Shown: positions 1-64,000 of the stretch, one piece after another | Position numbering within the stretch: the stretch's first letter is position 1 | Layout: each line of letters opens with the position of its first letter | NCBI GenBank assembly: GCA_029213305.1 | Contig: JARGPA010000001.1 | Span: 106,069-170,068 of the forward strand | From: Phycisphaerales bacterium | GTDB lineage: Bacteria > Planctomycetota > Phycisphaerae > Phycisphaerales > UBA1924 | DNA length: 64,000 nucleotides | Reading direction: 5' to 3' | Translations under genes and position numbers: made by a program | Notes under the pieces: generated by a model | Seen by the model: only the letters and a program-made list of their open reading frames with translations | The model's database searches: none | Told to the model about the DNA's origin: nothing

Positions 1-68
1 CCATCATCCACCCATCATTTGCATCATCAAGTCATAGACTAAACGAGCAGAGAAGAATGGACTTGGTA

Positions 69-245
69 TCAGTCGCGGCGTGGGGTTGCACGACGAGCAG
101 CACGGTTCTTGCGTTCCGAAGGCTTCTCGTAGTACTCTTTACGCTTGATATCCTTGGTCAACCCTTCTTTCTCGCAGAGCTTCTTAAAGCGGCGCATCAT
201 CTGTTCTGCGCTCTCATTACCACGAGATTTAATCCGAATCGCCAT
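69..245 (-). CDS. rpsU: 30S ribosomal protein S21
   Basis: A 58-residue, strongly basic protein that opens MAIRIKSRGNESAEQMMRRF and ends ARRATPRRD, the length and sequence style of bacterial S21 (bS21). S21 joins the small ribosomal subunit near the 3' end of 16S rRNA and helps translation initiation. The frame runs from ATG at 243-245 to TGA at 69-71. The reading frame on the opposite strand across this stretch is a shadow. Confidence 0.93.
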   Translation of the reverse strand: MAIRIKSRGNESAEQMMRRFKKLCEKEGLTKDIKRKEYYEKPSERKNRAARRATPRRD

Positions 246-423
246 GTGAACTCCTCAGTTCGTCAAATAGGGACATCATTTACCAGCCCGAAACCAATGT
301 ATCGGGTCACTATCCAAGGCGCGGATCGTCACAAGGTCAAGTCCACAAACGAATTGACTCGTCTCTTCGTCGCTTTCGAGCGCTTATCTTGCTCAGAGAC
401 CCATATGACCGATAAAAACCGCC

Positions 424-852
424 ATGAACCGTCTCAGAATCATCGTCATTTGTTCCCTGCTCTGTACTTTTGCATTCCTGGCACTCCCAGGGTGTCAATC
501 TGTGCCCGCGTTACGAGAATCCCGTGCATGGCACGGCCGAACCCCCGTTTACGCAACATATCGCTTTGGTCTACTTCACACTGAGCTCCCTCCAGGGCAC
601 TCTATCGAAGTCGTCATGGTGACAGCGCGGTCCGTTCTCTATCGTCAAGGACACACCATTGAAGAGGCGTCAGTCACCCCAGAGGGAGGCCGACTTGTCG
701 CGCTTGCTCCTTCGCAATCAACCTATGACAAAATCAAGATCACCACTTCGTTTGAGGGTGGGGGAATTTTGATGACGATCAATGTCGATCCTGCTGAAGA
801 AAATCGAGCACGGGTTGTACTCGAATCGATTCTCCTTGAACTTGGGCTCTAA
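424..852 (+). CDS. Putative lipoprotein of unknown function
   Basis: A 142-residue protein with a hydrophobic N-terminus ending in a lipobox, LALPGC with Cys at about residue 24, so it is probably exported and lipid-anchored. The mature part of about 118 residues has no domain I recognise. It looks like a compact alternating strand fold with many Val, Ile and Thr residues. It stands alone between rpsU (divergent) and a glycosyltransferase about 90 bases downstream. The lipoprotein call rests only on the signal sequence. Confidence 0.7.
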   Translation: MNRLRIIVICSLLCTFAFLALPGCQSVPALRESRAWHGRTPVYATYRFGLLHTELPPGHSIEVVMVTARSVLYRQGHTIEEASVTPEGGRLVALAPSQSTYDKIKITTSFEGGGILMTINVDPAEENRARVVLESILLELGL

Positions 853-945
853 CTAAATGAACATCTCGCGCGAATCGTAGAGGTGCTGTGTATGCTCTAG
901 GCGTCTTGCCCCATCAGGCTTTCATTTGTTTGAGTTGAGAACCTC

Positions 946-1794
946 ATGGTACCTAGAAACCAAAGCATCGCGGTTTGTATCACTTCGTACAACCAAAGAG
1001 AATACTTGATTCAAGCGATCAACTCTGTTCTTGCTCAAACTAGAATTCCTGATCAGATTATCGTGGTAGACGATCACTCAGATGATGGTACCGATACCGT
1101 ACTGAGACAGTTCGAGCTTGATTATCCACATCTTTTTACTGTGCAGATTAATCCATCAAACATTGGTGTTGCTGTCAATCGACATATTGCGATCACACTT
1201 TCAAGATGTGATCTGACTACATATCTCGACGGAGATGATGTGTATTACTCTGAGAAACTGAGGCTCGAAGAGCAATGCCTACTCGAAAATCCTCGTGCAG
1301 GATTTGTGTATTCAAATATGAACCTAATTGATGAAGCAAGTTATGAAATTCGAACTTGGACATCAGACCCAGACAATCTGCCCTGTGGAGATATTCTGGA
1401 ATCGCTCATCGGGCATCAGTTCCCATCAAACATTCAATGTCGATATCCACTAACAGATACTCAATCGCTTTGTGAAGCAACAAAGCATTCGCAAAGCTTT
1501 GATCTCTATGAAGATCTTGCGATTTTTATACACCTGTCTCAAGCAATGAGTTGTGCCGTAGTTGATCGGATCAATCACGGATATCGTCAGCACCCAAGCT
1601 ACATGCATCGCACGCATCATGATAATCATTTCAATGCGATCCAAGAGATATACAGATATTTTTCAGACATCATCAATTGTGAAAATTTTGAACATGCTCG
1701 TCTCAAAGAGAAGAGTAATCAGGTACTGAGTTCTTACGCATGGCGCGCGATCAGAGATCACTCAAAAGAGATCCGGACAAGGGCTCAAAGATGA
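946..1794 (+). CDS. Glycosyltransferase family 2
   Basis: A 282-residue GT-A fold glycosyltransferase. The N-terminus has the family 2 nucleotide-binding pattern (VCITSYNQREYL near residue 10, then VVDDHSDDGT near 40) and the metal-binding DxD-type motif LDGDD near residue 95. It should transfer a sugar from a nucleotide donor to an unknown acceptor. No membrane segment is visible, so it is probably cytoplasmic. It stands alone, not in a polysaccharide cluster. The C-terminus is odd: a 34-codon frame starting in an ATGA overlap (1791-1895) reads like a normal family 2 tail, so the gene may be frameshifted near its end. Confidence 0.85.
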   Translation: MVPRNQSIAVCITSYNQREYLIQAINSVLAQTRIPDQIIVVDDHSDDGTDTVLRQFELDYPHLFTVQINPSNIGVAVNRHIAITLSRCDLTTYLDGDDVYYSEKLRLEEQCLLENPRAGFVYSNMNLIDEASYEIRTWTSDPDNLPCGDILESLIGHQFPSNIQCRYPLTDTQSLCEATKHSQSFDLYEDLAIFIHLSQAMSCAVVDRINHGYRQHPSYMHRTHHDNHFNAIQEIYRYFSDIINCENFEHARLKEKSNQVLSSYAWRAIRDHSKEIRTRAQR

Positions 1795-1895
1795 GAGTGA
1801 GAGAGTTGGCTCGGATCGCGATACGAAAAGACCCATTTTCATTTCGCCCAAAGCACGCAATTCGCGTATTGGCAATACAAATGCGTTCGATTTGA
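1791..1895 (+). other. Short overlapping frame resembling a glycosyltransferase tail
   Basis: This is an open frame of 34 codons, starting ATG inside the ATGA overlap with the stop of the preceding glycosyltransferase and ending at TGA. Its product has the helical pattern ELARIAIRKDPFSFRPKHAI, similar to the C-terminal helix of many family 2 glycosyltransferases. It may be the displaced C-terminus of that gene after a one-base shift. A tiny separate peptide is less likely. Confidence 0.35.
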
Positions 1896-1899
1896 GTGC

Positions 1900-1924
1900 A
1901 AAAAAACCGTATCAGAAGATACGG
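1900..1924 (-). terminator. Intrinsic terminator of citrate synthase gene
   Basis: A perfect 7-bp stem, CCGTATC / GATACGG with loop AGAA, is followed on the minus strand by a run of seven T. It lies about 30 bases past the stop codon of the citrate synthase gene. Confidence 0.85.
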
Positions 1925-1952
1925 CTCTTGAAAATACAATCTATTCTCAAAC

Positions 1953-3095
1953 TTAGCGATCGTCGATTGAAACATATGGAGCAGCGTGTGGGCCTACATA
2001 GTCAGTTGTAGGACGGAACAAGCGGTTGTCTCCGAGTTGTTCAATGACATGTCCACTCCAACCCGCGATTCGAGCAAGCACAAACATCGGAGTAAACAAG
2101 TCAAGCTTGAGCCCGATGCAGTGGTAAGTCGTCGCAGAGTAGAAATCCACATTTGGGTAGATTCCTTTGGAAGCGTATTCGCGTTCCATGATGTTCTCGA
2201 TCGCGTTTGATTTGAGGTAAAGATCCATATTGCCTGTGTCATCTGCTAACTGCTTAGCAAGTGTCATTAGCTCGCTCGCGCGAGGATCCTTTGATTTGTA
2301 AACGCGATGTCCGAATCCCATGATTCGTTCTTTGTTCTTGATCATGTTCATGACATGATCTTCAGCATCGTCGACAGATGGGATCAGATTGAGCATCTTC
2401 ATGACGCCTTCGTTTGCACCGCCGTGGAGTGGACCACGCAATGATCCAACAGCTGCAGTAATCGCAGAGTATACATCTGAAAGGGTTGAGATCACTACGC
2501 GTGCAGCGAATGTGGAGTTGTTGAGTCCGTGATCTGCATGGGTAATCATGCAGATATCGAATGCTCGGATCATCGCGTCCGTTGGTTTCTCACCGTTGAG
2601 CATATAGAGGAAGTTCGCAGCGAATCCGAGTGATGCATCAGGAGCAACAACTTCAAGACCACGACGATGACGATCAAACGCCGCAACAATCATGGGTGTG
2701 ACCGCAAGAATATTGAGTGCTTTTTCTCGTGCTGCTTCAACGGAGTTTTCGTTGGGGTTTGTGTCGTACAACGAGAGCATCGAGATCATCGTACGGATCA
2801 CATGCATTGGTTCTGCATCAGTTGGAAGAGATTTGATCTGTGTGATCATCTCATCGCAAAGTCCGTAGTTCGCACGGAGACTTTGAGTGAATGACTCAAG
2901 CTCTGAGCGACTCGGTAGACGCTTGTTCCAGAGCAAGAAGACTGTTTCTTCAAATGAGCTCTTTGATGCGAGATCGCCGATTGCGATTCCGACGTATTCT
3001 AGAATTCCCTCAGTGCCATTGATGAATGACATCTCAGTTTGTGCTGCGATGACTCCTTCGAGTCCCTTTGAGAATGTTTTTTCGGCAGTGCTCAT
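1953..3095 (-). CDS. gltA: Citrate synthase
   Basis: A 380-residue citrate synthase that condenses oxaloacetate and acetyl-CoA to citrate in the cytoplasm, entering the TCA cycle. Family signatures include ITHADHGLNNSTFAARV (catalytic His region), GSLRGPLHGGANEGVM and GFGHRVYKSKDPRA, with a late active-site Asp region in YPNVDFYSA. The length fits the short citrate/2-methylcitrate synthase group, so methylcitrate synthase activity is possible. I chose the ATG at 3093-3095 because AAGGA sits 8-9 bases before it. An upstream in-frame TTG (3122) has no such site. The gene is divergent from the rhomboid gene and has its own terminator. Confidence 0.93.
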   Translation of the reverse strand: MSTAEKTFSKGLEGVIAAQTEMSFINGTEGILEYVGIAIGDLASKSSFEETVFLLWNKRLPSRSELESFTQSLRANYGLCDEMITQIKSLPTDAEPMHVIRTMISMLSLYDTNPNENSVEAAREKALNILAVTPMIVAAFDRHRRGLEVVAPDASLGFAANFLYMLNGEKPTDAMIRAFDICMITHADHGLNNSTFAARVVISTLSDVYSAITAAVGSLRGPLHGGANEGVMKMLNLIPSVDDAEDHVMNMIKNKERIMGFGHRVYKSKDPRASELMTLAKQLADDTGNMDLYLKSNAIENIMEREYASKGIYPNVDFYSATTYHCIGLKLDLFTPMFVLARIAGWSGHVIEQLGDNRLFRPTTDYVGPHAAPYVSIDDR

Positions 3096-3156
3096 AGTCG
3101 AGTCCTTACTTATCCAGCTCAATGTCTATTTCAGGTCAAAAACAAGGTTTTTCGAG

Positions 3157-3180
3157 TTTTGATCTCTGATTCGATCAAAA
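3157..3180. promoter_or_regulatory. Inverted repeat in the gltA-rhomboid divergent region
   Basis: Arms TTTTGATC and GATCAAAA separated by 8 bases form a perfect 8-bp inverted repeat in the 140-base gap between the two divergent starts. It could be an operator or a leader hairpin. Nothing else supports a function. Confidence 0.35.
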
Positions 3181-3235
3181 AAAGTGCAGGATGAAAGTAT
3201 AGGCATCATCCCTTCGATCGGCGTACGATCTGCCC

Positions 3236-4414
3236 GTGTTGATTCCACTGGGAACAGATCGTCCAAACAAACGCGCCGCCGTTGTTACCCCAATTCTCGT
3301 GGGGACCAACATCGGTGTGTTTGTCATGATGGCGATCCTCGCCAAGACAAACCCTGATATTGCGAATCAAATCGATTTTTACGGTGCAATTTCCAAACAC
3401 CACTTCCATTTCTGGCAACCAATCAGCTCCGCGTTTTTACATGCAGGATTCATGCATATCTTCGGCAATATGCTCTTCCTACTTGCCTTTGGGCCTTCAG
3501 TTGAAGACCGATTGGGAAGAATTGGGTTTATTCTCTTCTATCTCGCAGGAGGATGTGTATCTGGATTTGCTCATATTGCACTCTCTGACTCCCCCGCAAT
3601 TGGGGCTTCAGGAGCAATCGCAGCCGTCTCAGGTGCTTTTTTGATCCTTTTTCCAAGCACCAAGATCAAATGCTTTGTAATCTTCTTCATCATCGGGGTT
3701 TTCATGATCCCCTCGTGGTGGCTCATCGGCCTATTCATTATCCTCGATCTCGGCGCGCAGGTGTTTACTCCAGATAATGGGATCGCGAATCTTGCTCACC
3801 TTGGAGGATATGGGTTCGGAATCGTTATCGCGTTCGGATTACTTGTGACCAAGATTCTTCCCAAAGAACAGTACGACATGTTCTCGATCGCAAAGCATAA
3901 GAAACGAAGAGCAGATTTCAAAGTTGCGCATGAGATGCACAAACTCTCAGGTGTGTACAAAGGCGAGCAAAAACTTGATCCTGTGTCCGCTGCAATCGCA
4001 GAACAACGCGCAAGTATCGGAGTCTTGGTTTCAAAGAATGATCTCGCGTCAGCCTCGGATCAATATCTCGCGATGATTTCACAACATCCAGATCGATTGA
4101 AATCGATGACAATGCATCGAGATGCTCAATACCAAATCGCAAATCATCTTTACCAGTCAGGAAATCGACAAGCGTCAGCCGACGCGTTCATGCGATTGCT
4201 TGAGACTTATCCTACTGATCCTGAACGAAACATCATTACGGTATTAATCGCACGAATTCACGCGAACGATCTCTCCGATCCAATCGGCGCGATTACGATG
4301 CTCGAAGAACTCCAAGAACGATCATTAGATTCAGACTCAAAAGCGATCGTTGAGTCGGAGCTCAACCAAATCCGATCAATGACTGCGAACTCAGAACAGA
4401 AAGATCAACAATAA
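3236..4414 (+). CDS. Rhomboid family intramembrane serine protease with TPR-like C-terminus
   Basis: A 392-residue membrane protein. Residues 15-205 are a rhomboid domain with HAGFMHIFGNMLF (His74, Asn78), the catalytic serine in GASGAIA (Ser125) and the partner histidine in AHLGGYGFG (His188). The protease cuts membrane helices within the bilayer. Residues about 250-380 are soluble and helical with TPR-like spacing (paired Ala/Tyr helices, LYQSGNRQASADAFMRL), probably facing the cytoplasm to bind a partner. The start is GTG at 3236, or TTG one codon on. Its stop overlaps the trpF start (TAATG), so the two are co-translated although functionally unrelated. Confidence 0.9.
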   Translation: MLIPLGTDRPNKRAAVVTPILVGTNIGVFVMMAILAKTNPDIANQIDFYGAISKHHFHFWQPISSAFLHAGFMHIFGNMLFLLAFGPSVEDRLGRIGFILFYLAGGCVSGFAHIALSDSPAIGASGAIAAVSGAFLILFPSTKIKCFVIFFIIGVFMIPSWWLIGLFIILDLGAQVFTPDNGIANLAHLGGYGFGIVIAFGLLVTKILPKEQYDMFSIAKHKKRRADFKVAHEMHKLSGVYKGEQKLDPVSAAIAEQRASIGVLVSKNDLASASDQYLAMISQHPDRLKSMTMHRDAQYQIANHLYQSGNRQASADAFMRLLETYPTDPERNIITVLIARIHANDLSDPIGAITMLEELQERSLDSDSKAIVESELNQIRSMTANSEQKDQQ

Positions 4415-5049
4415 TGACAACACGCACTCGAGTAAAAGTTTGTGGAATAACAACGGTCGACGCCGCAAACAGCGCAGTTGAAGCAGGCGCAGATGCTGTC
4501 GGGTTCGTCTTTGTGAAAGACACCCCTCGTTATATTGATCCAGAAGAAGCTGCTGCGATTATGTTCTCTTTGCCCCCGTTTGTCAGCGCTGTTGGGGTTG
4601 TCCAAGATCTCGATGTAGATCAGTTCTGTGCGCTTGAGTACTCGTGCCCGGCGCACACAATGCAACTCCACGGCAAAGAACCTGTCGATGTTGTCCAAGC
4701 ATGCGGGCCAGGCGTGATCAAAGCATTCAAGTATGAAGACGCCACGATCCAATCCCAACTCACCCGTTGGGCAAAGGTCGATGAACTCGATGCAATATTA
4801 ATCGATGGATCTACTGGAGGGACCGGTGAGGCATTCGAGTGGGCAAAGCTCGTCCCTCACATCCAAGATTTCCCCAAGAAAATCATCATCGCAGGCGGGC
4901 TCGACGCGAGTAATGTCGAAGAGGTCATTCAGACTCTCCGCCCTTACGCAGTCGATGTTTCAACAGGGGTAGAAGATGATCCAGGTGTCAAGAACTCAGA
5001 AAAAATTGCTGAGTTCTGTGCAGTGGTTCGCAAAGCAGACGCAAGCTAA
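4414..5049 (+). CDS. trpF: Phosphoribosylanthranilate isomerase
   Basis: A 211-residue TIM-barrel enzyme of tryptophan biosynthesis, converting N-(5'-phosphoribosyl)anthranilate to the 1-deoxyribulose derivative. Visible signatures are VKVCGITTVDAANSAVEAGAD (catalytic Cys in KVCG), GFVFVKDTPRYI, LIDGSTGGTGEAF (catalytic Asp region) and IIAGGLDASNV with VDVSTGVEDDPGVK (phosphate-binding loops). It starts in the stop codon of the rhomboid gene. Other trp genes are absent here. Its 3' end overlaps the convergent aroK by 4 bases. Confidence 0.94.
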   Translation: MTTRTRVKVCGITTVDAANSAVEAGADAVGFVFVKDTPRYIDPEEAAAIMFSLPPFVSAVGVVQDLDVDQFCALEYSCPAHTMQLHGKEPVDVVQACGPGVIKAFKYEDATIQSQLTRWAKVDELDAILIDGSTGGTGEAFEWAKLVPHIQDFPKKIIIAGGLDASNVEEVIQTLRPYAVDVSTGVEDDPGVKNSEKIAEFCAVVRKADAS

Positions 5050-5582
5050 GCACCCGCATTGCAAATCGCAATCAATGCAGCAAAAACAGATTCCTGAGAT
5101 ACGCCGTCAATATGAATGACTGATTCTGCGATGCGTTGATAAAGCTCATCACGAGCATCGAATAAAGTTTGAACCTCGTCGATCGTATTGTCTCCAACAA
5201 GTGGGGGGCGATCGGTGTTGTCCTCAACACTCAGTCTTTGACGCAAAGTTTCAGGTAATGCTCGCAAATAGATTACGCGGCCTGAGCTTTGCTCAAGTAT
5301 TTGAGCACATCCTGGCGCAGTAGGGGTCCCGCCTCCAAGCGAGATGACTTGTCCATCGGAATCGAGCGTTGATCGCAATGCTTTGGTTTCAGCATCTCGA
5401 AAAGAATCGATACCATGTTTTTCAATCGCAGCGCCTGCTCCATCGCAGCCGAGCAGATTCGCACTTACATCATCCAAATCAACCAAGGGTAGATGGAGCG
5501 ATTGGGCAAGCATTGAACCAAGAGTTGATTTCCCAGATGCACGAAGCCCAATCAAAATCAGATTGGGCTTCGGGTGAGTCAT
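5046..5582 (-). CDS. aroK: Shikimate kinase
   Basis: A 178-residue P-loop kinase that phosphorylates shikimate to shikimate 3-phosphate in aromatic amino acid synthesis. The motifs are in order: Walker A GLRASGKST (residues 12-20), the metal/shikimate site DLDD, FRDAETKAL with the shikimate-binding Arg, LGGGTP, and the LID Arg in DRPPL. A longer frame begins upstream inside efp, but the ATG at 5580-5582 has AGAGGA about 9 bases before it and gives the family length. It probably follows efp in one transcript and converges on trpF, so two aromatic-pathway genes meet tail to tail. Confidence 0.93.
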   Translation of the reverse strand: MTHPKPNLILIGLRASGKSTLGSMLAQSLHLPLVDLDDVSANLLGCDGAGAAIEKHGIDSFRDAETKALRSTLDSDGQVISLGGGTPTAPGCAQILEQSSGRVIYLRALPETLRQRLSVEDNTDRPPLVGDNTIDEVQTLFDARDELYQRIAESVIHIDGVSQESVFAALIAICNAGA

Positions 5583-5625
5583 TGGGATATTCCTCTTAAG
5601 AGTAAATGCTTCGTTCGATTTGAGA

Positions 5626-6192
5626 TTAATCTTCTTTGACGCGAGCCATGTATGATCCATCTTCAGTTGAGATTCGGACTTTTTCGCCGATCGCAATGAA
5701 TGGAGGCACACGCGTCTTCAATCCCGTGTCACATTCAGCTTCTTTGAGTTGGTTCGTTGCAGTTGCACCCTTAATCCCAGGTGCAGTATCTGAGATCGTC
5801 AGAACAACAGCTGATGGGAGTTCAATTGCAACTGGAGTCTCATCATGGAAGAGCACAGTACAACTCGAGTTGGGTGATAGATAGAGCAATGTATCATCAA
5901 GAAGATCTTTGCTGAGTTCAACTTGGTCATAATCCTCTGTATCCATGAAGGTGCCGCCGCCTTCGCCGTCGTCGTAGAGGAACTCCATTTCACGCTTGTC
6001 GAGTGTGGTTCCTTCAACAACATCTGATCCTGAGAACCGTTGTTCTTTCATACCTGAACCATCGACCGCACGCATCTTTGCTTGGATGTATGCAGGACCT
6101 TTACCAGGTTTCACATGCCCGATTTTGGCAACTACATAGAGTTTGCCGTTGAGACTCAGAGCCATACCAGGGCGTAGTTCATTTGCTTTCAT
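5626..6192 (-). CDS. efp: Translation elongation factor P
   Basis: A 188-residue EF-P, which rescues ribosomes stalled at polyproline stretches. The N-terminal KOW-like domain carries the loop KPGKGPAY with Lys31 at the residue that is modified in many bacteria. The middle and C-terminal OB domains include VELSKDLLDD and GLKTRVPPFIAIGEKVRI with the family-typical C-terminus (STEDGSYMARVKE). The start at 6190-6192 gives MKANELRPGM, the normal EF-P start. No EpmA/EpmB-type modification gene is in the window. It is divergent from the Tat-exported hydrolase gene. Confidence 0.95.
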   Translation of the reverse strand: MKANELRPGMALSLNGKLYVVAKIGHVKPGKGPAYIQAKMRAVDGSGMKEQRFSGSDVVEGTTLDKREMEFLYDDGEGGGTFMDTEDYDQVELSKDLLDDTLLYLSPNSSCTVLFHDETPVAIELPSAVVLTISDTAPGIKGATATNQLKEAECDTGLKTRVPPFIAIGEKVRISTEDGSYMARVKED

Positions 6193-6364
6193 GATGGATT
6201 CCAGGGAATGAAGTGATCGGGTGCGTGGTTGATTCAATATCACGGACATAAATGTCTGCGGTTCCCATCATAGCACCCAAATACGGCCATCATTGAGCAT
6301 ATATCAGCGACTTCGGGTATGCTCAATGTAGACAATGCCAGAAAATTCACAGGAATACCTACCC

Positions 6365-7396
6365 ATGACGACTCACAAGACTGACAGCATCACCCTCGAT
6401 CGAAGAAGATTCCTTGCGACACTCGCCGCCTCTGCAGGGACCCTTGCAATCTCAAATCCTGCGATTGCAAGATTGACGAGGGGAATGGTAAGTTCACCAG
6501 TTCTCGCTTGGGATACCATTCACAAAGCGGGTATCCACGCGATGGTTGATCGGAATGCAGGCGGTAATTCACTCGTTGCAACTTTCGGGAAACAAACATT
6601 GCTCGTTGATACGAAGTTCGCGCACCTTGGGGGAGCTCTCTTTTCAGATGCTCAACAGTTTGCAGGCGAACAAGAACGCTTTGATCTCACTCTCATCAAC
6701 ACCCATCATCACGGCGATCATACCGGAGGCAACGCGCTCATCGTGCCGCACGCTAACGCGTACGCTCACAAGAACGCTGTCAAACGAATCAAAACCCAAC
6801 TCGATACATATAAACAATCTGCCAAATCTGGACCTGCGCAGATTAAACGAAACAAAGGATCCGCTGAGATGCTCAAGCTCGCGATCCAAGCAGCAGACGC
6901 GTCCGAATCATGGACTCGCGCGGATATATCTCCTCAGAATCGAGTTCCCGATGAAGGAGCAACGATCACCCTAGGTGAATCCAATATCGCGATGCATCAC
7001 TTTGGTAGAGGACACACAGACAACGATCTCGTTGTTCATTTTCCTGACCAAAACGTAGTTCACACAGGGGATCTTGTATTCGCGGGGTTGCATCCATTCT
7101 TTGATCCCAATGCAAGACCAACTGCGATCGGATGGACGAAATCCCTCAAAGGAATATTAGAATTGTGCGACGATAAAACGATCGTCATCCCAGGGCACGG
7201 CCCAATCGGAAACAATCAAACAGTCCAAGCTCAACTCGACTACATGAATCAACTCATCGAACATGTTCAAGCAGATATCGATGCAGGAGTTTCCAAAGAA
7301 GAAACCGCGAAGAACACATGGGGTTTCATGGAAGGACTTGGTTTCGAAAGCATCCGTGAACGAGCGATAAACACGGTTTACGATGAACTGAGTTAG
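6365..7396 (+). CDS. Tat-exported metallo-beta-lactamase-fold hydrolase
   Basis: A 343-residue protein. The N-terminus has a twin-arginine signal (LDRRRFLATLAASAGTLAI) ending near Ala-Ile-Ala, so it should be folded before export. The mature part has the metallo-beta-lactamase metal motif NTHHHGDHTGGNA, then HFGRGHTDNDLVVHF, VVHTGDLVF and IPGHGPIG, giving the full set of His/Asp ligands. It resembles quinoprotein-relay and SoxH-like MBL proteins, but the substrate cannot be read from sequence. ATG 6365 has AGGA 11 bases upstream. An ATG ten codons earlier (6335) lacks one. Confidence 0.87.
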   Translation: MTTHKTDSITLDRRRFLATLAASAGTLAISNPAIARLTRGMVSSPVLAWDTIHKAGIHAMVDRNAGGNSLVATFGKQTLLVDTKFAHLGGALFSDAQQFAGEQERFDLTLINTHHHGDHTGGNALIVPHANAYAHKNAVKRIKTQLDTYKQSAKSGPAQIKRNKGSAEMLKLAIQAADASESWTRADISPQNRVPDEGATITLGESNIAMHHFGRGHTDNDLVVHFPDQNVVHTGDLVFAGLHPFFDPNARPTAIGWTKSLKGILELCDDKTIVIPGHGPIGNNQTVQAQLDYMNQLIEHVQADIDAGVSKEETAKNTWGFMEGLGFESIRERAINTVYDELS

Positions 7397-7415
7397 TAAA
7401 AGAGATGTCAAGGGA

Positions 7416-8690
7416 TTAGGGACATCCCGTTGAAAACGCAGTTAAAAACTCACTGATATCAAAGAAATTCCAGCGATTATCTCCATTGATATCTGAGCTA
7501 GGGTCATCTATTGCGAATGCTTTAATGAACTCGGAGATGTCGAAAAAATTGACTGTGCCATCGGAATTAAAGTCAGCGCTGCAACTCTCACATACATTGT
7601 TGACATCAATGAGTTGCAGGCCTGCTGATCCCGCGGCGACATAAGCAATGTCGTCTCGGACAATAACTCTTCGAGCAAATCCATTGTCAAAATTCGCGAC
7701 GAGACTCGGTTGAGCCGAGTCAGAAACATCAACAATCTGTATCCCATTTCCACTCTGAGCTACATACGCCAAGTCTCCAACAACATAAACACCTTCAGCA
7801 TTTTCTAGTGACTCAAGTGAGCTAGTCAATGTGGGATTCAGAGGATCGTTCACATCAATGATTTGAAGACCGCCATCCAAGTCAGCAACAAATGCATAAT
7901 CGCCTTCAATAGCAACTTGTCGAGCAAGATTAGGTGTGTTGTAGATACTCAATATCTGCAGGTTCAAAGGATCACTCACATCAACAAGAACAAGCCCGAT
8001 ACTCCCGGCGGCGACATATGCAATTGATCCCTCGACATATACATTGAATACGCCGGAGCCCATACTGATCGTATTTATAACATTGGGCGCAAATGGAATA
8101 CTGATGTCGATCAGTGTCAGATCAAACCCATCAGCAACATAAGCGATATTGTCAACGACATGGATGTCATACGCGATTCCAGGTGTACTGAACGCAGGGA
8201 GAGTGAAGATGTTAGATGGATTGCTTACATCCATGACGATTAGCCCGCGGGTACGAGCTGCTACATATGCGATTCCTCCCGAAACACTCACACCTCGTGC
8301 ATCGTCGGCGGTATTTGCTGAATCGAGAAAGATCGGATTTGATGGATCGGAAATGTTAAAGATATTCAATCCGCTGTTTGCATCAGTGATAAACGCAAGA
8401 TCGCCTTCGACAGCAAGATTAAGCGCACTCGAAGTTTCATTAGCTCCAATGACCGGAGATGTTGCAGGGGTTGATACATCGAGCAGATGAACTCCAGCAC
8501 TATACGCGGCAACCGCAGCAATATTGTTTTGCACATCGATACCGAGAGCGGCGCTGGGTATCAAATACGATCCAAGGAGTGAAGGAGTCGAGATATTACC
8601 GATATCGATAATCTGAAGTGAAGAAAAAACTATATTTGTACTAAAACCAACAGTGTAAACTCGATCTCCGTCGACTTGTAGTTCGTTCAT
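7416..8690 (-). CDS. LVIVD-repeat protein, C-terminal part with dockerin-like tail (split gene)
   Basis: A 424-residue open frame made of about eight repeats of roughly 42 residues with the pattern GxAYVAxGxxGLxIIDVSDPxxPxL, the LVIVD type expected to fold as a beta-propeller. It ends with two EF-hand/dockerin-like units (DFNSDGTVNFFDISEF and DINGDNRWNFFDISEF) and GCP. It has no signal peptide and no Shine-Dalgarno before its first ATG. It lies exactly in frame behind the next entry with only TAA-ATA between, and the repeat register continues across the stop. It is best read as the 3' two-thirds of a broken gene. Confidence 0.8.
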   Translation of the reverse strand: MNELQVDGDRVYTVGFSTNIVFSSLQIIDIGNISTPSLLGSYLIPSAALGIDVQNNIAAVAAYSAGVHLLDVSTPATSPVIGANETSSALNLAVEGDLAFITDANSGLNIFNISDPSNPIFLDSANTADDARGVSVSGGIAYVAARTRGLIVMDVSNPSNIFTLPAFSTPGIAYDIHVVDNIAYVADGFDLTLIDISIPFAPNVINTISMGSGVFNVYVEGSIAYVAAGSIGLVLVDVSDPLNLQILSIYNTPNLARQVAIEGDYAFVADLDGGLQIIDVNDPLNPTLTSSLESLENAEGVYVVGDLAYVAQSGNGIQIVDVSDSAQPSLVANFDNGFARRVIVRDDIAYVAAGSAGLQLIDVNNVCESCSADFNSDGTVNFFDISEFIKAFAIDDPSSDINGDNRWNFFDISEFLTAFSTGCP

Positions 8691-8693
8691 TAT

Positions 8694-9458
8694 TTAATCA
8701 GTTGCAAATGAACTAATCAGAGCTGGAGTCGAAAAATCTGAAAGATCGAGAATGACAATTCCCTCGTTGTCTGCAATAAAAACATTGGTCCCAACGAGTG
8801 CCAGATCGAGAGCATATCCATCTGTATCAAACTCAGAGATTAAGCTTGGGTTTTCAGGATCAGCAACATCAATGACCAATATTCCTGTGTCCCCATCAAC
8901 AACGAAAGCTCTCTGATTTTCAACCACAACTTTGTATGCACGATCAGGCGTGTCGAAGTTTCCTAGAAATGTTGGAGATTGAGGATTGCTCACATCAAAT
9001 ATTTGTAAGCCATCTTGATAATCAGCAACATACGCAATCCCGTCGAGTACGAAGACATGTCTCGCTTCGTCTGTCGTGTCAAAACTCGCCACGAGTTGGA
9101 TATTCTCTAAATCGCTCAAGTCAAGGATTTGTATCCCATTACTACCATCAGCAATGTACACAAACCCGTCAGCAAAGTAGTGGCTATGTGCATAGTCGGG
9201 TGTGTCGTATAAACCGATCAATGAAGGGGATTTCGGATCAGAAATATCGAGAACAAGAAACCCTGTTGACCCATAAGAAACATAAGCGGTATCACCATCA
9301 AGAGTGACTTCTTCTGCTGCACCTGGTATATCTATGAATCCAAGGTAGTCTGCAAACAAGCAAGTGACACTGTCTGCAATTGTGAGAGGAGAGAAAATGA
9401 ATGTGATCAGGAAAAATTGAACCATATGGTAACGACAAAAACATTTACAAAATTTCAT
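8694..9458 (-). CDS. LVIVD-repeat protein, secreted N-terminal part (split gene)
   Basis: A 254-residue frame with an N-terminal hydrophobic signal (MVQFFLITFIFSPLTIADS, residues 12-30) followed by five LVIVD repeats such as NGIQILDLSDLENIQLV and DGLQIFDVSNPQSPTFL. It stops at TAA (8694-8696) in the middle of a repeat, right after FATD. The same frame resumes two codons later. Alone it would be a secreted half-propeller without the C-terminal tail. The intact ancestor would have about 680 codons. The function of such repeat proteins is unknown, and cell-surface or extracellular location is likely. Confidence 0.8.
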   Translation of the reverse strand: MKFCKCFCRYHMVQFFLITFIFSPLTIADSVTCLFADYLGFIDIPGAAEEVTLDGDTAYVSYGSTGFLVLDISDPKSPSLIGLYDTPDYAHSHYFADGFVYIADGSNGIQILDLSDLENIQLVASFDTTDEARHVFVLDGIAYVADYQDGLQIFDVSNPQSPTFLGNFDTPDRAYKVVVENQRAFVVDGDTGILVIDVADPENPSLISEFDTDGYALDLALVGTNVFIADNEGIVILDLSDFSTPALISSFATD

Positions 9459-9526
9459 CAGATGACAATACCAGAAAACAATTGGTATTACAAAAGAATA
9501 TAAAATCGTTACAAGATCGAAGAAAC

Positions 9527-10171
9527 TTAGAGAATCTCGTATTGCTCAAGAATCTGGCGCATCTGGGAGACAGTATCTCCAGAGTGATCGATCAGCTCTG
9601 CGCACCATCCAAATGCTTTTGCGCCTTCAACATGCTCAAGCGTATCATCGAAGAACAAGACCTGATTTCCTGCAGCGCCGACTCTGCGTTCGAAGGCTGC
9701 AAACGCTTTCTCGTCTGGTTTTGCAAGTCCGAATAGATGACTACCGTGGATGTGCTGAATCATACTTGCAGCCGGGAAGTCTTCTTCCATTCGTGCCCAA
9801 TGGGTCGCGTTTGTATTTGAGAACAGTGCAGTAGAGAGATCCGCGAAACTGTTGAGCTCGTCAATGAGTTCTTCAATTCCCTCATACTCTTCGATCAACC
9901 ATGCATGATGGATCGCGGCGACATCGTCAATCGTGTGAGCTTCTTCAGATTCATTTGAAATCGCACGAAAGAATGCTTTGTCGCTCATTTGACCAGTGTG
10001 GTACCGCTTTGCAAGCGAATCGAGCTTGGTCATACACTTCTTTGAAATTTTCTTGCTTGGCGCTTTGATATCCGCGGCCTTGCAACCCTCTTCCCAGGTT
10101 CGGCAAATTCGTAAAATTACGCCGCCCCAATCGAAGCAAACGAGTCGAATGTCATGATCTTGTTGCGTCAT
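9527..10171 (-). CDS. HAD-superfamily hydrolase (YihX/HAD-IA-like phosphatase)
   Basis: A 214-residue haloacid-dehalogenase-fold protein. Motif I is VCFDWGGVI, where the usual second Asp of DxD is Gly, as in many YihX-like members. Motif II is TALFSNTNATHW, and motif III/IV is GLAKPDEKAF with VLFFDDTLEHVEGAKAFG. The cap is an alpha-helical C1 type between motifs I and II. It probably removes phosphate from a sugar phosphate or nucleotide, but the substrate is unknown. ATG 10171 has GAGGAC 6 bases before it. GTG one codon earlier is an alternative. It lies directly behind truD on the same strand. Confidence 0.85.
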   Translation of the reverse strand: MTQQDHDIRLVCFDWGGVILRICRTWEEGCKAADIKAPSKKISKKCMTKLDSLAKRYHTGQMSDKAFFRAISNESEEAHTIDDVAAIHHAWLIEEYEGIEELIDELNSFADLSTALFSNTNATHWARMEEDFPAASMIQHIHGSHLFGLAKPDEKAFAAFERRVGAAGNQVLFFDDTLEHVEGAKAFGWCAELIDHSGDTVSQMRQILEQYEIL

Positions 10172-10227
10172 CACGCGTCCTCAATCGATATCAATGTTCC
10201 CGAGAGATGCTCGGAGCATGGAGAGTA

Positions 10228-11532
10228 TTATACGCCTGCGATTGGGGTTTTCATGATCTCGTCCATCACGGTTGTCGCAAAGGATCCCCGTCCGAGTTCG
10301 AAGGCACAACGGATATAGGCCCCGTGTTCGTCGATTCCGCCCTCAATCTCTGGATCGATCACTGGAATTCGCATCGGACGGCGATCGCCGCCGATCATTG
10401 GATATCCGGATCTTGCTTCACAGTTCTCTAGATCGGAGGGTTCGAGTCCTGCTTTCTTCAATGCTGCAAGTTCAATCTGATCAATCGAGCTACTCGCACG
10501 ATCCATGCTTGTGCCCCACATTGGACCAGTTGAAGATAGCTCGAACGAGTTTACTCGATCACTCAATCCCGAATCTGTTGAACTTAGCTCATCTGCATTG
10601 ACGAGGAATGTAGATCTGTTTTTCATAACAAACGCGAGATCCCCCTCAAGAAGTTGATTGATTGTGTTTGTTTGTATTCGTTCATTGAGTACATGATTAA
10701 AGACTGCAGACTGGAATGCTGAGATGAAGAATCCAGCAGCAGTAGGGTCGATAGCTTTCATAGATTTTTCAGGAGAATGATCGTTGCTCAATGCTCGTAA
10801 CAGATTTCGTTCGATTTTGAATACCTTGGGCATGAGATCGAAAGCATCTCGATACTGCCCTGCAGAGAACGCATTGCGTGCATCTGTTGAACTCAATGGC
10901 GCTCCCTGATTTGGAGAGAGGATGAGATCGATCACTTCTTCCCAGTTCCCCAAAATCATCGCGCGTCCAACAAGATGGTTGTTGTGCAAGAATCCAAATC
11001 GTTGTTGTCCGATCCGATTTGGAGCGCCATGTGACGCAAGCAACTCAAGGGAGTTCTTCGCTGCACGAACTGCGAGGGGTTCAACATCGCGAACTTTAAT
11101 GGAGAATCGATTCCCAGAGAGATGTCCTCTCTTGAGTTTGTTTGTGTGAAGATCTGCCCAAAGAACTCTTGCTCGATCATGGATGAAACTCGGAAAATCT
11201 TCTGGTTTCTTCCCAGGGGTGTGGATCGAGATCACTTGTCGGCTGATTGCTTGCTTATCTTTGAGGCCCGCATGTCCGATGCAGTTGCGTTGGACTTTGA
11301 AGTGCTTTGCGAGTGCATCTCTGAGTTGGAGAGTCGTTAACTCTCGCTTTTCGATGAAAAGGAAGATGTGTTCGCCTTCGCCTGCGGGGTTGTATAACGG
11401 GATTTCTTCGACGAGGAAATCTTCAGGGCGAACCTTAAGCGTTCCTCCAATTCCCGGAAACTCAGCAGTGAGATATCGAGGAGCGCAAGCACCCGTATCG
11501 AAGGGTTCGAGTGGAGTCAAAGGTGTATCCAT
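10228..11532 (-). CDS. truD: tRNA pseudouridine synthase D
   Basis: A 434-residue TruD-family enzyme that converts U13 of tRNA-Glu-type tRNAs to pseudouridine. The catalytic aspartate is Asp92 in HAGLKDKQA, the TruD hallmark. KVRPEDFLVEEIP is the N-terminal family motif and PNRIGQQRFG is the conserved Asn-Arg-Phe-Gly-type loop. FISAFQSAVFNHVLNERI lies in the TRUD insertion domain. The start overlaps the stop of the upstream bifunctional-nuclease-domain gene by one base (TAATG), so the two are translationally coupled. Confidence 0.93.
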   Translation of the reverse strand: MDTPLTPLEPFDTGACAPRYLTAEFPGIGGTLKVRPEDFLVEEIPLYNPAGEGEHIFLFIEKRELTTLQLRDALAKHFKVQRNCIGHAGLKDKQAISRQVISIHTPGKKPEDFPSFIHDRARVLWADLHTNKLKRGHLSGNRFSIKVRDVEPLAVRAAKNSLELLASHGAPNRIGQQRFGFLHNNHLVGRAMILGNWEEVIDLILSPNQGAPLSSTDARNAFSAGQYRDAFDLMPKVFKIERNLLRALSNDHSPEKSMKAIDPTAAGFFISAFQSAVFNHVLNERIQTNTINQLLEGDLAFVMKNRSTFLVNADELSSTDSGLSDRVNSFELSSTGPMWGTSMDRASSSIDQIELAALKKAGLEPSDLENCEARSGYPMIGGDRRPMRIPVIDPEIEGGIDEHGAYIRCAFELGRGSFATTVMDEIMKTPIAGV

Positions 11533-11966
11533 TATGAGAAGTCGTCCATCGGAGGCATGATGGCATTTTCAATCACTGATTCATCAACAAAGATGGGGAC
11601 ATCAGAAGTAATCCCAAGAGCAATCGCATCACTTGGTCTTGAGTCAACTTCAACTGGGAGCCCCATACTGTTCGTTAAGTTGAGCGCAGCGAAGAAGGTG
11701 CCGTCAATGATGTGTGTGATCGCAATCGAATCGAGGGTTGCACCAAGTGAAGCAATTGTGCTAGCAAGGAGATCATGTGTCATCGGGCGACCAATTTCGA
11801 TTCCTGCAAGCCGTTGATCGATTGCGATTGCTTGTGCGAGTCCGATCACGATGGGGAACGAACGAGGTTCTGATCCAGGTGTAGGATGAACTTCGCGCAA
11901 CTCAATCAACTGAGCATCGTTGAGCTCACGAATTAGGATTCTTGCAAGTTGCATCTCGATGCGCAT
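11532..11966 (-). CDS. Bifunctional nuclease (BFN/DUF151) domain protein
   Basis: A 144-residue single-domain protein of the DUF151 (bifunctional nuclease) family. It shows the conserved core FPIVIGLAQAIAIDQRLAG, PMTHDLLASTIASLGA and SRPSDAIALGITSDVPIFV. Some family members have been reported to have DNase/RNase activity, but most are uncharacterised. It is coupled by a TAATG overlap to truD, which hints at an RNA-related role only by association. Confidence 0.9.
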   Translation of the reverse strand: MRIEMQLARILIRELNDAQLIELREVHPTPGSEPRSFPIVIGLAQAIAIDQRLAGIEIGRPMTHDLLASTIASLGATLDSIAITHIIDGTFFAALNLTNSMGLPVEVDSRPSDAIALGITSDVPIFVDESVIENAIMPPMDDFS

Positions 11967-11982
11967 CGTGGATCTCGAATAT

Positions 11983-11998
11983 GTCTCAATGATGAGAC
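11983..11998. promoter_or_regulatory. Small inverted repeat upstream of the DUF151 gene
   Basis: GTCTCA-ATGA-TGAGAC forms a perfect 6-bp stem with a 4-base loop, 17 bases before the DUF151 start. It could be a leader hairpin or a regulator site. The support is the symmetry alone. Confidence 0.25.
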
Positions 11999-12096
11999 GG
12001 TGTTCTGTTTGCCGTTAGTTTGATGGATCTTTGTACAAGTGAGTATATGCGTTCCATCTTCGTCTAGAAGTGGGAAATCTAGATCGATCGTTTGAT

Positions 12097-12885
12097 CTAT
12101 AGTCGATCGAAAGTATGGTTCACTTTTCGGCCGAGTGATCTTAGTAGTGTTTGAGGGATACCGATATCTGCAACATGGACTTCCCCAAGGTAAGTCTGAG
12201 CATCAATTGATCTAAATCCATCTTTTAACGCCGCAAAGGTCACTGTTCGATCAGCTTTAACGACTGCTTGTCCTATGGGATGTCCATTTTGGGCATTGAG
12301 ACCTGATGGAACATCTACCGAAAGAACCGAAGTAATCGATGGGTTATGTTGGTTGATTTGATCAATAAGTAATCTCGAAGCACCTTCGATTTTCCTCGTT
12401 AATCCTGTTCCAAAGAGTGCGTCAACAATTAGAGTCGGAGAACTAGAGTGATCTGAGAGGAAAATTTCTGCATTTACAATTTGGAGACCCATCTTGCAGA
12501 TGATATCAAGATTGATCTTCGCGTCCCCTTGATATTGTTCAAACTCATTCGTCAAGATGAGAGTTGGGTGTAGATTCTGATTTGCAAGATGTCTTGCAAG
12601 CGCAAACCCATCTCCTGCATTATTGCCAGGCCCACAGAAAATCTGGATGGGTCCCAGATCAAACTCTGGAATCATGTTCAATGCATGTCCCTTAAGAGCA
12701 ATCGCAGCATTCTCCATTAACAGAATCGAAGGTATTTGAAACTCAGAAACTGCGAGCTGATCGAGTTTTCTGCAATCCTCTACGCTCATCTCATAGACAT
12801 CTTGTCTTCGCGAAGACGAACGAGCATGCGCAGGGGTTGCGTCATGTTCAGAGCGGCCAAAGGTTGGTTCAGGGGATGTAGCCAT
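12097..12885 (-). CDS. nnrE: NAD(P)H-hydrate epimerase (YjeF N-terminal domain)
   Basis: A 262-residue YjeF_N-domain protein that epimerises the R form of damaged, hydrated NAD(P)H so the dehydratase can repair it. Signatures are LLMENAAIAL, IFCGPGNNAGDGFALARHL and VDALFGTGLTRKIEG with VDVPSGLNAQNG. The C-terminal ADP-dependent dehydratase (YjeF_C) found in fused versions is absent, so a separate NnrD would be needed. The first 25 residues before the domain are Ser/Arg-rich and may not all be translated. No Shine-Dalgarno precedes the ATG. A TACAAT box lies 7 bases upstream, suggesting a leaderless message. Confidence 0.88.
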   Translation of the reverse strand: MATSPEPTFGRSEHDATPAHARSSSRRQDVYEMSVEDCRKLDQLAVSEFQIPSILLMENAAIALKGHALNMIPEFDLGPIQIFCGPGNNAGDGFALARHLANQNLHPTLILTNEFEQYQGDAKINLDIICKMGLQIVNAEIFLSDHSSSPTLIVDALFGTGLTRKIEGASRLLIDQINQHNPSITSVLSVDVPSGLNAQNGHPIGQAVVKADRTVTFAALKDGFRSIDAQTYLGEVHVADIGIPQTLLRSLGRKVNHTFDRL

Positions 12886-12892
12886 CGAAACT

Positions 12893-12898
12893 ATTGTA
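12893..12898 (-). promoter_or_regulatory. Possible -10 box placing transcription start at nnrE ATG
   Basis: TACAAT on the minus strand ends 7 bases before the nnrE ATG, with no clear -35 box. If used, the message would begin at or beside the start codon. Confidence 0.25.
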
Positions 12899-12951
12899 TG
12901 TTCCTAATCGTTTAAGGGTATCGAGCTTCATAGAGCTAAGATACTGGTCAT

Positions 12952-14181
12952 ATGCCTTCATTCTTGATCGTTATGCTGTTTGTTTTGCTGATAACACTCA
13001 CAGTGGGCTCGATTATCTATTGGGGCATTGTCGTTTTTCAAATTTTGTTGACTCGACGACATATCCCCACAGCACGCAGTGGAATAAAACTCGCAGAACA
13101 GACTCCCCCCATGGGACGGGTTTGCGTGATTGTCCCCTGTCATAATGAAGCAGGAAACATCGACACACTGATTCATTCGCTCAAGAATCAAGATTACGAT
13201 CGACTCAATGTCGTGCTCGTACTTGATCGATGTCAAGACGACACACTCGGAGTTGCTCGGGTTGCAATCGCGGATGATCCTCGGTTTGAAATTATCGAAG
13301 TTACACATTGTCCACAAGAATGGGCAGGTAAAGTCCATGCTGCTCATTGTGGATTCACTCAGTCATCGCATGGAACGCAAGCAGAGTTATTGCTCTTCAC
13401 AGACGCAGATACATGGCTCGATCCATCTTGCATCCGCGCGAGTGTTGCACTACTACGAGCAAGGGAACTTCAGTTTCTGAGTTTGCTCTCGACACTCAGT
13501 ACTAAAACCTGGTTTGAGCGTCTGGTCCAACCTGTAACAGCATTTCAGCTTGCTCGACAGTTTCCACTCATGAGAGTGAATAGGAATGATCGTCGTCGTC
13601 GTGCGTTTGCAAACGGCCAGTTCATGCTCTTTGATGCAAACTTGTATCGAATGCTCGGTGGACACGAACGCGTTCAAAACGCGATACTTGAAGATATCGC
13701 ATTCGCGAAGGCAATTGCTCACGAAGGGCAACCTGCAGGGTTGTTGTTAGCCGACAATATGTTGCGTTGCCGCATGTACGATTCGTGGGATCAGTATCAA
13801 CAAGGCTGGAAAAGAATCTACACCGAATCTGCCAATCGAGAAGTTAAACGACTCAAACGGTATGCATTTCGGACTCCCATGTTTGATATTGTTCTTCCTA
13901 TCTCGAGTGCGATAGTGATCCCAATTAGTTATTATTTTGGTGATCCTGGCACAGAATGGATTGGGATGGGGATTGGTGCATTTGCCCTCGTTTTATGGCT
14001 CCTAGGGTTGTTTTTGCTCTACTCAATGAGCAACGCAAAGCTGAGAGATATCCCAGGTGCGTTCATCGGAGCATTCTTCACAGGATGGATCTTCTATCAA
14101 GCTGCGATAGACTTATCAAAGGGAACCCCAACTCAGTGGGGCGGCCGCTCGTATACGAATAGCAGCAAGGAATCATCATGA
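12952..14181 (+). CDS. Membrane glycosyltransferase family 2
   Basis: A 409-residue protein with an N-terminal membrane helix (residues 3-30), a cytoplasmic GT-A domain and two or three C-terminal helices (about 310-385). Motifs are VCVIVPCHNEAGNIDTLI, VLDRCQDDT, the metal-binding LFTDADTWLDP (near residue 145), ILEDIAFAKAI (general-base ED) and QYQQGWKRIY (acceptor-site Q..RW-like). The layout matches membrane family 2 enzymes that glycosylate lipids or carotenoids, but the acceptor is unknown. The ATGA overlap at 14178-14181 couples it to an ExbD-like gene. Confidence 0.87.
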   Translation: MPSFLIVMLFVLLITLTVGSIIYWGIVVFQILLTRRHIPTARSGIKLAEQTPPMGRVCVIVPCHNEAGNIDTLIHSLKNQDYDRLNVVLVLDRCQDDTLGVARVAIADDPRFEIIEVTHCPQEWAGKVHAAHCGFTQSSHGTQAELLLFTDADTWLDPSCIRASVALLRARELQFLSLLSTLSTKTWFERLVQPVTAFQLARQFPLMRVNRNDRRRRAFANGQFMLFDANLYRMLGGHERVQNAILEDIAFAKAIAHEGQPAGLLLADNMLRCRMYDSWDQYQQGWKRIYTESANREVKRLKRYAFRTPMFDIVLPISSAIVIPISYYFGDPGTEWIGMGIGAFALVLWLLGLFLLYSMSNAKLRDIPGAFIGAFFTGWIFYQAAIDLSKGTPTQWGGRSYTNSSKESS

Positions 14182-14639
14182 GACAAGTTCGAAGAGTTCG
14201 TCGTTCATCAAACGATGTTCATGTTGAGCTCACTCCAATGATTGATGTTGTATTTCTGCTCCTCACTTTCTTTGTGTTTTCGATTGTGCTAATGGTTCGC
14301 GCAGATGTGTTGGATGTGAACCTGCCTCAGTTAACATCCGGGCGTTCTGCAGATCGAATCGTTCCAATCACGATCGCAATAAATGACTCAGGGATAATCT
14401 TCATCAATCGCGAAGAGATCGAGATGAATTCCGTCATTGATCGTCTCAAAGAGTTGAAAACTGAACTGGGAGATTCTCCATTAGTGCTTGCTGTAGACAC
14501 ACGCTCGGATGCAGGAATCATGATCACGCTTGCAGATAAACTCACTGGCGCAGGAATGGGGGAGTTTTCAATCATCGGAAACGAAAGCAACGAACCCAAT
14601 GCTAATGCGCAAGAAGATATTGACCCGCAAACCCCATGA
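14178..14639 (+). CDS. ExbD/TolR-family biopolymer transport protein
   Basis: A 153-residue protein with a cytoplasmic N-terminus ending in the family motif VELTPMIDVVFLLLTFFVF, where the Asp in PMIDV is the proton-path residue in the single membrane helix. The periplasmic domain follows (VPITIAINDSGIIFINREEI). It should pair with an ExbB/TolQ channel to energise a TonB- or TolA-like arm. No ExbB-like gene is next to it. It overlaps both neighbours by ATGA, and the next gene is TonB-like. Confidence 0.9.
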   Translation: MRQVRRVRRSSNDVHVELTPMIDVVFLLLTFFVFSIVLMVRADVLDVNLPQLTSGRSADRIVPITIAINDSGIIFINREEIEMNSVIDRLKELKTELGDSPLVLAVDTRSDAGIMITLADKLTGAGMGEFSIIGNESNEPNANAQEDIDPQTP

Positions 14640-15877
14640 GTACGACATCGTTCCAACTCGATCGAAGGTTTGCTCATTCCTCAATGATCACTCTCGCATT
14701 GGGGTTTGTGCTCAGTGTGATGATCAACTTAAGCGCTGGGATCGGAGTGAGCGGGTACTACAAATCCAGCAGTTCCGCTTCGGATGATTCAACAACATCG
14801 ATGGAAGTTACTCCAGATGCGATGATGAATCAATCCTCACCTGAGCAGATCAAACTTGGTTCTCAAGAATCGTCGCAAGCCTCTATCCATTGGCTCGGAG
14901 TCGTAGAGAACCCAGAAGTAGGAGACGCGCCCATCGCAGTGGTAGAACAAGCCGCATTCACTCCAATTGTCGGGAATGCACCCGAAAACTCTGCTCCTGC
15001 GTCTTCTACTCCTGACCCATCACAACCAGCAGAGCCCCAAGTGACTCAGCAACCGATCGAACAACCTGCGTCTGATCCGATTGAGATTGATCCAATAGAA
15101 CCTCAAGATGAGAATCCACGGAGCCCAATCGAAACAGCAATCGAGCAAGTTGAAATCGAAGTAGTGCAAGTAGAAGCAGAGATTCCCAAGATTACTTTGC
15201 AACCAGAGATTATTGATAATCCATCACAAGCAGAGCAAGTTAAAGAAAACACAGAAGTGGAGATCGAACCCGATCTACCAATTGGACCTAGTTTGGTGAG
15301 TGCCGATCCAACTCCTGAACCTGAGCTCGTTCAAGAACCAGTAGAAAATACAGAATCAGTCACAGTTTCGAATGAGGATACCCAAGCAGAACCAACGAAC
15401 GATCAAGCAGAGTCTCAGCCCGCGCCTCAAGTTCAACCCACTGAACAGGAATCCAACCCAAGTGTTGCAGGCAAAGATGGGATTTTGTCCAAACGAGAGT
15501 CAACAGCTTCGATCATCAAACGCGCGATCAAGGTTGATGCAAAGAGTTTGAATCGACCTATCGTTGGAGAAGGACTTGAGATCACAACTGTGGAACCAAA
15601 GTTCCCTGCGTCAGTAAGATTCACACAACTCCCGCGAAATCCAGTGTTGATCATTCGTTTCGATGCAAACGGACGCGTGAGCAAAGTCCGTTTCTTATCC
15701 GAAGGCCGGCGAGTGTTTGATACCGGGAGTAAGTCCGTTGATGAACCCCTCGTCAACGCAGTCTACAAATGGCGTGCAAAGGGAACAGAAATCGACTCAC
15801 TCGATCCAAAGGGCCCTGAGTCATTTGTTGAGATATCGATGAACATTATCTTTTCCCAGAAAAAAAATAGGCCATAA
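14636..15877 (+). CDS. TonB-like energy-transducing protein
   Basis: A 413-residue protein with an N-terminal membrane helix (residues about 17-40), a very long Pro/Glu/Gln/Val-rich linker (about 60-275) rich in EPVQ-type repeats, and a folded C-terminal domain of about 100 residues (GLEITTVEPKFPASVRF onward, VKFxANGRVSKVRFLSEGRRVFD). This domain resembles the TonB C-terminus with its val-output pattern. The linker would span the periplasm. Sequence similarity in the C-terminal domain is modest, so TonB-like is an architecture-based call, strengthened by the coupled ExbD gene. Confidence 0.75.
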   Translation: MSTTSFQLDRRFAHSSMITLALGFVLSVMINLSAGIGVSGYYKSSSSASDDSTTSMEVTPDAMMNQSSPEQIKLGSQESSQASIHWLGVVENPEVGDAPIAVVEQAAFTPIVGNAPENSAPASSTPDPSQPAEPQVTQQPIEQPASDPIEIDPIEPQDENPRSPIETAIEQVEIEVVQVEAEIPKITLQPEIIDNPSQAEQVKENTEVEIEPDLPIGPSLVSADPTPEPELVQEPVENTESVTVSNEDTQAEPTNDQAESQPAPQVQPTEQESNPSVAGKDGILSKRESTASIIKRAIKVDAKSLNRPIVGEGLEITTVEPKFPASVRFTQLPRNPVLIIRFDANGRVSKVRFLSEGRRVFDTGSKSVDEPLVNAVYKWRAKGTEIDSLDPKGPESFVEISMNIIFSQKKNRP

Positions 15878-15878
15878 A

Positions 15879-15899
15879 AAACGCACAAAGAGTGCGTTT
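15879..15899. terminator. Bidirectional hairpin between convergent genes
   Basis: A perfect 8-bp stem AAACGCAC / GTGCGTTT with loop AAAGA lies between the TonB-like gene and the minus-strand gene ending at 15932. The T run is longer on the minus strand (TTTTTT), so it serves that gene best and may also stop plus-strand transcription. Confidence 0.75.
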
Positions 15900-15931
15900 G
15901 ATGCTTTGTTTCTATATCGAATGCTGTCTGA

Positions 15932-16456
15932 TTATCGTCTACGACGACTCGCAATGAGTCCACCTACCAAGAGCAACGATGTTGATCCAGGAGATGGGAT
16001 ATTGGATCGGACATATGCAAACTCGCCGCCGTTGCCGTTCCCTTCCCATTGTGTAAACATCAAGTCAATGTAGATATCATCATCTAGAAGATGAACAACG
16101 ACATTGGTATCCAGCAGTCCTGGAGGATGACCATCGTGTAGATCTGCCCAAGTTGTGTAACTCAATGTGTCATAATCTGCTGTCGTTCCATAGGCCCACA
16201 AAGTACCGAGTGGGCTTGGTCCAAATGAACCTGAGCCTTGATAAAATGGTTCCTGTGCAATATTGAATACCCCTCGCATTGTTCCACGAACGATCCAGAC
16301 ATTGTCTGTAATGCGATCTTGGTTCTCTTCGAGCGACAGATCTCCAAACCCAGCATAATGATAACTGAAATCTAGTCCTGAAAATACAGTTTCAGCATTC
16401 GAAACACTCGCGAAACTACATACTCCAGCAACAAGCGTAGTGATAGCATTCTTCAT
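15932..16456 (-). CDS. Exported protein with PEP-CTERM-like sorting tail
   Basis: A 174-residue protein with an N-terminal signal peptide (cleavage near VSNAET) and a C-terminal tail of the PEP-CTERM type: IPSPGSTSLLLVGGL, a short hydrophobic helix and a final RRRR. The middle, about 120 residues rich in Asp, Gly, Tyr and Thr, is not recognised. Exosortase-type enzymes cut such tails in other bacteria. None is visible in this window. A close look-alike tail ends the protein at 21084-21812. Confidence 0.75.
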   Translation of the reverse strand: MKNAITTLVAGVCSFASVSNAETVFSGLDFSYHYAGFGDLSLEENQDRITDNVWIVRGTMRGVFNIAQEPFYQGSGSFGPSPLGTLWAYGTTADYDTLSYTTWADLHDGHPPGLLDTNVVVHLLDDDIYIDLMFTQWEGNGNGGEFAYVRSNIPSPGSTSLLLVGGLIASRRRR

Positions 16457-16553
16457 AGGTCTCTCCTCCTAATTCACAATTAAGATATCAGAGTATGAGT
16501 TTAGTTCAACGAGATTTTTACGAGAAACAACGATTTGTCATCGTTTCGTGAGA

Positions 16554-16937
16554 TTAGTGATCGCTTGGAGAATCTTCAAGTGGATCCCAAGGCGACCATA
16601 CCATACCGCACTCAGGGCATTTGGGTTCTGGAAGCCCGACGAGGTAATACCCGCAGTTGGGGCATGGATCTTGCTCGTTTTCTAGATTTTGCTGCTCAAG
16701 GAATTGCTCTCTTGCACGATCAGTGACTACAAGTGCAACCAAGCCATACCAGGTTCCGCCGAGAACAATACTTATTGCATAGATCCATATCCGCGGGTCC
16801 AAAATCACGGGGGCTAAGATGCAGAGTCCAAGTGGGACACCCCCGACGAGTAACATTTGGATGTAATGTTTGAGCTTGAAGCATTCACGAGGATCAGGCA
16901 AATTTTTTTGCTCTGATTGTCTAATCAGTTTTAGCAT
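16554..16937 (-). CDS. Small membrane protein with C-terminal zinc ribbon
   Basis: A 127-residue protein with two membrane helices (about 27-50 and 52-72), then a charged stretch and a rubredoxin-like zinc ribbon CPNCGYYLVGLPEPKCPECG (residues 92-111). The function is unknown. The ribbon is the same type (CxxC-x-Y-LxGL-CPECG) as in two proteins at 60-61 kb. It lies 11 bases downstream of mqnC on the same strand, so it is probably co-transcribed with it. Confidence 0.7.
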   Translation of the reverse strand: MLKLIRQSEQKNLPDPRECFKLKHYIQMLLVGGVPLGLCILAPVILDPRIWIYAISIVLGGTWYGLVALVVTDRAREQFLEQQNLENEQDPCPNCGYYLVGLPEPKCPECGMVWSPWDPLEDSPSDH

Positions 16938-16948
16938 CTGTGATTTTT

Positions 16949-18403
16949 CTAGGAATCAGTCGCGCCAACAGTTAACTGAGCAGTTGTCTCAGGCTTGGTA
17001 TTCTCGATATGCAAACGCTTCGTGCGATGCTCGGACCAATCCTTGACAAGCAAGTCTGGAGAGTTTGAATCGGTATGAGTTTTGAGAATGTCATAAGTCG
17101 TATCGCGTTGTCCAGGGATGTATCCTGCATTGCGGATCAAGCGACAGAGAACTGCTTCATCGAGACAGTAAGTTGTTCCTGCGGATGACACGACATTTTC
17201 TTCCATCATCACGCTGCCCATGTCGTTGGCGCCGTAACTGAGCGCGACCTGTCCAACATGAGGCCCCATCGTGACCCAGCTCGAACCGATCGTGTACAGA
17301 TTGTCGAGCATCAATCGACTCACGGCTTGAGTACGCAGATACTCTGTAGCGCCCGCGAGACGAAGACGACGTCCGAAGTTAGGATCTGTGTCCTTAGTAC
17401 CCGACCCGTCGAGCTTTGCAACGGTATCTCCTGGGAATGGAGAATCGTTTTCAAGATCCGTTTCTGTAGGCCAGTGGGGGAGTCGACCCAGCGCCGTGTT
17501 GTCTGGTTGGAACGGCCAAGAATGGAATCCGAGGTAATGACCTCCGGTCTCAGGTTTCTTGACAGTCGGATCAAACGCGACTGCATCAGGGAGTTCTCCG
17601 GTTCCAAAGTCGCGGATTGCTTTGTCTTGCCAATGACGGACCATGTGCATGTGATGGATCCGGTCTGCATACCCCTCGATATGGCCGTACATCATCGATG
17701 CAGAAGTGAACATCCCGAGCGAGTGTGCGGCGTACATCACTTCGAGCCACGCGTTCATATCGCATTTACCCAGACCGATCTTTGTTCGAACTGCAGGTGC
17801 GAAGATCTCGCCGCCGCCACCTGGGAGTGAACCCATCCCTGCTTCTTTGAGTTTGATAAGAACCCAACGGACTTTGTCAATCAGTGTTGAACCTGGAGGA
17901 TCAAAGAAGTTGACAAACTCGATCAGTTCAGGAGGCGAAAACGCATGGATCTTCACATGTGGGAATCGCTCACGGATCCCGTTGAGAAGTTCAAGATACC
18001 AATCCAGTTTCAACGCAGGATTCATACCGCCTTGCATGAGGATCTGAGTCCCTCCGATATCCGAGAGCTCCTGCACCTTTTGGTATAACTCTTCATACTC
18101 TAGTGTGTACGCGTCGTGCTCGTCACCCTTGCGTTTGAACGCACAGAAGATGCATTTCGCGGTACAGATATTGGTATAGTTGATGTTGCGATCAATGATG
18201 TACGAGCGGACATGGTTTCCGTGAATCGAACGACATCGAGCATCTGCATATCTCCCAAGAGTATGTAGTGGTGCTCCAGTAAGAAGTTCGAGACCTTGTT
18301 CAGGGGTCAATCGAGCTTCGCCTGCAGAAACCGCAGTAAGCAACCCAGTATCGGTCGCTGACAATTGAGGATGCTCGTGAAGTGGTTGATAGATCGTTGA
18401 CAT
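16949..18403 (-). CDS. mqnC: Cyclic dehypoxanthinyl futalosine synthase
   Basis: A 484-residue radical-SAM enzyme of the futalosine route to menaquinone. The iron-sulfur cluster cysteines are C80, C84 and C87 (CTAKCIFC), preceded by the family stretch YIIDRNINYTN and followed by GGTQILMQGGMNP and HAFSPPELIEF. Late motifs are LDNLYTIGSSWVTMGP and MGSVMMEENVVSSAG. It is about 100 residues longer than usual MqnC because of two insertions, one around residues 290-325 (TGELPDAVAFDP region) and one around 345-380 (Asp/Gly-rich). ATG at 18401-18403 is spaced 8-9 bases from GAGGAC. An ATG two codons earlier is too close. No other mqn gene is here. Confidence 0.92.
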   Translation of the reverse strand: MSTIYQPLHEHPQLSATDTGLLTAVSAGEARLTPEQGLELLTGAPLHTLGRYADARCRSIHGNHVRSYIIDRNINYTNICTAKCIFCAFKRKGDEHDAYTLEYEELYQKVQELSDIGGTQILMQGGMNPALKLDWYLELLNGIRERFPHVKIHAFSPPELIEFVNFFDPPGSTLIDKVRWVLIKLKEAGMGSLPGGGGEIFAPAVRTKIGLGKCDMNAWLEVMYAAHSLGMFTSASMMYGHIEGYADRIHHMHMVRHWQDKAIRDFGTGELPDAVAFDPTVKKPETGGHYLGFHSWPFQPDNTALGRLPHWPTETDLENDSPFPGDTVAKLDGSGTKDTDPNFGRRLRLAGATEYLRTQAVSRLMLDNLYTIGSSWVTMGPHVGQVALSYGANDMGSVMMEENVVSSAGTTYCLDEAVLCRLIRNAGYIPGQRDTTYDILKTHTDSNSPDLLVKDWSEHRTKRLHIENTKPETTAQLTVGATDS

Positions 18404-18520
18404 AATCATAGTCCTCGTCCGTTTTCAATAATCAGTGAAATCATACGCTTTGATGTTGAGTGTGGCAACAAGAACATCGCTCTAGGTAGGCTATGCTTCG
18501 TGCAATTGAGGAGAATTCCA

Positions 18521-19372
18521 ATGCGTATTGCTTATGTCAGTTGTGCGAAGTTGCCAGAACCCGATATCGATGAAATACCCCTAGTAACTGCTCTTAAAGA
18601 TGCGGGGCATGATCCTGTCGTCGCGCCATGGGACGATGATTCTGTCGATTGGAGCAACTTTGGTCTCACGATGATCCGAGCAACATGGAACTATGCACAA
18701 CACATTGAAGCATTTAAAGCATGGATCGATAGAGTTGATAGCTTGACGACTCTCATCAATCCCAAAGATACTCTCGTCTGGAATCTGAACAAGCGGTATC
18801 TCACTGAGCTCGAAGAACAGGGAATTCCAGTGATCCCGACAATCTTCGCAGACATCGATGAGCCTCGGTCCATCTCAGATATCTCAAGTAACGAGAACTG
18901 GTCGAAGATCGTGATCAAACCGACAATCTCTGCAGGATCGTTCGCAACGAAGAGTTTCGATCTTGATGCAAACGAAAACGAAGCTGCTCAAGCTTTCTTT
19001 GATGAAATGATCACTGAACGTGAGATGATGATCCAGAGATACATGCCAAGTGTGGACACTGTAGGAGAAACCGCACTCATCGTCATTGATGGCGAACTTA
19101 CGCACGCAATCGAGAAGCGTCCTCGCTTCGATGATCAAGACGAAGAAGTCTATCTACGTGATGAGATCAGTGACGAGATGCGAAACTTCGCAACGAAAGT
19201 CCTCAAAGCTGCGAACAAAGAATGCTACTACGCACGCGTTGACATCATCCCAAACGATGACGGCTCAATGATGCTCTCCGAACTTGAACTGCTCGAACCT
19301 TCATTGTTCTTCCCACATTCCCCACGCGCAGTCGAAGTTTTTGTGCAAGGGTTAACTAAGCAGATGGCGTAA
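18521..19372 (+). CDS. ATP-grasp domain protein (RimK/glutathione synthetase-like)
   Basis: A 283-residue protein with ATP-grasp features: an N-terminal Rossmann-like part (MRIAYVSCAKLPEPDIDEIPL), the ATP-binding strand WSKIVIKPTISAGSFATKSF, QRYMPSVDTVGETALIVIDGELTHAIEKRP, and the metal-binding end YARVDIIPNDDGSMMLSELELLEPSLFF. The enzyme likely ligates an amine to a carboxylate using ATP. Substrates are unknown. Similar stand-alone ATP-grasp proteins are widespread. GGAG precedes the ATG at a good distance, so I chose 18521 over an upstream frame extension. It converges on the symporter gene with a 1-base gap. Confidence 0.8.
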   Translation: MRIAYVSCAKLPEPDIDEIPLVTALKDAGHDPVVAPWDDDSVDWSNFGLTMIRATWNYAQHIEAFKAWIDRVDSLTTLINPKDTLVWNLNKRYLTELEEQGIPVIPTIFADIDEPRSISDISSNENWSKIVIKPTISAGSFATKSFDLDANENEAAQAFFDEMITEREMMIQRYMPSVDTVGETALIVIDGELTHAIEKRPRFDDQDEEVYLRDEISDEMRNFATKVLKAANKECYYARVDIIPNDDGSMMLSELELLEPSLFFPHSPRAVEVFVQGLTKQMA

Positions 19373-19373
19373 G

Positions 19374-20930
19374 TTATTCTTTCCCAGTTTTCGCAAACTT
19401 CATGTCATCTTCAATACCTTCGAGTCGAGCTTGACCTTTCTTGTCGAATAATGAAATCACGATCGCGAAAGCAAACCCGACGATGAACGATGGCAAAATC
19501 ACATCAAGTGAACTGAGATATCCGGAGAGTTCATCCTTCCCAGATTTGTTTAGGATGAACGGGACAAGCCATTTAAATGTTGGTACTCCTAGGAACCCTG
19601 AGACCATTGCCCATTTCGCACCACGAGCAGTGAGCCCTTTCCAGAAGAGTGAAAGAATCATCGTCGGACAGAATGTCGCAGCGATCCCTGACCATCCAAA
19701 GATGATGATCCAGAATACGCCGTTCTCTTTGTCGTAGAGCATAATCCCAATACCAATCGCGAATGAAACAAGCGAGAGCGCGATCGTGACTTTTCGAGAG
19801 AGGGAGATGAGTCGATCATCGCTCATTTCAGGATGACGGGATTTTTGCCAATAATCACGAACACCTGCAGATGAAGCAACAACGAGCAGCGAATCAATGG
19901 TTGACATGATCGCACTGAGTACCATCGCGATGAATATGCCTGCAAAGAATGCTGGGAGCAACTCGAGAGACGCGTGAGGGAGGATGTTGTCGTTAATGTT
20001 GTTCAGGTTTTCTGGAGTATAGAGTGCTCGGCCGAAGAGCCCAACGAGTACTGCGCCAGAGTCAGCAAGCAATGTCCAAGTGAGTGCAGTGATCGTACCA
20101 GGGAGGATCTGTTTCTCATTTTTCATTGAGATGTAACGGACAAACACCTGGGGGGACCCAAAGAAACCAATCCCGATCGCGGCCAGTCCCAAGATTGAGA
20201 AGATCGTTGCAGTTGTCCAACCCCCTGATGAAGGTCCTGTTTTACCCGGCCCGTGCCATGTGAGTAGATGTGGATCAACCTGTTGGACAGCAGTCGTAAT
20301 TTCAGAGACACCTCCCACATGGTAGAGAATAACCAAAGGAAGCGCAACGAGCCCGATGACCATCAGAGATCCTTGAAAGACATCTGACCACACAACTGCG
20401 GTAAATCCGCCTTGGGTTATGTAGAGCATGACAACAAGAAATCCTGCAGCTGCTCCAACATAATGATCCCAATCAAGGAACGCATGAAAAGCAGTACCAG
20501 TCGCGAAGACTTGAGCTCCTGCATAAATTGGGACGAAAATGACGAGGGCGCCCGCTGCGATGAGTCTTAGTCCATGCCCCCGATCGCGGAATCGTGATTC
20601 AAGGTAATCTGGTACTGTGATCGAGTCGTACCGATCCGAGAGCCGTTTGAATCTTCGCGACATAAACAGCCAAGCGCCACCGACGCCGATGAGTTCTCCG
20701 AGGACAACCCAGAATGCTTTCACACCCACCGCGTATCCCATCCCAGTGAGCCCGAGAAGGAGCCACGCGGATTCACCGGTTGCACGCGCTGAGAATGCAA
20801 CATTGAAGAATCCAAGATTCTTGTTCGCAGCAAAGTAATCGCGGATTGTGTGCATCTTCTTAGATGCGAGGTATCCGATCAAAAGCAGAATGCTTGCATA
20901 GATCGCAACAGCGAGTAGTTTCATGATCAT
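19374..20930 (-). CDS. Sodium:solute symporter (SSS family)
   Basis: A membrane transporter of about 518 residues with roughly 13 hydrophobic helices. The family signature is in DYFAANKNLGFFNVAFSARATGESAWLLLGLTG near the N-terminus, and the central sodium-site helix is AGIFIAMVLSAIMSTIDSLLVVASS. It resembles PutP-type sodium/proline symporters, but the substrate cannot be assigned. The start is uncertain: ATG at 20928-20930 or 20922-20924. A good GGAGG lies 18 bases before the first, too far for a standard start, and an in-frame ATC would be better spaced. Confidence 0.88.
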   Translation of the reverse strand: MIMKLLAVAIYASILLLIGYLASKKMHTIRDYFAANKNLGFFNVAFSARATGESAWLLLGLTGMGYAVGVKAFWVVLGELIGVGGAWLFMSRRFKRLSDRYDSITVPDYLESRFRDRGHGLRLIAAGALVIFVPIYAGAQVFATGTAFHAFLDWDHYVGAAAGFLVVMLYITQGGFTAVVWSDVFQGSLMVIGLVALPLVILYHVGGVSEITTAVQQVDPHLLTWHGPGKTGPSSGGWTTATIFSILGLAAIGIGFFGSPQVFVRYISMKNEKQILPGTITALTWTLLADSGAVLVGLFGRALYTPENLNNINDNILPHASLELLPAFFAGIFIAMVLSAIMSTIDSLLVVASSAGVRDYWQKSRHPEMSDDRLISLSRKVTIALSLVSFAIGIGIMLYDKENGVFWIIIFGWSGIAATFCPTMILSLFWKGLTARGAKWAMVSGFLGVPTFKWLVPFILNKSGKDELSGYLSSLDVILPSFIVGFAFAIVISLFDKKGQARLEGIEDDMKFAKTGKE

Positions 20931-21016
20931 ATCTGTATCGATGGGACACCTCCAGAGTTGGTATTGGAAGTACACAATACACGAAACTATGCACTGAGCA
21001 CAAGTTCGAGATGGAG

Positions 21017-21054
21017 AAATCCCCTGTTGATCTGGGTAAATCAACAGGGGATTT
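21017..21054 (-). terminator. Long perfect hairpin after the PEP-CTERM-like gene
   Basis: AAATCCCCTGTTGAT and its exact complement are separated by 8 bases, a 15-bp perfect stem 30 bases past the stop at 21084. Only a short T run follows on the minus strand. It most likely ends that transcript ahead of the symporter gene. Confidence 0.75.
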
Positions 21055-21083
21055 GAATGTATATCTGAACTAATGCGTATCAG

Positions 21084-21812
21084 TTATCGTCTGCGACGAC
21101 CTGCAACAACAGGGAGTCCCACTAAGAGTGAGAGAACACCAGGTGCTGGTACGAGGGTTGATTGCACCCAATCGATAGCCGCTTCGTGTGCGATCTCATT
21201 TTCAACTCCAAATCCGTGGACGAAGAAAATTGGATCAGAACTACTATTTCCAGACTCAAGCGACAAAGACCATAGGTAGAAACCGTCAGCGCTTGAAGAA
21301 ATATCAGTCAGAGCTAAATCAATATGCTTGTGCAGGAACCCATCTGAACTGGTTGTGTCGATTTCAAACCCATCAACATCAGAGTCTGAACCATCAAGTA
21401 AGATTGAGAATAGTGCAGAAGGAGCTTTCGAGATTGTCAATGAGTTTGATGAGACATTGAAATCCACTGCTCCGTTCCCGTCCCAGTAGTACAAGTTTCC
21501 AGATGTGTTTCCAATATTGATACTGTTTGCATCGAACTGAACTGATGAGTTTGCATCGAGGCCTTGGAATCCAGTTGGAACACTTGATGCTGATAGTGCA
21601 TTAAAACCTGGTTCGTCGGATGTGCCAAATGAGTCGAACTCACCTTCGTAGACTCGAGTATTTGTGTTGACAATTTCATTGGTGCCAAAGTCATACTGGC
21701 CAGTAAGCAGATTCCCCATGTCGTCTTTGATTAAAAGAAGATCTGCGTGTTGTGCAAATGCCATACTTGGAGTTGCGATTGAAACGAGTACGATGATTGA
21801 TTTGGTAAACAT
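21084..21812 (-). CDS. Exported protein with PEP-CTERM-like sorting tail
   Basis: A 242-residue protein with a cleavable signal peptide (ending SMAFAQ) and a C-terminal PEP-CTERM-like tail: VPAPGVLSLLVGLPVVAG, then RRRR. The body is low in Lys and Cys and rich in Asp, Ser, Gly and Asn, typical of calcium-rich extracellular beta proteins, with no recognised domain. It lies 34 bases after the pseudopilin gene on the same strand, so the two may be co-transcribed and then separated from the symporter by the hairpin at 21017. Confidence 0.75.
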   Translation of the reverse strand: MFTKSIIVLVSIATPSMAFAQHADLLLIKDDMGNLLTGQYDFGTNEIVNTNTRVYEGEFDSFGTSDEPGFNALSASSVPTGFQGLDANSSVQFDANSINIGNTSGNLYYWDGNGAVDFNVSSNSLTISKAPSALFSILLDGSDSDVDGFEIDTTSSDGFLHKHIDLALTDISSSADGFYLWSLSLESGNSSSDPIFFVHGFGVENEIAHEAAIDWVQSTLVPAPGVLSLLVGLPVVAGRRRR

Positions 21813-21845
21813 AGTTAAAATTCCTTTTGGATATATAAATTTGGA

Positions 21846-22592
21846 TTATGGATTTGCATCGGGATCGAAAAAGTTCGTCTCGATGTCTGTAAATACTTCG
21901 TCGAACCTGAGTAACTCTGCATGACCATCTACGAAACCCCAGTTTGATTGTGCAGCATTCGTTCCAGGTTCTCCATGAACGGAGTTGATCTGTACTTGTT
22001 GCTGCGCCTTAAAAGCTGGGGAAGGATGATCAAACCAGTTCTCAACATGAGGATGGTCCGCCGCGGCGAAAGAACCTTCTTGCGCCATATGCAAGAAGTG
22101 AATTGTTGTGGATGGCCGATGAATTGCATGCATCTTGTATCCTCTGAACAAAATCTGAAAGTTCGGTCCCCAAGGCACTGTTGAAGTGTCCAAGAAGTTG
22201 TTTATCCCATAACTTGTGACTCTTCGTTGCTCACTTGGAGCATCCGGAACTGGGTCCCCGTCTGGAAACGGACCCCAGTGGGTTGATTTGTCCAAGGGTG
22301 AATGAATGATAAATTCTGAACTGTAATATGAACGAAGAGTTTCGAACCACGGATCAATATCGCCGTGTGTCACTCCACCGTGGGCGAGGTTCGCTTGAAT
22401 CAAGCGACCATCGTTATCCTCGGTATACATGGCATGAGCGATCTCCATCTGTCGCATATTTGAAAGATCAACGATCGAACGAGCACTCTGTCGGGCTTTG
22501 CCCAGCGCTGGTAAGAGTAGACCAATCAAAGCTGCAATGATGGCAATGACGACCAGCAGTTCGATCAGAGTAAATCCTGATCGGATACGCAT
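21846..22592 (-). CDS. Type II secretion-like pseudopilin (prepilin N-terminal motif)
   Basis: A 248-residue protein that begins [20 protein letters not shown]. The Gly-Phe junction is the prepilin peptidase site, with Glu at mature position 5, and a long hydrophobic helix (to about residue 30) follows. The soluble part ends [17 protein letters not shown], the H-X9-DG-type tail common in planctomycete pseudopilins. It is a type IV filament or type II secretion subunit of unknown partner. The start at 22590-22592 has AAAGGA 5 bases upstream. Planctomycete genomes carry many such single genes. Confidence 0.85.
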
Positions 22593-22675
22593 AGTGTCCT
22601 TTCCATTCGCGCGATCAACGATCACGCAGCAATGATAAGTTTATTATGTACATTTAGGATGCAAGTCTGCTCGGC

Positions 22676-23023
22676 TCAACACACAGGTGGTGCACGCGCA
22701 GGTCGATCAGTCAAGACAATCAGAGTTGGCGCCAACTGGAACGCTGGAGCTCGCATGATCGGCGTAGTGCAATCATGAGTAGGTACCAATACAGGTGAGT
22801 TAATCGTTAGATTGAACGATTGAAGAGTTAGACAGAGATGACAATCCTCGTCATCCTCTTGGTCAATAGGGACTTCGTTCGCTGGGATTTGCTCACTCTC
22901 GCAAGAATGAGTGTTCAGTTGCGAAGTATGATGCGTGAGTTTGTGAAAATTAGAAACTAAACCCGCACCGTGAAGAGCAATAATCAGCGTTGTGATCAGT
23001 AGAATGGGGTTTTTGAGTTTCAC
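22676..23023 (-). CDS. Small membrane-anchored Cys/His protein (DUF2946-like)
   Basis: A 115-residue protein if started at GTG 23021-23023 (a longer frame continues upstream into the recombinase gene, which is unlikely). One N-terminal hydrophobic helix (NPILLITTLIIALHGAGLV) is followed by a Cys/His/Asp-rich segment with HTSQLNTHSCE and DDEDCHLCLTLQ, then a Pro/Arg-rich end (RPARAPPVC). The CxxC-type pair and the R-PP ending resemble the DUF2946 family of small copper-linked proteins, but the match is loose. A -35/-10 pair with 17-base spacing (23032-23060) puts the transcript start near the GTG. Confidence 0.55.
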   Translation of the reverse strand: MKLKNPILLITTLIIALHGAGLVSNFHKLTHHTSQLNTHSCESEQIPANEVPIDQEDDEDCHLCLTLQSFNLTINSPVLVPTHDCTTPIMRAPAFQLAPTLIVLTDRPARAPPVC

Positions 23024-23031
23024 GCTTAATG

Positions 23032-23060
23032 ATTGTACCACGGAATTTGAGTGTGCCCAA
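23032..23060 (-). promoter_or_regulatory. Sigma-70-type promoter for the DUF2946-like gene
   Basis: TTGGGC, a 17-base spacer and TACAAT on the minus strand. The -10 box ends 8 bases before the GTG start at 23023, so the message would have almost no leader. No Shine-Dalgarno is present in those 8 bases. Confidence 0.45.
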
Positions 23061-23075
23061 TAAAATGCGCCGTTT

Positions 23076-24047
23076 CTAACCACGAGGATGTAAATTCTTG
23101 ATTGTTGCACTGAGCTTAGAACGATCCACATGTGTGTAGATTTGAGTTGTTGTGATATCCGCATGGCCAAGCAACTCTTGAACAATCCGGAGATCTGCTC
23201 CCCCCATTAAGAGATGCGTCGCAAAGCTATGACGCAGCATATGAGGATGAATCTTTCCGAGCCCTGCCGCTTTCGCCCAGTGTTTCACGATCTGCCAAAC
23301 CCGGACCCGCTCGATAGGGCGCCCAGTACGCGAAAGAAATAGTTTGCCCTGATCACGACGATCCCCCGCGCGCTCGGCATTAATGAGCAATGGGCGACAT
23401 TCCTTAAGATAGACATCGAGCGCTTGTTGTGCAGGTTGACCCAGCGGGACGAGTCGTTGCTTGTCCCCTTTTCCGAGAACGCGCACAACTCCAAGTTTTT
23501 CTATGAGATCCATTAAACCGATCTGCCCAACTTCAGAAGCGCGCAATCCCGATGCATACATCAACTCAAGAATCGCGAGATCTCTCATCCAAAGTGGGGG
23601 CATTCCTTTGATAGGTTTCTCAGGAGGCGTAGGGGCCTCTAACAGTTTTTGCATTTGCCCTGGAGTGAGCACCCCAGGGAGCTTCTTCCATTTGGTAGGC
23701 TGATCAAGATGATCCGCAGGGTTGTTCTCGATTTTTCCATTCGCTAAGAGCCAACGAAAGAACACCTTTGTTGTCGCAAGATGTCGAGAGATCGTTGCAG
23801 ATGCGTACCCTTTTTCAGCAGTCATCGAACGGACATGTGCGATCAAAGCTTCTGGAGTAGTTTGATCGATCGATTGAATTCCGCGTGCTTGGAGATCAAG
23901 AAACAGAGATTCCATATCACGAGAATACGCCTCGACAGATGCAGGGAGCAATCCGCATTCGATTCGTAAAAAAAGGATGAACCCTCTCCTGATCGTTTGC
24001 ATTTGCTCGTTGAGCATTTCGACGCGTTTTTCAGAAGCACTAGTCAC
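23076..24047 (-). CDS. xerD: Tyrosine recombinase XerC/XerD
   Basis: A 323-residue site-specific recombinase. The N-terminal SAM-like core-binding domain (about 20-110) precedes the catalytic domain with the full active set: Arg169 (YASGLRASEV), Lys193 (LGKGDKQR), His269 and Arg272 (HPHMLRHSFATHLL), His295 (LLGHADITTTQIY) and Tyr304. Such enzymes resolve chromosome dimers at dif. XerC and XerD cannot be told apart here, and only one copy is in the window. No integrase-type neighbours or att-like repeats were seen, so a chromosomal Xer role is favoured. The start is GTG at 24045-24047 with weak ribosome-binding signal; internal ATGs are possible. Confidence 0.87.
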   Translation of the reverse strand: MTSASEKRVEMLNEQMQTIRRGFILFLRIECGLLPASVEAYSRDMESLFLDLQARGIQSIDQTTPEALIAHVRSMTAEKGYASATISRHLATTKVFFRWLLANGKIENNPADHLDQPTKWKKLPGVLTPGQMQKLLEAPTPPEKPIKGMPPLWMRDLAILELMYASGLRASEVGQIGLMDLIEKLGVVRVLGKGDKQRLVPLGQPAQQALDVYLKECRPLLINAERAGDRRDQGKLFLSRTGRPIERVRVWQIVKHWAKAAGLGKIHPHMLRHSFATHLLMGGADLRIVQELLGHADITTTQIYTHVDRSKLSATIKNLHPRG

Positions 24048-24091
24048 ATTGGGTGTATCGGTTCAATAATCGAAAATGCAGGAAAAACGGG

Positions 24092-24127
24092 CATAAAAAC
24101 GCCCCGGATCATTTCAGATCCGGGGCG
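24092..24127 (-). terminator. Intrinsic terminator of flagellin 1
   Basis: An 11-bp perfect stem CGCCCCGGATC / GATCCGGGGCG with a 6-base loop, then TTTTTAT on the minus strand, 39 bases after the flagellin 1 stop. Confidence 0.92.
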
Positions 24128-24165
24128 GGAGTGTCAGCTCTGAGAGTCTCAATCAGATTCTAATA

Positions 24166-25692
24166 TTACCCGAGAAGGGCAAGAACCTGCTGAGGTTGCT
24201 GGTTAGCCAGCGAGAGAACATTGGTCGAAGCCTGAACCAGGATCTGGTTACGAGTCAACGACGCGGTTTCGCTTGCAAAGTCAGCATCACGGATGACTGA
24301 TTCCGCAGCAGTTGTGTTCTCGAGTGCAACACCGAGTGAACGGATGGTTGCACCAACAACGTTCTTCTGGAACGCACCGAGACGGCCACGAGTTGATGAA
24401 ACCTGATCAATCGCTTCTGAAACGATCTGCTGAGCAGTATCAGTGTTGTTACCATCAACGATGTTGAATGACTTACCTGATGCAAGGTCATCAAGGTAAC
24501 CAAGGCTTGAGTTACCGAGCTTACGTGCTGAGATATCACCGATACCGATTGATACCTTACCTGCGATGTCTACTTCAGCTGCGAGCTGGAAGTCCGCACC
24601 GCCACCAGTAATAGTGAATGCACCGTTTGAAATCGCACCCAAAGTCTGGGAAACTGATGTTGAAGTAGTAAACTCAACATCAAGGAAGTCAGAGTTTACT
24701 GAAAGTGTCTTACCATTACCAGTTGCGAGCAACCCGTTGATGGTACCTGCAATGTCCTGACCATCGTCGCGAACGCCGTTGCCTGCTTCAGCTGAAGTGA
24801 ATGCAATCGCAGTGTTCAAGTCTGTTTCATCACTGAAGTCGCCTGCGTAAGTAGCAATGCTACCGCCGCCGCCTGCTGTTTGACCAGCATCGTCGATGAC
24901 TTTCACTGAAACGAACTCGCTGTCACCGAACTCAGTTGATGAGAGATTGACGACACTACCTGAACCAGCCGCAGTAACACCAGTAACATCAGTTACTGCG
25001 TTGATTGCTGCTGCAATCTGAGTAACTGTCTGTGTTGATGCAAACTGAAGTTCACGGCTGCCTTCTGCACCTGCAACTTCAATTGTGAATGCGCCTGATG
25101 GGTTTCCGCCAAGATCGAGGGCAGTACCACCGAATGAGATGAGGAAACCTGCTTGCTGTGCAGAAGCAGTAACGATCGCGTCAACTGTGTAGCTCGCGCC
25201 GTCGAACTTTGCACCACGAACATTCACATCAGAAACGCCAGCGTTCACTGTTGAAAGTTTGTAATCAAAGTTACCATTCAAGAGCTTGGTGCCCTGGAAT
25301 GATGTTGCACCTGCAACTCGGTCAATAGTTTGGAGGATCGAGTCGATTTGAAGCTGGTTCGCTTCTTTTTCTGACTCTGCCAAACCAGCACCGTTTGCTG
25401 ATGTAGTCAAGAGACCCTGAAGCTCTGTCAAGAGCGTTGAGATTTCCTGAAGGCCACCCTCAGCAATGTTGACCACTTGGTCCGCACGCTGTGAGTTACC
25501 GATTGCTGCGTTAATCGCTGATTTCTCAGCACGCAGGTTTTCACTCGCGATGAGACCCGCTGGGTCATCCTTACCACGACTGATACGAAGACCAGTTGAT
25601 AGACGCTCGAGTGAAGTTCCGAGTGATTTGTTGTTTTGACCGAGCACTCGTTGTGCGGTCAATGACGATACATTGGTGTTAATACGACTCAT
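24166..25692 (-). CDS. fliC: Flagellin 1
   Basis: A 508-residue flagellin, the filament subunit. The D0/D1 N-terminus is MSRINTNVSSLTAQRVLG with LERLSTGLRISRGKDDPAGL and a matching C-terminal D1/D0 (SVIRDADFASETASLTRNQI, SLANQQPQQVLALLG). The centre (about 170-400) is an Ala/Gly/Thr-rich variable domain. An ATG with GGAGG 10 bases before it lies inside a hexaloop hairpin (25698-25715) that fits a CsrA site. It has its own terminator, and the 280-base leader region beyond flagellin 2's terminator makes it a separate transcript. Confidence 0.96.
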   Translation of the reverse strand: MSRINTNVSSLTAQRVLGQNNKSLGTSLERLSTGLRISRGKDDPAGLIASENLRAEKSAINAAIGNSQRADQVVNIAEGGLQEISTLLTELQGLLTTSANGAGLAESEKEANQLQIDSILQTIDRVAGATSFQGTKLLNGNFDYKLSTVNAGVSDVNVRGAKFDGASYTVDAIVTASAQQAGFLISFGGTALDLGGNPSGAFTIEVAGAEGSRELQFASTQTVTQIAAAINAVTDVTGVTAAGSGSVVNLSSTEFGDSEFVSVKVIDDAGQTAGGGGSIATYAGDFSDETDLNTAIAFTSAEAGNGVRDDGQDIAGTINGLLATGNGKTLSVNSDFLDVEFTTSTSVSQTLGAISNGAFTITGGGADFQLAAEVDIAGKVSIGIGDISARKLGNSSLGYLDDLASGKSFNIVDGNNTDTAQQIVSEAIDQVSSTRGRLGAFQKNVVGATIRSLGVALENTTAAESVIRDADFASETASLTRNQILVQASTNVLSLANQQPQQVLALLG

Positions 25693-25971
25693 TTGCTGAC
25701 AACCTCCGTGTTTTCACCGACACGATTTCAATCGCTCGGCATTCCTGTGTTCCCGTTGTAGTCTCGGGTTCACCAGACCAAACTTGGCCTGTGTCTCCCA
25801 GTGCTCCGTCGCATGAGAGACGTGTTCAGATGGGTACACACCCATGGGAACGGATTGGGGATCGTCAAATCGAGTGGGCAGATGAAGTCATGATGTGATT
25901 AATTTGCCCTTTTTCACAGAGTTCAGTTATTAGGACCTACCTAATTGACAGGCGCAAAACCGCACGCGCAT
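25693..25971 (-). promoter_or_regulatory. Flagellin 1 promoter and leader region
   Basis: No gene is visible. On the minus strand it contains a hairpin ATGGGT-GTGT-ACCCAT (25830-25845) and a weak sigma-28-like pair, TACA, 16 bases, GCCGAGCG, whose start point would fall about 40 bases before the flagellin ATG. I found no good -24/-12 sigma-54 site here. The promoter assignment is weak, but the presence of an independent promoter follows from the terminator just upstream. Confidence 0.4.
25698..25715 (-). promoter_or_regulatory. Candidate CsrA site over flagellin 1 ribosome-binding site
   Basis: The RNA would fold as GAAAAC-ACGGAG-GTTGTC: a 6-position stem with five pairs and one A/G mismatch around the hexaloop ACGGAG (ANGGAN). 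The core ACACGGAGGT (25702-25711) also fits the linear CsrA consensus and contains the Shine-Dalgarno. CsrA bound here would block translation, as known for hag in Bacillus. Confidence 0.6.
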
Positions 25972-25994
25972 AAAAAAACCCGCCATTCGGCGGG
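25972..25994 (-). terminator. Intrinsic terminator of flagellin 2
   Basis: Stem CCCGCC / GGCGGG with loop ATTC (minus strand loop GAAT), then seven T on the minus strand, 43 bases past the flagellin 2 stop. Confidence 0.88.
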
Positions 25995-26036
25995 CTGTTT
26001 GTGGAATATTGATACTTTGGTATTTGAAACCAGTTG

Positions 26037-27581
26037 TTATCCAAGAAGCTGAAGAACTTGCTGTGATTGCTGATTCGCAAGCGACAGGACACTTGTTCCC
26101 GCGCTCTGTAAGATCTGTGCACGAGTGAGTTCACTAGATTCTTGAGCAAAGTCAGCATCACGGATAATCGAACGACTCGCAGTTAGGTTTTCAAACGCAG
26201 ACTGGAGTGATCGACGATTGGTATCTAGAACATTTCGCTCGAATGCACCCAATCGACCGCGTAACAATGAAACTTCATCAATCGACTTATCAACGATATC
26301 TTGGAGCGCGGAGAAGTCATTTCTACTTGCACCTGAATCGAGTGAGTTTGCTTGACCACTTGTCAGTGATGACAAGAACTGAAGATCACCTGCGACGAGT
26401 GTACCTCCCAAACTCTCAGAAGAGGTTGATTGAACACCAATGTTGGTTTGCTGAAGGGCAGTGATATCTGGGCCAAGCTGGAAGAGGGAACCGCCGCCTG
26501 TGATATCAAAGGTTGCAGCGGTTGCTGAAGGATCAATCGCAAAGGTTTCGTTGAGCAGCAATGTCATACCCAAAGAAGGTGAGTTGATCGAGACAGTCAG
26601 TCCGTCACCAGTTGCCAAGATTCCGTTGATGAGTGCAGAGACATCCCCGCCATCATCTCGATTCGCGGCAACGAGCGAAGTGCTTGCCCATGGGACTCCC
26701 CCGGCTGGGATAGCCGCGTTTCCATCAAGCTTGAAGAGGTTAAAGTTATCACCCGTTGATGGTTTGTCGAGTCTTTCGACACTGACGAACGCGTTTGATC
26801 CATACTCAGTCGATCTGAAGACCAAACCTGAGTTTGCATCGCCGTTGACGAGTGCTGCTTCAACACCGGTAAGCTCAGATAACGAGTTGATCGACGAAAC
26901 AACTGAAGCAAATGTTTGCCCAGAGATGAGCTGGAGTTCACGAACTCCTTCAGATCCGCGAATCTGAATTGTTGCGGATGAAAGGATTGTCCCGTCTCCG
27001 GTACCACTGTTATCTCCAGAGAGATACAGGTTTCCCTTTTGAGCAGACGAGATGACATCAACATCAACATTGATCGAGCTTGAACTGATAAAGCTCGCGC
27101 TGGTGATATTTGCTTGTGAGATCTCGGTTGTGCTGATACCTGAGGTAATGTAATCGAGCGATCCATCAAGGAGTTTGAGTCCACCAAAGGACGCAGTGTT
27201 CGAGATCCGGGTAATAGATTGAATCGCAGAATCGATCTGGAGCTGATTCGCTGCTCGCTCTTCATCTGACAAAGCACCAGTATTCGCGGCTTCGACCGCA
27301 AGTGCTTTGATTGAGTTGAGCAAGTCCGTAATCTCGGTTAATGACCCCTCCGTCGTCGCGATCACTGCACTTGCACGATCGCCGTTCTTGATGGCCTGAG
27401 AGATGCTCGAGATATCGGTGCCCAAACGTTCTGAAATGATCAGACCCGCAGGGTCATCCTTACCACGATTGATTCGAAGACCCGTTGAGAGTCGTTCGAG
27501 TCGAAGTTGAAGATCTAACCCAGAACGATTCAATCGTTGCTGAGCAATAAGACTCGGTACATTTGTGTTAATTCTTGTCAT
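26037..27581 (-). CDS. Flagellin 2
   Basis: A 514-residue flagellin paralogous to flagellin 1. The D0/D1 ends are conserved (MTRINTNVPSLIAQQRLN, LERLSTGLRINRGKDDPAGL; SIIRDADFAQESSELTRAQI, SLANQQSQQVLQLLG), while the central 170-400 region differs. It lies 54 bases after csrA on the same strand with no terminator between, so csrA and this flagellin are probably on one message. Its Shine-Dalgarno GGAGGA is inside a perfect hexaloop hairpin (27583-27600). Confidence 0.95.
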   Translation of the reverse strand: MTRINTNVPSLIAQQRLNRSGLDLQLRLERLSTGLRINRGKDDPAGLIISERLGTDISSISQAIKNGDRASAVIATTEGSLTEITDLLNSIKALAVEAANTGALSDEERAANQLQIDSAIQSITRISNTASFGGLKLLDGSLDYITSGISTTEISQANITSASFISSSSINVDVDVISSAQKGNLYLSGDNSGTGDGTILSSATIQIRGSEGVRELQLISGQTFASVVSSINSLSELTGVEAALVNGDANSGLVFRSTEYGSNAFVSVERLDKPSTGDNFNLFKLDGNAAIPAGGVPWASTSLVAANRDDGGDVSALINGILATGDGLTVSINSPSLGMTLLLNETFAIDPSATAATFDITGGGSLFQLGPDITALQQTNIGVQSTSSESLGGTLVAGDLQFLSSLTSGQANSLDSGASRNDFSALQDIVDKSIDEVSLLRGRLGAFERNVLDTNRRSLQSAFENLTASRSIIRDADFAQESSELTRAQILQSAGTSVLSLANQQSQQVLQLLG

Positions 27582-27582
27582 G

Positions 27583-27600
27583 GCAATCCTCCGTGATTGC
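27583..27600 (-). promoter_or_regulatory. Candidate CsrA site over flagellin 2 ribosome-binding site
   Basis: GCAATC-ACGGAG-GATTGC: a perfect 6-bp stem with hexaloop ACGGAG, one base before the ATG. ANGGAN in a hexaloop on a 5-6 bp stem is the known high-affinity CsrA target shape. The hairpin holds the Shine-Dalgarno, so CsrA binding would repress flagellin synthesis until FliW removes CsrA. Confidence 0.7.
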
Positions 27601-27610
27601 GTTGCTCATA

Positions 27611-27626
27611 CCCCATCAGTATGGGG
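27611..27626 (-). promoter_or_regulatory. Hairpin in the csrA-flagellin 2 gap
   Basis: CCCCAT-ACTG-ATGGGG on the minus strand, a perfect 6-bp stem lying between the csrA stop and the CsrA-type hairpin. No T run follows, so it is not a terminator. It could be an RNA processing or stability element. Confidence 0.4.
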
Positions 27627-27635
27627 ACGATGGGT

Positions 27636-28010
27636 TTAAGCGCTGTCCTTATCCTGGGACGATGAGTTGACTGATGAAGTAAATGGCCTAACTGTGGTCG
27701 CTCCAAGCGATACCGCAGGGCTAGTAAACGAATCTTTTTTCGCAACCTGAATCTCATCGTTGCGTTGAGCACGACGAGCAGGTCCCGGTTGAATGGTTTG
27801 TGCAAGCGAGTCGAGATCGGTTGTCCCTAGTCGAGCTGCTTGCGTATTTTCTCGTTTAATCGCTTCGTACACTTCTTTGCGGTGTACCGCGATCCGCGTC
27901 GGCGCGTTAATACCGAGACGGACTTTGTCGCCTCTGATATCAACGATTGAGATTTCGATCTCATCGCCGATCATTATTGTTTCGTCACGCTGCCTTGAGA
28001 GCACAAGCAT
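27636..28010 (-). CDS. csrA: Carbon storage regulator CsrA, with long C-terminal extension
   Basis: A 124-residue protein. Residues 1-55 are the CsrA/RsmA domain ([42 protein letters not shown]), an RNA-binding dimer with the conserved Arg in IAVHRKEVY. Ordinary CsrA has 60-75 residues. Here about 60 extra residues, rich in Ser, Thr, Gln and Arg, follow and have no known fold. It is downstream of fliW and upstream of flagellin 2. FliW binds CsrA and relieves repression when flagellin is exported. The Shine-Dalgarno AAGGAG is well placed. Confidence 0.95.
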
Positions 28011-28125
28011 GCGTTCACTCCTTGCTCTCGGCCGTGCCCTTGTGTGCTCATGGGCGCGGTGGGTTCTGTTCTATGGGCTCTGGGTCGTTCAAACCCCGAG
28101 TCGTCGTTGATAGACCGATTACACT

Positions 28126-28140
28126 GCGCATCTGATGCGC
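28126..28140. promoter_or_regulatory. Odd-length palindrome upstream of csrA
   Basis: GCGCATC-T-GATGCGC is a perfect 7-bp inverted repeat around a single base, in the 177-base gap between fliW and csrA, about 115 bases before the csrA start. The single-base centre is more like a protein-binding operator than an RNA hairpin. A TGTAAT box overlaps its edge on the minus strand. Confidence 0.35.
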
Positions 28141-28187
28141 GTACACAAGAACGAGTCTGGTAATCTGGTCCAATCGTGCTCAGGCAA

Positions 28188-28637
28188 TCATGCAGAAGCG
28201 GTTTGTGTTGATGTATTTGCAACCCGCATCAATGGATGACGAGTGGTCCAGCGTTTATCCGCAAGTACCATCTGTTCGCCCGATTTGGTGAGGGTATTAA
28301 TAATCAACGGCCCCTGGAAGTTACCAGTGAGCTGATCCCCGATCTTGTTCACGATCACAAACACTTGAGCATCTTCAAGCTTGGATATTTTCAACGATTC
28401 CATCTGCTCAGGGCGGATAGGAACAGAGAAATCCTGCTCGAAGAATGTTGGGTCTGTGACAACAAACGCAAGGTCTGGGTCATCAACACTCTGTAGCCAG
28501 AAGAAACATGCATCGTCACCAGGTTGAAGAAGACAGAACTGAATCCTGTCGCCAAAGCCTAGCAACCCGTCAGGGAAGGTAATCACGCGGTCCTCCGCGA
28601 TGTCGACTACCCCAAATCTAGTGGTCCGCACTTCCAT
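28188..28637 (-). CDS. fliW: Flagellar assembly factor FliW
   Basis: A 149-residue FliW, the antagonist of CsrA. It starts MEVRTTRFGVVDIAEDRVIT and has the core FPDGLLGFGDRIQFCLLQPG, FFWLQSVDDPDLAFVVTDP and NFQGPLIINTLTKSGEQMVL. FliW binds either flagellin or CsrA. When flagellin leaves the cell, freed FliW sequesters CsrA and allows flagellin translation. ATG 28637 with GGAG 8 bases upstream is better than the longer frame from 28688. It is followed by csrA on the same strand. Confidence 0.94.
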   Translation of the reverse strand: MEVRTTRFGVVDIAEDRVITFPDGLLGFGDRIQFCLLQPGDDACFFWLQSVDDPDLAFVVTDPTFFEQDFSVPIRPEQMESLKISKLEDAQVFVIVNKIGDQLTGNFQGPLIINTLTKSGEQMVLADKRWTTRHPLMRVANTSTQTASA

Positions 28638-28756
28638 GTGTGCGCTCCGATCATTTCGGCCGGTCCAATGTGGGATCGACGCCGACATCCATTGCCGGGC
28701 GACATCCTGTCTTGGTTACTCGCATGGCCGACAAGCGAGAACCTCGATCCAACTTC

Positions 28757-28780
28757 CCTCGCGGACTTTCACCCGCGAGG
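28757..28780 (-). other. GC-rich hairpin between flgL and fliW
   Basis: A perfect 8-bp stem CCTCGCGG / CCGCGAGG with an 8-base loop, 15 bases past the flgL stop. It has no T run, so it may pause or protect the 3' end of the flgL message, or be a weak or Rho-dependent terminator. Confidence 0.45.
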
Positions 28781-28795
28781 ACTAAACATCATCAG

Positions 28796-30832
28796 TTACC
28801 CGATGAAATCCAACAATGTACGCGACTGGCTCTGTCCAATGACACTCAAGGTCGCCTGGAGCTGGAGTTGCAGTTGCGAGAAACGCGAAGAAGCAGACGC
28901 ATAGTCAAGATCTCGGAGTTGACTCCGGACTGCAGTATCGAACAATGCTTTGTCTTCTTGGCGGAACACTTCGTTATCAATCCTCTTTGCGTATCCCCCG
29001 ACCAGCGCCTGTGACTGGATCAAATCTTCGAGGGAATCCTTCATTGTCTCAGACGCAAATTGGATGCCAAGTGTGTCGTCATTGCGTAATGCGTCTGCTA
29101 AATCTAACAAATGTGTGAATAAGTTGTTTACACGCACTTTTGCACGATCTTCAGATGTCAGAGTATTCCCCGCGTTCGAGCTCGTTACGTTGAGTAAACC
29201 AAGCTGTTCAGCTGCTGGAGAGTTGTCAGCAGAGATCGATAACGATCCAAAAGCGCCAATCGAGAGTGATTGAGTGAACTCAACTCCATTTGTTGTTGCA
29301 CTCAATTGAGCATTAAAATCACTCGTTGGACGCCCCGCAGCGGTCAGTTGTGCATCCGCTTGAGCATTGATCGCTGTAATCAATGATCCCACAGTTGCAA
29401 TATCATCAGGTTGAAGATCAATGTTGATTTCAAAGTCATTTCCGAGTGTGATGATGAAATCGTTATCTTGAGTTGGATCCGCATTCCCCGTTGCGATTTC
29501 AACCCCTCTGCCATCATTAAAGACTGAGATTGGGGTATCACTTGCGTATGAACGAATTCCTAGGATCGTTGCAGTATCGTTCCCGCCTGCGACTTCTGAG
29601 ATAGAGAGTGCGAGTTGATTAGTTCCCGCAGTTTCAGTGATGATGTTGAGTCCTTGTCCTGTTTCATCAATTTCAACACGGACTCCTGTGCCTGCTGCTT
29701 CGATTTCGCTTCGGATATCTCCGAGTGTTACTGCGCCTGATAGATCGACAGTTATGCTTTGGCCGTTAGAGTTGAGTTGGATCTGATCCAAGCTAGCGCC
29801 GCCGAGTCCGTTGAGATCTGAGATCTGTGTTGACCATGAAAGCGTTGGATCAAGATCCAATCCCGTTCCAGCAACCGAAGTGAACGAAACTGCAGGATCT
29901 TGAACGATTCCAAGGTCTGTACCTACATTTGAACCTTGTTGATCCACGAAATCCAAAGATCCGCCGGCCACGATGTCAAAGTCGAGCGCCCCACCAGAGA
30001 TTCCGATTCCCCCGGGTCCCAAGATTGATACGCCGTTATCAGTTTCGTACTGAATGATCGCAGCTTCGATTGAATCTGCAACGTCTCCTAAACTATCAGC
30101 GCCAGAGATATCGATTACCGCTGCGACGCCGCCGTTGAAACTGAACTCAAATGTACCTTTTGATATCCCGAGTTGACGAGCACCGTTGAGATCGCTCAAT
30201 CTGGTATTTGCAACCGCTGAAGGATCAAGATCGACAGTTCCTTGGATTCGATTTGAGAGAGCGCCAATTGCGTTGTCTGCTCCGAGTGTGATCGGAACAT
30301 CAGAAGCGCTTCCAAGTGCCGCGAGCAATCCACCGCGTTCGCCGGAGAATCGGTACCCACCATTGAGAAACTCAACCGGCGGGGTTCCAGGAGCAGTTCC
30401 ACCAAATACATATCCAACAAGTGATTCAGAGTTGGATATGTTGTAGAGGGAACTAATCAACGAGTCAATAATTACTGCTTGCCCGGCGCGGGACTCTGCA
30501 TCCGATGGGCTCGAGAGCTGCTCAGATGCAATCGAGTATGCTTCATCAATGAGAGACTTTGCGTCACCGAGCGCGTTATCTAGTGTTCCAAGTGAGTTCC
30601 CTGCGAACTCAAGGTTCTTGAGAAGTTGATCCGTGAACTCAAGTCGAGAGTCAATAGTAGAGATAGTCGCAGATCGTATCGGATCATCGGATGGGCGCAG
30701 GATCTCAAGACCCGTCGCGAGTTGTTCGTTGAGGCGGGAGATTGCAAAGTTTGTCCGCCCGAGCGCATTCATCGAGTTTTGAGTGAAGAGCAAGGTCGGA
30801 GCTCTTGAATAGCTTGTTGGGAATGTGGACAT
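28796..30832 (-). CDS. flgL: Flagellar hook-associated protein 3 (FlgL)
   Basis: A 678-residue hook-filament junction protein. The N-terminal flagellin-like region (ALGRTNFAISRLNEQLATGLEI, SDDPIRSATISTIDSRLE) and C-terminus (SRFSQLQLQLQATLSVIGQS) are the FlgL marks. At 678 residues it is about twice the usual length because the central domain contains several Ala/Gly/Asp/Ile-rich flagellin-hook-like insert repeats, such as LSDLNGARQLGISKGTFEF and ISDLNGLGGASLDQIQL. It lies 30 bases after flgK. Confidence 0.93.
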   Translation of the reverse strand: MSTFPTSYSRAPTLLFTQNSMNALGRTNFAISRLNEQLATGLEILRPSDDPIRSATISTIDSRLEFTDQLLKNLEFAGNSLGTLDNALGDAKSLIDEAYSIASEQLSSPSDAESRAGQAVIIDSLISSLYNISNSESLVGYVFGGTAPGTPPVEFLNGGYRFSGERGGLLAALGSASDVPITLGADNAIGALSNRIQGTVDLDPSAVANTRLSDLNGARQLGISKGTFEFSFNGGVAAVIDISGADSLGDVADSIEAAIIQYETDNGVSILGPGGIGISGGALDFDIVAGGSLDFVDQQGSNVGTDLGIVQDPAVSFTSVAGTGLDLDPTLSWSTQISDLNGLGGASLDQIQLNSNGQSITVDLSGAVTLGDIRSEIEAAGTGVRVEIDETGQGLNIITETAGTNQLALSISEVAGGNDTATILGIRSYASDTPISVFNDGRGVEIATGNADPTQDNDFIITLGNDFEINIDLQPDDIATVGSLITAINAQADAQLTAAGRPTSDFNAQLSATTNGVEFTQSLSIGAFGSLSISADNSPAAEQLGLLNVTSSNAGNTLTSEDRAKVRVNNLFTHLLDLADALRNDDTLGIQFASETMKDSLEDLIQSQALVGGYAKRIDNEVFRQEDKALFDTAVRSQLRDLDYASASSRFSQLQLQLQATLSVIGQSQSRTLLDFIG

Positions 30833-30862
30833 GGTGTATCTTTCAGACAGGGACTAACTCGA

Positions 30863-32578
30863 TTACACGAGTGTTAAGAGTGTGTCGAACATCTGTTGTG
30901 CTGTGGTAATGATTTGTGCTGCTGCTTGGTATTGACGCTGATATTCAAGGAGATTGATAGATTCTTCGTCGATGCTGACTCCAGAAACTGCTGAGCGTTG
31001 CCCGTCTAAGCTTTCGCGAACGAGTCGATCTGCGTTTGCTCTTGTTCTTGCTGAGCTTGTGTCAGATGCAATCTCTTGAGCTTGTTGCGCCCAGAACTTG
31101 GTGATGGATAATCCATCGAGTCCATCACTTGCTTGATCAACGAGACTGCCCATCGCGAGTGCTGTTCCGTTTGCGATGAACTGATCGCCTTCCATTTTGC
31201 CGAGCATCACAGTAACATCTTCACGAACCGCGATGTCGCTTGCTTGTGTTCCTGTAAAGAAACTGTTGACACCCATTGTTGCGAGCGCCCCTGAAGAATC
31301 TTCGGAGAATGAGAACGAGTATCCTGGATCAGAATCAATAACGAGTCGTCCTGCAGAATCAAAAGACGCATTGAGGCCTTCTATCCCGTCGATTGCTAAA
31401 CGAATATCCTCTGCTGAGGTATCTTCTGAAAAACCAGGTAACCCTGCATCGGTTAACCCATCAAGATCAATCTGAATCGGAGTAGATGAAGATCCTCCAG
31501 AGTCGTTTTGGACATTGACGATAAACGAACCGTTGACGGCACTAAACGGAAGATCCGCAAAAGTTAAGTTGTTCGGATCATTGAGCGCCAAAGTTTGATC
31601 ACTTGATCCGACTTGCAATGTACTTGATGTCGTTGTGAGCCAATCCTTGTTGATACCAGTTGAGTGGAGTTTGTTGACTTCGAAGATTAGTTGCGAGGCA
31701 AGTGTATCGAGTTTCTCAAGTGTTGCATCAATCGCGCCATCCCGTGATGCGAGTAAGCCGCCAATTGAACCACTTGAAATATCTAATGGGGTTGAATCTG
31801 CGGATAGTTCAACCCGAACTGTGAGAGCGCCGTTTACTGTCACTCGATCAACTTCGATTCCACGATTCCGAGCACCTTGCACGATCGGGGTTGATCCGGA
31901 GTAGATGTCGTAACTACCACTGTTTGATTCAACAACTGTGACATCGATGAGTTGGGCAAGCTCTGTCACTATTTCGTCGCGTCGATCGCGGAGCCCGCTA
32001 GCTTCTGCTTCGCCGATTTCGTTGCTTGAGATCACTCCGTTAATCGAAGCAATTTCGCTTAGGATTGCATCTGCACGCAACACTTGCGAGTCGATCTGGT
32101 CTTCGAGCTGCTCACGTTGTTGAATAAGATCTGATTGCATGTTTCTAATGAACGACGAAAGCGATCCTCCCTGATTGACGATGGTCGGACCAGAATCGAG
32201 TAGGGTAGTTGCTTCAGTCCATGAACTGAAGAATGAAGAAAGTTCTGTAGAGAGATCAAACTCAGTACCCTCGTTGAGGATTGTTTCGAGTTGTGAGAGT
32301 ACATTGAGTTGTTGAGCGCTTGAGTACTCTGCGGAGTTGCTGTTCCAGAGTCGGCGCTGGAGCGCTTCGTCGATCTGTCGACGAACTTCAGTGACGGCAA
32401 CACCCTGCCCGATCTGATGCGGATCAGACACTCGGCCTCGAATTGCTTCGAGCATCGCGATTTGTCGTGTATAACCTGGGGTCGCGGCATTTGCCAAGTT
32501 CTGCGATGTAACCTGCAATCCAAGTTGCGAAGTGATCAGCGCCGATTGGGCAATCTGCATTGAAGATGTAAGGCTCAT
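30863..32578 (-). CDS. flgK: Flagellar hook-associated protein 1 (FlgK)
   Basis: A 571-residue junction protein between hook and FlgL. It has the rod/hook N-terminal motif SALITSQLGLQVTSQNLANAATPGYTRQI, a central FlgK region with LRDRRDEIVTELAQLIDVTV, and C-terminal SGVSIDEESINLLEYQRQYQAAAQIITTAQQMFDTLL. The start at 32576-32578 has AAGGA 6 bases upstream. A longer frame by five codons is less likely. It follows flgN by about 50 bases. Confidence 0.95.
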   Translation of the reverse strand: MSLTSSMQIAQSALITSQLGLQVTSQNLANAATPGYTRQIAMLEAIRGRVSDPHQIGQGVAVTEVRRQIDEALQRRLWNSNSAEYSSAQQLNVLSQLETILNEGTEFDLSTELSSFFSSWTEATTLLDSGPTIVNQGGSLSSFIRNMQSDLIQQREQLEDQIDSQVLRADAILSEIASINGVISSNEIGEAEASGLRDRRDEIVTELAQLIDVTVVESNSGSYDIYSGSTPIVQGARNRGIEVDRVTVNGALTVRVELSADSTPLDISSGSIGGLLASRDGAIDATLEKLDTLASQLIFEVNKLHSTGINKDWLTTTSSTLQVGSSDQTLALNDPNNLTFADLPFSAVNGSFIVNVQNDSGGSSSTPIQIDLDGLTDAGLPGFSEDTSAEDIRLAIDGIEGLNASFDSAGRLVIDSDPGYSFSFSEDSSGALATMGVNSFFTGTQASDIAVREDVTVMLGKMEGDQFIANGTALAMGSLVDQASDGLDGLSITKFWAQQAQEIASDTSSARTRANADRLVRESLDGQRSAVSGVSIDEESINLLEYQRQYQAAAQIITTAQQMFDTLLTLV

Positions 32579-32628
32579 GTGTCTTCCTTCCAACGACTTG
32601 GTCCGTCCAAGACGCTTACGGATCTGTC

Positions 32629-33153
32629 TTACTGAACAACATCAAGTGAACTGACAACCTGCGATCGTGATGGATCTACTGCGCCGCCTCGCGAATAGGT
32701 CCCCGAATGTGAGAGTGAAGCGCTTACTTGTTTAATGAGCCCTTGCATATGACTTGCAAGATGCTCGCTTGCTTGACGAACGGCGCTTTGCTCTTCTTGA
32801 ACACGGAGAATTAACTCACGAAGCCGTGATCGTCTTTTTCCGATTCGATCCTGATCCGTAGGGTTCATCTGCTCAATGAGTTGATCGAGTGTTCCCAATG
32901 AACCTGTGTCTCGTTCGATCATCGCTCTCCTGCGATCTTCAATCGAAGCAACACGCATGAGTACATCACTCGTCTTGATTGTGATATCTCTGAGTTCTTC
33001 AACCGATGCATGAGTCAACGCATCTTTGTGTGCATGTGCAAGATCGAGCAGTTTGGTGTGCTCAGTTTCGAGATCAGCAAGCATCGAATCGAGCTTGTCT
33101 GAATCGACAACGCCTTTGCTTTGCTTGGGTTGAGTTTGATATGCGAGTTTCAT
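32629..33153 (-). CDS. flgN: FlgN-family flagellar export chaperone
   Basis: A 174-residue helical protein with long heptad-rich segments (residues 18-60 and 95-150), the length and position of FlgN, the cytoplasmic chaperone of FlgK and FlgL. It lies directly upstream of flgK, as in many flagellar operons. FlgN sequences diverge a lot, so the call relies on fold pattern (helical, Glu/Arg/Leu-rich, MNPTDQDRIGKRRSRLRELI) and on context. The ATG overlaps nothing, and 6 bases separate it from the FlgJ-like gene. Confidence 0.8.
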   Translation of the reverse strand: MKLAYQTQPKQSKGVVDSDKLDSMLADLETEHTKLLDLAHAHKDALTHASVEELRDITIKTSDVLMRVASIEDRRRAMIERDTGSLGTLDQLIEQMNPTDQDRIGKRRSRLRELILRVQEEQSAVRQASEHLASHMQGLIKQVSASLSHSGTYSRGGAVDPSRSQVVSSLDVVQ

Positions 33154-33159
33154 CTGGAT

Positions 33160-33606
33160 TTATCCCTGGATGTCGATGATCGGTACTTCGTTCTGAACCT
33201 GAGGCATGTTCCTGAGCAACTGACTCGCGATCCGATCTACGAGCGGGAAGTTCGCAGCGTGAACAATCTCATCTGCGAGTTTGGTATCAAGAAGAGAAGA
33301 AAACTGTTTCTCTGCTCTGCTCGGACCAAAAGGAGGTGGGGCAGTATTCGACTCTCTTACTTGCTTGAGGATTGGCTCGATGAACGTTGTCGAGACTAAT
33401 CCCTCTGCAGCGGTTCGCGCCTGAGCAGTTTCTGAAGTAATGTCGTTGGTAGTGCCGTTCGTATATTTCGTGGACTGGCGCAGCGCTTCGGGATTCGCAG
33501 CTTGGAGAGGGGAGACATCTTTCGAAGGCTGTTTCCGCGGATCGACGATCGGCCGAGTAAACGGGTTCGGAGAAAAACTTGAGTTGATACTTGAAAATGT
33601 ACTCAT
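33160..33606 (-). CDS. flgJ: FlgJ-like rod-binding protein (single domain)
   Basis: A 148-residue protein. The C-terminal half matches the rod-binding domain of FlgJ: AAEGLVSTTFIEPILKQVRE, then FSSLLDTKLADEIVHAANFPLVDRIASQLL. The first 60 residues are disordered, Ser/Asn/Pro-rich. The peptidoglycan hydrolase domain of enterobacterial FlgJ is missing, as in many other phyla, so another enzyme must cut the wall for the rod. It is located between flgI and flgN, and helps rod assembly in the periplasm. Confidence 0.85.
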   Translation of the reverse strand: MSTFSSINSSFSPNPFTRPIVDPRKQPSKDVSPLQAANPEALRQSTKYTNGTTNDITSETAQARTAAEGLVSTTFIEPILKQVRESNTAPPPFGPSRAEKQFSSLLDTKLADEIVHAANFPLVDRIASQLLRNMPQVQNEVPIIDIQG

Positions 33607-33623
33607 TGACGATGCTCCAGTTG

Positions 33624-34703
33624 TTATTCCTGCCCATCCACGATTAGACGAGCTTGTAGCTTGCCTGATTTACGCAACATCCGAAGGATGTTGATTTGCT
33701 CAATCGCTGGGATATCGAGTTGATCGAACGCCGCGATGAGATCGTCGAGACGAGTGGTATCTGTTTCTGCGCCGTCTGGGGTATAAACCGCTGCGAAGTT
33801 CGTGGGTTGAGCATCAGGTCCGCCGAGCTGTGCAGCCGCGGTATTGATACTCATATCCTTGTGTCTGATGACAACTGCAGAGACCTCAACATCACCTGTA
33901 ATCACGATGATCCCTGAGCGAGTATCACAGATGACTTTCGCAGGGAGTTTACGAAGTGCGCTGGAGATATCGGTTTGCATGATGTCGCCGAAGAACGAGG
34001 CTGCCTGGTCAGCTTCAGTCGATGGGACAGTGACTCTGATTGTTCGCGCGTCGAGCGCCTTTGCAATAGGTTGTTTTCTTCTTGCAGTAAGCAAGTACTG
34101 TTGATCAATCTCAGATGCAATCGTTGATGTTGCACCCCATCCAGCGAAACTTGAATCAATGATGATGTCAAAGCTTCCTGAGATCTTGGGAGTTGTATTA
34201 ATATCGCGCACCAACTGCGCACCCTTAGGGATCGTTGCAACAGTTGGTATACCTGAATCAGGAAGCATCAGCAACCCTTGCGCAAACGCGTAAACAGGTG
34301 AACCAGGTCGTGCAATCATCGGAGAGATCAATAGTGTCCCGCCTTCTAGACTCTTTGCAGAGTTGAGCACAGAAACAGTGACATCGAACTGATCGTCTGT
34401 CTTTGCGCCTTCGCGAGGAATCTGACATGTAACCATGACAAGTGCGACGGACTTTGATGAAGAGAGATCATCGACACTGACAGGATTGCCTAGTTTTTTG
34501 AGCGCTTCTGCTAGGGGGCGCGCCATAACGAGCTCGCTACCTGAGTCTCCCGTCGAATTAAGGCCGACAACCAAACCAAGCCCTTGAACGACTGATGCAC
34601 CCTGGCCTTTCATGCGTGAGATCTCAAGCAGGGTTTTCCCTGCATAAGTATCAAACGCGCTCAAGGCGAGTAGTGTGATTCCAATGACGATCCATCGTCT
34701 CAT
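33624..34703 (-). CDS. flgI: Flagellar P-ring protein FlgI
   Basis: A 360-residue periplasmic P-ring subunit with a signal peptide (MRRWIVIGITLLALSAFDTYA). Family marks are LLEISRMKGQGASVVQGLGLVVGLNSTGDSG, LEGGTLLISPMIARPGSPVYAFAQG and the C-terminal VYTPDGAETDTTRLDDLIAAFDQLDIPAIEQINILRML. An upstream frame extension (to 34877) would include the terminator and promoter, so I took ATG 34703, which has GGAAGGA 9 bases before it. It is the first gene of the second flagellar transcript, with its own sigma-54 site. Confidence 0.95.
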   Translation of the reverse strand: MRRWIVIGITLLALSAFDTYAGKTLLEISRMKGQGASVVQGLGLVVGLNSTGDSGSELVMARPLAEALKKLGNPVSVDDLSSSKSVALVMVTCQIPREGAKTDDQFDVTVSVLNSAKSLEGGTLLISPMIARPGSPVYAFAQGLLMLPDSGIPTVATIPKGAQLVRDINTTPKISGSFDIIIDSSFAGWGATSTIASEIDQQYLLTARRKQPIAKALDARTIRVTVPSTEADQAASFFGDIMQTDISSALRKLPAKVICDTRSGIIVITGDVEVSAVVIRHKDMSINTAAAQLGGPDAQPTNFAAVYTPDGAETDTTRLDDLIAAFDQLDIPAIEQINILRMLRKSGKLQARLIVDGQE

Positions 34704-34730
34704 GTGTAGATTCCTTCCGTTGGGTACATA

Positions 34731-34747
34731 CGCGAACAGCGTGCCAA
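34731..34747 (-). promoter_or_regulatory. Sigma-54 type -24/-12 promoter for flgI operon
   Basis: Minus strand TTGGCACG-CTGT-TCGCG: GG, exactly 10 bases, GC, the invariant sigma-54 spacing, with a near-perfect -24 element. The predicted transcript start is near 34720, 17 bases before the flgI ATG and just upstream of its ribosome-binding site. It sits 25 bases after the flgH terminator. Confidence 0.75.
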
Positions 34748-34773
34748 ACAGTGAGAATCGATCAGGGTTGGTT

Positions 34774-34813
34774 AATAAAAAAACACCCAAGGACGAACTG
34801 CCCATGGGTGTTT
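34774..34813 (-). terminator. Intrinsic terminator between flgH and flgI
   Basis: Stem AAACACCCA / TGGGTGTTT (9 bp, 15-base loop) followed by six T on the minus strand. It ends the flgF-G-A-H transcript before the flgI promoter. Confidence 0.88.
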
Positions 34814-34848
34814 GGTGGTGGGTCTGGATTAAATGTAAACTTGATTGA

Positions 34849-35538
34849 TTAGAACGCAAAGACTGTGTCGAGAACACGAGTGATTATGCCCTTCTCAGCA
34901 GCCTTTTTCAGATCACCTTCGTTCTCAAGGATGATGTTCAATCCAGCAAGCTGGCTCGAAAGGATTGTGTTCTGAGATGTAATATCTTCATCTCGAGCAA
35001 GCCCTGAGAGGGTCAGGATCGATTTTTCTTTATCCTTTGAGATCCGTTTTACTGCTTGGAGCACAAGTGTTCCGTTGGGTTTGACCTCAAGTACTGTTGC
35101 CGCGATTCGTGCAGAGAACTTGTCTTTGCGTTCATAATCTCCCTCACCTGTATAATCACGAGATGCTGCAACATCAATCAAATCAGTATCCGTGATTCCA
35201 CTGGTTTCGAGTCGAGTTTCGAGCAGTTGTGCCAAACTCAGGATTGCGTTGAGTTCCGCCGTTGAGTTAGACGCTTTTTCTGTTTCAAGCTTTTGTGAAC
35301 TCGTCTGGGAACTATTTTCATCAATAATGATCGTGACGATATCGTGTACTTTGATAGTCCGAGTCTCGGGCGCCGAGATAAAGTAGATTGAAGCTTCTTC
35401 GAGAGATATAGATGGTTGTTGGACGTCTGGAGAATCACTCGATTGCTCTTGAACCAAGTACAAGCTTTGAGCATGAACGAACGGCGAAATGCAGGTGAGA
35501 AGGGCAAAAACGCTAAGTTGGAGATGTGTTCTACGCAT
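34849..35538 (-). CDS. flgH: Flagellar L-ring protein FlgH
   Basis: A 229-residue L-ring protein. The signal peptide ends at VHAQ, and there is no standard lipobox Cys, so it is exported by signal peptidase I instead of being lipidated as in enterobacteria. Family marks are KVHDIVTIIIDENSSQTSSQ, the conserved AEL-type segment, and the C-terminal LSGLARDEDITSQNTILSSQLAGLNIILENEGDLKKAAEKG. It forms the outer-membrane bushing of the rod. It is the last gene before a terminator. Confidence 0.93.
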   Translation of the reverse strand: MRRTHLQLSVFALLTCISPFVHAQSLYLVQEQSSDSPDVQQPSISLEEASIYFISAPETRTIKVHDIVTIIIDENSSQTSSQKLETEKASNSTAELNAILSLAQLLETRLETSGITDTDLIDVAASRDYTGEGDYERKDKFSARIAATVLEVKPNGTLVLQAVKRISKDKEKSILTLSGLARDEDITSQNTILSSQLAGLNIILENEGDLKKAAEKGIITRVLDTVFAF

Positions 35539-35546
35539 TTGATTCT

Positions 35547-36626
35547 CTATTCTGTTTTTAAATGGTTCGGGAGAATAATAACTTGGCCTGGCGCTGCGAC
35601 TTTCGCAGTGAAATGTTGTTTACGATCGCGTGATTCAAGTTGTATCAACTCACCCAATCGGCCGTCATCCATGGCGCGAACACTCATCGTGACGCTTGCT
35701 GATCCATGAAAACTCCGTGCAGTAATAAACTGACCACGACGAATGATAATTGGTTCTTCCAACATCGCACTCGTGAGCATTGATCCAGGATCGATAGTCT
35801 TCTTGCATGACAATCCCAAGGAGCCCGTTGCATCTGCGATTGCGCTCATTGGAGAGAGCCAACGAGTCTCTACAACTGTTCGAGATTCATCAATCACTTC
35901 GCCGCGACGGATTTGTTCGCTTGTAATCCGGACATCTCGAAGGACTTCAACGTAGAACCGAACAGTAGTTTCAAGAATGATCTGTTCATTCTCAAGAATG
36001 AGGATTTCACAACTGACTTTTTTGGATCGGCCGTTCTCATTGAACACAACCGTTCGATTGTTCATCGGCGTGTTCAGAATCCCTTGCACGCGTTCTGTAT
36101 CATCGAATCGGATTCGAGTTGAATCCTTGGTGCTTTTTAACCAAGGTTGGGAGTACACCCATTGCTCTAAATAGGAACGAAGCAAAGGCCCGTCAGTGGG
36201 GGAGTTTGGGTAATTTGTTGTTGGGGAATGATTTATGGTTGTATTGGGGTCTGAAAGACGCGTCGCCGCAATCGTTTTTGCACCTTTTACAATCACCGAT
36301 CCCACCCGGATATGGGGGGATGCTGTAAGTCGTTCGCGGATCATCTTTGCGTCGATGTTTATCCAAATTCCTTGTTGGATATCCTTTTGAGGATCGAATG
36401 CAAGTGCTTCAATATCAGATGCTTGAGGCCCTTGTACTCTTGCAAAGTCAGAAATCGTCAGTTCTGTATCATCTGCAGCGATCCGAACCGTGGATTGCAA
36501 CCGAATCGTCGTGATCGAGTCTTCAAGATCACTTGCAAGTGAAAAAGAACTCACGAAAGGGATCAGCACGAACCCAACGAATAAGGAAAAGCTGAATCGA
36601 AATCGAGTTGTTGTGCAAGTGGTCAT
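35547..36626 (-). CDS. flgA: Flagellar basal body P-ring formation protein FlgA
   Basis: A 359-residue periplasmic chaperone for the P-ring. The signal peptide covers residues 1-31. The C-terminal SAF domain is clear: VEVLRDVRITSEQIRRGEVIDESR, LGLSCKKTIDPGSMLTSAML, IIRRGQFITARSFHGSASVTMSVRAMDDGRLGELIQL and the end VAAPGQVIIL. The N-terminal half is a longer extra domain (about 32-200) with little similarity to short FlgA proteins. It lies between flgG and flgH, 8 bases before flgH. Confidence 0.9.
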   Translation of the reverse strand: MTTCTTTRFRFSFSLFVGFVLIPFVSSFSLASDLEDSITTIRLQSTVRIAADDTELTISDFARVQGPQASDIEALAFDPQKDIQQGIWINIDAKMIRERLTASPHIRVGSVIVKGAKTIAATRLSDPNTTINHSPTTNYPNSPTDGPLLRSYLEQWVYSQPWLKSTKDSTRIRFDDTERVQGILNTPMNNRTVVFNENGRSKKVSCEILILENEQIILETTVRFYVEVLRDVRITSEQIRRGEVIDESRTVVETRWLSPMSAIADATGSLGLSCKKTIDPGSMLTSAMLEEPIIIRRGQFITARSFHGSASVTMSVRAMDDGRLGELIQLESRDRKQHFTAKVAAPGQVIILPNHLKTE

Positions 36627-36653
36627 AGTTGTAACTCTATATGATTCAGGTTA

Positions 36654-37457
36654 TTAACGACGGAGTTGTGCGACGGACTGGAGTGTTTCGTCCGCTGCAC
36701 GGATTGCTTGTGAGTTCATCTCGAACGCTCGTTGAGTACGGATGAGTTCAATAAGCTCTTTTGATGGATCCACATTTGATCCTTCGAGTGCTCCGCCTCG
36801 GATCGTTCCAAAGTTCTGAGTCCCAGGTTCGCCTTCAATCGGAGTGCCCGATGCGGCGCTCTCAATCCACAGATTTGTTCCAACTTGGGTAAGACCCGCT
36901 GGGTTTACAAAGATGGATAGGTTTACCTGTCCAATTTCTGTAGGAACATTGCTCGGGGGGATCGTTGCGAGGACTTGCCCAGAACCAGTAAACTGCACAT
37001 TTTCGGCATTGTTAGGGATAGTTACAGGCGGATCGAGTAATCGACCATCAGAGTTTGCAAGAACCAAATCACCGTTGGCGTTGGGGACGAAGTTGCCTGC
37101 TCTTGTGTATGCTTCGCCGCCGCCGAGATCACTCTCCACTTGGACTTTGAAGAATCCTTTTCCCTCGATCATCATGTCTAAAGGCCCACCTGGAATGGGG
37201 GCGCCTTGCTCGAAATCTTGTTGAGTTCCACTTGCGCGAACTCCAAGTCCTACATAGAGACCAGTTGGGCGCTGATCGCCGTTCGTGTTTTCGACTCCAG
37301 GTTGTGCTCTTTCAAGATAGAGCAGATCTTCGAAGTTGACTCTTGAGGACTTGAACCCCTCTGTATTGACATTTGCAAGGTTGTTTGCGATGACATCCAG
37401 GCGAGTATCTAGAGCTCTGAGTCCTGACGACGCGGATTGCATTGCGATTACTGCCAT
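36654..37457 (-). CDS. flgG: Flagellar distal rod protein FlgG
   Basis: A 267-residue rod protein with the N-terminal rod/hook motif ALDTRLDVIANNLANVNTEGFKSSRVNFED, the FlgG-specific GLGVRASGTQQDFEQGAPIPGGPLDMMIEG and C-terminal SNVDPSKELIELIRTQRAFEMNSQAIRAADETLQ. It builds the distal rod through the periplasm. It follows flgF by 27 bases. Confidence 0.96.
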   Translation of the reverse strand: MAVIAMQSASSGLRALDTRLDVIANNLANVNTEGFKSSRVNFEDLLYLERAQPGVENTNGDQRPTGLYVGLGVRASGTQQDFEQGAPIPGGPLDMMIEGKGFFKVQVESDLGGGEAYTRAGNFVPNANGDLVLANSDGRLLDPPVTIPNNAENVQFTGSGQVLATIPPSNVPTEIGQVNLSIFVNPAGLTQVGTNLWIESAASGTPIEGEPGTQNFGTIRGGALEGSNVDPSKELIELIRTQRAFEMNSQAIRAADETLQSVAQLRR

Positions 37458-37484
37458 GTGTGTATTCCTTTAATCTGTAATCAC

Positions 37485-38255
37485 TTATGCGATTCGGCCG
37501 AATGTGTTGATTGCGCGTTCCATCAGTTTGTTTTGCATATCGATCATCCCGATATTGCCTTGTGCGGATCGGGATGCTGCTTGGATTTTCATCAATGAAC
37601 CAATCTCAGATACTCCAGATCCTTCAAGCATGTACTGCTTGATCGAACCAGTCGCGTCAATGAGCGAGAGGGCCGATCCGGTTTGTGATCCGAAGAGTCC
37701 TCCGCCTTGCTTTGCAAGGATTGCTCGATTGGACACATCACTAAACTGGAGTTTGTCGATGGGTGCTCCACCCTGAGTGATGACACCATCACTCGTGATT
37801 TGGATATCAGATCCCTGACTCATATCGATATGAATGTTTGAGTTACTATCTGATAGAACCGGGACTCCGGTAGTTGCCATCACGAGATCGCCGTCAGCAT
37901 TTACTGTGAATCGCCCATCTCTTGTGAGTGATGGATTGGATGAGTCGCCGACGACGAAGAAACCATCGCCTTGGATTGCAAGATCAAAGACATTCTCAGT
38001 AGATTCGAGTGTCCCTTGCGCAAAGTTGATGCTTGTTGGCGCAGCAAATACGCCTCCCCCGAGTCGTTCAAGCATCGTGTCAGACGCAAGCATGGGCAAG
38101 TTGTCTTCCTGACGAGCTGCAAGGCGCTGCATTGTGCCTGTCATGATGGGTTTGAACCCAGTCGTGTTGATATTGGCAAGATTCGCGGTTAACGCGTCCT
38201 GCTGATGGATACTCGCTAAAGCACCTGAGGCGGATATCTGTAATCCGTAGTTCAT
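37485..38255 (-). CDS. flgF: Flagellar proximal rod protein FlgF
   Basis: A 256-residue rod protein paralogous to FlgG. N-terminus: MNYGLQISASGALASIHQQDALTANLANINTTGFKPI. Body: GTLESTENVFDLAIQGDGFFVV. C-terminus: GVSEIGSLMKIQAASRSAQGNIGMIDMQNKLMERAINTFG. I chose the start at 38253-38255 as the normal beginning of the family. A frame extension upstream runs through the promoter and leader hairpin and is not a coding region. It is the first gene of the early flagellar transcript. Confidence 0.93.
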   Translation of the reverse strand: MNYGLQISASGALASIHQQDALTANLANINTTGFKPIMTGTMQRLAARQEDNLPMLASDTMLERLGGGVFAAPTSINFAQGTLESTENVFDLAIQGDGFFVVGDSSNPSLTRDGRFTVNADGDLVMATTGVPVLSDSNSNIHIDMSQGSDIQITSDGVITQGGAPIDKLQFSDVSNRAILAKQGGGLFGSQTGSALSLIDATGSIKQYMLEGSGVSEIGSLMKIQAASRSAQGNIGMIDMQNKLMERAINTFGRIA

Positions 38256-38283
38256 CGTGTCATCCAATCTTCGGGTATTGGCC

Positions 38284-38301
38284 CTGTTCATCCGTGAACA
38301 G
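38284..38301 (-). promoter_or_regulatory. Candidate CsrA hairpin in the flgF leader
   Basis: CTGTTC-ACGGAT-GAACAG: a perfect 6-bp stem around the hexaloop ACGGAT, matching ANGGAN (and its preferred last base T/U). It lies in the leader between the sigma-54 site (38325-38341) and the flgF ATG, 28 bases upstream of the start. Confidence 0.6.
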
Positions 38302-38324
38302 CAACCACCCGCAGAGTACAGATA

Positions 38325-38341
38325 CACAAATAGCGTGCCAA
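38325..38341 (-). promoter_or_regulatory. Sigma-54 type -24/-12 promoter for flgF operon
   Basis: Minus strand TTGGCACG-CTAT-TTGTG: GG, exactly 10 bases, GT. The -24 element is essentially consensus. The -12 element has GT instead of the usual GC, so strength is uncertain. The start point would be near 38314, leaving a leader of about 60 bases that holds the 38284-38301 hairpin. It shares TTGGCACGCT with the flgI promoter. Confidence 0.6.
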
Positions 38342-38415
38342 CATCATCGCAAGATGCTCATTGAGTAACAGAAGATTTTGGTTGCAACAAAAAGTTTATC
38401 AGCTCGGACTGGAAA

Positions 38416-39825
38416 TCAGACGACATATTCAGTTGAACTGAGTGTGTCGTTTACCTTTGTAAGCCAATCCTCGTAACCATCTCGTCCCATGAGCCCGAAG
38501 GTTGCCTTTTTCCCAGTTTCCACAGCGGGCTGATCGTACGCATCGATGTTGAGCATGAGCCCAGCGTAAGCCGTCGCGATTTGCCAAAGCGAGATAAACT
38601 CGCCGACATGATGTGCGTCGATCTTGGGCATCTTGATGGTGTAGTTCGGGCGCTGTGAATCGATCAGTGCGTATTCAGTTGCTCTCTTTTCTGCGTTGAG
38701 AAGATCAACCATTCGCTTGCCTTCAAGATACTCGATCGCTTCAACCCCCATACCAGTGGGGATGGTGAGTCCTTGATCATCTGCAAAATCTTCGACTTCA
38801 ACGAACCCGATGACTTTGTCATTTGGTCCTTCACGATAGAGTTGAACCTGTGAGTGCTGATCAGTAGTGCCCAATGCGGAGATTGGAGTAAATCCTGTGA
38901 AGACGGTTTCGCCTTCTTTGTCGTACTTCTTGCCGAGGGATTCTGCCCAGAGCTGGGAGTACCAATCTCCCAGTAGTTTGAGTGAGTTCGCGTACGGCAT
39001 TAATACATGGTTCGATTTTCCTTTTCGAGTTCCGAGTTCAACCAGGAGCAACGCAAGCATCGCGCCAGGGTTCTTCGAGAGATCCTCGTTGGAACATCGA
39101 TCGTCCATTGCTTTGGCGCCGTCGAGCATTGCATCGATATCGATCCCGCACATCGCGGCCGAAAAGAGTCCAACAGGGGACAAGACACTGAATCGGCCTC
39201 CAACCCCTTCCGGTACAGGGAGTGTTGTGATTCCTGCTTGATCGCAAATTGATCGCATTGTGCCTTGCGCTGGGTCAGTGATCGCGATGACATGATCTGC
39301 CCATCTTGATCCAACTGCTTGCTCGAGTATTTTTCGGATGATCATGAACTGAGATGCAGTCTCTGCAGTTTCTCCAGATTTGGAGATGACATTAAACAAA
39401 GTTGTATTGGGATCACAGATCTTCAAGATCGAGTTGAGATTCGATGGATCAACATTATCAACAACGAATAACCTGGGGCCAGCTCGATCTGCCTTTGAGA
39501 GCAAGTTGTAGGTAGGTTCATTAAGCGCGGATTGGATTGCGATGTTGCCTAGAGCTGATCCTCCGATTCCGAGGACGACGATGTTATCGAATCGGCCCTC
39601 GCTTTCGTTTGCGATCGCATGAACCGAGTTGAGATGGGCGCTACGCATTGGTTCGTTTGCGAGCTCTCTCCATCGTTCCCATCCTGTGCCTCTTGATTCC
39701 TTGAGTGATTGGGTCAGCTGAGTGACACCCTTGGCAAGCGGTCCATCAGCATGAACGCGAGCAGGATCGAGTCCATGTGGGCCGACTCGGGAAGAAAGAC
39801 AGTTAGCGTAATCGAGTGTGAGCAT
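38416..39825 (-). CDS. pgi: Glucose-6-phosphate isomerase
   Basis: A 469-residue enzyme interconverting glucose 6-phosphate and fructose 6-phosphate in glycolysis. SIS-domain features are VVLGIGGSALGNIAIQSAL, the phosphate loop FNVISKSGETAETASQF, VPEGVGGRFSVLSPVGLFSAA with the catalytic Arg, and a C-terminal KIDAHHVGEFISLWQIATAYAGLML. Its length and motifs match the short bacterial/archaeal-type PGI. Start ATG 39825 lacks a strong Shine-Dalgarno. A TTG six codons upstream is possible. Confidence 0.93.
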   Translation of the reverse strand: MLTLDYANCLSSRVGPHGLDPARVHADGPLAKGVTQLTQSLKESRGTGWERWRELANEPMRSAHLNSVHAIANESEGRFDNIVVLGIGGSALGNIAIQSALNEPTYNLLSKADRAGPRLFVVDNVDPSNLNSILKICDPNTTLFNVISKSGETAETASQFMIIRKILEQAVGSRWADHVIAITDPAQGTMRSICDQAGITTLPVPEGVGGRFSVLSPVGLFSAAMCGIDIDAMLDGAKAMDDRCSNEDLSKNPGAMLALLLVELGTRKGKSNHVLMPYANSLKLLGDWYSQLWAESLGKKYDKEGETVFTGFTPISALGTTDQHSQVQLYREGPNDKVIGFVEVEDFADDQGLTIPTGMGVEAIEYLEGKRMVDLLNAEKRATEYALIDSQRPNYTIKMPKIDAHHVGEFISLWQIATAYAGLMLNIDAYDQPAVETGKKATFGLMGRDGYEDWLTKVNDTLSSTEYVV

Positions 39826-39930
39826 GGTTATAGGATATACCAACTATGAAACTTTGTCGGCGAAAGGGTAATCATTGATGAAGCTCAAACATCTAGGTGG
39901 ATGTCCGGGAATCGGAGGCTATGCTCGGGC

Positions 39931-40482
39931 ATGATACACCCTTGGCACGATGTTCGACCCGGTATGCAAGAGCTTGCTCTTCCTTCCCATTTTCGCTCAA
40001 TAATCGAGATCCCAAAGGGGTCAAGTAATAAATACGAGCTCGACAAACAAACAGGGATGCTCCGACTCGATCGGGTCCTTTCTAGCGCAGTCTACTACCC
40101 TGCGAATTATGGGTTTATCCCACAGACACTCGCAGAGGATAACGATCCGTTGGATGTGCTCGTGTTTTGTGCTGAGAAAGTGCCGACGATGTGCATCTGT
40201 GAAGCTCGCGCGATCGGAGTCATGACGATGATCGATGATGGCCAACCTGACCATAAGATCATCTCAGTGCTCATCAATGATTCAGAGTTCGAAGAATACC
40301 AGACGATCAAAAACTTCCCAAAGCACACCTTTAAGATGCTCAAGAGGTTCTTCGAGGATTACAAACAACTCGAAGGCAAGCAAGTCGAGGTCGATGAGAT
40401 TCAGCCCGCAGAAAGGGCGTATGAGATTATCGATGCATCTCTAGTCGCATATTCAGAGGCGAGGCAGTCCGGGCTCCTCTGA
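39931..40482 (+). CDS. ppa: Inorganic pyrophosphatase (family I)
   Basis: A 183-residue soluble pyrophosphatase that hydrolyses PPi to phosphate, pulling biosynthetic reactions forward. Signatures are IEIPKGSSNKYELDK, YPANYGFIPQT (metal/phosphate site) and DNDPLDVLVF (the D-x-D-P-x-D metal-binding motif), and IDDGQPDHKIISVLI. Start ATG 39931 is 13 bases after GGAGG. The ATG at 39901 would add 10 residues and gives an unusual N-terminus. It is divergent from pgi. A bidirectional terminator follows. Confidence 0.93.
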   Translation: MIHPWHDVRPGMQELALPSHFRSIIEIPKGSSNKYELDKQTGMLRLDRVLSSAVYYPANYGFIPQTLAEDNDPLDVLVFCAEKVPTMCICEARAIGVMTMIDDGQPDHKIISVLINDSEFEEYQTIKNFPKHTFKMLKRFFEDYKQLEGKQVEVDEIQPAERAYEIIDASLVAYSEARQSGLL

Positions 40483-40508
40483 ACAGGTTGAGTATGGAAT
40501 AGCTATTG

Positions 40509-40540
40509 AAAAACGCCCATATCATGCATGGGCGTTTTTT
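40509..40540. terminator. Bidirectional intrinsic terminator
   Basis: A 12-bp perfect stem AAAAACGCCCAT / ATGGGCGTTTTT with a 7-base loop, with T runs on both strands. It terminates ppa (plus) and the FG-GAP-like gene (minus). Confidence 0.9.
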
Positions 40541-40565
40541 ATTGATGGTGATGTGTGGATTGGTT

Positions 40566-41936
40566 TTATGGGCAACCCGCTGCAAATGCTTGCAAGAATG
40601 CGCTGACATCGAAGAAGTTGTAGATGCCGTCGTTGGTGAAATCGGCAGTCGGATTTTGTGCGTTGAACGCATTTAGGAATGTGGAGATATCGAAAAAGTT
40701 GAGGATACCGTCGTCCGTGAGATCCGCAAGGCATTCTGGTAGTGGGGCTGTGAACACATACGCCGAGCCAGAGCTTGAGCCGTTGTCATCATTAAGCATT
40801 GCCCCGACGGCTACGAGATCATTGCTGATGGCGATGGCACTGGAAAAGAGGTCTCCTCCGTCTCCATCGCTTGCAAGGAGCTTGACAATCTGCGTGTTGG
40901 TAGAAGTATCGAAAACATAGGCCGAACCCGCATCTGGACCAGAGTCGTTGTCATTCCATGCTCCTACCGCCACGAAACCGTTGTCAATGGCAACGGTTAC
41001 ACCGAACTTATCCTGCGATGCTCCGTCATTGGGGAGGAGCTTGGTGATTTGGGAGCCCGAAGGGGCAACAAAAAGGTAGGCCGAGCCAGCTTCGAAGCCG
41101 TTGTCGTTGTCCTCCCATGCTCCCACGACCACGATGCCGTCGTCGATGGCAACTGAGAAACCGAACTCATCACCCTCAGTCGCATCGTCGGCAAGCAATT
41201 TGGCGATCTGTGTGCCTCCCGAGGCGTCAAAGAGATAGGCCGAGCCTGAGCCTAAGCCGTTATCGTCATTGCGATATGCCCCGACGACTGCGGCGCCGTT
41301 GCTGATGCCGACGGAGTTACCGAAGTTGTCACCGGCCTCTCCGTCGTCGGGGAGTAGTTTGGCAAGTTGCCCGCCTGAGGAGGCGCTAAACACATAGGCC
41401 GAACCAGAATCGTCGCCATTGTCATCGTCAAATTGTGCCCCGACAACCACAAGGCCGTCGCCGATAGCGATGGATTGGCCGAACCTGTCATAAGCTTCTC
41501 CGTCGTCGGGGAGGAGTTTGGCGATCTGAACCCCCGAGGAGGCATCGAACAGGTAGGCTGCGCCCGATTCAAGGCCGTTATCCATGTCATTCCACGCCCC
41601 GACCGCCACAACTCCGTTGTCAATAGCAACTGAGATTCCGAAGTATTGACCACTGAATCCGTCATCGGGTATAAGTTCGATGATCTGAGCCCCGGTCATG
41701 GCATTAAACAGATAGGCTGAACCAGAGCTAGGGCCGCTCTCATCTGCAAATCTTGATCCCACGGCCAGAATGCCATTGTCAATGGCAATGGAATGACCAA
41801 ACCTGTCCTGCGACTCTCCGTCGTTGGGTAATACCTTGAAGTCCTCGATAATCACCTGCCCTAAAGCTGGGGCGGTCAAAGCACCAAAGACGGACAAAGT
41901 GATAACGGCGAGGGGTCGGAGAGTTAGTTGTAACAT
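40566..41936 (-). CDS. Secreted FG-GAP-like repeat protein with dockerin-like tail
   Basis: A 456-residue protein with a signal peptide (VFGALTAPALGQ), then about seven 50-residue repeats of the pattern AKLLPDDGxxxDxFGxSVAIDxGxVVVGA followed by DxDNGxxSGSAYLF, an integrin-like/FG-GAP beta-propeller with Asp-rich calcium loops. The C-terminus has two EF-hand-like units (ADLTDDGILNFFDISTF and ADFTNDGIYNFFDVSAF) and GCP, matching the tail of the LVIVD gene at 7416. Start ATG 41936 has AGGA 8 bases before it. It is extracellular or surface-bound, with role unknown. Confidence 0.88.
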   Translation of the reverse strand: MLQLTLRPLAVITLSVFGALTAPALGQVIIEDFKVLPNDGESQDRFGHSIAIDNGILAVGSRFADESGPSSGSAYLFNAMTGAQIIELIPDDGFSGQYFGISVAIDNGVVAVGAWNDMDNGLESGAAYLFDASSGVQIAKLLPDDGEAYDRFGQSIAIGDGLVVVGAQFDDDNGDDSGSAYVFSASSGGQLAKLLPDDGEAGDNFGNSVGISNGAAVVGAYRNDDNGLGSGSAYLFDASGGTQIAKLLADDATEGDEFGFSVAIDDGIVVVGAWEDNDNGFEAGSAYLFVAPSGSQITKLLPNDGASQDKFGVTVAIDNGFVAVGAWNDNDSGPDAGSAYVFDTSTNTQIVKLLASDGDGGDLFSSAIAISNDLVAVGAMLNDDNGSSSGSAYVFTAPLPECLADLTDDGILNFFDISTFLNAFNAQNPTADFTNDGIYNFFDVSAFLQAFAAGCP

Positions 41937-42174
41937 GATGATAATCCTGTTCCACTGATTTGGTATCGAGCGATATAAACATACAGCATATGGTATTTTG
42001 GCAATGCAGAGAAATGAGAAATTTGGATTCACCCCTTTTCGAGTGGATGATCTGAGTTGAGTCAAGCGTGAATAATACCAGTTTGAATCTTGAACTCTCA
42101 GTCTGAAATGGACAGTTGTATTGCGAACATTTAGTGCTTGGTTCCACAGTGGAGAGAATGGTTAGAGTCTTTTG

Positions 42175-42777
42175 ATGTTCGTGGCCTACTGTATATACAT
42201 GTTTCCAGAAATCGAACGCATACTCGTTAGCCGTGAGCAAATTGCCGATCGTGTCCAAGCGATGGCCAAAGAGATTGTTCGTGATCTCCAAGAAGATCTT
42301 GCCAAGGACGGCCAAACTCCTCTCGATGAAGACAATGTAATTATTGTTCCCATCATGACAGGTGCGATGATCTTTGTCGCGGATCTGGTTCGAGAACTCC
42401 CAATGAAACTGTCCTTGGGATTGGTTGCGGTGTCAAGTTACCCTGGAGAGTCGGTTCGTTCTAAGGGTGCTCACTTTGCAACGGAACTTCCAGACAACCT
42501 TGGGGGCAAGCACATCATCGTTCTCGATGACATCCTCGACTCTGGACAAACACTTGCATTAGTCAAAGAAATGATCGAGAAACAGAATCCCGCGTCGCTT
42601 CGTCTGGGTGTGATGCTCGACAAAAAGACAGATCGCACAGTCGATGTACATGTCGATTATGTTGGGTTTGAGATCCCAGACGAGTTTGTCGTTGGATATG
42701 GGCTCGATTACAATGGGTACTACAGAAACTATCCGCAAATCGCGGTGCTTGATCAATCAGCATTACCTTCCCGATAG
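42175..42777 (+). CDS. hpt: Hypoxanthine phosphoribosyltransferase
   Basis: A 200-residue purine-salvage enzyme (PRTase fold), joining hypoxanthine/guanine to PRPP. The PRPP loop is IIVLDDILDSGQTL. Other marks are VIIVPIMTGAMIFVADLVREL, VAVSSYPGESVRSKG (flexible loop) and DYVGFEIPDEFVVGYGLDYNGYYRNYP. It has a longer N-terminus than usual. ATG 42175 and an ATG at 42199 (MFPEIERIL) are both plausible starts and neither has a clear Shine-Dalgarno. Confidence 0.9.
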   Translation: MFVAYCIYMFPEIERILVSREQIADRVQAMAKEIVRDLQEDLAKDGQTPLDEDNVIIVPIMTGAMIFVADLVRELPMKLSLGLVAVSSYPGESVRSKGAHFATELPDNLGGKHIIVLDDILDSGQTLALVKEMIEKQNPASLRLGVMLDKKTDRTVDVHVDYVGFEIPDEFVVGYGLDYNGYYRNYPQIAVLDQSALPSR

Positions 42778-42803
42778 GTAGTTGAACTGATAGAATCGAA
42801 CCA

Positions 42804-43961
42804 ATGTCGATCCAGAAACATACAAACCAAGGACAACCTGACGGATTAAGCATTGTAAACAATGCAGAACGAGTGTTGATTGACGATCGGCCTCACATTG
42901 TCTTTGTGTTTACTCAGATGTGGAGATGGATCCTCATCGGGCTCGTCGCTTGGGGGACTATGCGATGGTTTGGGATTTCATTGAACAAACCGATTCTAAC
43001 AAAGTCTGCAAATGGTGCTCTTTTGATTGTTGCATTTCGATTTGTATTGGGTCTCATTGATTGGTTCGCACGCAGACACATTTTGACGGATTCACGGATT
43101 GTTGCCAAGTTTGGAATACTCAGAACGGTAACGACTGATATCCCACTAAGACGAGTACAACACATCGTGATGGTCCGCCCTTTCGCAGAACGCTTGTTTG
43201 GGATTGGGTCACTTGGGATCACAAGTGCAGGGACAGGTTCAATTGATCTAATCTGGAGAGGGATCGAACATCCTCAGCAAGTACTCGATACGATTCGAGC
43301 GCAAGTAGATCGAATGTCGATCCATGGAGAGGGGAAACAAGTGACACCTGTGATTGGAATCGTCGGCGGGATCGGGGCTGGTAAGTCCACAGTCACAAAG
43401 GTCTTTGAAGATCTCGGGTGCGTTGTTTCTGATTCAGATCAAAGCGTTCGCGAGATTTTGAGTGATCGAAAAGTGATCCGACAACTCAGCGAGTGGTGGG
43501 GAAAAGAGATTCTCAACACTGACGGTACGATTGATCGATCAAAGGTCGCAGATATTGTTTTCGAGCAACCCTACGAACGACGCAGACTTGAGGGTTTAAT
43601 TCATCCGCTCGTCCATGATCGTAGAAGAGAATTAATCGAGGCTGCGATCCAAGATGGAGCCCAAGGGGTGATTGTTGATGCTCCTCTTTTGTTTGAAGCT
43701 GGGGTAGATTCTGAGTGCGACGCAATCGTCTTTGTAGACACTTCGCATGAAATTCGGCTCTCCAGGGTCCAAACAACCCGTGGTTGGGACGCGAATGAGC
43801 TGAATATGAGAGAAAAAGCACAGTTAGGACTTGAACAAAAGAGGAAACGATCCGATTATATAGTGGCCAACAATGGCTTACCTGATGAACTCATAGGCCG
43901 AGTAACTCGAGTGCTTGCTTCGATCCGGAAGGATCTGGCGCAACGGGCATCGAATGGCTAA
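42804..43961 (+). CDS. coaE: Bacterial PH-domain membrane protein fused to dephospho-CoA kinase
   Basis: A 385-residue protein with two parts. Residues 20-175 are a bPH2/DUF304-type membrane module: two hydrophobic helices (about 33-57 and 70-88), then a PH-like sheet (ILTDSRIVAKFGILRTVTTDIPLRRVQHI, GIGSLGITSAG). Residues 182-385 are CoaE, with P-loop GGIGAGKST (188-196), VVSDSDQ, EGLIHPLVHDRRR and VIVDAPLLFEAG. CoaE phosphorylates dephospho-CoA in the last step of CoA synthesis. No stop separates the parts. A GGAGAGGGG before an in-frame GTG (43341) could allow a separate CoaE. It is located between hpt and rho. Confidence 0.87.
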   Translation: MSIQKHTNQGQPDGLSIVNNAERVLIDDRPHIVFVFTQMWRWILIGLVAWGTMRWFGISLNKPILTKSANGALLIVAFRFVLGLIDWFARRHILTDSRIVAKFGILRTVTTDIPLRRVQHIVMVRPFAERLFGIGSLGITSAGTGSIDLIWRGIEHPQQVLDTIRAQVDRMSIHGEGKQVTPVIGIVGGIGAGKSTVTKVFEDLGCVVSDSDQSVREILSDRKVIRQLSEWWGKEILNTDGTIDRSKVADIVFEQPYERRRLEGLIHPLVHDRRRELIEAAIQDGAQGVIVDAPLLFEAGVDSECDAIVFVDTSHEIRLSRVQTTRGWDANELNMREKAQLGLEQKRKRSDYIVANNGLPDELIGRVTRVLASIRKDLAQRASNG

Positions 43962-44325
43962 GTAGATTCATCTCCTATTTCATCCGAATCATATCTTCCG
44001 TTTCATCGATGATTAAATCCTTCTCAGTTTGAGTCCAAGGATCAAAATCAAGAAATGACAGACTAGATGGGACATCGTGTTTCGGTTCGAAGAGGGATAA
44101 TGGGTTTTCAGTTCGGTTCGGTTGACTATCAATCGACCAAATATTGTTCTCGCGAGGGCAGCATCAACGCCCATTGAATCAGAGTTTTCAAGATCATATC
44201 TCATGTCGATGAGCATTCGTTTTGCTCTTCACGCACGATATCAAAACCACATATTCAATTCGTACAAAATGCATTGTCTTGAGTTACAAGACAATCAACA
44301 CAGATGACAGTTAGAGGATCATTCC
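43962..44325 (+). promoter_or_regulatory. rho upstream region (364 bases, no gene)
   Basis: No convincing gene is here. A 61-codon frame on the plus strand and a 67-codon frame on the minus strand have no start signals or family features. The last part holds the hairpin described at 44274-44294 and the rho ribosome-binding site (AGGA, 12 bases upstream of the ATG). Long leaders are known for rho autoregulation in other bacteria. Confidence 0.5.
44274..44294 (+). promoter_or_regulatory. Hairpin in the rho leader
   Basis: TTGTCTTG-AGTTA-CAAGACAA is a perfect 8-bp stem with a 5-base loop ending 31 bases before the rho ATG. It could be a leader hairpin for autoregulation or an operator. No T run follows, so it is not an intrinsic terminator. 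Confidence 0.4.
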
Positions 44326-46206
44326 ATGGCTAAGTCCACAGAGGTTGTTGAAAAAGCAGACGCAAAGACTGCAACAAGTAAGAAGACAACCAAAAAGAAG
44401 AGCACCACGAAGAAAGCTTCTACGAAACGCGAGAGCAAAGCAGGTGCAGTGACTGAATCCAAACCCGAGTCGAAAGCTGTGTCAAAGCTCCGTGCAAAGT
44501 CCGAAGCGAAGAAAGAAGCCGCCTCGGGAGCATCGAGTGCAACGGACAAACCTAAGTCCTCACCAAAGCAGAACTCGAAAGAATCCTCTAAGAGTAGAGA
44601 ATTATCGTCTTCAGAATCAAAAAAACCTGACCAATCAGGTTCGCAATCCGAAAGCTCTGGACGCTCAGATGATTCAGGCAGAGACGATCATCGATCAAGA
44701 TCGAATCGCAACAACAATAACAATGACTCAGAAGGCGGATCGAGAAGACGAAGTCGAAAGAAGAGAAGAGGTTCTTCTGGAGGTGGTTCAGGTGGGTCCG
44801 GCGGGTCGAATCGACAAAATCAGCGCCAGAGATCATCATCGAATGCTTACCCGGCGCATGTTCTTCCTTCTGATGAGCAACTCGAACGCGAAGCAGAAGA
44901 GCTCGAACGCATTGTTGCCGCCGCGGGAGGGAAGATCGAAGATGATGGACTCACGATCTCCGATTTCCAACGGATGGATCATGATGAAATCAACGCGATC
45001 GCAGACAAAGAGGGACTCGAAGATGTTCACCAGTTGCCCAAGCAAGATCTAATCTTCAGAATTCTTAAAGCGCGTGCCGCGAAACAAGGCATCATGTTCG
45101 GCGAAGGCACTCTCCAGATCATGTCTGATGGGTTTGGGTTCCTGCGGTCCCCAGAGATGAGTTACTTGCCTGGTCCTGATGATATTTACGTATCTCCTAG
45201 TCAGATTCGTCGATTTGGACTTCGTCGAGGCATGAATGTCCGCGGAGCGATCCGGCCACCAAAGGAATCTGAACGATACTTCGCACTCCTTCGTGTTGAA
45301 AAAGTCAACGGCCGAGATCCTGCGACACTCCACGAACTCGTGAACTTCGAAGATCTCGTTCCAATGCATCCTGAGAAGAGATTACTCCTTGAAACAACCC
45401 CGGACTCGATCGAGATGCGGATCATGGACTTAGTTTCCCCAATCGGTATGGGACAGAGAGCATTGATCGTCGCGCCTCCTCGTACTGGTAAGACAGTATT
45501 GATGCAGAAGATGACGAAAGCGATTAATGAAAACTATCCAGACGCTAAGGTATTTGTGTTGCTCGTAGACGAGCGCCCTGAAGAAGTAACAGACTTCAAA
45601 CGGAATGTAGGTCGTGATGTAGAAGTCGTTGCAAGTACCTTCGACGAGCAATCAAGTAGGCATGTAGCTGTCGCAGAGATGGTGATCGAAAAAGCAAGAC
45701 GAATGGTTGAGTTCGGAGAAGATGTTGTTATCTTGCTCGATTCAATCACTCGATTGGCAAGAGCTTACAATAACGATATTCCACATTCAGGAAAAATCAT
45801 GTCAGGTGGTCTCGATTCCAATGCGCTCCAGCGCCCGAAGAAGTTCTTTGGTGCTGCTCGTGCGCTCGAACGAGGTGGTTCATTAACAATCATCGGGACA
45901 GCATTGACTGACACCGGTTCGAAGATGGACGATGTGATTTTCGAAGAGTTCAAGGGTACTGGTAACTCAGAACTTCATCTTGATCGTCGATTAGTAGAGA
46001 AACGGATATATCCTGCGATTGATGTTGCAGCATCAGGAACACGCCGTGAAGAGCTCCTAATGGACGCGAAAGAGCTTGAGTTGATCTATCGACTCAGGAA
46101 GGTTCTTGCAGATATGAATGTCGTAGAAGCGATGGAGCTCCTCAAGACCCGTCTTGCGAAACACAAGACCAACGCGGAGTTCTTGATGGCAATGGCAATC
46201 GGATAA
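44326..46206 (+). CDS. rho: Transcription termination factor Rho with long low-complexity N-terminus
   Basis: A 626-residue hexameric RNA-dependent ATPase that ends untranslated transcripts. Residues 1-175 are low complexity: Lys/Ser/Thr-rich at first, then Asn, Arg, Gly and Ser runs ([15 protein letters not shown]). After this come the Rho_N helical region (about 205-250), the RNA-binding cold-shock-like domain with DGFGFLR (268-274), Walker A APPRTGKT (383-390), Walker [17 protein letters not shown] and [19 protein letters not shown]. Usual Rho has about 420 residues, so about 200 are extra. Long N-terminal insertions are known in Actinobacteria and Bacteroidota Rho and bind RNA or phase-separate. 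Confidence 0.95.
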
Positions 46207-46244
46207 CATCCTCAGGATTGCTCATTTAGAATATCCATCTTTCG

Positions 46245-46260
46245 ATGACGATATCGTCAT
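46245..46260. promoter_or_regulatory. Perfect 16-base palindrome downstream of rho
   Basis: ATGACGATATCGTCAT is a perfect 8+8 palindrome with no loop, 38 bases after the rho stop. A loop-free palindrome suits a dimeric DNA-binding protein better than RNA folding. The next gene starts about 100 bases downstream. Confidence 0.35.
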
Positions 46261-46318
46261 GATTCGTCTGCTCTAGGGACGCGCCAGTGACTCAAAGACT
46301 CTATGATGGGTCATAATT

Positions 46319-46348
46319 CGGATAGATGCAAATGCTTGCATCTATCCG
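46319..46348 (+). promoter_or_regulatory. 13-bp inverted repeat before the small membrane protein gene
   Basis: CGGATAGATGCAA and its exact complement are separated by ATGC, ending just before the Shine-Dalgarno of the 46361 gene. As RNA it would form a strong 13-bp hairpin beside the ribosome-binding site. It could also be a Rho-region terminator without a T run. Confidence 0.45.
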
Positions 46349-46360
46349 ATGGAGATATCA

Positions 46361-46681
46361 GTGCCTACCAAACGAGTGATGAGTATATCGATTGTAATCC
46401 TTACAGGTTTACCCTGGAGTTTGTCGTTAGGGGTCATGGGGTTGTGGCTGATCGGGCAGGATCATGAAGGGATACTGTCGGCAAAGCCCATTGCGATCAG
46501 CGCTGGTGTCGCCGCGTTGACTGCAGGACAGCTTGTATTTCTCATGTGCATCGCAGATCGAGTATTTCCCAGAGCACATCAGACGATATCAAGAGGGATT
46601 GAGGGCTCGTTAGCCGCGATCTTTCTGGGTTCGAGCAGCGTACTTGCTATAACAGCTCTGCTTGGATGGAGTGGATCGTGA
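46361..46681 (+). CDS. Small membrane protein of unknown function
   Basis: A 106-residue hydrophobic protein with three predicted membrane helices (about 9-31, 42-64 and 82-102). No family is recognised. GTG 46361 is preferred because GGAG stands 7 bases before it. The ATG at 46349 forms part of the Shine-Dalgarno. The stop overlaps the next gene's GTG start (GTGA), so the two are coupled. Confidence 0.6.
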   Translation: MPTKRVMSISIVILTGLPWSLSLGVMGLWLIGQDHEGILSAKPIAISAGVAALTAGQLVFLMCIADRVFPRAHQTISRGIEGSLAAIFLGSSSVLAITALLGWSGS

Positions 46682-49278
46682 GAAACAGGATCATGAGAAG
46701 AGGATCTATGAATCGATATCTGAAACCATTTCGTGTGTCTCATTGCATTGCAGCTGCGCTCGTTGGGACATCTCTTTGGTCAGGTTCAACGATTGCTCAA
46801 GATGCAGCAACAGAACTAGATCCGATTGTGTCATCGCTGTTAGTCAGAGACGCAGTGCTCGATCTTGGGTTGAGAGATGCGCCTGCTCCTGCGGATTATG
46901 AGCTCACTGCAAATTTGTTGAAAATCGCACTTGAGCTTGACCCGACGAATCCTGAGATCGCAAGATCGATTGTCGAGGCCGCATGGTTAGGTGGCGATGC
47001 AGAGATGTTGATCGAAGCAACTCGAGAAGTCATTCGGATCGATCCTAAAGATACAGTTGCTCAACTCCGATTAGTAAGTTCAATCATTAACAAGCAACAA
47101 ACCGTTGAAGGGCGCCTCGCAGCCTTCGAACGGTTCTTAGGTGATCGTGGACAATCATTAGATCCATCTGTCCGATCACGCCTCGCTCTCGATGCTGCAT
47201 TGCTTGAACGAGAAACGGGTAACACGACCGGTTTTCTAGAAAGATTACATCTGGCGACAAAGCTCGATGTGTCGAACAAAGCCGCCGCTTCTCTCGCAGC
47301 GCAGGTCTATAGCAGCGCGGACTCGGATCCGGTTACACAGTTGGATTACCAGTTTAAACTTCTTCTAGCAGATCCACTTGATGCGAATGTTCATCTAACG
47401 ATTACTCAGATCCTTGCGAGACAAGGTGCATATCAATCAGCAATTCGGTTCCTGGAAAACTCGACGACGTTGTTCAAGCTCGATGCAGGGCGCACGCCTC
47501 AATCAATTGAAGAAATTCGGATCGCGTTGGATTGGCAAGTGCATGGGCCGCAAAGAATATTGGATGACCTGAATCCAGTACTTGCAGATCTCCGCGCCGA
47601 AGCAAAGGCAAAGATCGAAGCATACGAAGAAGCGCAACTCCCTACAGAAGATCTGATTCGACCTGAAGATTATCGATACGACATTGGTATTGATCGATTG
47701 AGATTACTCGCGGCGTATAACTTGGGAAATTCAGATCTAGTGAGAGAAGTGCTCGATGACATCGAGAGTACAACCAACGATGAAGTTGTTTCACTTAGTG
47801 AGATGACTCGAATGCGTTCTGTCGATCAGAGTGCAGTGATCTCAGTAATGGTTTCACGAGTTCTCGATTTTCAGGTCTTGCGTGCGATCGTTGGACTTGA
47901 TTCAGATAAGATCCGTAATGATGTTGGAGAGATTATTGAATCAGCACCAGCTCTTGATCCGTACTTCGCAATCATTGAACCCCTTGCACTCTTCGCAGAG
48001 GGTGAGTATCAACAATCGATTGATCTTGCGAAAGAATTTTCTAATACATCGTTGATGGGATTAGTCTCTGCAATGTCGCACGAGCGATTAGGTCAAATTG
48101 ATGAAGCAGTCGCGTTGTATTCAAAGATCACACATGAGAATGCACTTGATTCATATGGCGCGTTTTCAAGATCTAAACTCGTGTCGCTCGGGCACGAGAA
48201 TCTAATCGTCACAACCGCTGGCCGTCAGATGATCCAGATTGAGAAGTCAATCCCTTCATGGATTGACCAGATGAACATTCGTCCATCATCATTCATGTAT
48301 CTTGATATCCAAGCGCCAGAATCAGTCGTCAGTGCGATGGAAAATCCGACAATCAAAATCCGATTGAAAAACTTAGCTCCAATACCCCTCGCAATCGGTT
48401 CTTCTAAACCGCTTGATTCGCAAATGCTTTTGTTGCCTGTCGTTGATGCTCGAGTCAAAGGGGTTCAAGGAGAGATGCAACCAAAGGTGATCGCAATGGA
48501 TCATCGACTCAGACTCAGGCCTCTCGAAGAGCTGGTTATCGAAGTTGAAACTGATTCTGCTCAGACTCAGTGGTTGTTACACATGCAATCGAGTTCATCG
48601 ATCACCCAACGCTGGCGATTGCTACAAGGGTTTCGACCGAGAGCATCGGATGAACTCCTCGCTAAGGCAAATATTCCAGATAATGCATCTGTATACGGCA
48701 TCATCAACTCTCCGCTTGGGTTAACCACAGAGAGCAAGGTTACTCAGAGATTGAGCTTGTTGGAAATGAGTGCGTCGGTTCCTGAACTCATCGATATGCT
48801 TTCAAATGAGAATGCAGATGTTCGGACAAGAGCAATCATGGCTTGCGCAGGCCGATTGACTCTGCCCACCGAAGAAACTGTGATTGAAGGAGATGAACTC
48901 GATTCTTTGATTACTGCGATCATCGAGCTCTACACTATCTCAGGGAACACAGAACGGGCGCAGATGATCTTGTTGCTCCCACATCGTCATCAACTCGCTC
49001 AGATGATTGCGTTTGATGATCATGTCGTAAGTTCAATTCTCTCAGGTGCATTAATTGACTCAGTAGTTGATCCAACCGTGTTAGCGGCGGCGTTATTGAC
49101 TCGAACTGATGCTGAGGATTCTCCGATTTTCGAAGTGCTTGAGCAAACCAATGATGAACGATTGCACACGATCGCAAGGATAATCCATGCTCGGCTGGTG
49201 ACATCACAACCCACCTATTCGCTTGTCGGACCAGGTGTCGATGAGATGCTCCCTTCGAAAGAAGGTTTTGGGTTCTAA
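46678..49278 (+). CDS. Large exported TPR-repeat protein
   Basis: An 866-residue protein with an N-terminal signal (ending near STIAQD) and a long series of helical repeats with TPR/HEAT-like spacing: ANLLKIALELDPTNPEIARSIVEAA, EATREVIRIDPKDTVAQLRL, FAEGEYQQSIDLAKEFS, LGQIDEAVALYSKI, then a beta-rich middle (about 540-670) and HEAT-like C-terminal repeats (LSNENADVRTRAIMACAGRL). It is probably a periplasmic or membrane scaffold. The function is unknown. Starts at 46666 and 46693 are possible. GTG 46678 has GGAG 6 bases ahead and overlaps the upstream stop by GTGA. Confidence 0.75.
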   Translation: MRNRIMRRGSMNRYLKPFRVSHCIAAALVGTSLWSGSTIAQDAATELDPIVSSLLVRDAVLDLGLRDAPAPADYELTANLLKIALELDPTNPEIARSIVEAAWLGGDAEMLIEATREVIRIDPKDTVAQLRLVSSIINKQQTVEGRLAAFERFLGDRGQSLDPSVRSRLALDAALLERETGNTTGFLERLHLATKLDVSNKAAASLAAQVYSSADSDPVTQLDYQFKLLLADPLDANVHLTITQILARQGAYQSAIRFLENSTTLFKLDAGRTPQSIEEIRIALDWQVHGPQRILDDLNPVLADLRAEAKAKIEAYEEAQLPTEDLIRPEDYRYDIGIDRLRLLAAYNLGNSDLVREVLDDIESTTNDEVVSLSEMTRMRSVDQSAVISVMVSRVLDFQVLRAIVGLDSDKIRNDVGEIIESAPALDPYFAIIEPLALFAEGEYQQSIDLAKEFSNTSLMGLVSAMSHERLGQIDEAVALYSKITHENALDSYGAFSRSKLVSLGHENLIVTTAGRQMIQIEKSIPSWIDQMNIRPSSFMYLDIQAPESVVSAMENPTIKIRLKNLAPIPLAIGSSKPLDSQMLLLPVVDARVKGVQGEMQPKVIAMDHRLRLRPLEELVIEVETDSAQTQWLLHMQSSSSITQRWRLLQGFRPRASDELLAKANIPDNASVYGIINSPLGLTTESKVTQRLSLLEMSASVPELIDMLSNENADVRTRAIMACAGRLTLPTEETVIEGDELDSLITAIIELYTISGNTERAQMILLLPHRHQLAQMIAFDDHVVSSILSGALIDSVVDPTVLAAALLTRTDAEDSPIFEVLEQTNDERLHTIARIIHARLVTSQPTYSLVGPGVDEMLPSKEGFGF

Positions 49279-49307
49279 AAAGCTCGGGTATAACTCCGTG
49301 GTAATCA

Positions 49308-50324
49308 ATGAATGATCATGAGTCAGAATCCCAGATAGATATTCCTAAGTCATCGAACCGTTCTCGAAGGCTCGGTTTTCTGTTTGGGATCATTCTCTTA
49401 ATCGGAGCAGCGATCTATCTAATCTCTGACCCAGATTCACTCAAAGAGTTCGCGGATAAAATTGTTCACGCGCCGCGATGGGCAGGTCTCGTTGTTATCT
49501 TTGGACCAATCATCAACTGGATCTGTGTTGGACTCTGTCTCCACGCACTCATGCGAAGGCACGGCAAAGTAGGCCGAAGAGAAATGCTCGCGCTCGTTGG
49601 GAGTGCTTGGTTACTCAACCATCTTCCAATGCGCCCGGGTCTAGTCGGGCGCATCGGGTATCACGCAAAGATCAATAAGATCCGAGTCCGTGATTCGATC
49701 GGCGCGAGTATCTGGTCGATGGTACACGCCGCAGTTGCGAACGGGATCGCGCTCGGGATTGTAATTCTACTTCCTGCAGATACGCCATTGATTGAGCTTA
49801 TTGGATATCTATCAATCCCAATTGTTGTATTTGCTTTGATGTCATTCGGCGCGTTTCAGTTCAACGCGAGTCAAGGGTACTTGATCCTCGGTTTGTTTTT
49901 TCGCAATGCAGATTTGTTAATATGGATGATTCGGTACGCGGCGGCCTTCACACTCCTCGGATTTCAGATCACTCCGATGCAAATTGTCATCATCACTGCA
50001 GTTTCGCAGATTGCTCAAGTGATTCCAATCACTGGAGGTGGGCTTGGGCTCCGTGAGTGGGGAGTCGGGATCGCTGCGGGGATGGCATCGAAGACGACAT
50101 CAGTGACTATGCGAACCGCAGTTGGCGCGGATGTAATCAATCGAGTTGCAGAAACAATAATTGTAATACCGCTCGGAATCATTTGTACAGGACTCGTCGC
50201 ACGCAACTGGAATCGATGGAATCCTGATCGGGATGATTCCAATGTGGTTTCGCAAGATTTATCCGAAGATCAATCGGTACGCCATACCCATAGTCAGGAT
50301 GAACCCGGGGAGTCCTGCGAGTAG
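49308..50324 (+). CDS. UPF0104/LPG-synthase-TM-like membrane protein
   Basis: A 338-residue protein with about eight hydrophobic helices, of the family related to the membrane domain of lysylphosphatidylglycerol synthase (UPF0104): FADKIVHAPRWAGLVVIFGPIINWICVGL, LGSAWLLNHLPMRPGLVGRIGYHAKI-type central motif and IPITGGGLGLREWGVGIAAGMAS, a conserved Gly-rich loop in the late helices. Members are probably lipid flippases or lipid-modification partners. The 25-residue Asp/Ser/Glu-rich tail overlaps the convergent ABC gene by 66 bases. It starts 29 bases after the TPR gene. Confidence 0.85.
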   Translation: MNDHESESQIDIPKSSNRSRRLGFLFGIILLIGAAIYLISDPDSLKEFADKIVHAPRWAGLVVIFGPIINWICVGLCLHALMRRHGKVGRREMLALVGSAWLLNHLPMRPGLVGRIGYHAKINKIRVRDSIGASIWSMVHAAVANGIALGIVILLPADTPLIELIGYLSIPIVVFALMSFGAFQFNASQGYLILGLFFRNADLLIWMIRYAAAFTLLGFQITPMQIVIITAVSQIAQVIPITGGGLGLREWGVGIAAGMASKTTSVTMRTAVGADVINRVAETIIVIPLGIICTGLVARNWNRWNPDRDDSNVVSQDLSEDQSVRHTHSQDEPGESCE

Positions 50325-53102
50325 CAACCATCGGATTAGGCTCCGTTGGCCATGATCTAGATTCTTGATCGTTGCAATCGGACGAGCATGGATCCCAGGG
50401 CCGATGAGATCATCCATCCCTGCGAGCCAAGAAATGGTTGAGTCCAGGAGGGTTAGATTGCCTGGCCAACGCGAGAGAACCCGCCCATCTACGAGTCTTT
50501 CGGTATCCGCGATGATTGAGTCTGTTGACCAACCATTTGAACCGATGACGACGAGTCTTTGCTGTGTACCTGCGAGATCTCGTTGGGCGGCTGCTGCGAG
50601 GATGTATTGATCGAGTCGTAGATCTGTGTCCTCGTTAAAGACTGGTTGGTTCCGCATCAGTTTGCGAGATTGAGCCTCGGTTCTCCAGAGTGTGAGCCAA
50701 TCCTTTTCGCCCCAGGTTTCTTCTGGGTTTTCAGTAGAGTTGAGTGTGAGTATCGATGAAGATTCGATACCCTCAATCGGTGTGAGCGACATTGGTACTG
50801 ACCATGGCAATACCGTGTTGAGACCTTCGACGGCGCCTGATATTGGGTTGTTGTTATCGTTTTCAGATACAATTCTTGTGATTGGATCTGCAATTGGTCC
50901 AAGTGGTGCAATCCGAGCATGAAGAATCGGGCGTCCTGAATCAGGGACGATTCCAAAGTCTGCGATTGCTTCTGAGATTGGGTCAGGACTATCAAAGGAT
51001 GGAAAGATTGAAGGGTTGAGTGAGATGGCAAGTGAGTTTCCCTCTTGGAGTAATCTCTCGACGATCTTACCCATCTCGCGTGCGCGTTTTACACCATTAA
51101 ATCCTGAGTCTCCGGACATTGCTGCTGAATCTACGCTAATAACAGCATACACAACTGGACGGATTCCAAATGGATCTAGATCGTCTAAATCAGGCGCAGT
51201 TGGCTCTTCGACGGCGGCCCATTCGATCGTGTCGATCCCTCGTTCTGCGAGGCGTTCTGTAACTTTGGTAAAGAGCTCAGAAGTCCCTAACAGTTCATTG
51301 GGTAATCCGCCGTGGACATATACCAATATTGGTTGGGATGGTGCAACAAGTTGAGCAAGCGCAGACGCGATTAGTTCTTGGGCTCTTGGACCAATGACTC
51401 CAGCAGCTGAAACTCCGGCGCGTTCGAGTGCGATTGAAGAAGGGAGAAGCGCTTCGAGATCAACGGCTGCGACCCCTTGGTTTGGTCCTCCAATGACTAA
51501 TAATGCTTCTCCTGTTTCGAGTGCTCGTCCGATCTGGATTGCATCAATCTGATGTAATCTGCTGATTCGATCCTGCGCAATCGCTGCTTGATCACGGAAT
51601 GTCTCAATCTGTTTCGTCAACGGCGCTGCAATCGTCCGCGGCGCAAGATCGAGTTCTTGTGCATTTGCAAATGATTCTACTTGAACAGAGAGATCATCGA
51701 GCTGATTCATTAACAATGAGAGTGATTGCTCGATCGGTTCTGCGTATGTATCAAATGGGAATACTTCGTTGCTCGATTCGAAGTCAGCAATTTGAGAAGT
51801 AATTCCTTCGCCTTGCTTGAGTAGATCATTCGTGTACATCCGGATGATGTTTGCTCGTTGTTCAAAGACTGCTCGATTGTTTACATTGCTCTGTGTAGTT
51901 GGTTCAATTGCTTGTGCGACCCGATCAAGATTCAATGCAAGTTGCGCAAGCTTTGGGCTCAATGCAAGCATTGTTTGAGCGCTTGATTCAAGAGCACTCA
52001 TATTCGATGCGATTAATCCAGAATCACGATCTGCAAGCTCGAGAAGAAGCTGCTTTGTTTCGTCAATCCCCTCTGGAGAATCAAGATCTATAGATTGAAC
52101 CTGTAGTAGACTGCTCGATTGTTCGTATGCATCCAGGACATCTGACACGAGATCAACAGATCGTTGATCGGCACGACTCTTTGAGATTGCAAGGATGATT
52201 TTAGTAGAGTCTGTCAACCGATTTACTATTCCAGTTGCTCTGCTTGAGAGTTTGTGAGCGCCTGTCGATGTGACATCAACTCGATAGTGATAGGTATTTG
52301 TGATAGCGCTAGTAAAGATCACCGCAGCAGTAGTCGCAAGCAGGAACACAACAACACTAATACTGACGACAAATCGTGATCGTCCAAGTCTTCTGATTTC
52401 CAGAACCGCAGATGCAAGCACGAGCATCCAGATTGAACCAATCAAGAAGAATGCAATCGTTGCAGTATCAACAATCCCTTTCGAGAACTCTTCAATCCGA
52501 ACTTGGATGGAGAGTGCAGAGAGTATCGTTCCGACTTTGACACCTGATTGTTGAGCGATGATACTTGTGAGTACCATCATCAAGATCAAACTCATCACTG
52601 TTCCGAGAAATGCAAGTGTCTGACTCGATGTTAATGAAGAGGCAACCATCCCTATCCCTAGATAGAGCAATCCAACAAGCAAAAGCATAAGGTACCCTGC
52701 GAGGATCGGACCCAGATCGGGGGCAGGATCAGATACCAGATAAAGCAGGATTGGATAAACCAAAGTCGGGAGCATCATAAAAATCAGAAATGCAACGGAC
52801 CCTAAGTATTTGCCAAGTGTGACCGCCCAATCGCCAGCTGGCGCTGTTCGTAGAGCTTCAAAGCTGCCCGATCGATATTCTTCGCTCATGAGTCTCATGG
52901 AGATCGCAGGAGCAATAGGGATCAAAAGCCATCCGGAGTACAGGAAGAAATATCGCAAAGTGCCAGTTTGGCCAGGAACGATTGTTTGATTAACAAACAG
53001 TAAACCAGTTAAAAACGCGAAGAGCGCGATGATGATCCAGCCCGCCGGTACTCGAAACATCGAGGAGAGTTCACGCTGAGCGATTGTGAAGACTCTGCTC
53101 AT
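50259..53102 (-). CDS. Fused ABC-2 permease and Gld-type auxiliary protein (GldF-GldG fusion)
   Basis: A 947-residue protein. Residues 1-240 are an ABC-2 permease with six helices (MSRVFTIAQRELSSMFRVPAGWI and MRLMSEEYRSGSFEALRTAP are the GldF family motifs). Residues 255-275 are a further helix, and residues 280-900 form the large periplasmic GldG-type ABC_transp_aux domain (VDVTSTGAHKLSSRATGIVNRL, SIDLDSPEG, LLVIGGPNQGVAAVDL, GNSLAISLNPSIF). A final helix is near 920-940. In Bacteroidota, GldF and GldG are separate. It is coupled by ATGA to the ATPase gene. The likely role is export or envelope assembly, not necessarily gliding. Confidence 0.87.
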   Translation of the reverse strand: MSRVFTIAQRELSSMFRVPAGWIIIALFAFLTGLLFVNQTIVPGQTGTLRYFFLYSGWLLIPIAPAISMRLMSEEYRSGSFEALRTAPAGDWAVTLGKYLGSVAFLIFMMLPTLVYPILLYLVSDPAPDLGPILAGYLMLLLVGLLYLGIGMVASSLTSSQTLAFLGTVMSLILMMVLTSIIAQQSGVKVGTILSALSIQVRIEEFSKGIVDTATIAFFLIGSIWMLVLASAVLEIRRLGRSRFVVSISVVVFLLATTAAVIFTSAITNTYHYRVDVTSTGAHKLSSRATGIVNRLTDSTKIILAISKSRADQRSVDLVSDVLDAYEQSSSLLQVQSIDLDSPEGIDETKQLLLELADRDSGLIASNMSALESSAQTMLALSPKLAQLALNLDRVAQAIEPTTQSNVNNRAVFEQRANIIRMYTNDLLKQGEGITSQIADFESSNEVFPFDTYAEPIEQSLSLLMNQLDDLSVQVESFANAQELDLAPRTIAAPLTKQIETFRDQAAIAQDRISRLHQIDAIQIGRALETGEALLVIGGPNQGVAAVDLEALLPSSIALERAGVSAAGVIGPRAQELIASALAQLVAPSQPILVYVHGGLPNELLGTSELFTKVTERLAERGIDTIEWAAVEEPTAPDLDDLDPFGIRPVVYAVISVDSAAMSGDSGFNGVKRAREMGKIVERLLQEGNSLAISLNPSIFPSFDSPDPISEAIADFGIVPDSGRPILHARIAPLGPIADPITRIVSENDNNNPISGAVEGLNTVLPWSVPMSLTPIEGIESSSILTLNSTENPEETWGEKDWLTLWRTEAQSRKLMRNQPVFNEDTDLRLDQYILAAAAQRDLAGTQQRLVVIGSNGWSTDSIIADTERLVDGRVLSRWPGNLTLLDSTISWLAGMDDLIGPGIHARPIATIKNLDHGQRSLIRWLLLAGLPGFILTMGMAYRLIFG

Positions 53103-54088
53103 TGTGCACCTCCAGGTTGGACATCAGATGCAGTATCAACCAGCTGGACAAACAGTGACTCAAGTGTGGGCACATTTTTACGAAGCTCTCGTATGAACAA
53201 TCCATGATCGTCTGCCGCCGCCGCGATTGCTTCGCGAAGATCTTGCTCATTTGGAGCAGACTCGAGTTCGATTGCAGACCATCCCGCTTGAGCATCGATT
53301 GGTTGGATCCCCGCGGGTTTCGCTGCGGCAATTCCTGGGATCGCTGCAAGAATGCGCAAAGCATGCTCAATTCCTGCACTGGGATTGGTTCTGATCTCAA
53401 TTTTGTAGCTAATCGGCCCCGGAGAAGCGTTGATCAACTCGCTTGGAGTCCCGTCAGCTCTAATTTTTCCCCCTGCAAATACGATCACTCGATCGCAGGT
53501 TCGTTCAACTTCAGGGAGTATGTGAGAACAGAGTAGAGTGGTTCGTTCTTCGGAGAGTTCGCGAATAAGTGAGCGAGCTTCGCGAATTTGAGTCGGATCG
53601 AGTCCATTTGTCGGTTCATCAAGTATGAGGACTTGTGGATTGTGAACAAGCGCCGCAGCGAGCCCGACCCGTTGTCGATATCCCTTGGATAAATGTCCAA
53701 CTCGACGACGCGCGACATCTGTGATTCGAGTTTGGGCCATCGCTTTGTCAATCGCAGGTCCAATATCTCGTCCGGGAACCTTATAAAGTTTCGCGCGATG
53801 CTTGAGATACCCTTTTACGCTCATTTCCGGGTAAATTGGGGCACTTTCAGGCAAATACCCGATGAGGGACTTTGCTCTTGCAGCTTGAGTTTGGATGTCG
53901 TGTCCAACGATTTTGATCGTACCTGAATCTGGGGTCAAAAAACCCGTCATCATACGAATAGTGGTGCTTTTACCGGCTCCATTGGGTCCTAGGAGCCCTG
54001 CGATTTGCCCTGTTGGGAGCTCGAAGGATACATTCTGGACCGCTTTGAGCGAGCCGAACGATTTTGAAATTTCTCGAACCAGAATCAT
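53099..54088 (-). CDS. ABC transporter ATP-binding protein (GldA-like)
   Basis: A 329-residue ATPase with Walker A LLGPNGAGKSTT (near 35-46), Q-loop GYLPESAPIYPEMS, ABC signature HLSKGYRQRVGLAAAL, Walker B QVLILDEPTNGLDP and switch His in LCSHILPEVE. The C-terminal 100 residues carry the extra domain seen in GldA-type ATPases (YKIEIRTNPSAGIEHALRIL). It powers the fused permease whose start overlaps its stop by ATGA. The gene is the first of the two in transcription. Confidence 0.92.
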   Translation of the reverse strand: MILVREISKSFGSLKAVQNVSFELPTGQIAGLLGPNGAGKSTTIRMMTGFLTPDSGTIKIVGHDIQTQAARAKSLIGYLPESAPIYPEMSVKGYLKHRAKLYKVPGRDIGPAIDKAMAQTRITDVARRRVGHLSKGYRQRVGLAAALVHNPQVLILDEPTNGLDPTQIREARSLIRELSEERTTLLCSHILPEVERTCDRVIVFAGGKIRADGTPSELINASPGPISYKIEIRTNPSAGIEHALRILAAIPGIAAAKPAGIQPIDAQAGWSAIELESAPNEQDLREAIAAAADDHGLFIRELRKNVPTLESLFVQLVDTASDVQPGGAQ

Positions 54089-54304
54089 GCGTGTTTCACA
54101 GCCTTATGCATCACTTAGCCGATATGGTCACGAAGGTCACTTTCCTTCTTTGGATTCGTGATTGTTTTCCAATAAGGACGAATCATTGAAGAACCCCGCG
54201 AGGATTATGTGCGAAGAGAGCATAGGGTATACGCATTGGACGATCATGTGTTGTCAAGAATCGTCCAACTTTGATTTTCAGCTCGTTTCGGACACTGCCA
54301 AGTC

Positions 54305-55921
54305 ATGGTAGAGACACAACCCAAACTAGTGATCGTCGGCGGCCATCGGGATATGGCGCAAGAGCTCAAGGATCAGCTGGGCGATCGGTACGAGATTGTA
54401 GAGCAACCAGACGATTCTGGGCTCGCCGCCGTGCTCAAAGCACTTGGAGAGGGTGTCTGCATTGTTGACCCTGACGGGGAAATCAGTTGGAGTAATGATT
54501 ACTTCAAAGGACTGGATGTCGAAACCCAACGTGAAGTCCTCTCACTTTGTATCCAATCTGCTGACTCTGTTGCTTCACTTAAGCATGAGACCAGAGGTGC
54601 GTTAGTTACAAAGCACGAAGTGAGCACTCTCGATGGACAACGGATCTTTGATATCTACATCACAGGAATCGCACAGCGCGATGATGATGGGATGCACGCT
54701 GGACGGGTCGCTGCGATTGTGCGAGACGTCACCATGGCTAAGCACGCCGAACGGAAGATGATCGCGCTTGATCGTGCGGGATTTGAACTCGTTCGTCTCG
54801 ATGTTCAAGAGATCCGAGAAATGAACGCAATGGAGCGTCTGCAGCTGCTCGAAAAACGCATTGTGCGTTTTTCAAATGAACTACTCAACTTTGATCATTT
54901 CGGAATTTTCCTGATCGATCAGAAGACGAATCGTTTACAGATGGTGATGCAATCCGGATTTCCTCAAGAGATTCAGGACTTGGATCTCTATCTCGAATCT
55001 GAAGGCTCAGGAATCTCAGGTCATGTCGCATCGACTGGGAAGAGCTACATCTGTAATGATGCAACACAAGACGAACGATTTCTCCCAGGACTCTCAGGCG
55101 CAAGATCAAGTTTGACAGTACCCCTTCGTGTATCTGATCGAATCATCGGAATTATGGATATCGAATCCAAACAACCCGGAGAGTTCGACGAGCAAGATCA
55201 AATGTACGCTGAGATCTTCGGGAGATATGTTGCGATGGCGCTTCACATGCTTCAACTTCTCGTCAGCGAACGCACAGAGACGAATCTCATCGTGTCCGAT
55301 CGGGTAACGGGCGAGATTAACGAGCCTCTCGATGACATTATTCACGAGATTGATTGGTTAACAGAGCATGAGATCGACGCTGACGATGAGACAAAGGCAC
55401 ACATCAAACGAATTATGATGGATGTCGAATCGATTAGAAATCGAGTTAAATCAGTCGCGTCCGGCCCACAAACTCTTCTGGGTGTTGACAAAGCACTATT
55501 AGAACGCGAGAAAGATCCGAAACTCATCGGGAAACGCGTACTTGTTGTTGATGACAATCAGAAGATTCGAAAAATCATCGGCGAAGTTCTCACGCATCGA
55601 GGTTGTGAAACAACTGTAGTTTCTGACGGGTCACAAGCAATTCAGTTGCTCGAAGAGATCTCTGAAAACAACGGGCAAGCGTTTGATCTCGTAATCTCTG
55701 ATATCCAAATGCCCGATCGGAATGGGTACGAGGTGTTCAGTGCTGCTCGAAAGAACTGCCCTGGAGTACCTGTCATACTCATGACAGGATTTGGATATGA
55801 TCCGCACCATTCAATCGTGCGTGCGTCACAAGATGGGTTGCAGAGTGTGCTCTTCAAACCATTCGAGATTGAACTGTTGATGGGACAAGTGCGAGAAGCA
55901 CTCGGAATTGTCAACGATTAA
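54305..55921 (+). CDS. PAS-GAF-receiver regulator with a degenerate histidine-kinase H-box
   Basis: A 538-residue cytoplasmic signalling protein. Order: a short N-terminal part, a PAS domain (about 45-150, ALGEGVCIVDPDGEISWSNDYFKGL), GAF (about 165-315, LLNFDHFGIFLIDQKTNRL), a coiled helical DHp-like segment with VTGEINEPLDDIIHEIDWL (334-352), and a C-terminal receiver (411-538) with Asp416-417, phosphoacceptor Asp466, Thr494 and Lys518 all intact. There is no ATPase domain. The H-box His position holds Gly336. It stands alone between divergent and convergent genes. Input and output targets are unknown. Confidence 0.9.
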   Translation: MVETQPKLVIVGGHRDMAQELKDQLGDRYEIVEQPDDSGLAAVLKALGEGVCIVDPDGEISWSNDYFKGLDVETQREVLSLCIQSADSVASLKHETRGALVTKHEVSTLDGQRIFDIYITGIAQRDDDGMHAGRVAAIVRDVTMAKHAERKMIALDRAGFELVRLDVQEIREMNAMERLQLLEKRIVRFSNELLNFDHFGIFLIDQKTNRLQMVMQSGFPQEIQDLDLYLESEGSGISGHVASTGKSYICNDATQDERFLPGLSGARSSLTVPLRVSDRIIGIMDIESKQPGEFDEQDQMYAEIFGRYVAMALHMLQLLVSERTETNLIVSDRVTGEINEPLDDIIHEIDWLTEHEIDADDETKAHIKRIMMDVESIRNRVKSVASGPQTLLGVDKALLEREKDPKLIGKRVLVVDDNQKIRKIIGEVLTHRGCETTVVSDGSQAIQLLEEISENNGQAFDLVISDIQMPDRNGYEVFSAARKNCPGVPVILMTGFGYDPHHSIVRASQDGLQSVLFKPFEIELLMGQVREALGIVND

Positions 55922-55945
55922 AACATACATATCGGTTTTATAGAG

Positions 55946-56872
55946 TTATTTTCGAGTTGCGATCAGTACCCGATCGAGTCCGTCGCTGTCCTTTGCAATG
56001 CGTGCGTTTTCGATTAGTTCATGGTTGTTCGCAAGTTCAAGCGATTGTTGAGCAGTACATGACGCGAGTTCGATGAGCAACAAACCACCTGAGACAAGCA
56101 AGCGAGGCCCGTCATCGATGAGCTTTGCGACGAACTCCATCCCGTCTTCTTTGGCGCGAAGAGCAAGAGTTGGTTCGTGGTTCTTCACATTCGCTTCTAC
56201 TGATTCCCATTCATGATCTGGAATGTATGGCGGGTTGGAACAGAGATAGTTGAGCGACGCGTTGTTCCCCGCGATCTGATGATTGTTGATTGGATCGAGG
56301 AGATCGCCGCAGATGAGTTCGACACGATCTTCGAGTTTGTGCGTACAGATGTTGTGTTGCGCAACTTCAAGGGCATCCTCAGAGATATCTGTCGCGATGA
56401 CTCTGGCGCCGGGTAAGTTCTTCGCAAGCGCCGAAGCGATACAACCCGATCCAGTACAAATGTCAGCGATCAGAATCCCTGTCCCTGCATCCGATTCTCT
56501 CAGTGCGTTGACATCAGGGTTATTTCGAGAGTGTTGCAAAACCTCTTCGACAATCGTCAACGTTGAAGGGCGAGGAATAAGCACACGATTGTCAACTTTG
56601 AAGTGCATCGTGAAGAACACTTCTTCGCCGACGAGGTATTGGATGGGTTCGTGATTGAGCGCTCGTTTTACAAGATCTCGGAGCGTGTCGCGTTCAAGAG
56701 GAGAAGCGGGTCGATCCGTCTCCATATAGAGACGCAAACGATCGCACCCAAGCACATGCGCAAGGAGCATCTCGGCCATGCGACGAGGGGAGTCGAGATC
56801 AGCAGATTCAAAGGCTTTGCTCATCCACGCGAGGAGATCGCGGGTCGTCCAAGTTTTGGTTGGCGGCGGCAT
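55946..56872 (-). CDS. prmC: Release factor glutamine methyltransferase
   Basis: A 308-residue SAM-dependent methyltransferase that methylates the GGQ glutamine of peptide release factors. The N-terminal helical domain precedes the catalytic domain with IADICTGSGCIASALAKNLPGARVIATDIS (SAM loop) and the signature NPPY in SNPPYIPDHEW, followed by EPTLALRAKEDGMEFV. It is on the minus strand behind the hypothetical gene at 56897 and polA. Confidence 0.93.
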   Translation of the reverse strand: MPPPTKTWTTRDLLAWMSKAFESADLDSPRRMAEMLLAHVLGCDRLRLYMETDRPASPLERDTLRDLVKRALNHEPIQYLVGEEVFFTMHFKVDNRVLIPRPSTLTIVEEVLQHSRNNPDVNALRESDAGTGILIADICTGSGCIASALAKNLPGARVIATDISEDALEVAQHNICTHKLEDRVELICGDLLDPINNHQIAGNNASLNYLCSNPPYIPDHEWESVEANVKNHEPTLALRAKEDGMEFVAKLIDDGPRLLVSGGLLLIELASCTAQQSLELANNHELIENARIAKDSDGLDRVLIATRK

Positions 56873-56896
56873 GAGGGAGTGTATGCGAATGGGTGC

Positions 56897-57427
56897 TCAA
56901 AGGCAGGGGTAATGTTTTGCGAGCCATTCGCTCGCAGCAGTTTGGAGCTCTGATATAGTTCTAATTCGGGAGGACTCTAGCTGATCCCCAATCATCCATT
57001 CAGAATCGCCCGCCCACCATTGGTAGTACACCGAGAGAATAACGCTGAGATCCATGAAATTGGGATTTATGTAGTGATCATTGTGGTACACGCGGATGAG
57101 TAAGTCATGTGCTATCTCTATAGCTTTTGTATCATTCGCAAGTAGTTCTTGCAATCGTGCACCAATATAGATTTGATCACACATTTCTCGATTCGGAATT
57201 GCTGTGGATGGGTCGAGTTCTTTTATTGTGGAAACGAGCATCGCCTGGGTATCCTCAGCCGTATTCGTTGGTTCGCACAAGACAATGCGGAAGAGTTCGC
57301 AGTAGATTCCGTCGTTCATTGCCTGTTCGGCGATGCTTTGGAGTCGAGCCCCCCAAGGGGCATTGTCGCATATGCTATGGGCATAGAGGTTTCGGAGTAA
57401 TAAGACAAGTTGGGAAGTTTCATCCAC
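56897..57427 (-). CDS. Protein of unknown function coupled to polA
   Basis: A 176-residue acidic, mainly helical protein with no family I recognise. It has aromatic clusters (SVYYQWWAGDSEW). The start is GTG at 57425-57427, overlapping the polA stop by one base (TAGTG), with GGAGGG 5 bases ahead inside polA. An upstream in-frame TTG at 57445 is less likely. Strong coupling argues that it is a real gene made with polA. prmC follows 24 bases on. Confidence 0.65.
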   Translation of the reverse strand: MDETSQLVLLLRNLYAHSICDNAPWGARLQSIAEQAMNDGIYCELFRIVLCEPTNTAEDTQAMLVSTIKELDPSTAIPNREMCDQIYIGARLQELLANDTKAIEIAHDLLIRVYHNDHYINPNFMDLSVILSVYYQWWAGDSEWMIGDQLESSRIRTISELQTAASEWLAKHYPCL

Positions 57428-60336
57428 TACTTCCCTCCGAACCAATCACTCGAAACATGAGCATCGACGGTGAGTGGTACTTTCAAGTCCATCGCGGCTT
57501 CCATGCGTTCGACGATGAGGGCTTTGGCCGAGTGGGCATTCGCGTCGGGGGTCTCGAAGACGAGTTCGTCGTGGATCTGAAGAATCATCTTCGAGTTGTG
57601 TAACGGCGAATCAGAATCAGCAGCTTTGATCCGTTGATGTAGATCAATCATCGCAAGTTTGATCAGATCCGCGGCGGATCCTTGGACAACGGAGTTGATC
57701 GCCATTCGTTCTGCGAGTGCTTTACGCTGTGGATTGCGATCATCAATATCGTTGATGGGTCTTCGCCGACCGAGCATTGTTTCGACATATCCGTGCGAAC
57801 GAGCAAAGACGACACATTCTTCGAGAAACGAAGTGATGTTTGCAAACTTCGCTTTGTAGTTGTCGATGATCTCTGTTGCTTCGCTGTTAGAGACATTGAG
57901 TCGTCTTGCGAGTCCCCATGGGGTGACGCCGTAAACGATTCCGAAGTTGACCATCTTGGCGCCTGAGCGTTGTTCTTTAGTTACTTGATCGAGCGGGATG
58001 TCATTGATCTGAGCAGCGACAGCTTGATGGATATCCTCGCCTGCAAGGAATGCTTCGATGAGGGCGGGATCATCCGAGAGATGAGCAAGGATACGGAGCT
58101 CGATCTGTGAGTAATCCGCAGAGATGAGTTGATGATCAGGAGGTGCGATGAACGCTTTTCGTATTTCTTTTCCTATATCACTTCGGATTGGAATGTTCTG
58201 TAGGTTTGGATCTGAAGAACTCAAGCGCCCTGTAGCGGCGACGGTTTGATGGAAACTTGCATGAATCCTCTTAGTCTTAGGATGAACATCATCTGCGAGC
58301 GCTTTGAGATAGGTGCTTACAAGCTTCGTGAGTTGTCGATACTCAAGGATGAGTTGAGGGATCGGAGTCTCAACATCTGGGTCGAGTGAAAGTTTTTCGA
58401 GAACCTCAGCATTCGTTGAGAATCCAGTTTTCGTTTTCTTGATTGGTTTGATCCCCAATCCTTCAACTTCATCATCCGGTTTGTTGAACAACGCGGCGGA
58501 GAGCTGTTTAGGACTATTGAGATCGAAAGTTCTTGCGATTGTTGATTTTGCTTCTTCGTCGATTGTACTGATCAGCTCATCGATGCGTTTTTGGAGTCTG
58601 ACTTCTTGGTTGTTGAGTTCATCTTTGGAAACGAGTACGCCGTTGTATTCGAGAGCCGCGAGGACCTCGACGAGAGGCATTTCCACTTCTCTATAGAGCT
58701 TTTCGAGTGATGATTCTTTATGAATCATCGGAGAGAGTTTCTCGTTGAGTTGGAAAGTGACATCCGCGTCTTCTGCAGCGTACGGCCCGGCGAGTTCAAG
58801 CGCAACCTCGTCGAAACGCTTCTGGTTTTTTCCAGTTCCAATCAGATCTTTGATTGACAGGTTGGTTCGATCTAGGAACGCAAGGGAGAGATTGTCCATC
58901 GAGTGTGATGATCGTGATGAGTCGAGGACATAAGAAGCGATCATGGTATCGCCTGCCTGTGATTGTTGATCTGCAGGCACAAACCCACGAAGTGTGATCC
59001 CCGCATTCTGGAAGATCAGCAGATCATATTTGATGTTCTGTCCGACTTTCTGGATTGATTCGTTTTCTAGTACAGGTTTGAGTGCGGCGATCACTTGCTC
59101 ATTATCAAGATGAGATGTGGGATCAGGTGATCGAGTTGGGATGTAGTAACCTTTTCCCGATTCGGTAGAGACAGATATCCCGACAAGCTCGGCCCACATC
59201 GGGTTGATATGAGTTGTTTCGGTATCTACCGCGATCAGTGAAGCAGATTCGAGTTGTTTCACAAGTTTATCAAGCTCACTCTTTGTGCGCACAATGGTGT
59301 AGTCGCCGTCAACTTCAATCGTAGATTCAGTAGATGAATCATTGGGTTGATTAAACAAACTAAATGGATCTGCAGGTTCAGGTTTTTTCTTCGCGGCGGG
59401 TTTTGCTTTGGGCGCGGGTTCTTCTCCAGTTACTAACCGTTTGATATCATCCTGATACCTGTTGAACCCAAACTCTTTGCAATACGCGATGAGCTTATCA
59501 AAGTCGAGATCATCGACTGTCGTCTTGAGCAGATCAAGTTCGATTGGAACATCGTGACGGAGCGTAACAAGTTCCTTTGATAAGGGCAGAGACTCAATCG
59601 ATGCAAGGATATTCTCTCGTCGTTTCCCTTTGATCGTTCCTTCTTTGGCAGCGTCAAAGATTGCATCGAGTGTATCAAATTCAACAAGCAACTTCGCTGC
59701 GGTTTTGATCCCGATTCCCATCACCCCTGGGATGTTATCTGCTGTATCACCCATCAGCGTGAGCAGATCGATCATCTGATCTGGACGGATTCCGAGATCT
59801 TCCATGAGATCCGCTTCCGTAATCAGTTTATCTGTATGAACATCATACATCTCAGTGGGGGGGGTGCCCTCGCCTAGGAGTTGTTTGAGATCTTTATCCT
59901 TAGAGATGATACGGACTCTGATGTCGGGATGCTTCGTTGAGAAATCAGTCGCGATCGTTGCAAGAACATCGTCGGCTTCGAATCCTTCGCACCCGATCAC
60001 TGGGACACCGATTGCTTCGAGCATTTCGATTGCTCGATTCACTTGTGGAAAGAGATCTTCTGGAGGCGCATCTCGATTCGCTTTGTACTCAGGATAGAGT
60101 TGAGATCGGAATGTGCCTTGATCACCTCCAACATCGAGCGCGACGGCGATGTAGTCTGCTTTCCCATCATCAAGTAGATGTATTCCATCATTCTTGAGCA
60201 GTTTGAGGAGCATCCCCACGAACCCGTATGTCATGTTGGTTGGTTCACCGGTAACTGGAGATGTCATTGGTGTTCGGATCGCGTGATATGCGCGAAAGAA
60301 CTGTGCGTAGCCGTCGATGAGGTAGAGGGTTTTCAT
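57427..60336 (-). CDS. polA: DNA polymerase I
   Basis: A 969-residue polymerase with all three domains. Residues 1-300 are the 5' flap nuclease (LYLIDGYAQFFRAYHAIRTP, GFEADDVLATIAT, DNIPGVMGIGIKTAAKLL). Residues about 350-540 are the 3'-5' exonuclease with intact metal residues (VDTETTHINP, KYDLLIF, YAAEDADVTFQL), so proofreading is likely. Residues 560-969 are polymerase (SADYSQIELRILAHLSDDP, KMVNFGIVYGVTPWGLA, QIHDELVFETP). A Pro/Lys-rich linker near 305-340 joins the first two. The ATG at 60334-60336 has no strong Shine-Dalgarno. It fills and repairs gaps and removes RNA primers. Confidence 0.96.
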   Translation of the reverse strand: MKTLYLIDGYAQFFRAYHAIRTPMTSPVTGEPTNMTYGFVGMLLKLLKNDGIHLLDDGKADYIAVALDVGGDQGTFRSQLYPEYKANRDAPPEDLFPQVNRAIEMLEAIGVPVIGCEGFEADDVLATIATDFSTKHPDIRVRIISKDKDLKQLLGEGTPPTEMYDVHTDKLITEADLMEDLGIRPDQMIDLLTLMGDTADNIPGVMGIGIKTAAKLLVEFDTLDAIFDAAKEGTIKGKRRENILASIESLPLSKELVTLRHDVPIELDLLKTTVDDLDFDKLIAYCKEFGFNRYQDDIKRLVTGEEPAPKAKPAAKKKPEPADPFSLFNQPNDSSTESTIEVDGDYTIVRTKSELDKLVKQLESASLIAVDTETTHINPMWAELVGISVSTESGKGYYIPTRSPDPTSHLDNEQVIAALKPVLENESIQKVGQNIKYDLLIFQNAGITLRGFVPADQQSQAGDTMIASYVLDSSRSSHSMDNLSLAFLDRTNLSIKDLIGTGKNQKRFDEVALELAGPYAAEDADVTFQLNEKLSPMIHKESSLEKLYREVEMPLVEVLAALEYNGVLVSKDELNNQEVRLQKRIDELISTIDEEAKSTIARTFDLNSPKQLSAALFNKPDDEVEGLGIKPIKKTKTGFSTNAEVLEKLSLDPDVETPIPQLILEYRQLTKLVSTYLKALADDVHPKTKRIHASFHQTVAATGRLSSSDPNLQNIPIRSDIGKEIRKAFIAPPDHQLISADYSQIELRILAHLSDDPALIEAFLAGEDIHQAVAAQINDIPLDQVTKEQRSGAKMVNFGIVYGVTPWGLARRLNVSNSEATEIIDNYKAKFANITSFLEECVVFARSHGYVETMLGRRRPINDIDDRNPQRKALAERMAINSVVQGSAADLIKLAMIDLHQRIKAADSDSPLHNSKMILQIHDELVFETPDANAHSAKALIVERMEAAMDLKVPLTVDAHVSSDWFGGK

Positions 60337-60374
60337 TATCAATAGGGTAGGGGAGTTTGTGCTATGATTCTGGG

Positions 60375-60839
60375 ATGGATGAGATGCAAGAACGAGAACT
60401 CGATATGCTCATCAGCAAACGCTGGGATCCACGCAAAGGGGTCAGCAAGCAGCTTGGGACAATCCGATTCTTTGTCCTGATTTCGTTTATAGGTATCTTT
60501 ATAATCGGTGAGATTGTTTCAGTACCGTATCTGCATTTATTCTGGTTAATTACACTGATCATCGTCTGGCTTCTTCCCAGAGGTATTCGTATCCGCACTA
60601 AACGCAAACTCGAACCACATCACTGGTTCTTGTGTCTCTGGTGCAGATATCCACTCGATGGCCTTGATGATGAAGGGGTCTGTCCAGAGTGCGGAGCTGG
60701 GTATCGCAAGGATGTTTGCGTGAATCTTTATCGATCTGCATATCGAGGTTACACCCCAGATCCTGCAGTACTCATCGAACGCGAGAAAGAGTTGTGGCGT
60801 GAAGCAATTAAGTTGCGAGACGGGATGAAAGATGAATGA
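60375..60839 (+). CDS. Small membrane protein with zinc ribbon, first of a cassette
   Basis: A 154-residue protein with a charged N-terminus (ERELDMLISKRWDPRKGVSKQL), two membrane helices (about 33-56 and 58-77), a basic loop and a zinc ribbon (CLWCRYPLDGLDDEGVCPEC, about 92-112), then an Arg/Glu-rich end. It is paralogous to the next gene. GGGATGGATGAG gives alternative starts at 60375 and 60384. Function is unknown. It overlaps the next gene by 8 bases. Confidence 0.7.
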   Translation: MDEMQERELDMLISKRWDPRKGVSKQLGTIRFFVLISFIGIFIIGEIVSVPYLHLFWLITLIIVWLLPRGIRIRTKRKLEPHHWFLCLWCRYPLDGLDDEGVCPECGAGYRKDVCVNLYRSAYRGYTPDPAVLIEREKELWREAIKLRDGMKDE

Positions 60840-61329
60840 ACAATCTGAGAAAGAACTCAAGTTGCTCATCGAAAAACGCTGGGACCCTAGGAGAGGGTAC
60901 GGGAAAACCCTCGGCAAGATCGAGGGCGTATTAGGCATCATAACGATGATCTTGTTTGTGCCTAGTTGTGTAAACACAAATGTAATCCAGAACATCGAGA
61001 TTCTTTTTTTGATTCCATTGGGCGGTCTAATTGCCTGCTGGATTTGGGAACGCGAGATGAAAACCAAGATCACGAAAAGAGTGAAAGAGAACAAGGGTTT
61101 TTTATGTCCATGGTGCCAGTATCCATTTGCAGGGCTCGATGATGAAGGTGAGTGCCCTGAATGTGGCGCAGGATATCGCAAAGAACTATGCGAAGCGTTG
61201 TATCAGAATGTTTTTCGTTCGTTCCAACCTGATCTCCATGAGCTCGCAAAACGAGAGAGTGAGGCGTGGCGAGAAGCCATTGAGCTGCGAGATCGATCAA
61301 CATCAAATGCTGGATCGGACAGTGGATGA
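60832..61329 (+). CDS. Small membrane protein with zinc ribbon, second of a cassette
   Basis: A 165-residue paralogue of the previous protein. It shares the N-terminal motif (ELKLLIEKRWDPRRGYGKTLG), a membrane pair (about 31-70), and the same ribbon (CPWCQYPFAGLDDEGECPEC, about 92-112) and ending (SEAWREAIELRD). The two were made by tandem duplication. It starts inside the end of gene one and overlaps gene three by ATGA. A less similar relative lies at 16554-16937. Confidence 0.72.
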   Translation: MNEQSEKELKLLIEKRWDPRRGYGKTLGKIEGVLGIITMILFVPSCVNTNVIQNIEILFLIPLGGLIACWIWEREMKTKITKRVKENKGFLCPWCQYPFAGLDDEGECPECGAGYRKELCEALYQNVFRSFQPDLHELAKRESEAWREAIELRDRSTSNAGSDSG

Positions 61330-62105
61330 GAGTGCCACCTGTAATCCAAGCTCATGGGATGTTCAGACGAGTTCGTTTCAAGATGCTTGGAATCATCATC
61401 ATTGTGATTGATTTCATCGTCGTAGGATCGCTCTTTATGAATCTATCAATCTCTACCGCACGCTGGATCCACATTGGATTCCTCGGCATTGCAATCGCAA
61501 CTGCATATCGGATTATAATTTTGGATCTCAAGTATCGAGAGAAGTATCGAAAAGGGGTTTTGAGTCAACTCCATCCAGGTTGGTATAGCGTCGGATTAGA
61601 AGGCTGGGTAAAGCAGGTCTCGATTCAAGATGAACACATTGAAGCATCAGGTGAGCAGGAGTTCGTTTCATTGTGCGATCAAGGAGGGATCGCTCCAAAG
61701 CTCTATGGAGTGGGTGATATCTTTGTTTATCTACTTTGTGCGTTTATGTTTGTTCCGTCCCTGACTACATCCGTCGTGCACTACTTCGATATGCAAATTG
61801 GGATTGGATTGTTGTTCCTCATCATTCTTTTGAAATGGATCGTTGCAGGCAACCCATTCTTCGCAGGACACAATCGACTACAAATAGATCCCGCAGGATG
61901 GGAGTGGGGGGCATGGTCTCAAAGGTACAAGAAAGAGATGAGTTGGGAAGATACAAGGGTCGTTGTTAAACCGATGACAAAGCGAGGGCGCGATGAGTAC
62001 TTTGTGATCTTAGGAAACAAAGACAAACTCATTGGAATGATCGTACCCAAGGCGTCAGTTGATTTGATTAAGCAATCGTATGTCGCGTTTGAATCATCAA
62101 CCTAA
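61326..62105 (+). CDS. Membrane protein, third gene of the zinc-ribbon cassette
   Basis: A 259-residue protein with four membrane helices in two pairs (about 20-60 and 130-175) and two soluble parts (about 75-125 and 185-259). It has no zinc ribbon and no recognised family. The ATGA overlap with the second gene means translation is coupled and suggests a joint function. Its stop overlaps the convergent GlmU-like gene by 4 bases. Confidence 0.65.
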   Translation: MRVPPVIQAHGMFRRVRFKMLGIIIIVIDFIVVGSLFMNLSISTARWIHIGFLGIAIATAYRIIILDLKYREKYRKGVLSQLHPGWYSVGLEGWVKQVSIQDEHIEASGEQEFVSLCDQGGIAPKLYGVGDIFVYLLCAFMFVPSLTTSVVHYFDMQIGIGLLFLIILLKWIVAGNPFFAGHNRLQIDPAGWEWGAWSQRYKKEMSWEDTRVVVKPMTKRGRDEYFVILGNKDKLIGMIVPKASVDLIKQSYVAFESST

Positions 62106-63385
62106 GACTTGTTGAGATGACTCAGGTCTTTCCCCGGCCAACTAAACGCTTCTTGTCCTGTCACAGTTTCGTGCAAGATAGTGAGTCGTCTTGAATACGC
62201 TTGTGATTGTTTGATTCCGCGTCGTCCCATGACTGTCAACGAGACATCGACAAACTTGCCAAGTCGGAAGTTCTTCACCCCAGAATCGGTGTGCCAGGAA
62301 AATGCTTCAGTAGTCCCTGATAGTGGGGTTGACGCCGCAAACATAGTTCCAGTCTGAGCAATGGATCCAGTCATGATGCGCGTCCCGATCGCGGTTTTTA
62401 CATGATCACCCATTGTAACTCCGAGGAATGTCTCCCCCGTTTTTTCCATTGATCCGTTTGAGCTCGCACGTGCATTGATCTGGCCGTAGGTATTGAGCAG
62501 ATTCGAGTTTGTCGTTCCTGCACCAAAGTTGGACCATTCTCCGATCCAAGAATCTCCCAAATGTCCGTCGTGACCTTTGTTTGCGTATCCTTGGAAGATT
62601 GTTCCCCCGACTTCGCCGGCGACTTTACAAACAGGACCAATCGCTGTGTTGGGTTTGATGTTTGCTTGCTCAAGTACCGTGCTTCCAGGTCCGATATATG
62701 CAGGACCTGTGATTATTGCTCCTGGATGAATCGTTGCATTCTCTTCGATTACAATTGGTCCCGCGGTCGCGTTGAGTATCACGCCGGGCATGACCATTGC
62801 TTCGCGAGAGACTGCGACACCTTCAGTTCCGATGATCGTAACTCCAATCGGAGACTCATCGACCTTGAGCATTGATTGAGCAATCACCTGGAGATCAAAC
62901 TCCATCGACGCATCACGGAAGTACTTCCAATCCCAAGGACGACGCATTAGATGCTTCCCTGGAATCGCGATTGGAGTCATCTCTGGATGATTGCCCATGA
63001 GCAGATGACGCACATCCGTCGCGGTGAGTTTCACCGCGATCATATCTTGGGTATCTTCTTCGATGAGTACCTGTCCGAGTGTGATCTCTCCGATCGCGCG
63101 CACAGGGAGTGGGCATCTTGCATTGATCAGTAGGATCTCATCATCCGATTCTTCAGGTGGCGTGTTCACATGAATCGAAGAGAGCTCAGTTGTAAGCTCT
63201 GCCATATTCTGAGGAACAACAACCCCGATTGGATCAAGATCAAACGCGATCGTCAATCGCTCAGAGATAGTCATCGCTCCTGTGCGGATCGCAAAGGTAG
63301 GACGGAGATCATTGAGAGGCGAAAGGGTCCCTTTGCCGTCATCGAACAGGATTGCTTTAGTTTTCTTGCTCTGATTGGTGCTCAT
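62102..63385 (-). CDS. Alternative GlmU-like protein (sugar-phosphate nucleotidyltransferase/acyltransferase)
   Basis: A 427-residue protein of the GlmU-like group seen in Bacteroidota and Planctomycetota. The N-terminus AILFDDGKGTLSPLNDLRPTFAIRTGAMTI fits the alternative nucleotidyltransferase start. The C-terminal half is a left-handed beta-helix of hexapeptide repeats (PIVIEENATIHPGAIITGPAYIGPGSTV, GEWSNFGAGTTNSNLLNTYG). Classical GlmU makes UDP-N-acetylglucosamine for peptidoglycan and lipids. The catalytic residues of the classical N-terminal domain are not clear here. It lies next to mreD on the same strand. Confidence 0.8.
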   Translation of the reverse strand: MSTNQSKKTKAILFDDGKGTLSPLNDLRPTFAIRTGAMTISERLTIAFDLDPIGVVVPQNMAELTTELSSIHVNTPPEESDDEILLINARCPLPVRAIGEITLGQVLIEEDTQDMIAVKLTATDVRHLLMGNHPEMTPIAIPGKHLMRRPWDWKYFRDASMEFDLQVIAQSMLKVDESPIGVTIIGTEGVAVSREAMVMPGVILNATAGPIVIEENATIHPGAIITGPAYIGPGSTVLEQANIKPNTAIGPVCKVAGEVGGTIFQGYANKGHDGHLGDSWIGEWSNFGAGTTNSNLLNTYGQINARASSNGSMEKTGETFLGVTMGDHVKTAIGTRIMTGSIAQTGTMFAASTPLSGTTEAFSWHTDSGVKNFRLGKFVDVSLTVMGRRGIKQSQAYSRRLTILHETVTGQEAFSWPGKDLSHLNKS

Positions 63386-63405
63386 ATGAGCAAGTGTAGG
63401 TAAGT

Positions 63406-63975
63406 CTATTTGATCGTTCTAGCAAATCGAGTAGGGACTGAAGAGTGGAATCCGAAGGCAGGCGCCAGTGCAAAGAAGACAAACGAAAGCAATAGAGCAC
63501 TGAGTCCAGTGTATAGTGAAGAGAACGAGCGCTGAACGAGTTGATCTCCTGCGTCCCAGATCAACATGTTGGATCCAAGATCACGAGTCGTGAAGATCGC
63601 AATGACAACAATCTGAGCGATAAAGCAAGCAGCCATCGAAATGATCACCATGGTCAATGGGTTTCTACGGATTAACGAACCGCGGATCGCAAGGATGAAA
63701 TGACACGCGAGTAGATACCCAAGTGCGTTGGGTCCGATGATGACGGCGAGGCCGCCATCAATTCGGGACATCGGCGCAACCAGATCTGCGATGATCCCCA
63801 AGATAATCGCACCCCAGAGTGCTTGTTTACGAGGCGCATATAGAGCAATGAACGCGACAAGAGGGATGACCATGCTTGGATGGACTCCCCCTGATCCTGC
63901 ATCAAGTACAGGTAAAAACGCGAGTTCGAGCCCGAAGATAATCCACGAGATGAATGCAAAGACAAACCAGTTCAT
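63406..63975 (-). CDS. mreD: Rod shape-determining protein MreD-like
   Basis: A 189-residue integral membrane protein with five to six helices and the MreD layout: MNWFVFAFISWIIFGLELAF, then PSMVIPLVAFIALYAPRKQALWGAIILGIIADL (the conserved GLIxD-type loop), and a C-terminal Arg/Lys end. MreD, with MreB and MreC, organises cell-wall elongation. ATG 63975 with GGGAG 6 bases upstream is preferred to an earlier in-frame start at 63987. The upstream gene, probably mreC, is beyond the window. Confidence 0.8.
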   Translation of the reverse strand: MNWFVFAFISWIIFGLELAFLPVLDAGSGGVHPSMVIPLVAFIALYAPRKQALWGAIILGIIADLVAPMSRIDGGLAVIIGPNALGYLLACHFILAIRGSLIRRNPLTMVIISMAACFIAQIVVIAIFTTRDLGSNMLIWDAGDQLVQRSFSSLYTGLSALLLSFVFFALAPAFGFHSSVPTRFARTIK

Positions 63976-64000
63976 GGGGTCTCCCATTGAGCAGATTCAG

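Follow-up and report, generated by a model that had tools for sequence, protein, structure and literature searches.

A conserved hairpin before flagellin in Phycisphaerae is a predicted CsrA site of a probable FliW-CsrA-flagellin loop

A predicted hairpin with the hexaloop ACGGAG was identified directly before the start codon of a flagellin gene in the window, the 64,000-nt stretch of Phycisphaerales DNA analyzed here. Very probably, this hairpin serves the flagellin mRNA as its CsrA operator, as part of a FliW-CsrA-flagellin partner-switch. The original prediction had proposed such a loop, and it is supported comparatively by covariation of the stem, by the co-occurrence of flagellin-leader hairpins with FliW and by the retention of Asn55 in CsrA. 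The predicted hairpin has hardly changed throughout an entire planctomycete class, and the Phycisphaerae very probably control flagellin through the feedback loop described in Bacillus and Campylobacter.

A perfect hexaloop hairpin at the start of flagellin 2

The hairpin is composed of the following parts:

27583..27600, minus strand: hairpin GCAATC-ACGGAG-GATTGC, whose ANGGAN hexaloop holds the GGAG of the Shine-Dalgarno; predicted CsrA site
27600-27595, minus strand: 5' arm of the hairpin
27594-27589, minus strand: loop ACGGAG, in which A and GGAG do not vary among the 91 leaders compared below
27588-27583, minus strand: 3' arm of the hairpin, followed by C27582 and then by the flagellin 2 ATG at 27581-27579

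The sequence was found exactly as originally described, with one base (C27582) between the 3' arm and the ATG of the 514-aa flagellin 2. The 18-mer GCAATCACGGAGGATTGC is present as a single copy in the window (27583-27600, minus strand) and in 0/100 shuffles. The hairpin was both the predicted MFE and the centroid fold, with -7.1 kcal/mol over 31 nt (z -1.9), and the 81-nt flagellin 2 leader reached -19.2 kcal/mol (z -2.1). By itself, the folding energy of the hairpin is just modestly unusual. As a background, 363 gene starts within 448 kb of the 2.9-Mb genome were used. ANGGAN could be identified near the start in 84 of these, and in three, flagellin 2 included, it is enclosed by a stem of 5 bp or longer. 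The flagellin 2 hairpin was the best ANGGAN hexaloop hairpin of the sampled starts and the only one with a 6-bp stem that is entirely Watson-Crick. Judged by the rarity of this stem among gene starts and by the single copy of its core in the genome (see below), the hairpin is more than chance. It has the form of a high-affinity CsrA site, in which ANGGAN fills a 6-nt loop closed by five or more base pairs, and this site, predicted by sequence and structure, overlaps the Shine-Dalgarno of flagellin 2. In Rfam, nothing matched the hairpin at E values up to 5, and no known family exceeded the gathering score there.

It had also been claimed that the hairpin sequesters the ribosome-binding site. 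The GGAG of the Shine-Dalgarno is indeed located in the loop, but the hairpin presents the site and does not bury it, as only the last G of the Shine-Dalgarno is in the stem; occlusion would therefore come from CsrA. A translational brake that needs no protein, in which the stability of an RBS-masking or thermosensor hairpin alone determines how much flagellin is made, is very improbable. A fold of -7.1 kcal/mol over the start region would lower initiation unaided; however, a masking hairpin would neither fix the loop A in 91/91 leaders while the next base is free, nor keep the Shine-Dalgarno in the loop. Such a brake would also leave the FliW association of the hairpins and the CsrA Asn55 pattern (both below) unexplained.

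Gene neighborhood of the hairpin

The genes and other features around the hairpin are:

33153-32629, minus strand: flgN
32593-30863, minus strand: flgK
30832-28796, minus strand: flgL-like gene
28188..28688, minus strand: fliW, up to 166 aa (PF02623, E 5e-33; PDB matches 2aj7 and 5dmb_A)
27636..28010, minus strand: csrA, 124 aa; R44, I51 and N55 are present and the C-terminal extension is long (PF02599, E 3e-23; best PDB match 5dmb_D)
27611..27626, minus strand: second stem-loop, CCCCAT-ACTG-ATGGGG, downstream of the csrA stop and upstream of the hairpin; it has no GGA and no U-run
26037..27581, minus strand: flagellin 2, csrA-adjacent, 514 aa, predicted target (PF00669, E 1e-32; PF00700, E 2e-17)
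25977..25996, minus strand: terminator-like stem-loop (8 pairs, 6 of them G-C) with a T-run between flagellin 2 and flagellin 1; the scan found about equal numbers of such elements in shuffles
24166..25692, minus strand: flagellin 1, 508 aa, second predicted target (PF00669, E 2e-28)

The Pfam matches confirmed that csrA and fliW lie immediately upstream of flagellin 2, and CsrA, FliW and flagellin are all encoded at the locus. The gene order flgN-flgK-flgL-fliW-csrA-flagellin is also that of B. subtilis. The translation of fliW likely begins at an internal start, MEVRTTRF. CsrA and FliW both match chains of one PDB entry, 5dmb, in which the two proteins are found together.

The gap between csrA and flagellin 2 is 54 nt, and a scan of that strand recognized neither a promoter nor a terminator between the two genes. 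Because of this short gap and the lack of promoter- or terminator-like sites in it, flagellin 2 could ride on the csrA message, and it is plausible that CsrA regulates a gene located on the transcript that also encodes CsrA. Scans for sigma-28-like and sigma-54-like promoters 5' of the flagellins gave nothing convincing. The structure of the second stem-loop (27611..27626) is kept within the genus, with a different sequence in each species, and the mean z was -2.3 in the genus (21 leaders) versus -0.4 in 69 other leaders. A third, short flagellin (282 aa; G000:C6, L299:1290-2138) lies away from the cluster; it was rejected as a likely CsrA target, as no GGA is found close to its start.

Conservation and covariation of the hairpin in Phycisphaerae

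The relatives, to which 80 named loci were added (most titled Phycisphaerales, Phycisphaerae or Planctomycetota MAGs), were compared at this position. A CsrA-family match was found in 61/61 relatives searched. The conservation set comprised 107 Phycisphaerae loci in which csrA is followed by flagellin, corresponding to 91 distinct leaders, which were aligned by the loop.

All 91 leaders share the A of the loop, its GGAG and the C-G pair that closes it. The N of the loop was C in 71, A in 10, G in 5 and T in 5 leaders, and it changed at least 10 times on the flagellin tree. Stem pairs 2-5 were formed in 90, 90, 86, and 86 of the 91 leaders and pair 6 in 59, while pairs beyond the sixth were not kept and the flanks of the hairpin were freely variable. 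In the covariation analysis, 91.5% of the cells were paired, and two-sided changes were observed at 5/6 pairs (18 such cells). This was matched by 0/500 shuffles, and no slid register came near it. The test for independent pairs, applied to the outer pair, had four supported pairs and thus low power. A fully re-drawn stem, GACAAAC-AAGGAG-GTTTGTC, could be identified in one relative (L106), and another, GTTCC-AAGGAG-GGAAC, before the second flagellin of G037; other changed stem arms were CATC/GATG (L058) and AGTC/GACT (L088). The hairpin as a unit shifts between 7 and 11 nt from the start codon. In one genus (g38: G061, G085, G129) and in L104 the Shine-Dalgarno stem was lost, and a 7-bp GGA hairpin is found at -27 instead.

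The 91 leaders thus display both features of a CsrA hexaloop, a conserved A and GGA with a free N, and a stem kept by compensatory change. The comparison of relatives proposed with the original prediction gave a stem that is conserved and covaries, not one that drifts while the coding regions are conserved.

Conservation might also arise without any RNA function, from an extended Shine-Dalgarno combined with chance or with a DNA-level inverted repeat such as the site of a regulator. GGAGGAU is indeed near an extended Shine-Dalgarno, and the sequence of the core hardly varies. The 3' arm largely overlaps the extended Shine-Dalgarno, so that its conservation can in part be explained without a hairpin. 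However, the 5' arm is conserved although it lies outside any Shine-Dalgarno, compensatory changes occur at five pairs, stems of unrelated sequence hold the same loop, and the hairpin moves as a unit relative to the start. Moreover, ACGGAGG is rare as a Shine-Dalgarno, occurring at 3/363 starts of the same genome, two of which are the flagellins. This explanation is very improbable.

Specificity of the core sequence

The core CAATCANGGAGGATTG is present in exactly one copy in the 2.9-Mb genome. Of 151 genomes of the order, 74 contain the exact core, always as one copy and never as two, and its reversed control gave 0 matches in the 151 genomes. In all 27 genomes for which both positions are known, it is located just downstream of csrA. 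Genomes lacking the exact core include those with variant stems and most of family f2, which was only sampled. At four loci of this family (L285-L288; G042, G054, G058, G050) fliW and csrA are present, and a motif search of the stretches fetched identified no adjacent flagellin. A wider regulon sharing CAATCANGGAGGATTG was rejected, given one exact match per genome. The sole match with one mismatch in the same genome, CAATCAGGGAGGATCG (32162-32177, minus strand), lies within the flgK coding sequence and is probably due to chance, with ∼0.7 such matches expected as estimated from the two-mismatch count.

Co-occurrence with FliW and with CsrA Asn55

Across the phylum, FliW was identified in 29/108 genomes and CsrA in 39/108, among them every genome with FliW. 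For flagellin leaders outside the class, 42 genomes were examined (among them one that does belong to the class and has no FliW), and the leaders were scored for a GGA hexaloop with 5 bp or more of stem within 60 nt. Such leaders were present in 9/15 genomes with FliW versus 2/27 without (Fisher p 4e-4), and in 11/15 versus 2/27 when stems of at least 4 bp were accepted (p 2e-5); these p values serve as a guide only, since the genomes are not independent and more leaders were available per genome with FliW. Flagellin-leader hairpins thus go together with FliW across the phylum. The main exception is G108, in which neither FliW nor CsrA was detected, yet a 9-bp GGA hairpin and a leader with CAATCAAGGAGGAT were found before its flagellins (L168, L217); this may be an incomplete assembly or a relic. 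A 5-bp GGA hairpin is present in G109. In seven genomes with CsrA and without FliW, no GGA hexaloop on a stem of at least 5 bp was found in the flagellin leaders; six of these (G096, G112, G078, G124, G137, G157) belong to one family, f26, and have 9-17 csrA genes. In Planctomycetia, CsrA (COG1551) has been found enriched in the sigma-54 regulon (PMC12316311).

Binding of FliW requires Asn55 of CsrA in both C. jejuni and B. subtilis (PMC7829508). This residue was kept in 107/107 CsrAs of Phycisphaerae and in 24/26 other CsrAs encoded beside a planctomycete fliW, and it was found in only 3/20 CsrAs of FliW-less genomes. R44 was present in all compared CsrAs. Median CsrA lengths were 115 (Phycisphaerae), 91 (other FliW-linked), and 69 (FliW-less). 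The csrA product of the window (27636..28010) has Asn55 and a C-terminal extension, as expected for a partner-switch.

The genome also encodes a second, diverged CsrA-family protein of 79 aa without Asn55 (G000:C14; L298:1962-2201, minus strand), and a counterpart of it was found in nearly every relative.

This second protein could bind the hairpin, and its presence here and in nearly all relatives would fit a CsrA site that is uncoupled from FliW, with another antagonist or the diverged CsrA being what matters. The hairpin, however, tracks FliW and not CsrA alone, and the CsrA-rich genomes without FliW have no hairpin. In addition, fliW adjoins csrA, and Asn55 is kept. An uncoupled site is very improbable, and coupling to FliW is the preferred reading.

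The second flagellin and additional GGA sites

Two further candidate sites are located in the window:

27645..27655, minus strand: AGGATAAGGAC, two GGA motifs 56-62 nt upstream, at the 3' end of csrA (coding)
25701..25712, minus strand: AAC-ACGGAG-GTT before flagellin 1, 3-bp stem, with ACGGAG at 25709-25704

The ACGGAG before flagellin 1, which the original prediction had not mentioned, is likely a weaker predicted CsrA site. CACGGAGG was found in 57/79 second-flagellin leaders of relatives, compared with 3/363 gene starts of the same genome, two of which are the flagellins. In the flagellin 2 leader of the window, no second hexaloop with at least 5 bp was found. It is possible, and uncertain, that AGGATAAGGAC is a second CsrA contact. 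Among the 91 csrA-adjacent leaders, 11 have an upstream GGA hexaloop with at least 5 bp, where 0.6 would be expected from single-base shuffles.

A graded two-flagellin switch might be built from these sites, with a strong, near-invariant hairpin at flagellin 2 and the same loop on a short stem at flagellin 1, through which CsrA and FliW would set the order or ratio of the two filament subunits in addition to the amount of flagellin. The csrA and flagellin 2 genes would be co-transcribed, and the hairpins would represent an undescribed class-wide family of cis-regulatory RNAs. We put this forward tentatively, as a proposal that may well not hold. The graded control would be the new part; the loop itself is a known mechanism.

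Proposed mechanism

A CsrA dimer would bind the hexaloop ACGGAG, cover the Shine-Dalgarno and block translation of flagellin 2. When flagellin is exported, free FliW would bind the C-terminal part of CsrA (the Asn55 region), by which CsrA would be released from the mRNA. Flagellin that builds up would take up FliW, so that CsrA represses again. At flagellin 1, the same loop on its short stem would probably confer weaker repression. The sequences themselves show the anatomy of the hairpin, its conservation and covariation, and its co-occurrence with FliW and with CsrA Asn55, whereas binding, the direction in which control runs and the contact between flagellin and FliW are carried over from the systems already described.

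That the hairpin, FliW and CsrA Asn55 occur together supports flagellin control as an old role of CsrA, a view raised previously (PMC4894983). For Planctomycetota, an action of FliW on CsrA was proposed earlier from gene presence only (PMC4682653), and no description of a planctomycete flagellin as a target of CsrA was found in the literature searched, with subscription journals mostly outside it. The comparative evidence for a FliW-CsrA-flagellin loop in this phylum is strong, and good enough that experiment should confirm the loop. The conserved core is a ready test RNA and a handle for flagellin operators in uncultured genomes.

Comparison with known systems

The loop consensus, the blocking of the hag Shine-Dalgarno, the two flaA hairpins with their compensatory changes and the antagonism by FliW are established (PMC7652899, PMC4894983, PMC6529632). 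The Phycisphaerae locus resembles the Hag-FliW-CsrA system of Bacillus subtilis (hag leader) in that fliW, csrA and flagellin are adjacent, CsrA has Asn55 and a C-terminal extension, and the CsrA site, here a predicted one, overlaps the Shine-Dalgarno (PMC7652899). Unlike in B. subtilis, the site at the Shine-Dalgarno is a perfect hexaloop hairpin conserved class-wide, two flagellins follow csrA, and no recognizable sigma-28 promoter precedes the flagellin; B. subtilis has two CsrA sites, whereas no second site is evident in the leader of the window. The high-affinity RNAs of RsmE/CsrA likewise have a loop A-N-GGA-N with conserved A and GGA (PMC7652899); that consensus was defined on RsmE and its targets, whereas the site described here is a predicted one in an mRNA leader of Planctomycetota. 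Campylobacter jejuni flaA has two hairpins 21 nt apart, in contrast to the single one at the Shine-Dalgarno here, and a second upstream GGA hairpin as in flaA is present in some relatives and in other planctomycetes. Like the predicted operator of flagellin 2, flaA combines an ANGGA hexaloop over the ribosome-binding site with compensatory stem changes and FliW as the antagonist (PMC4894983).
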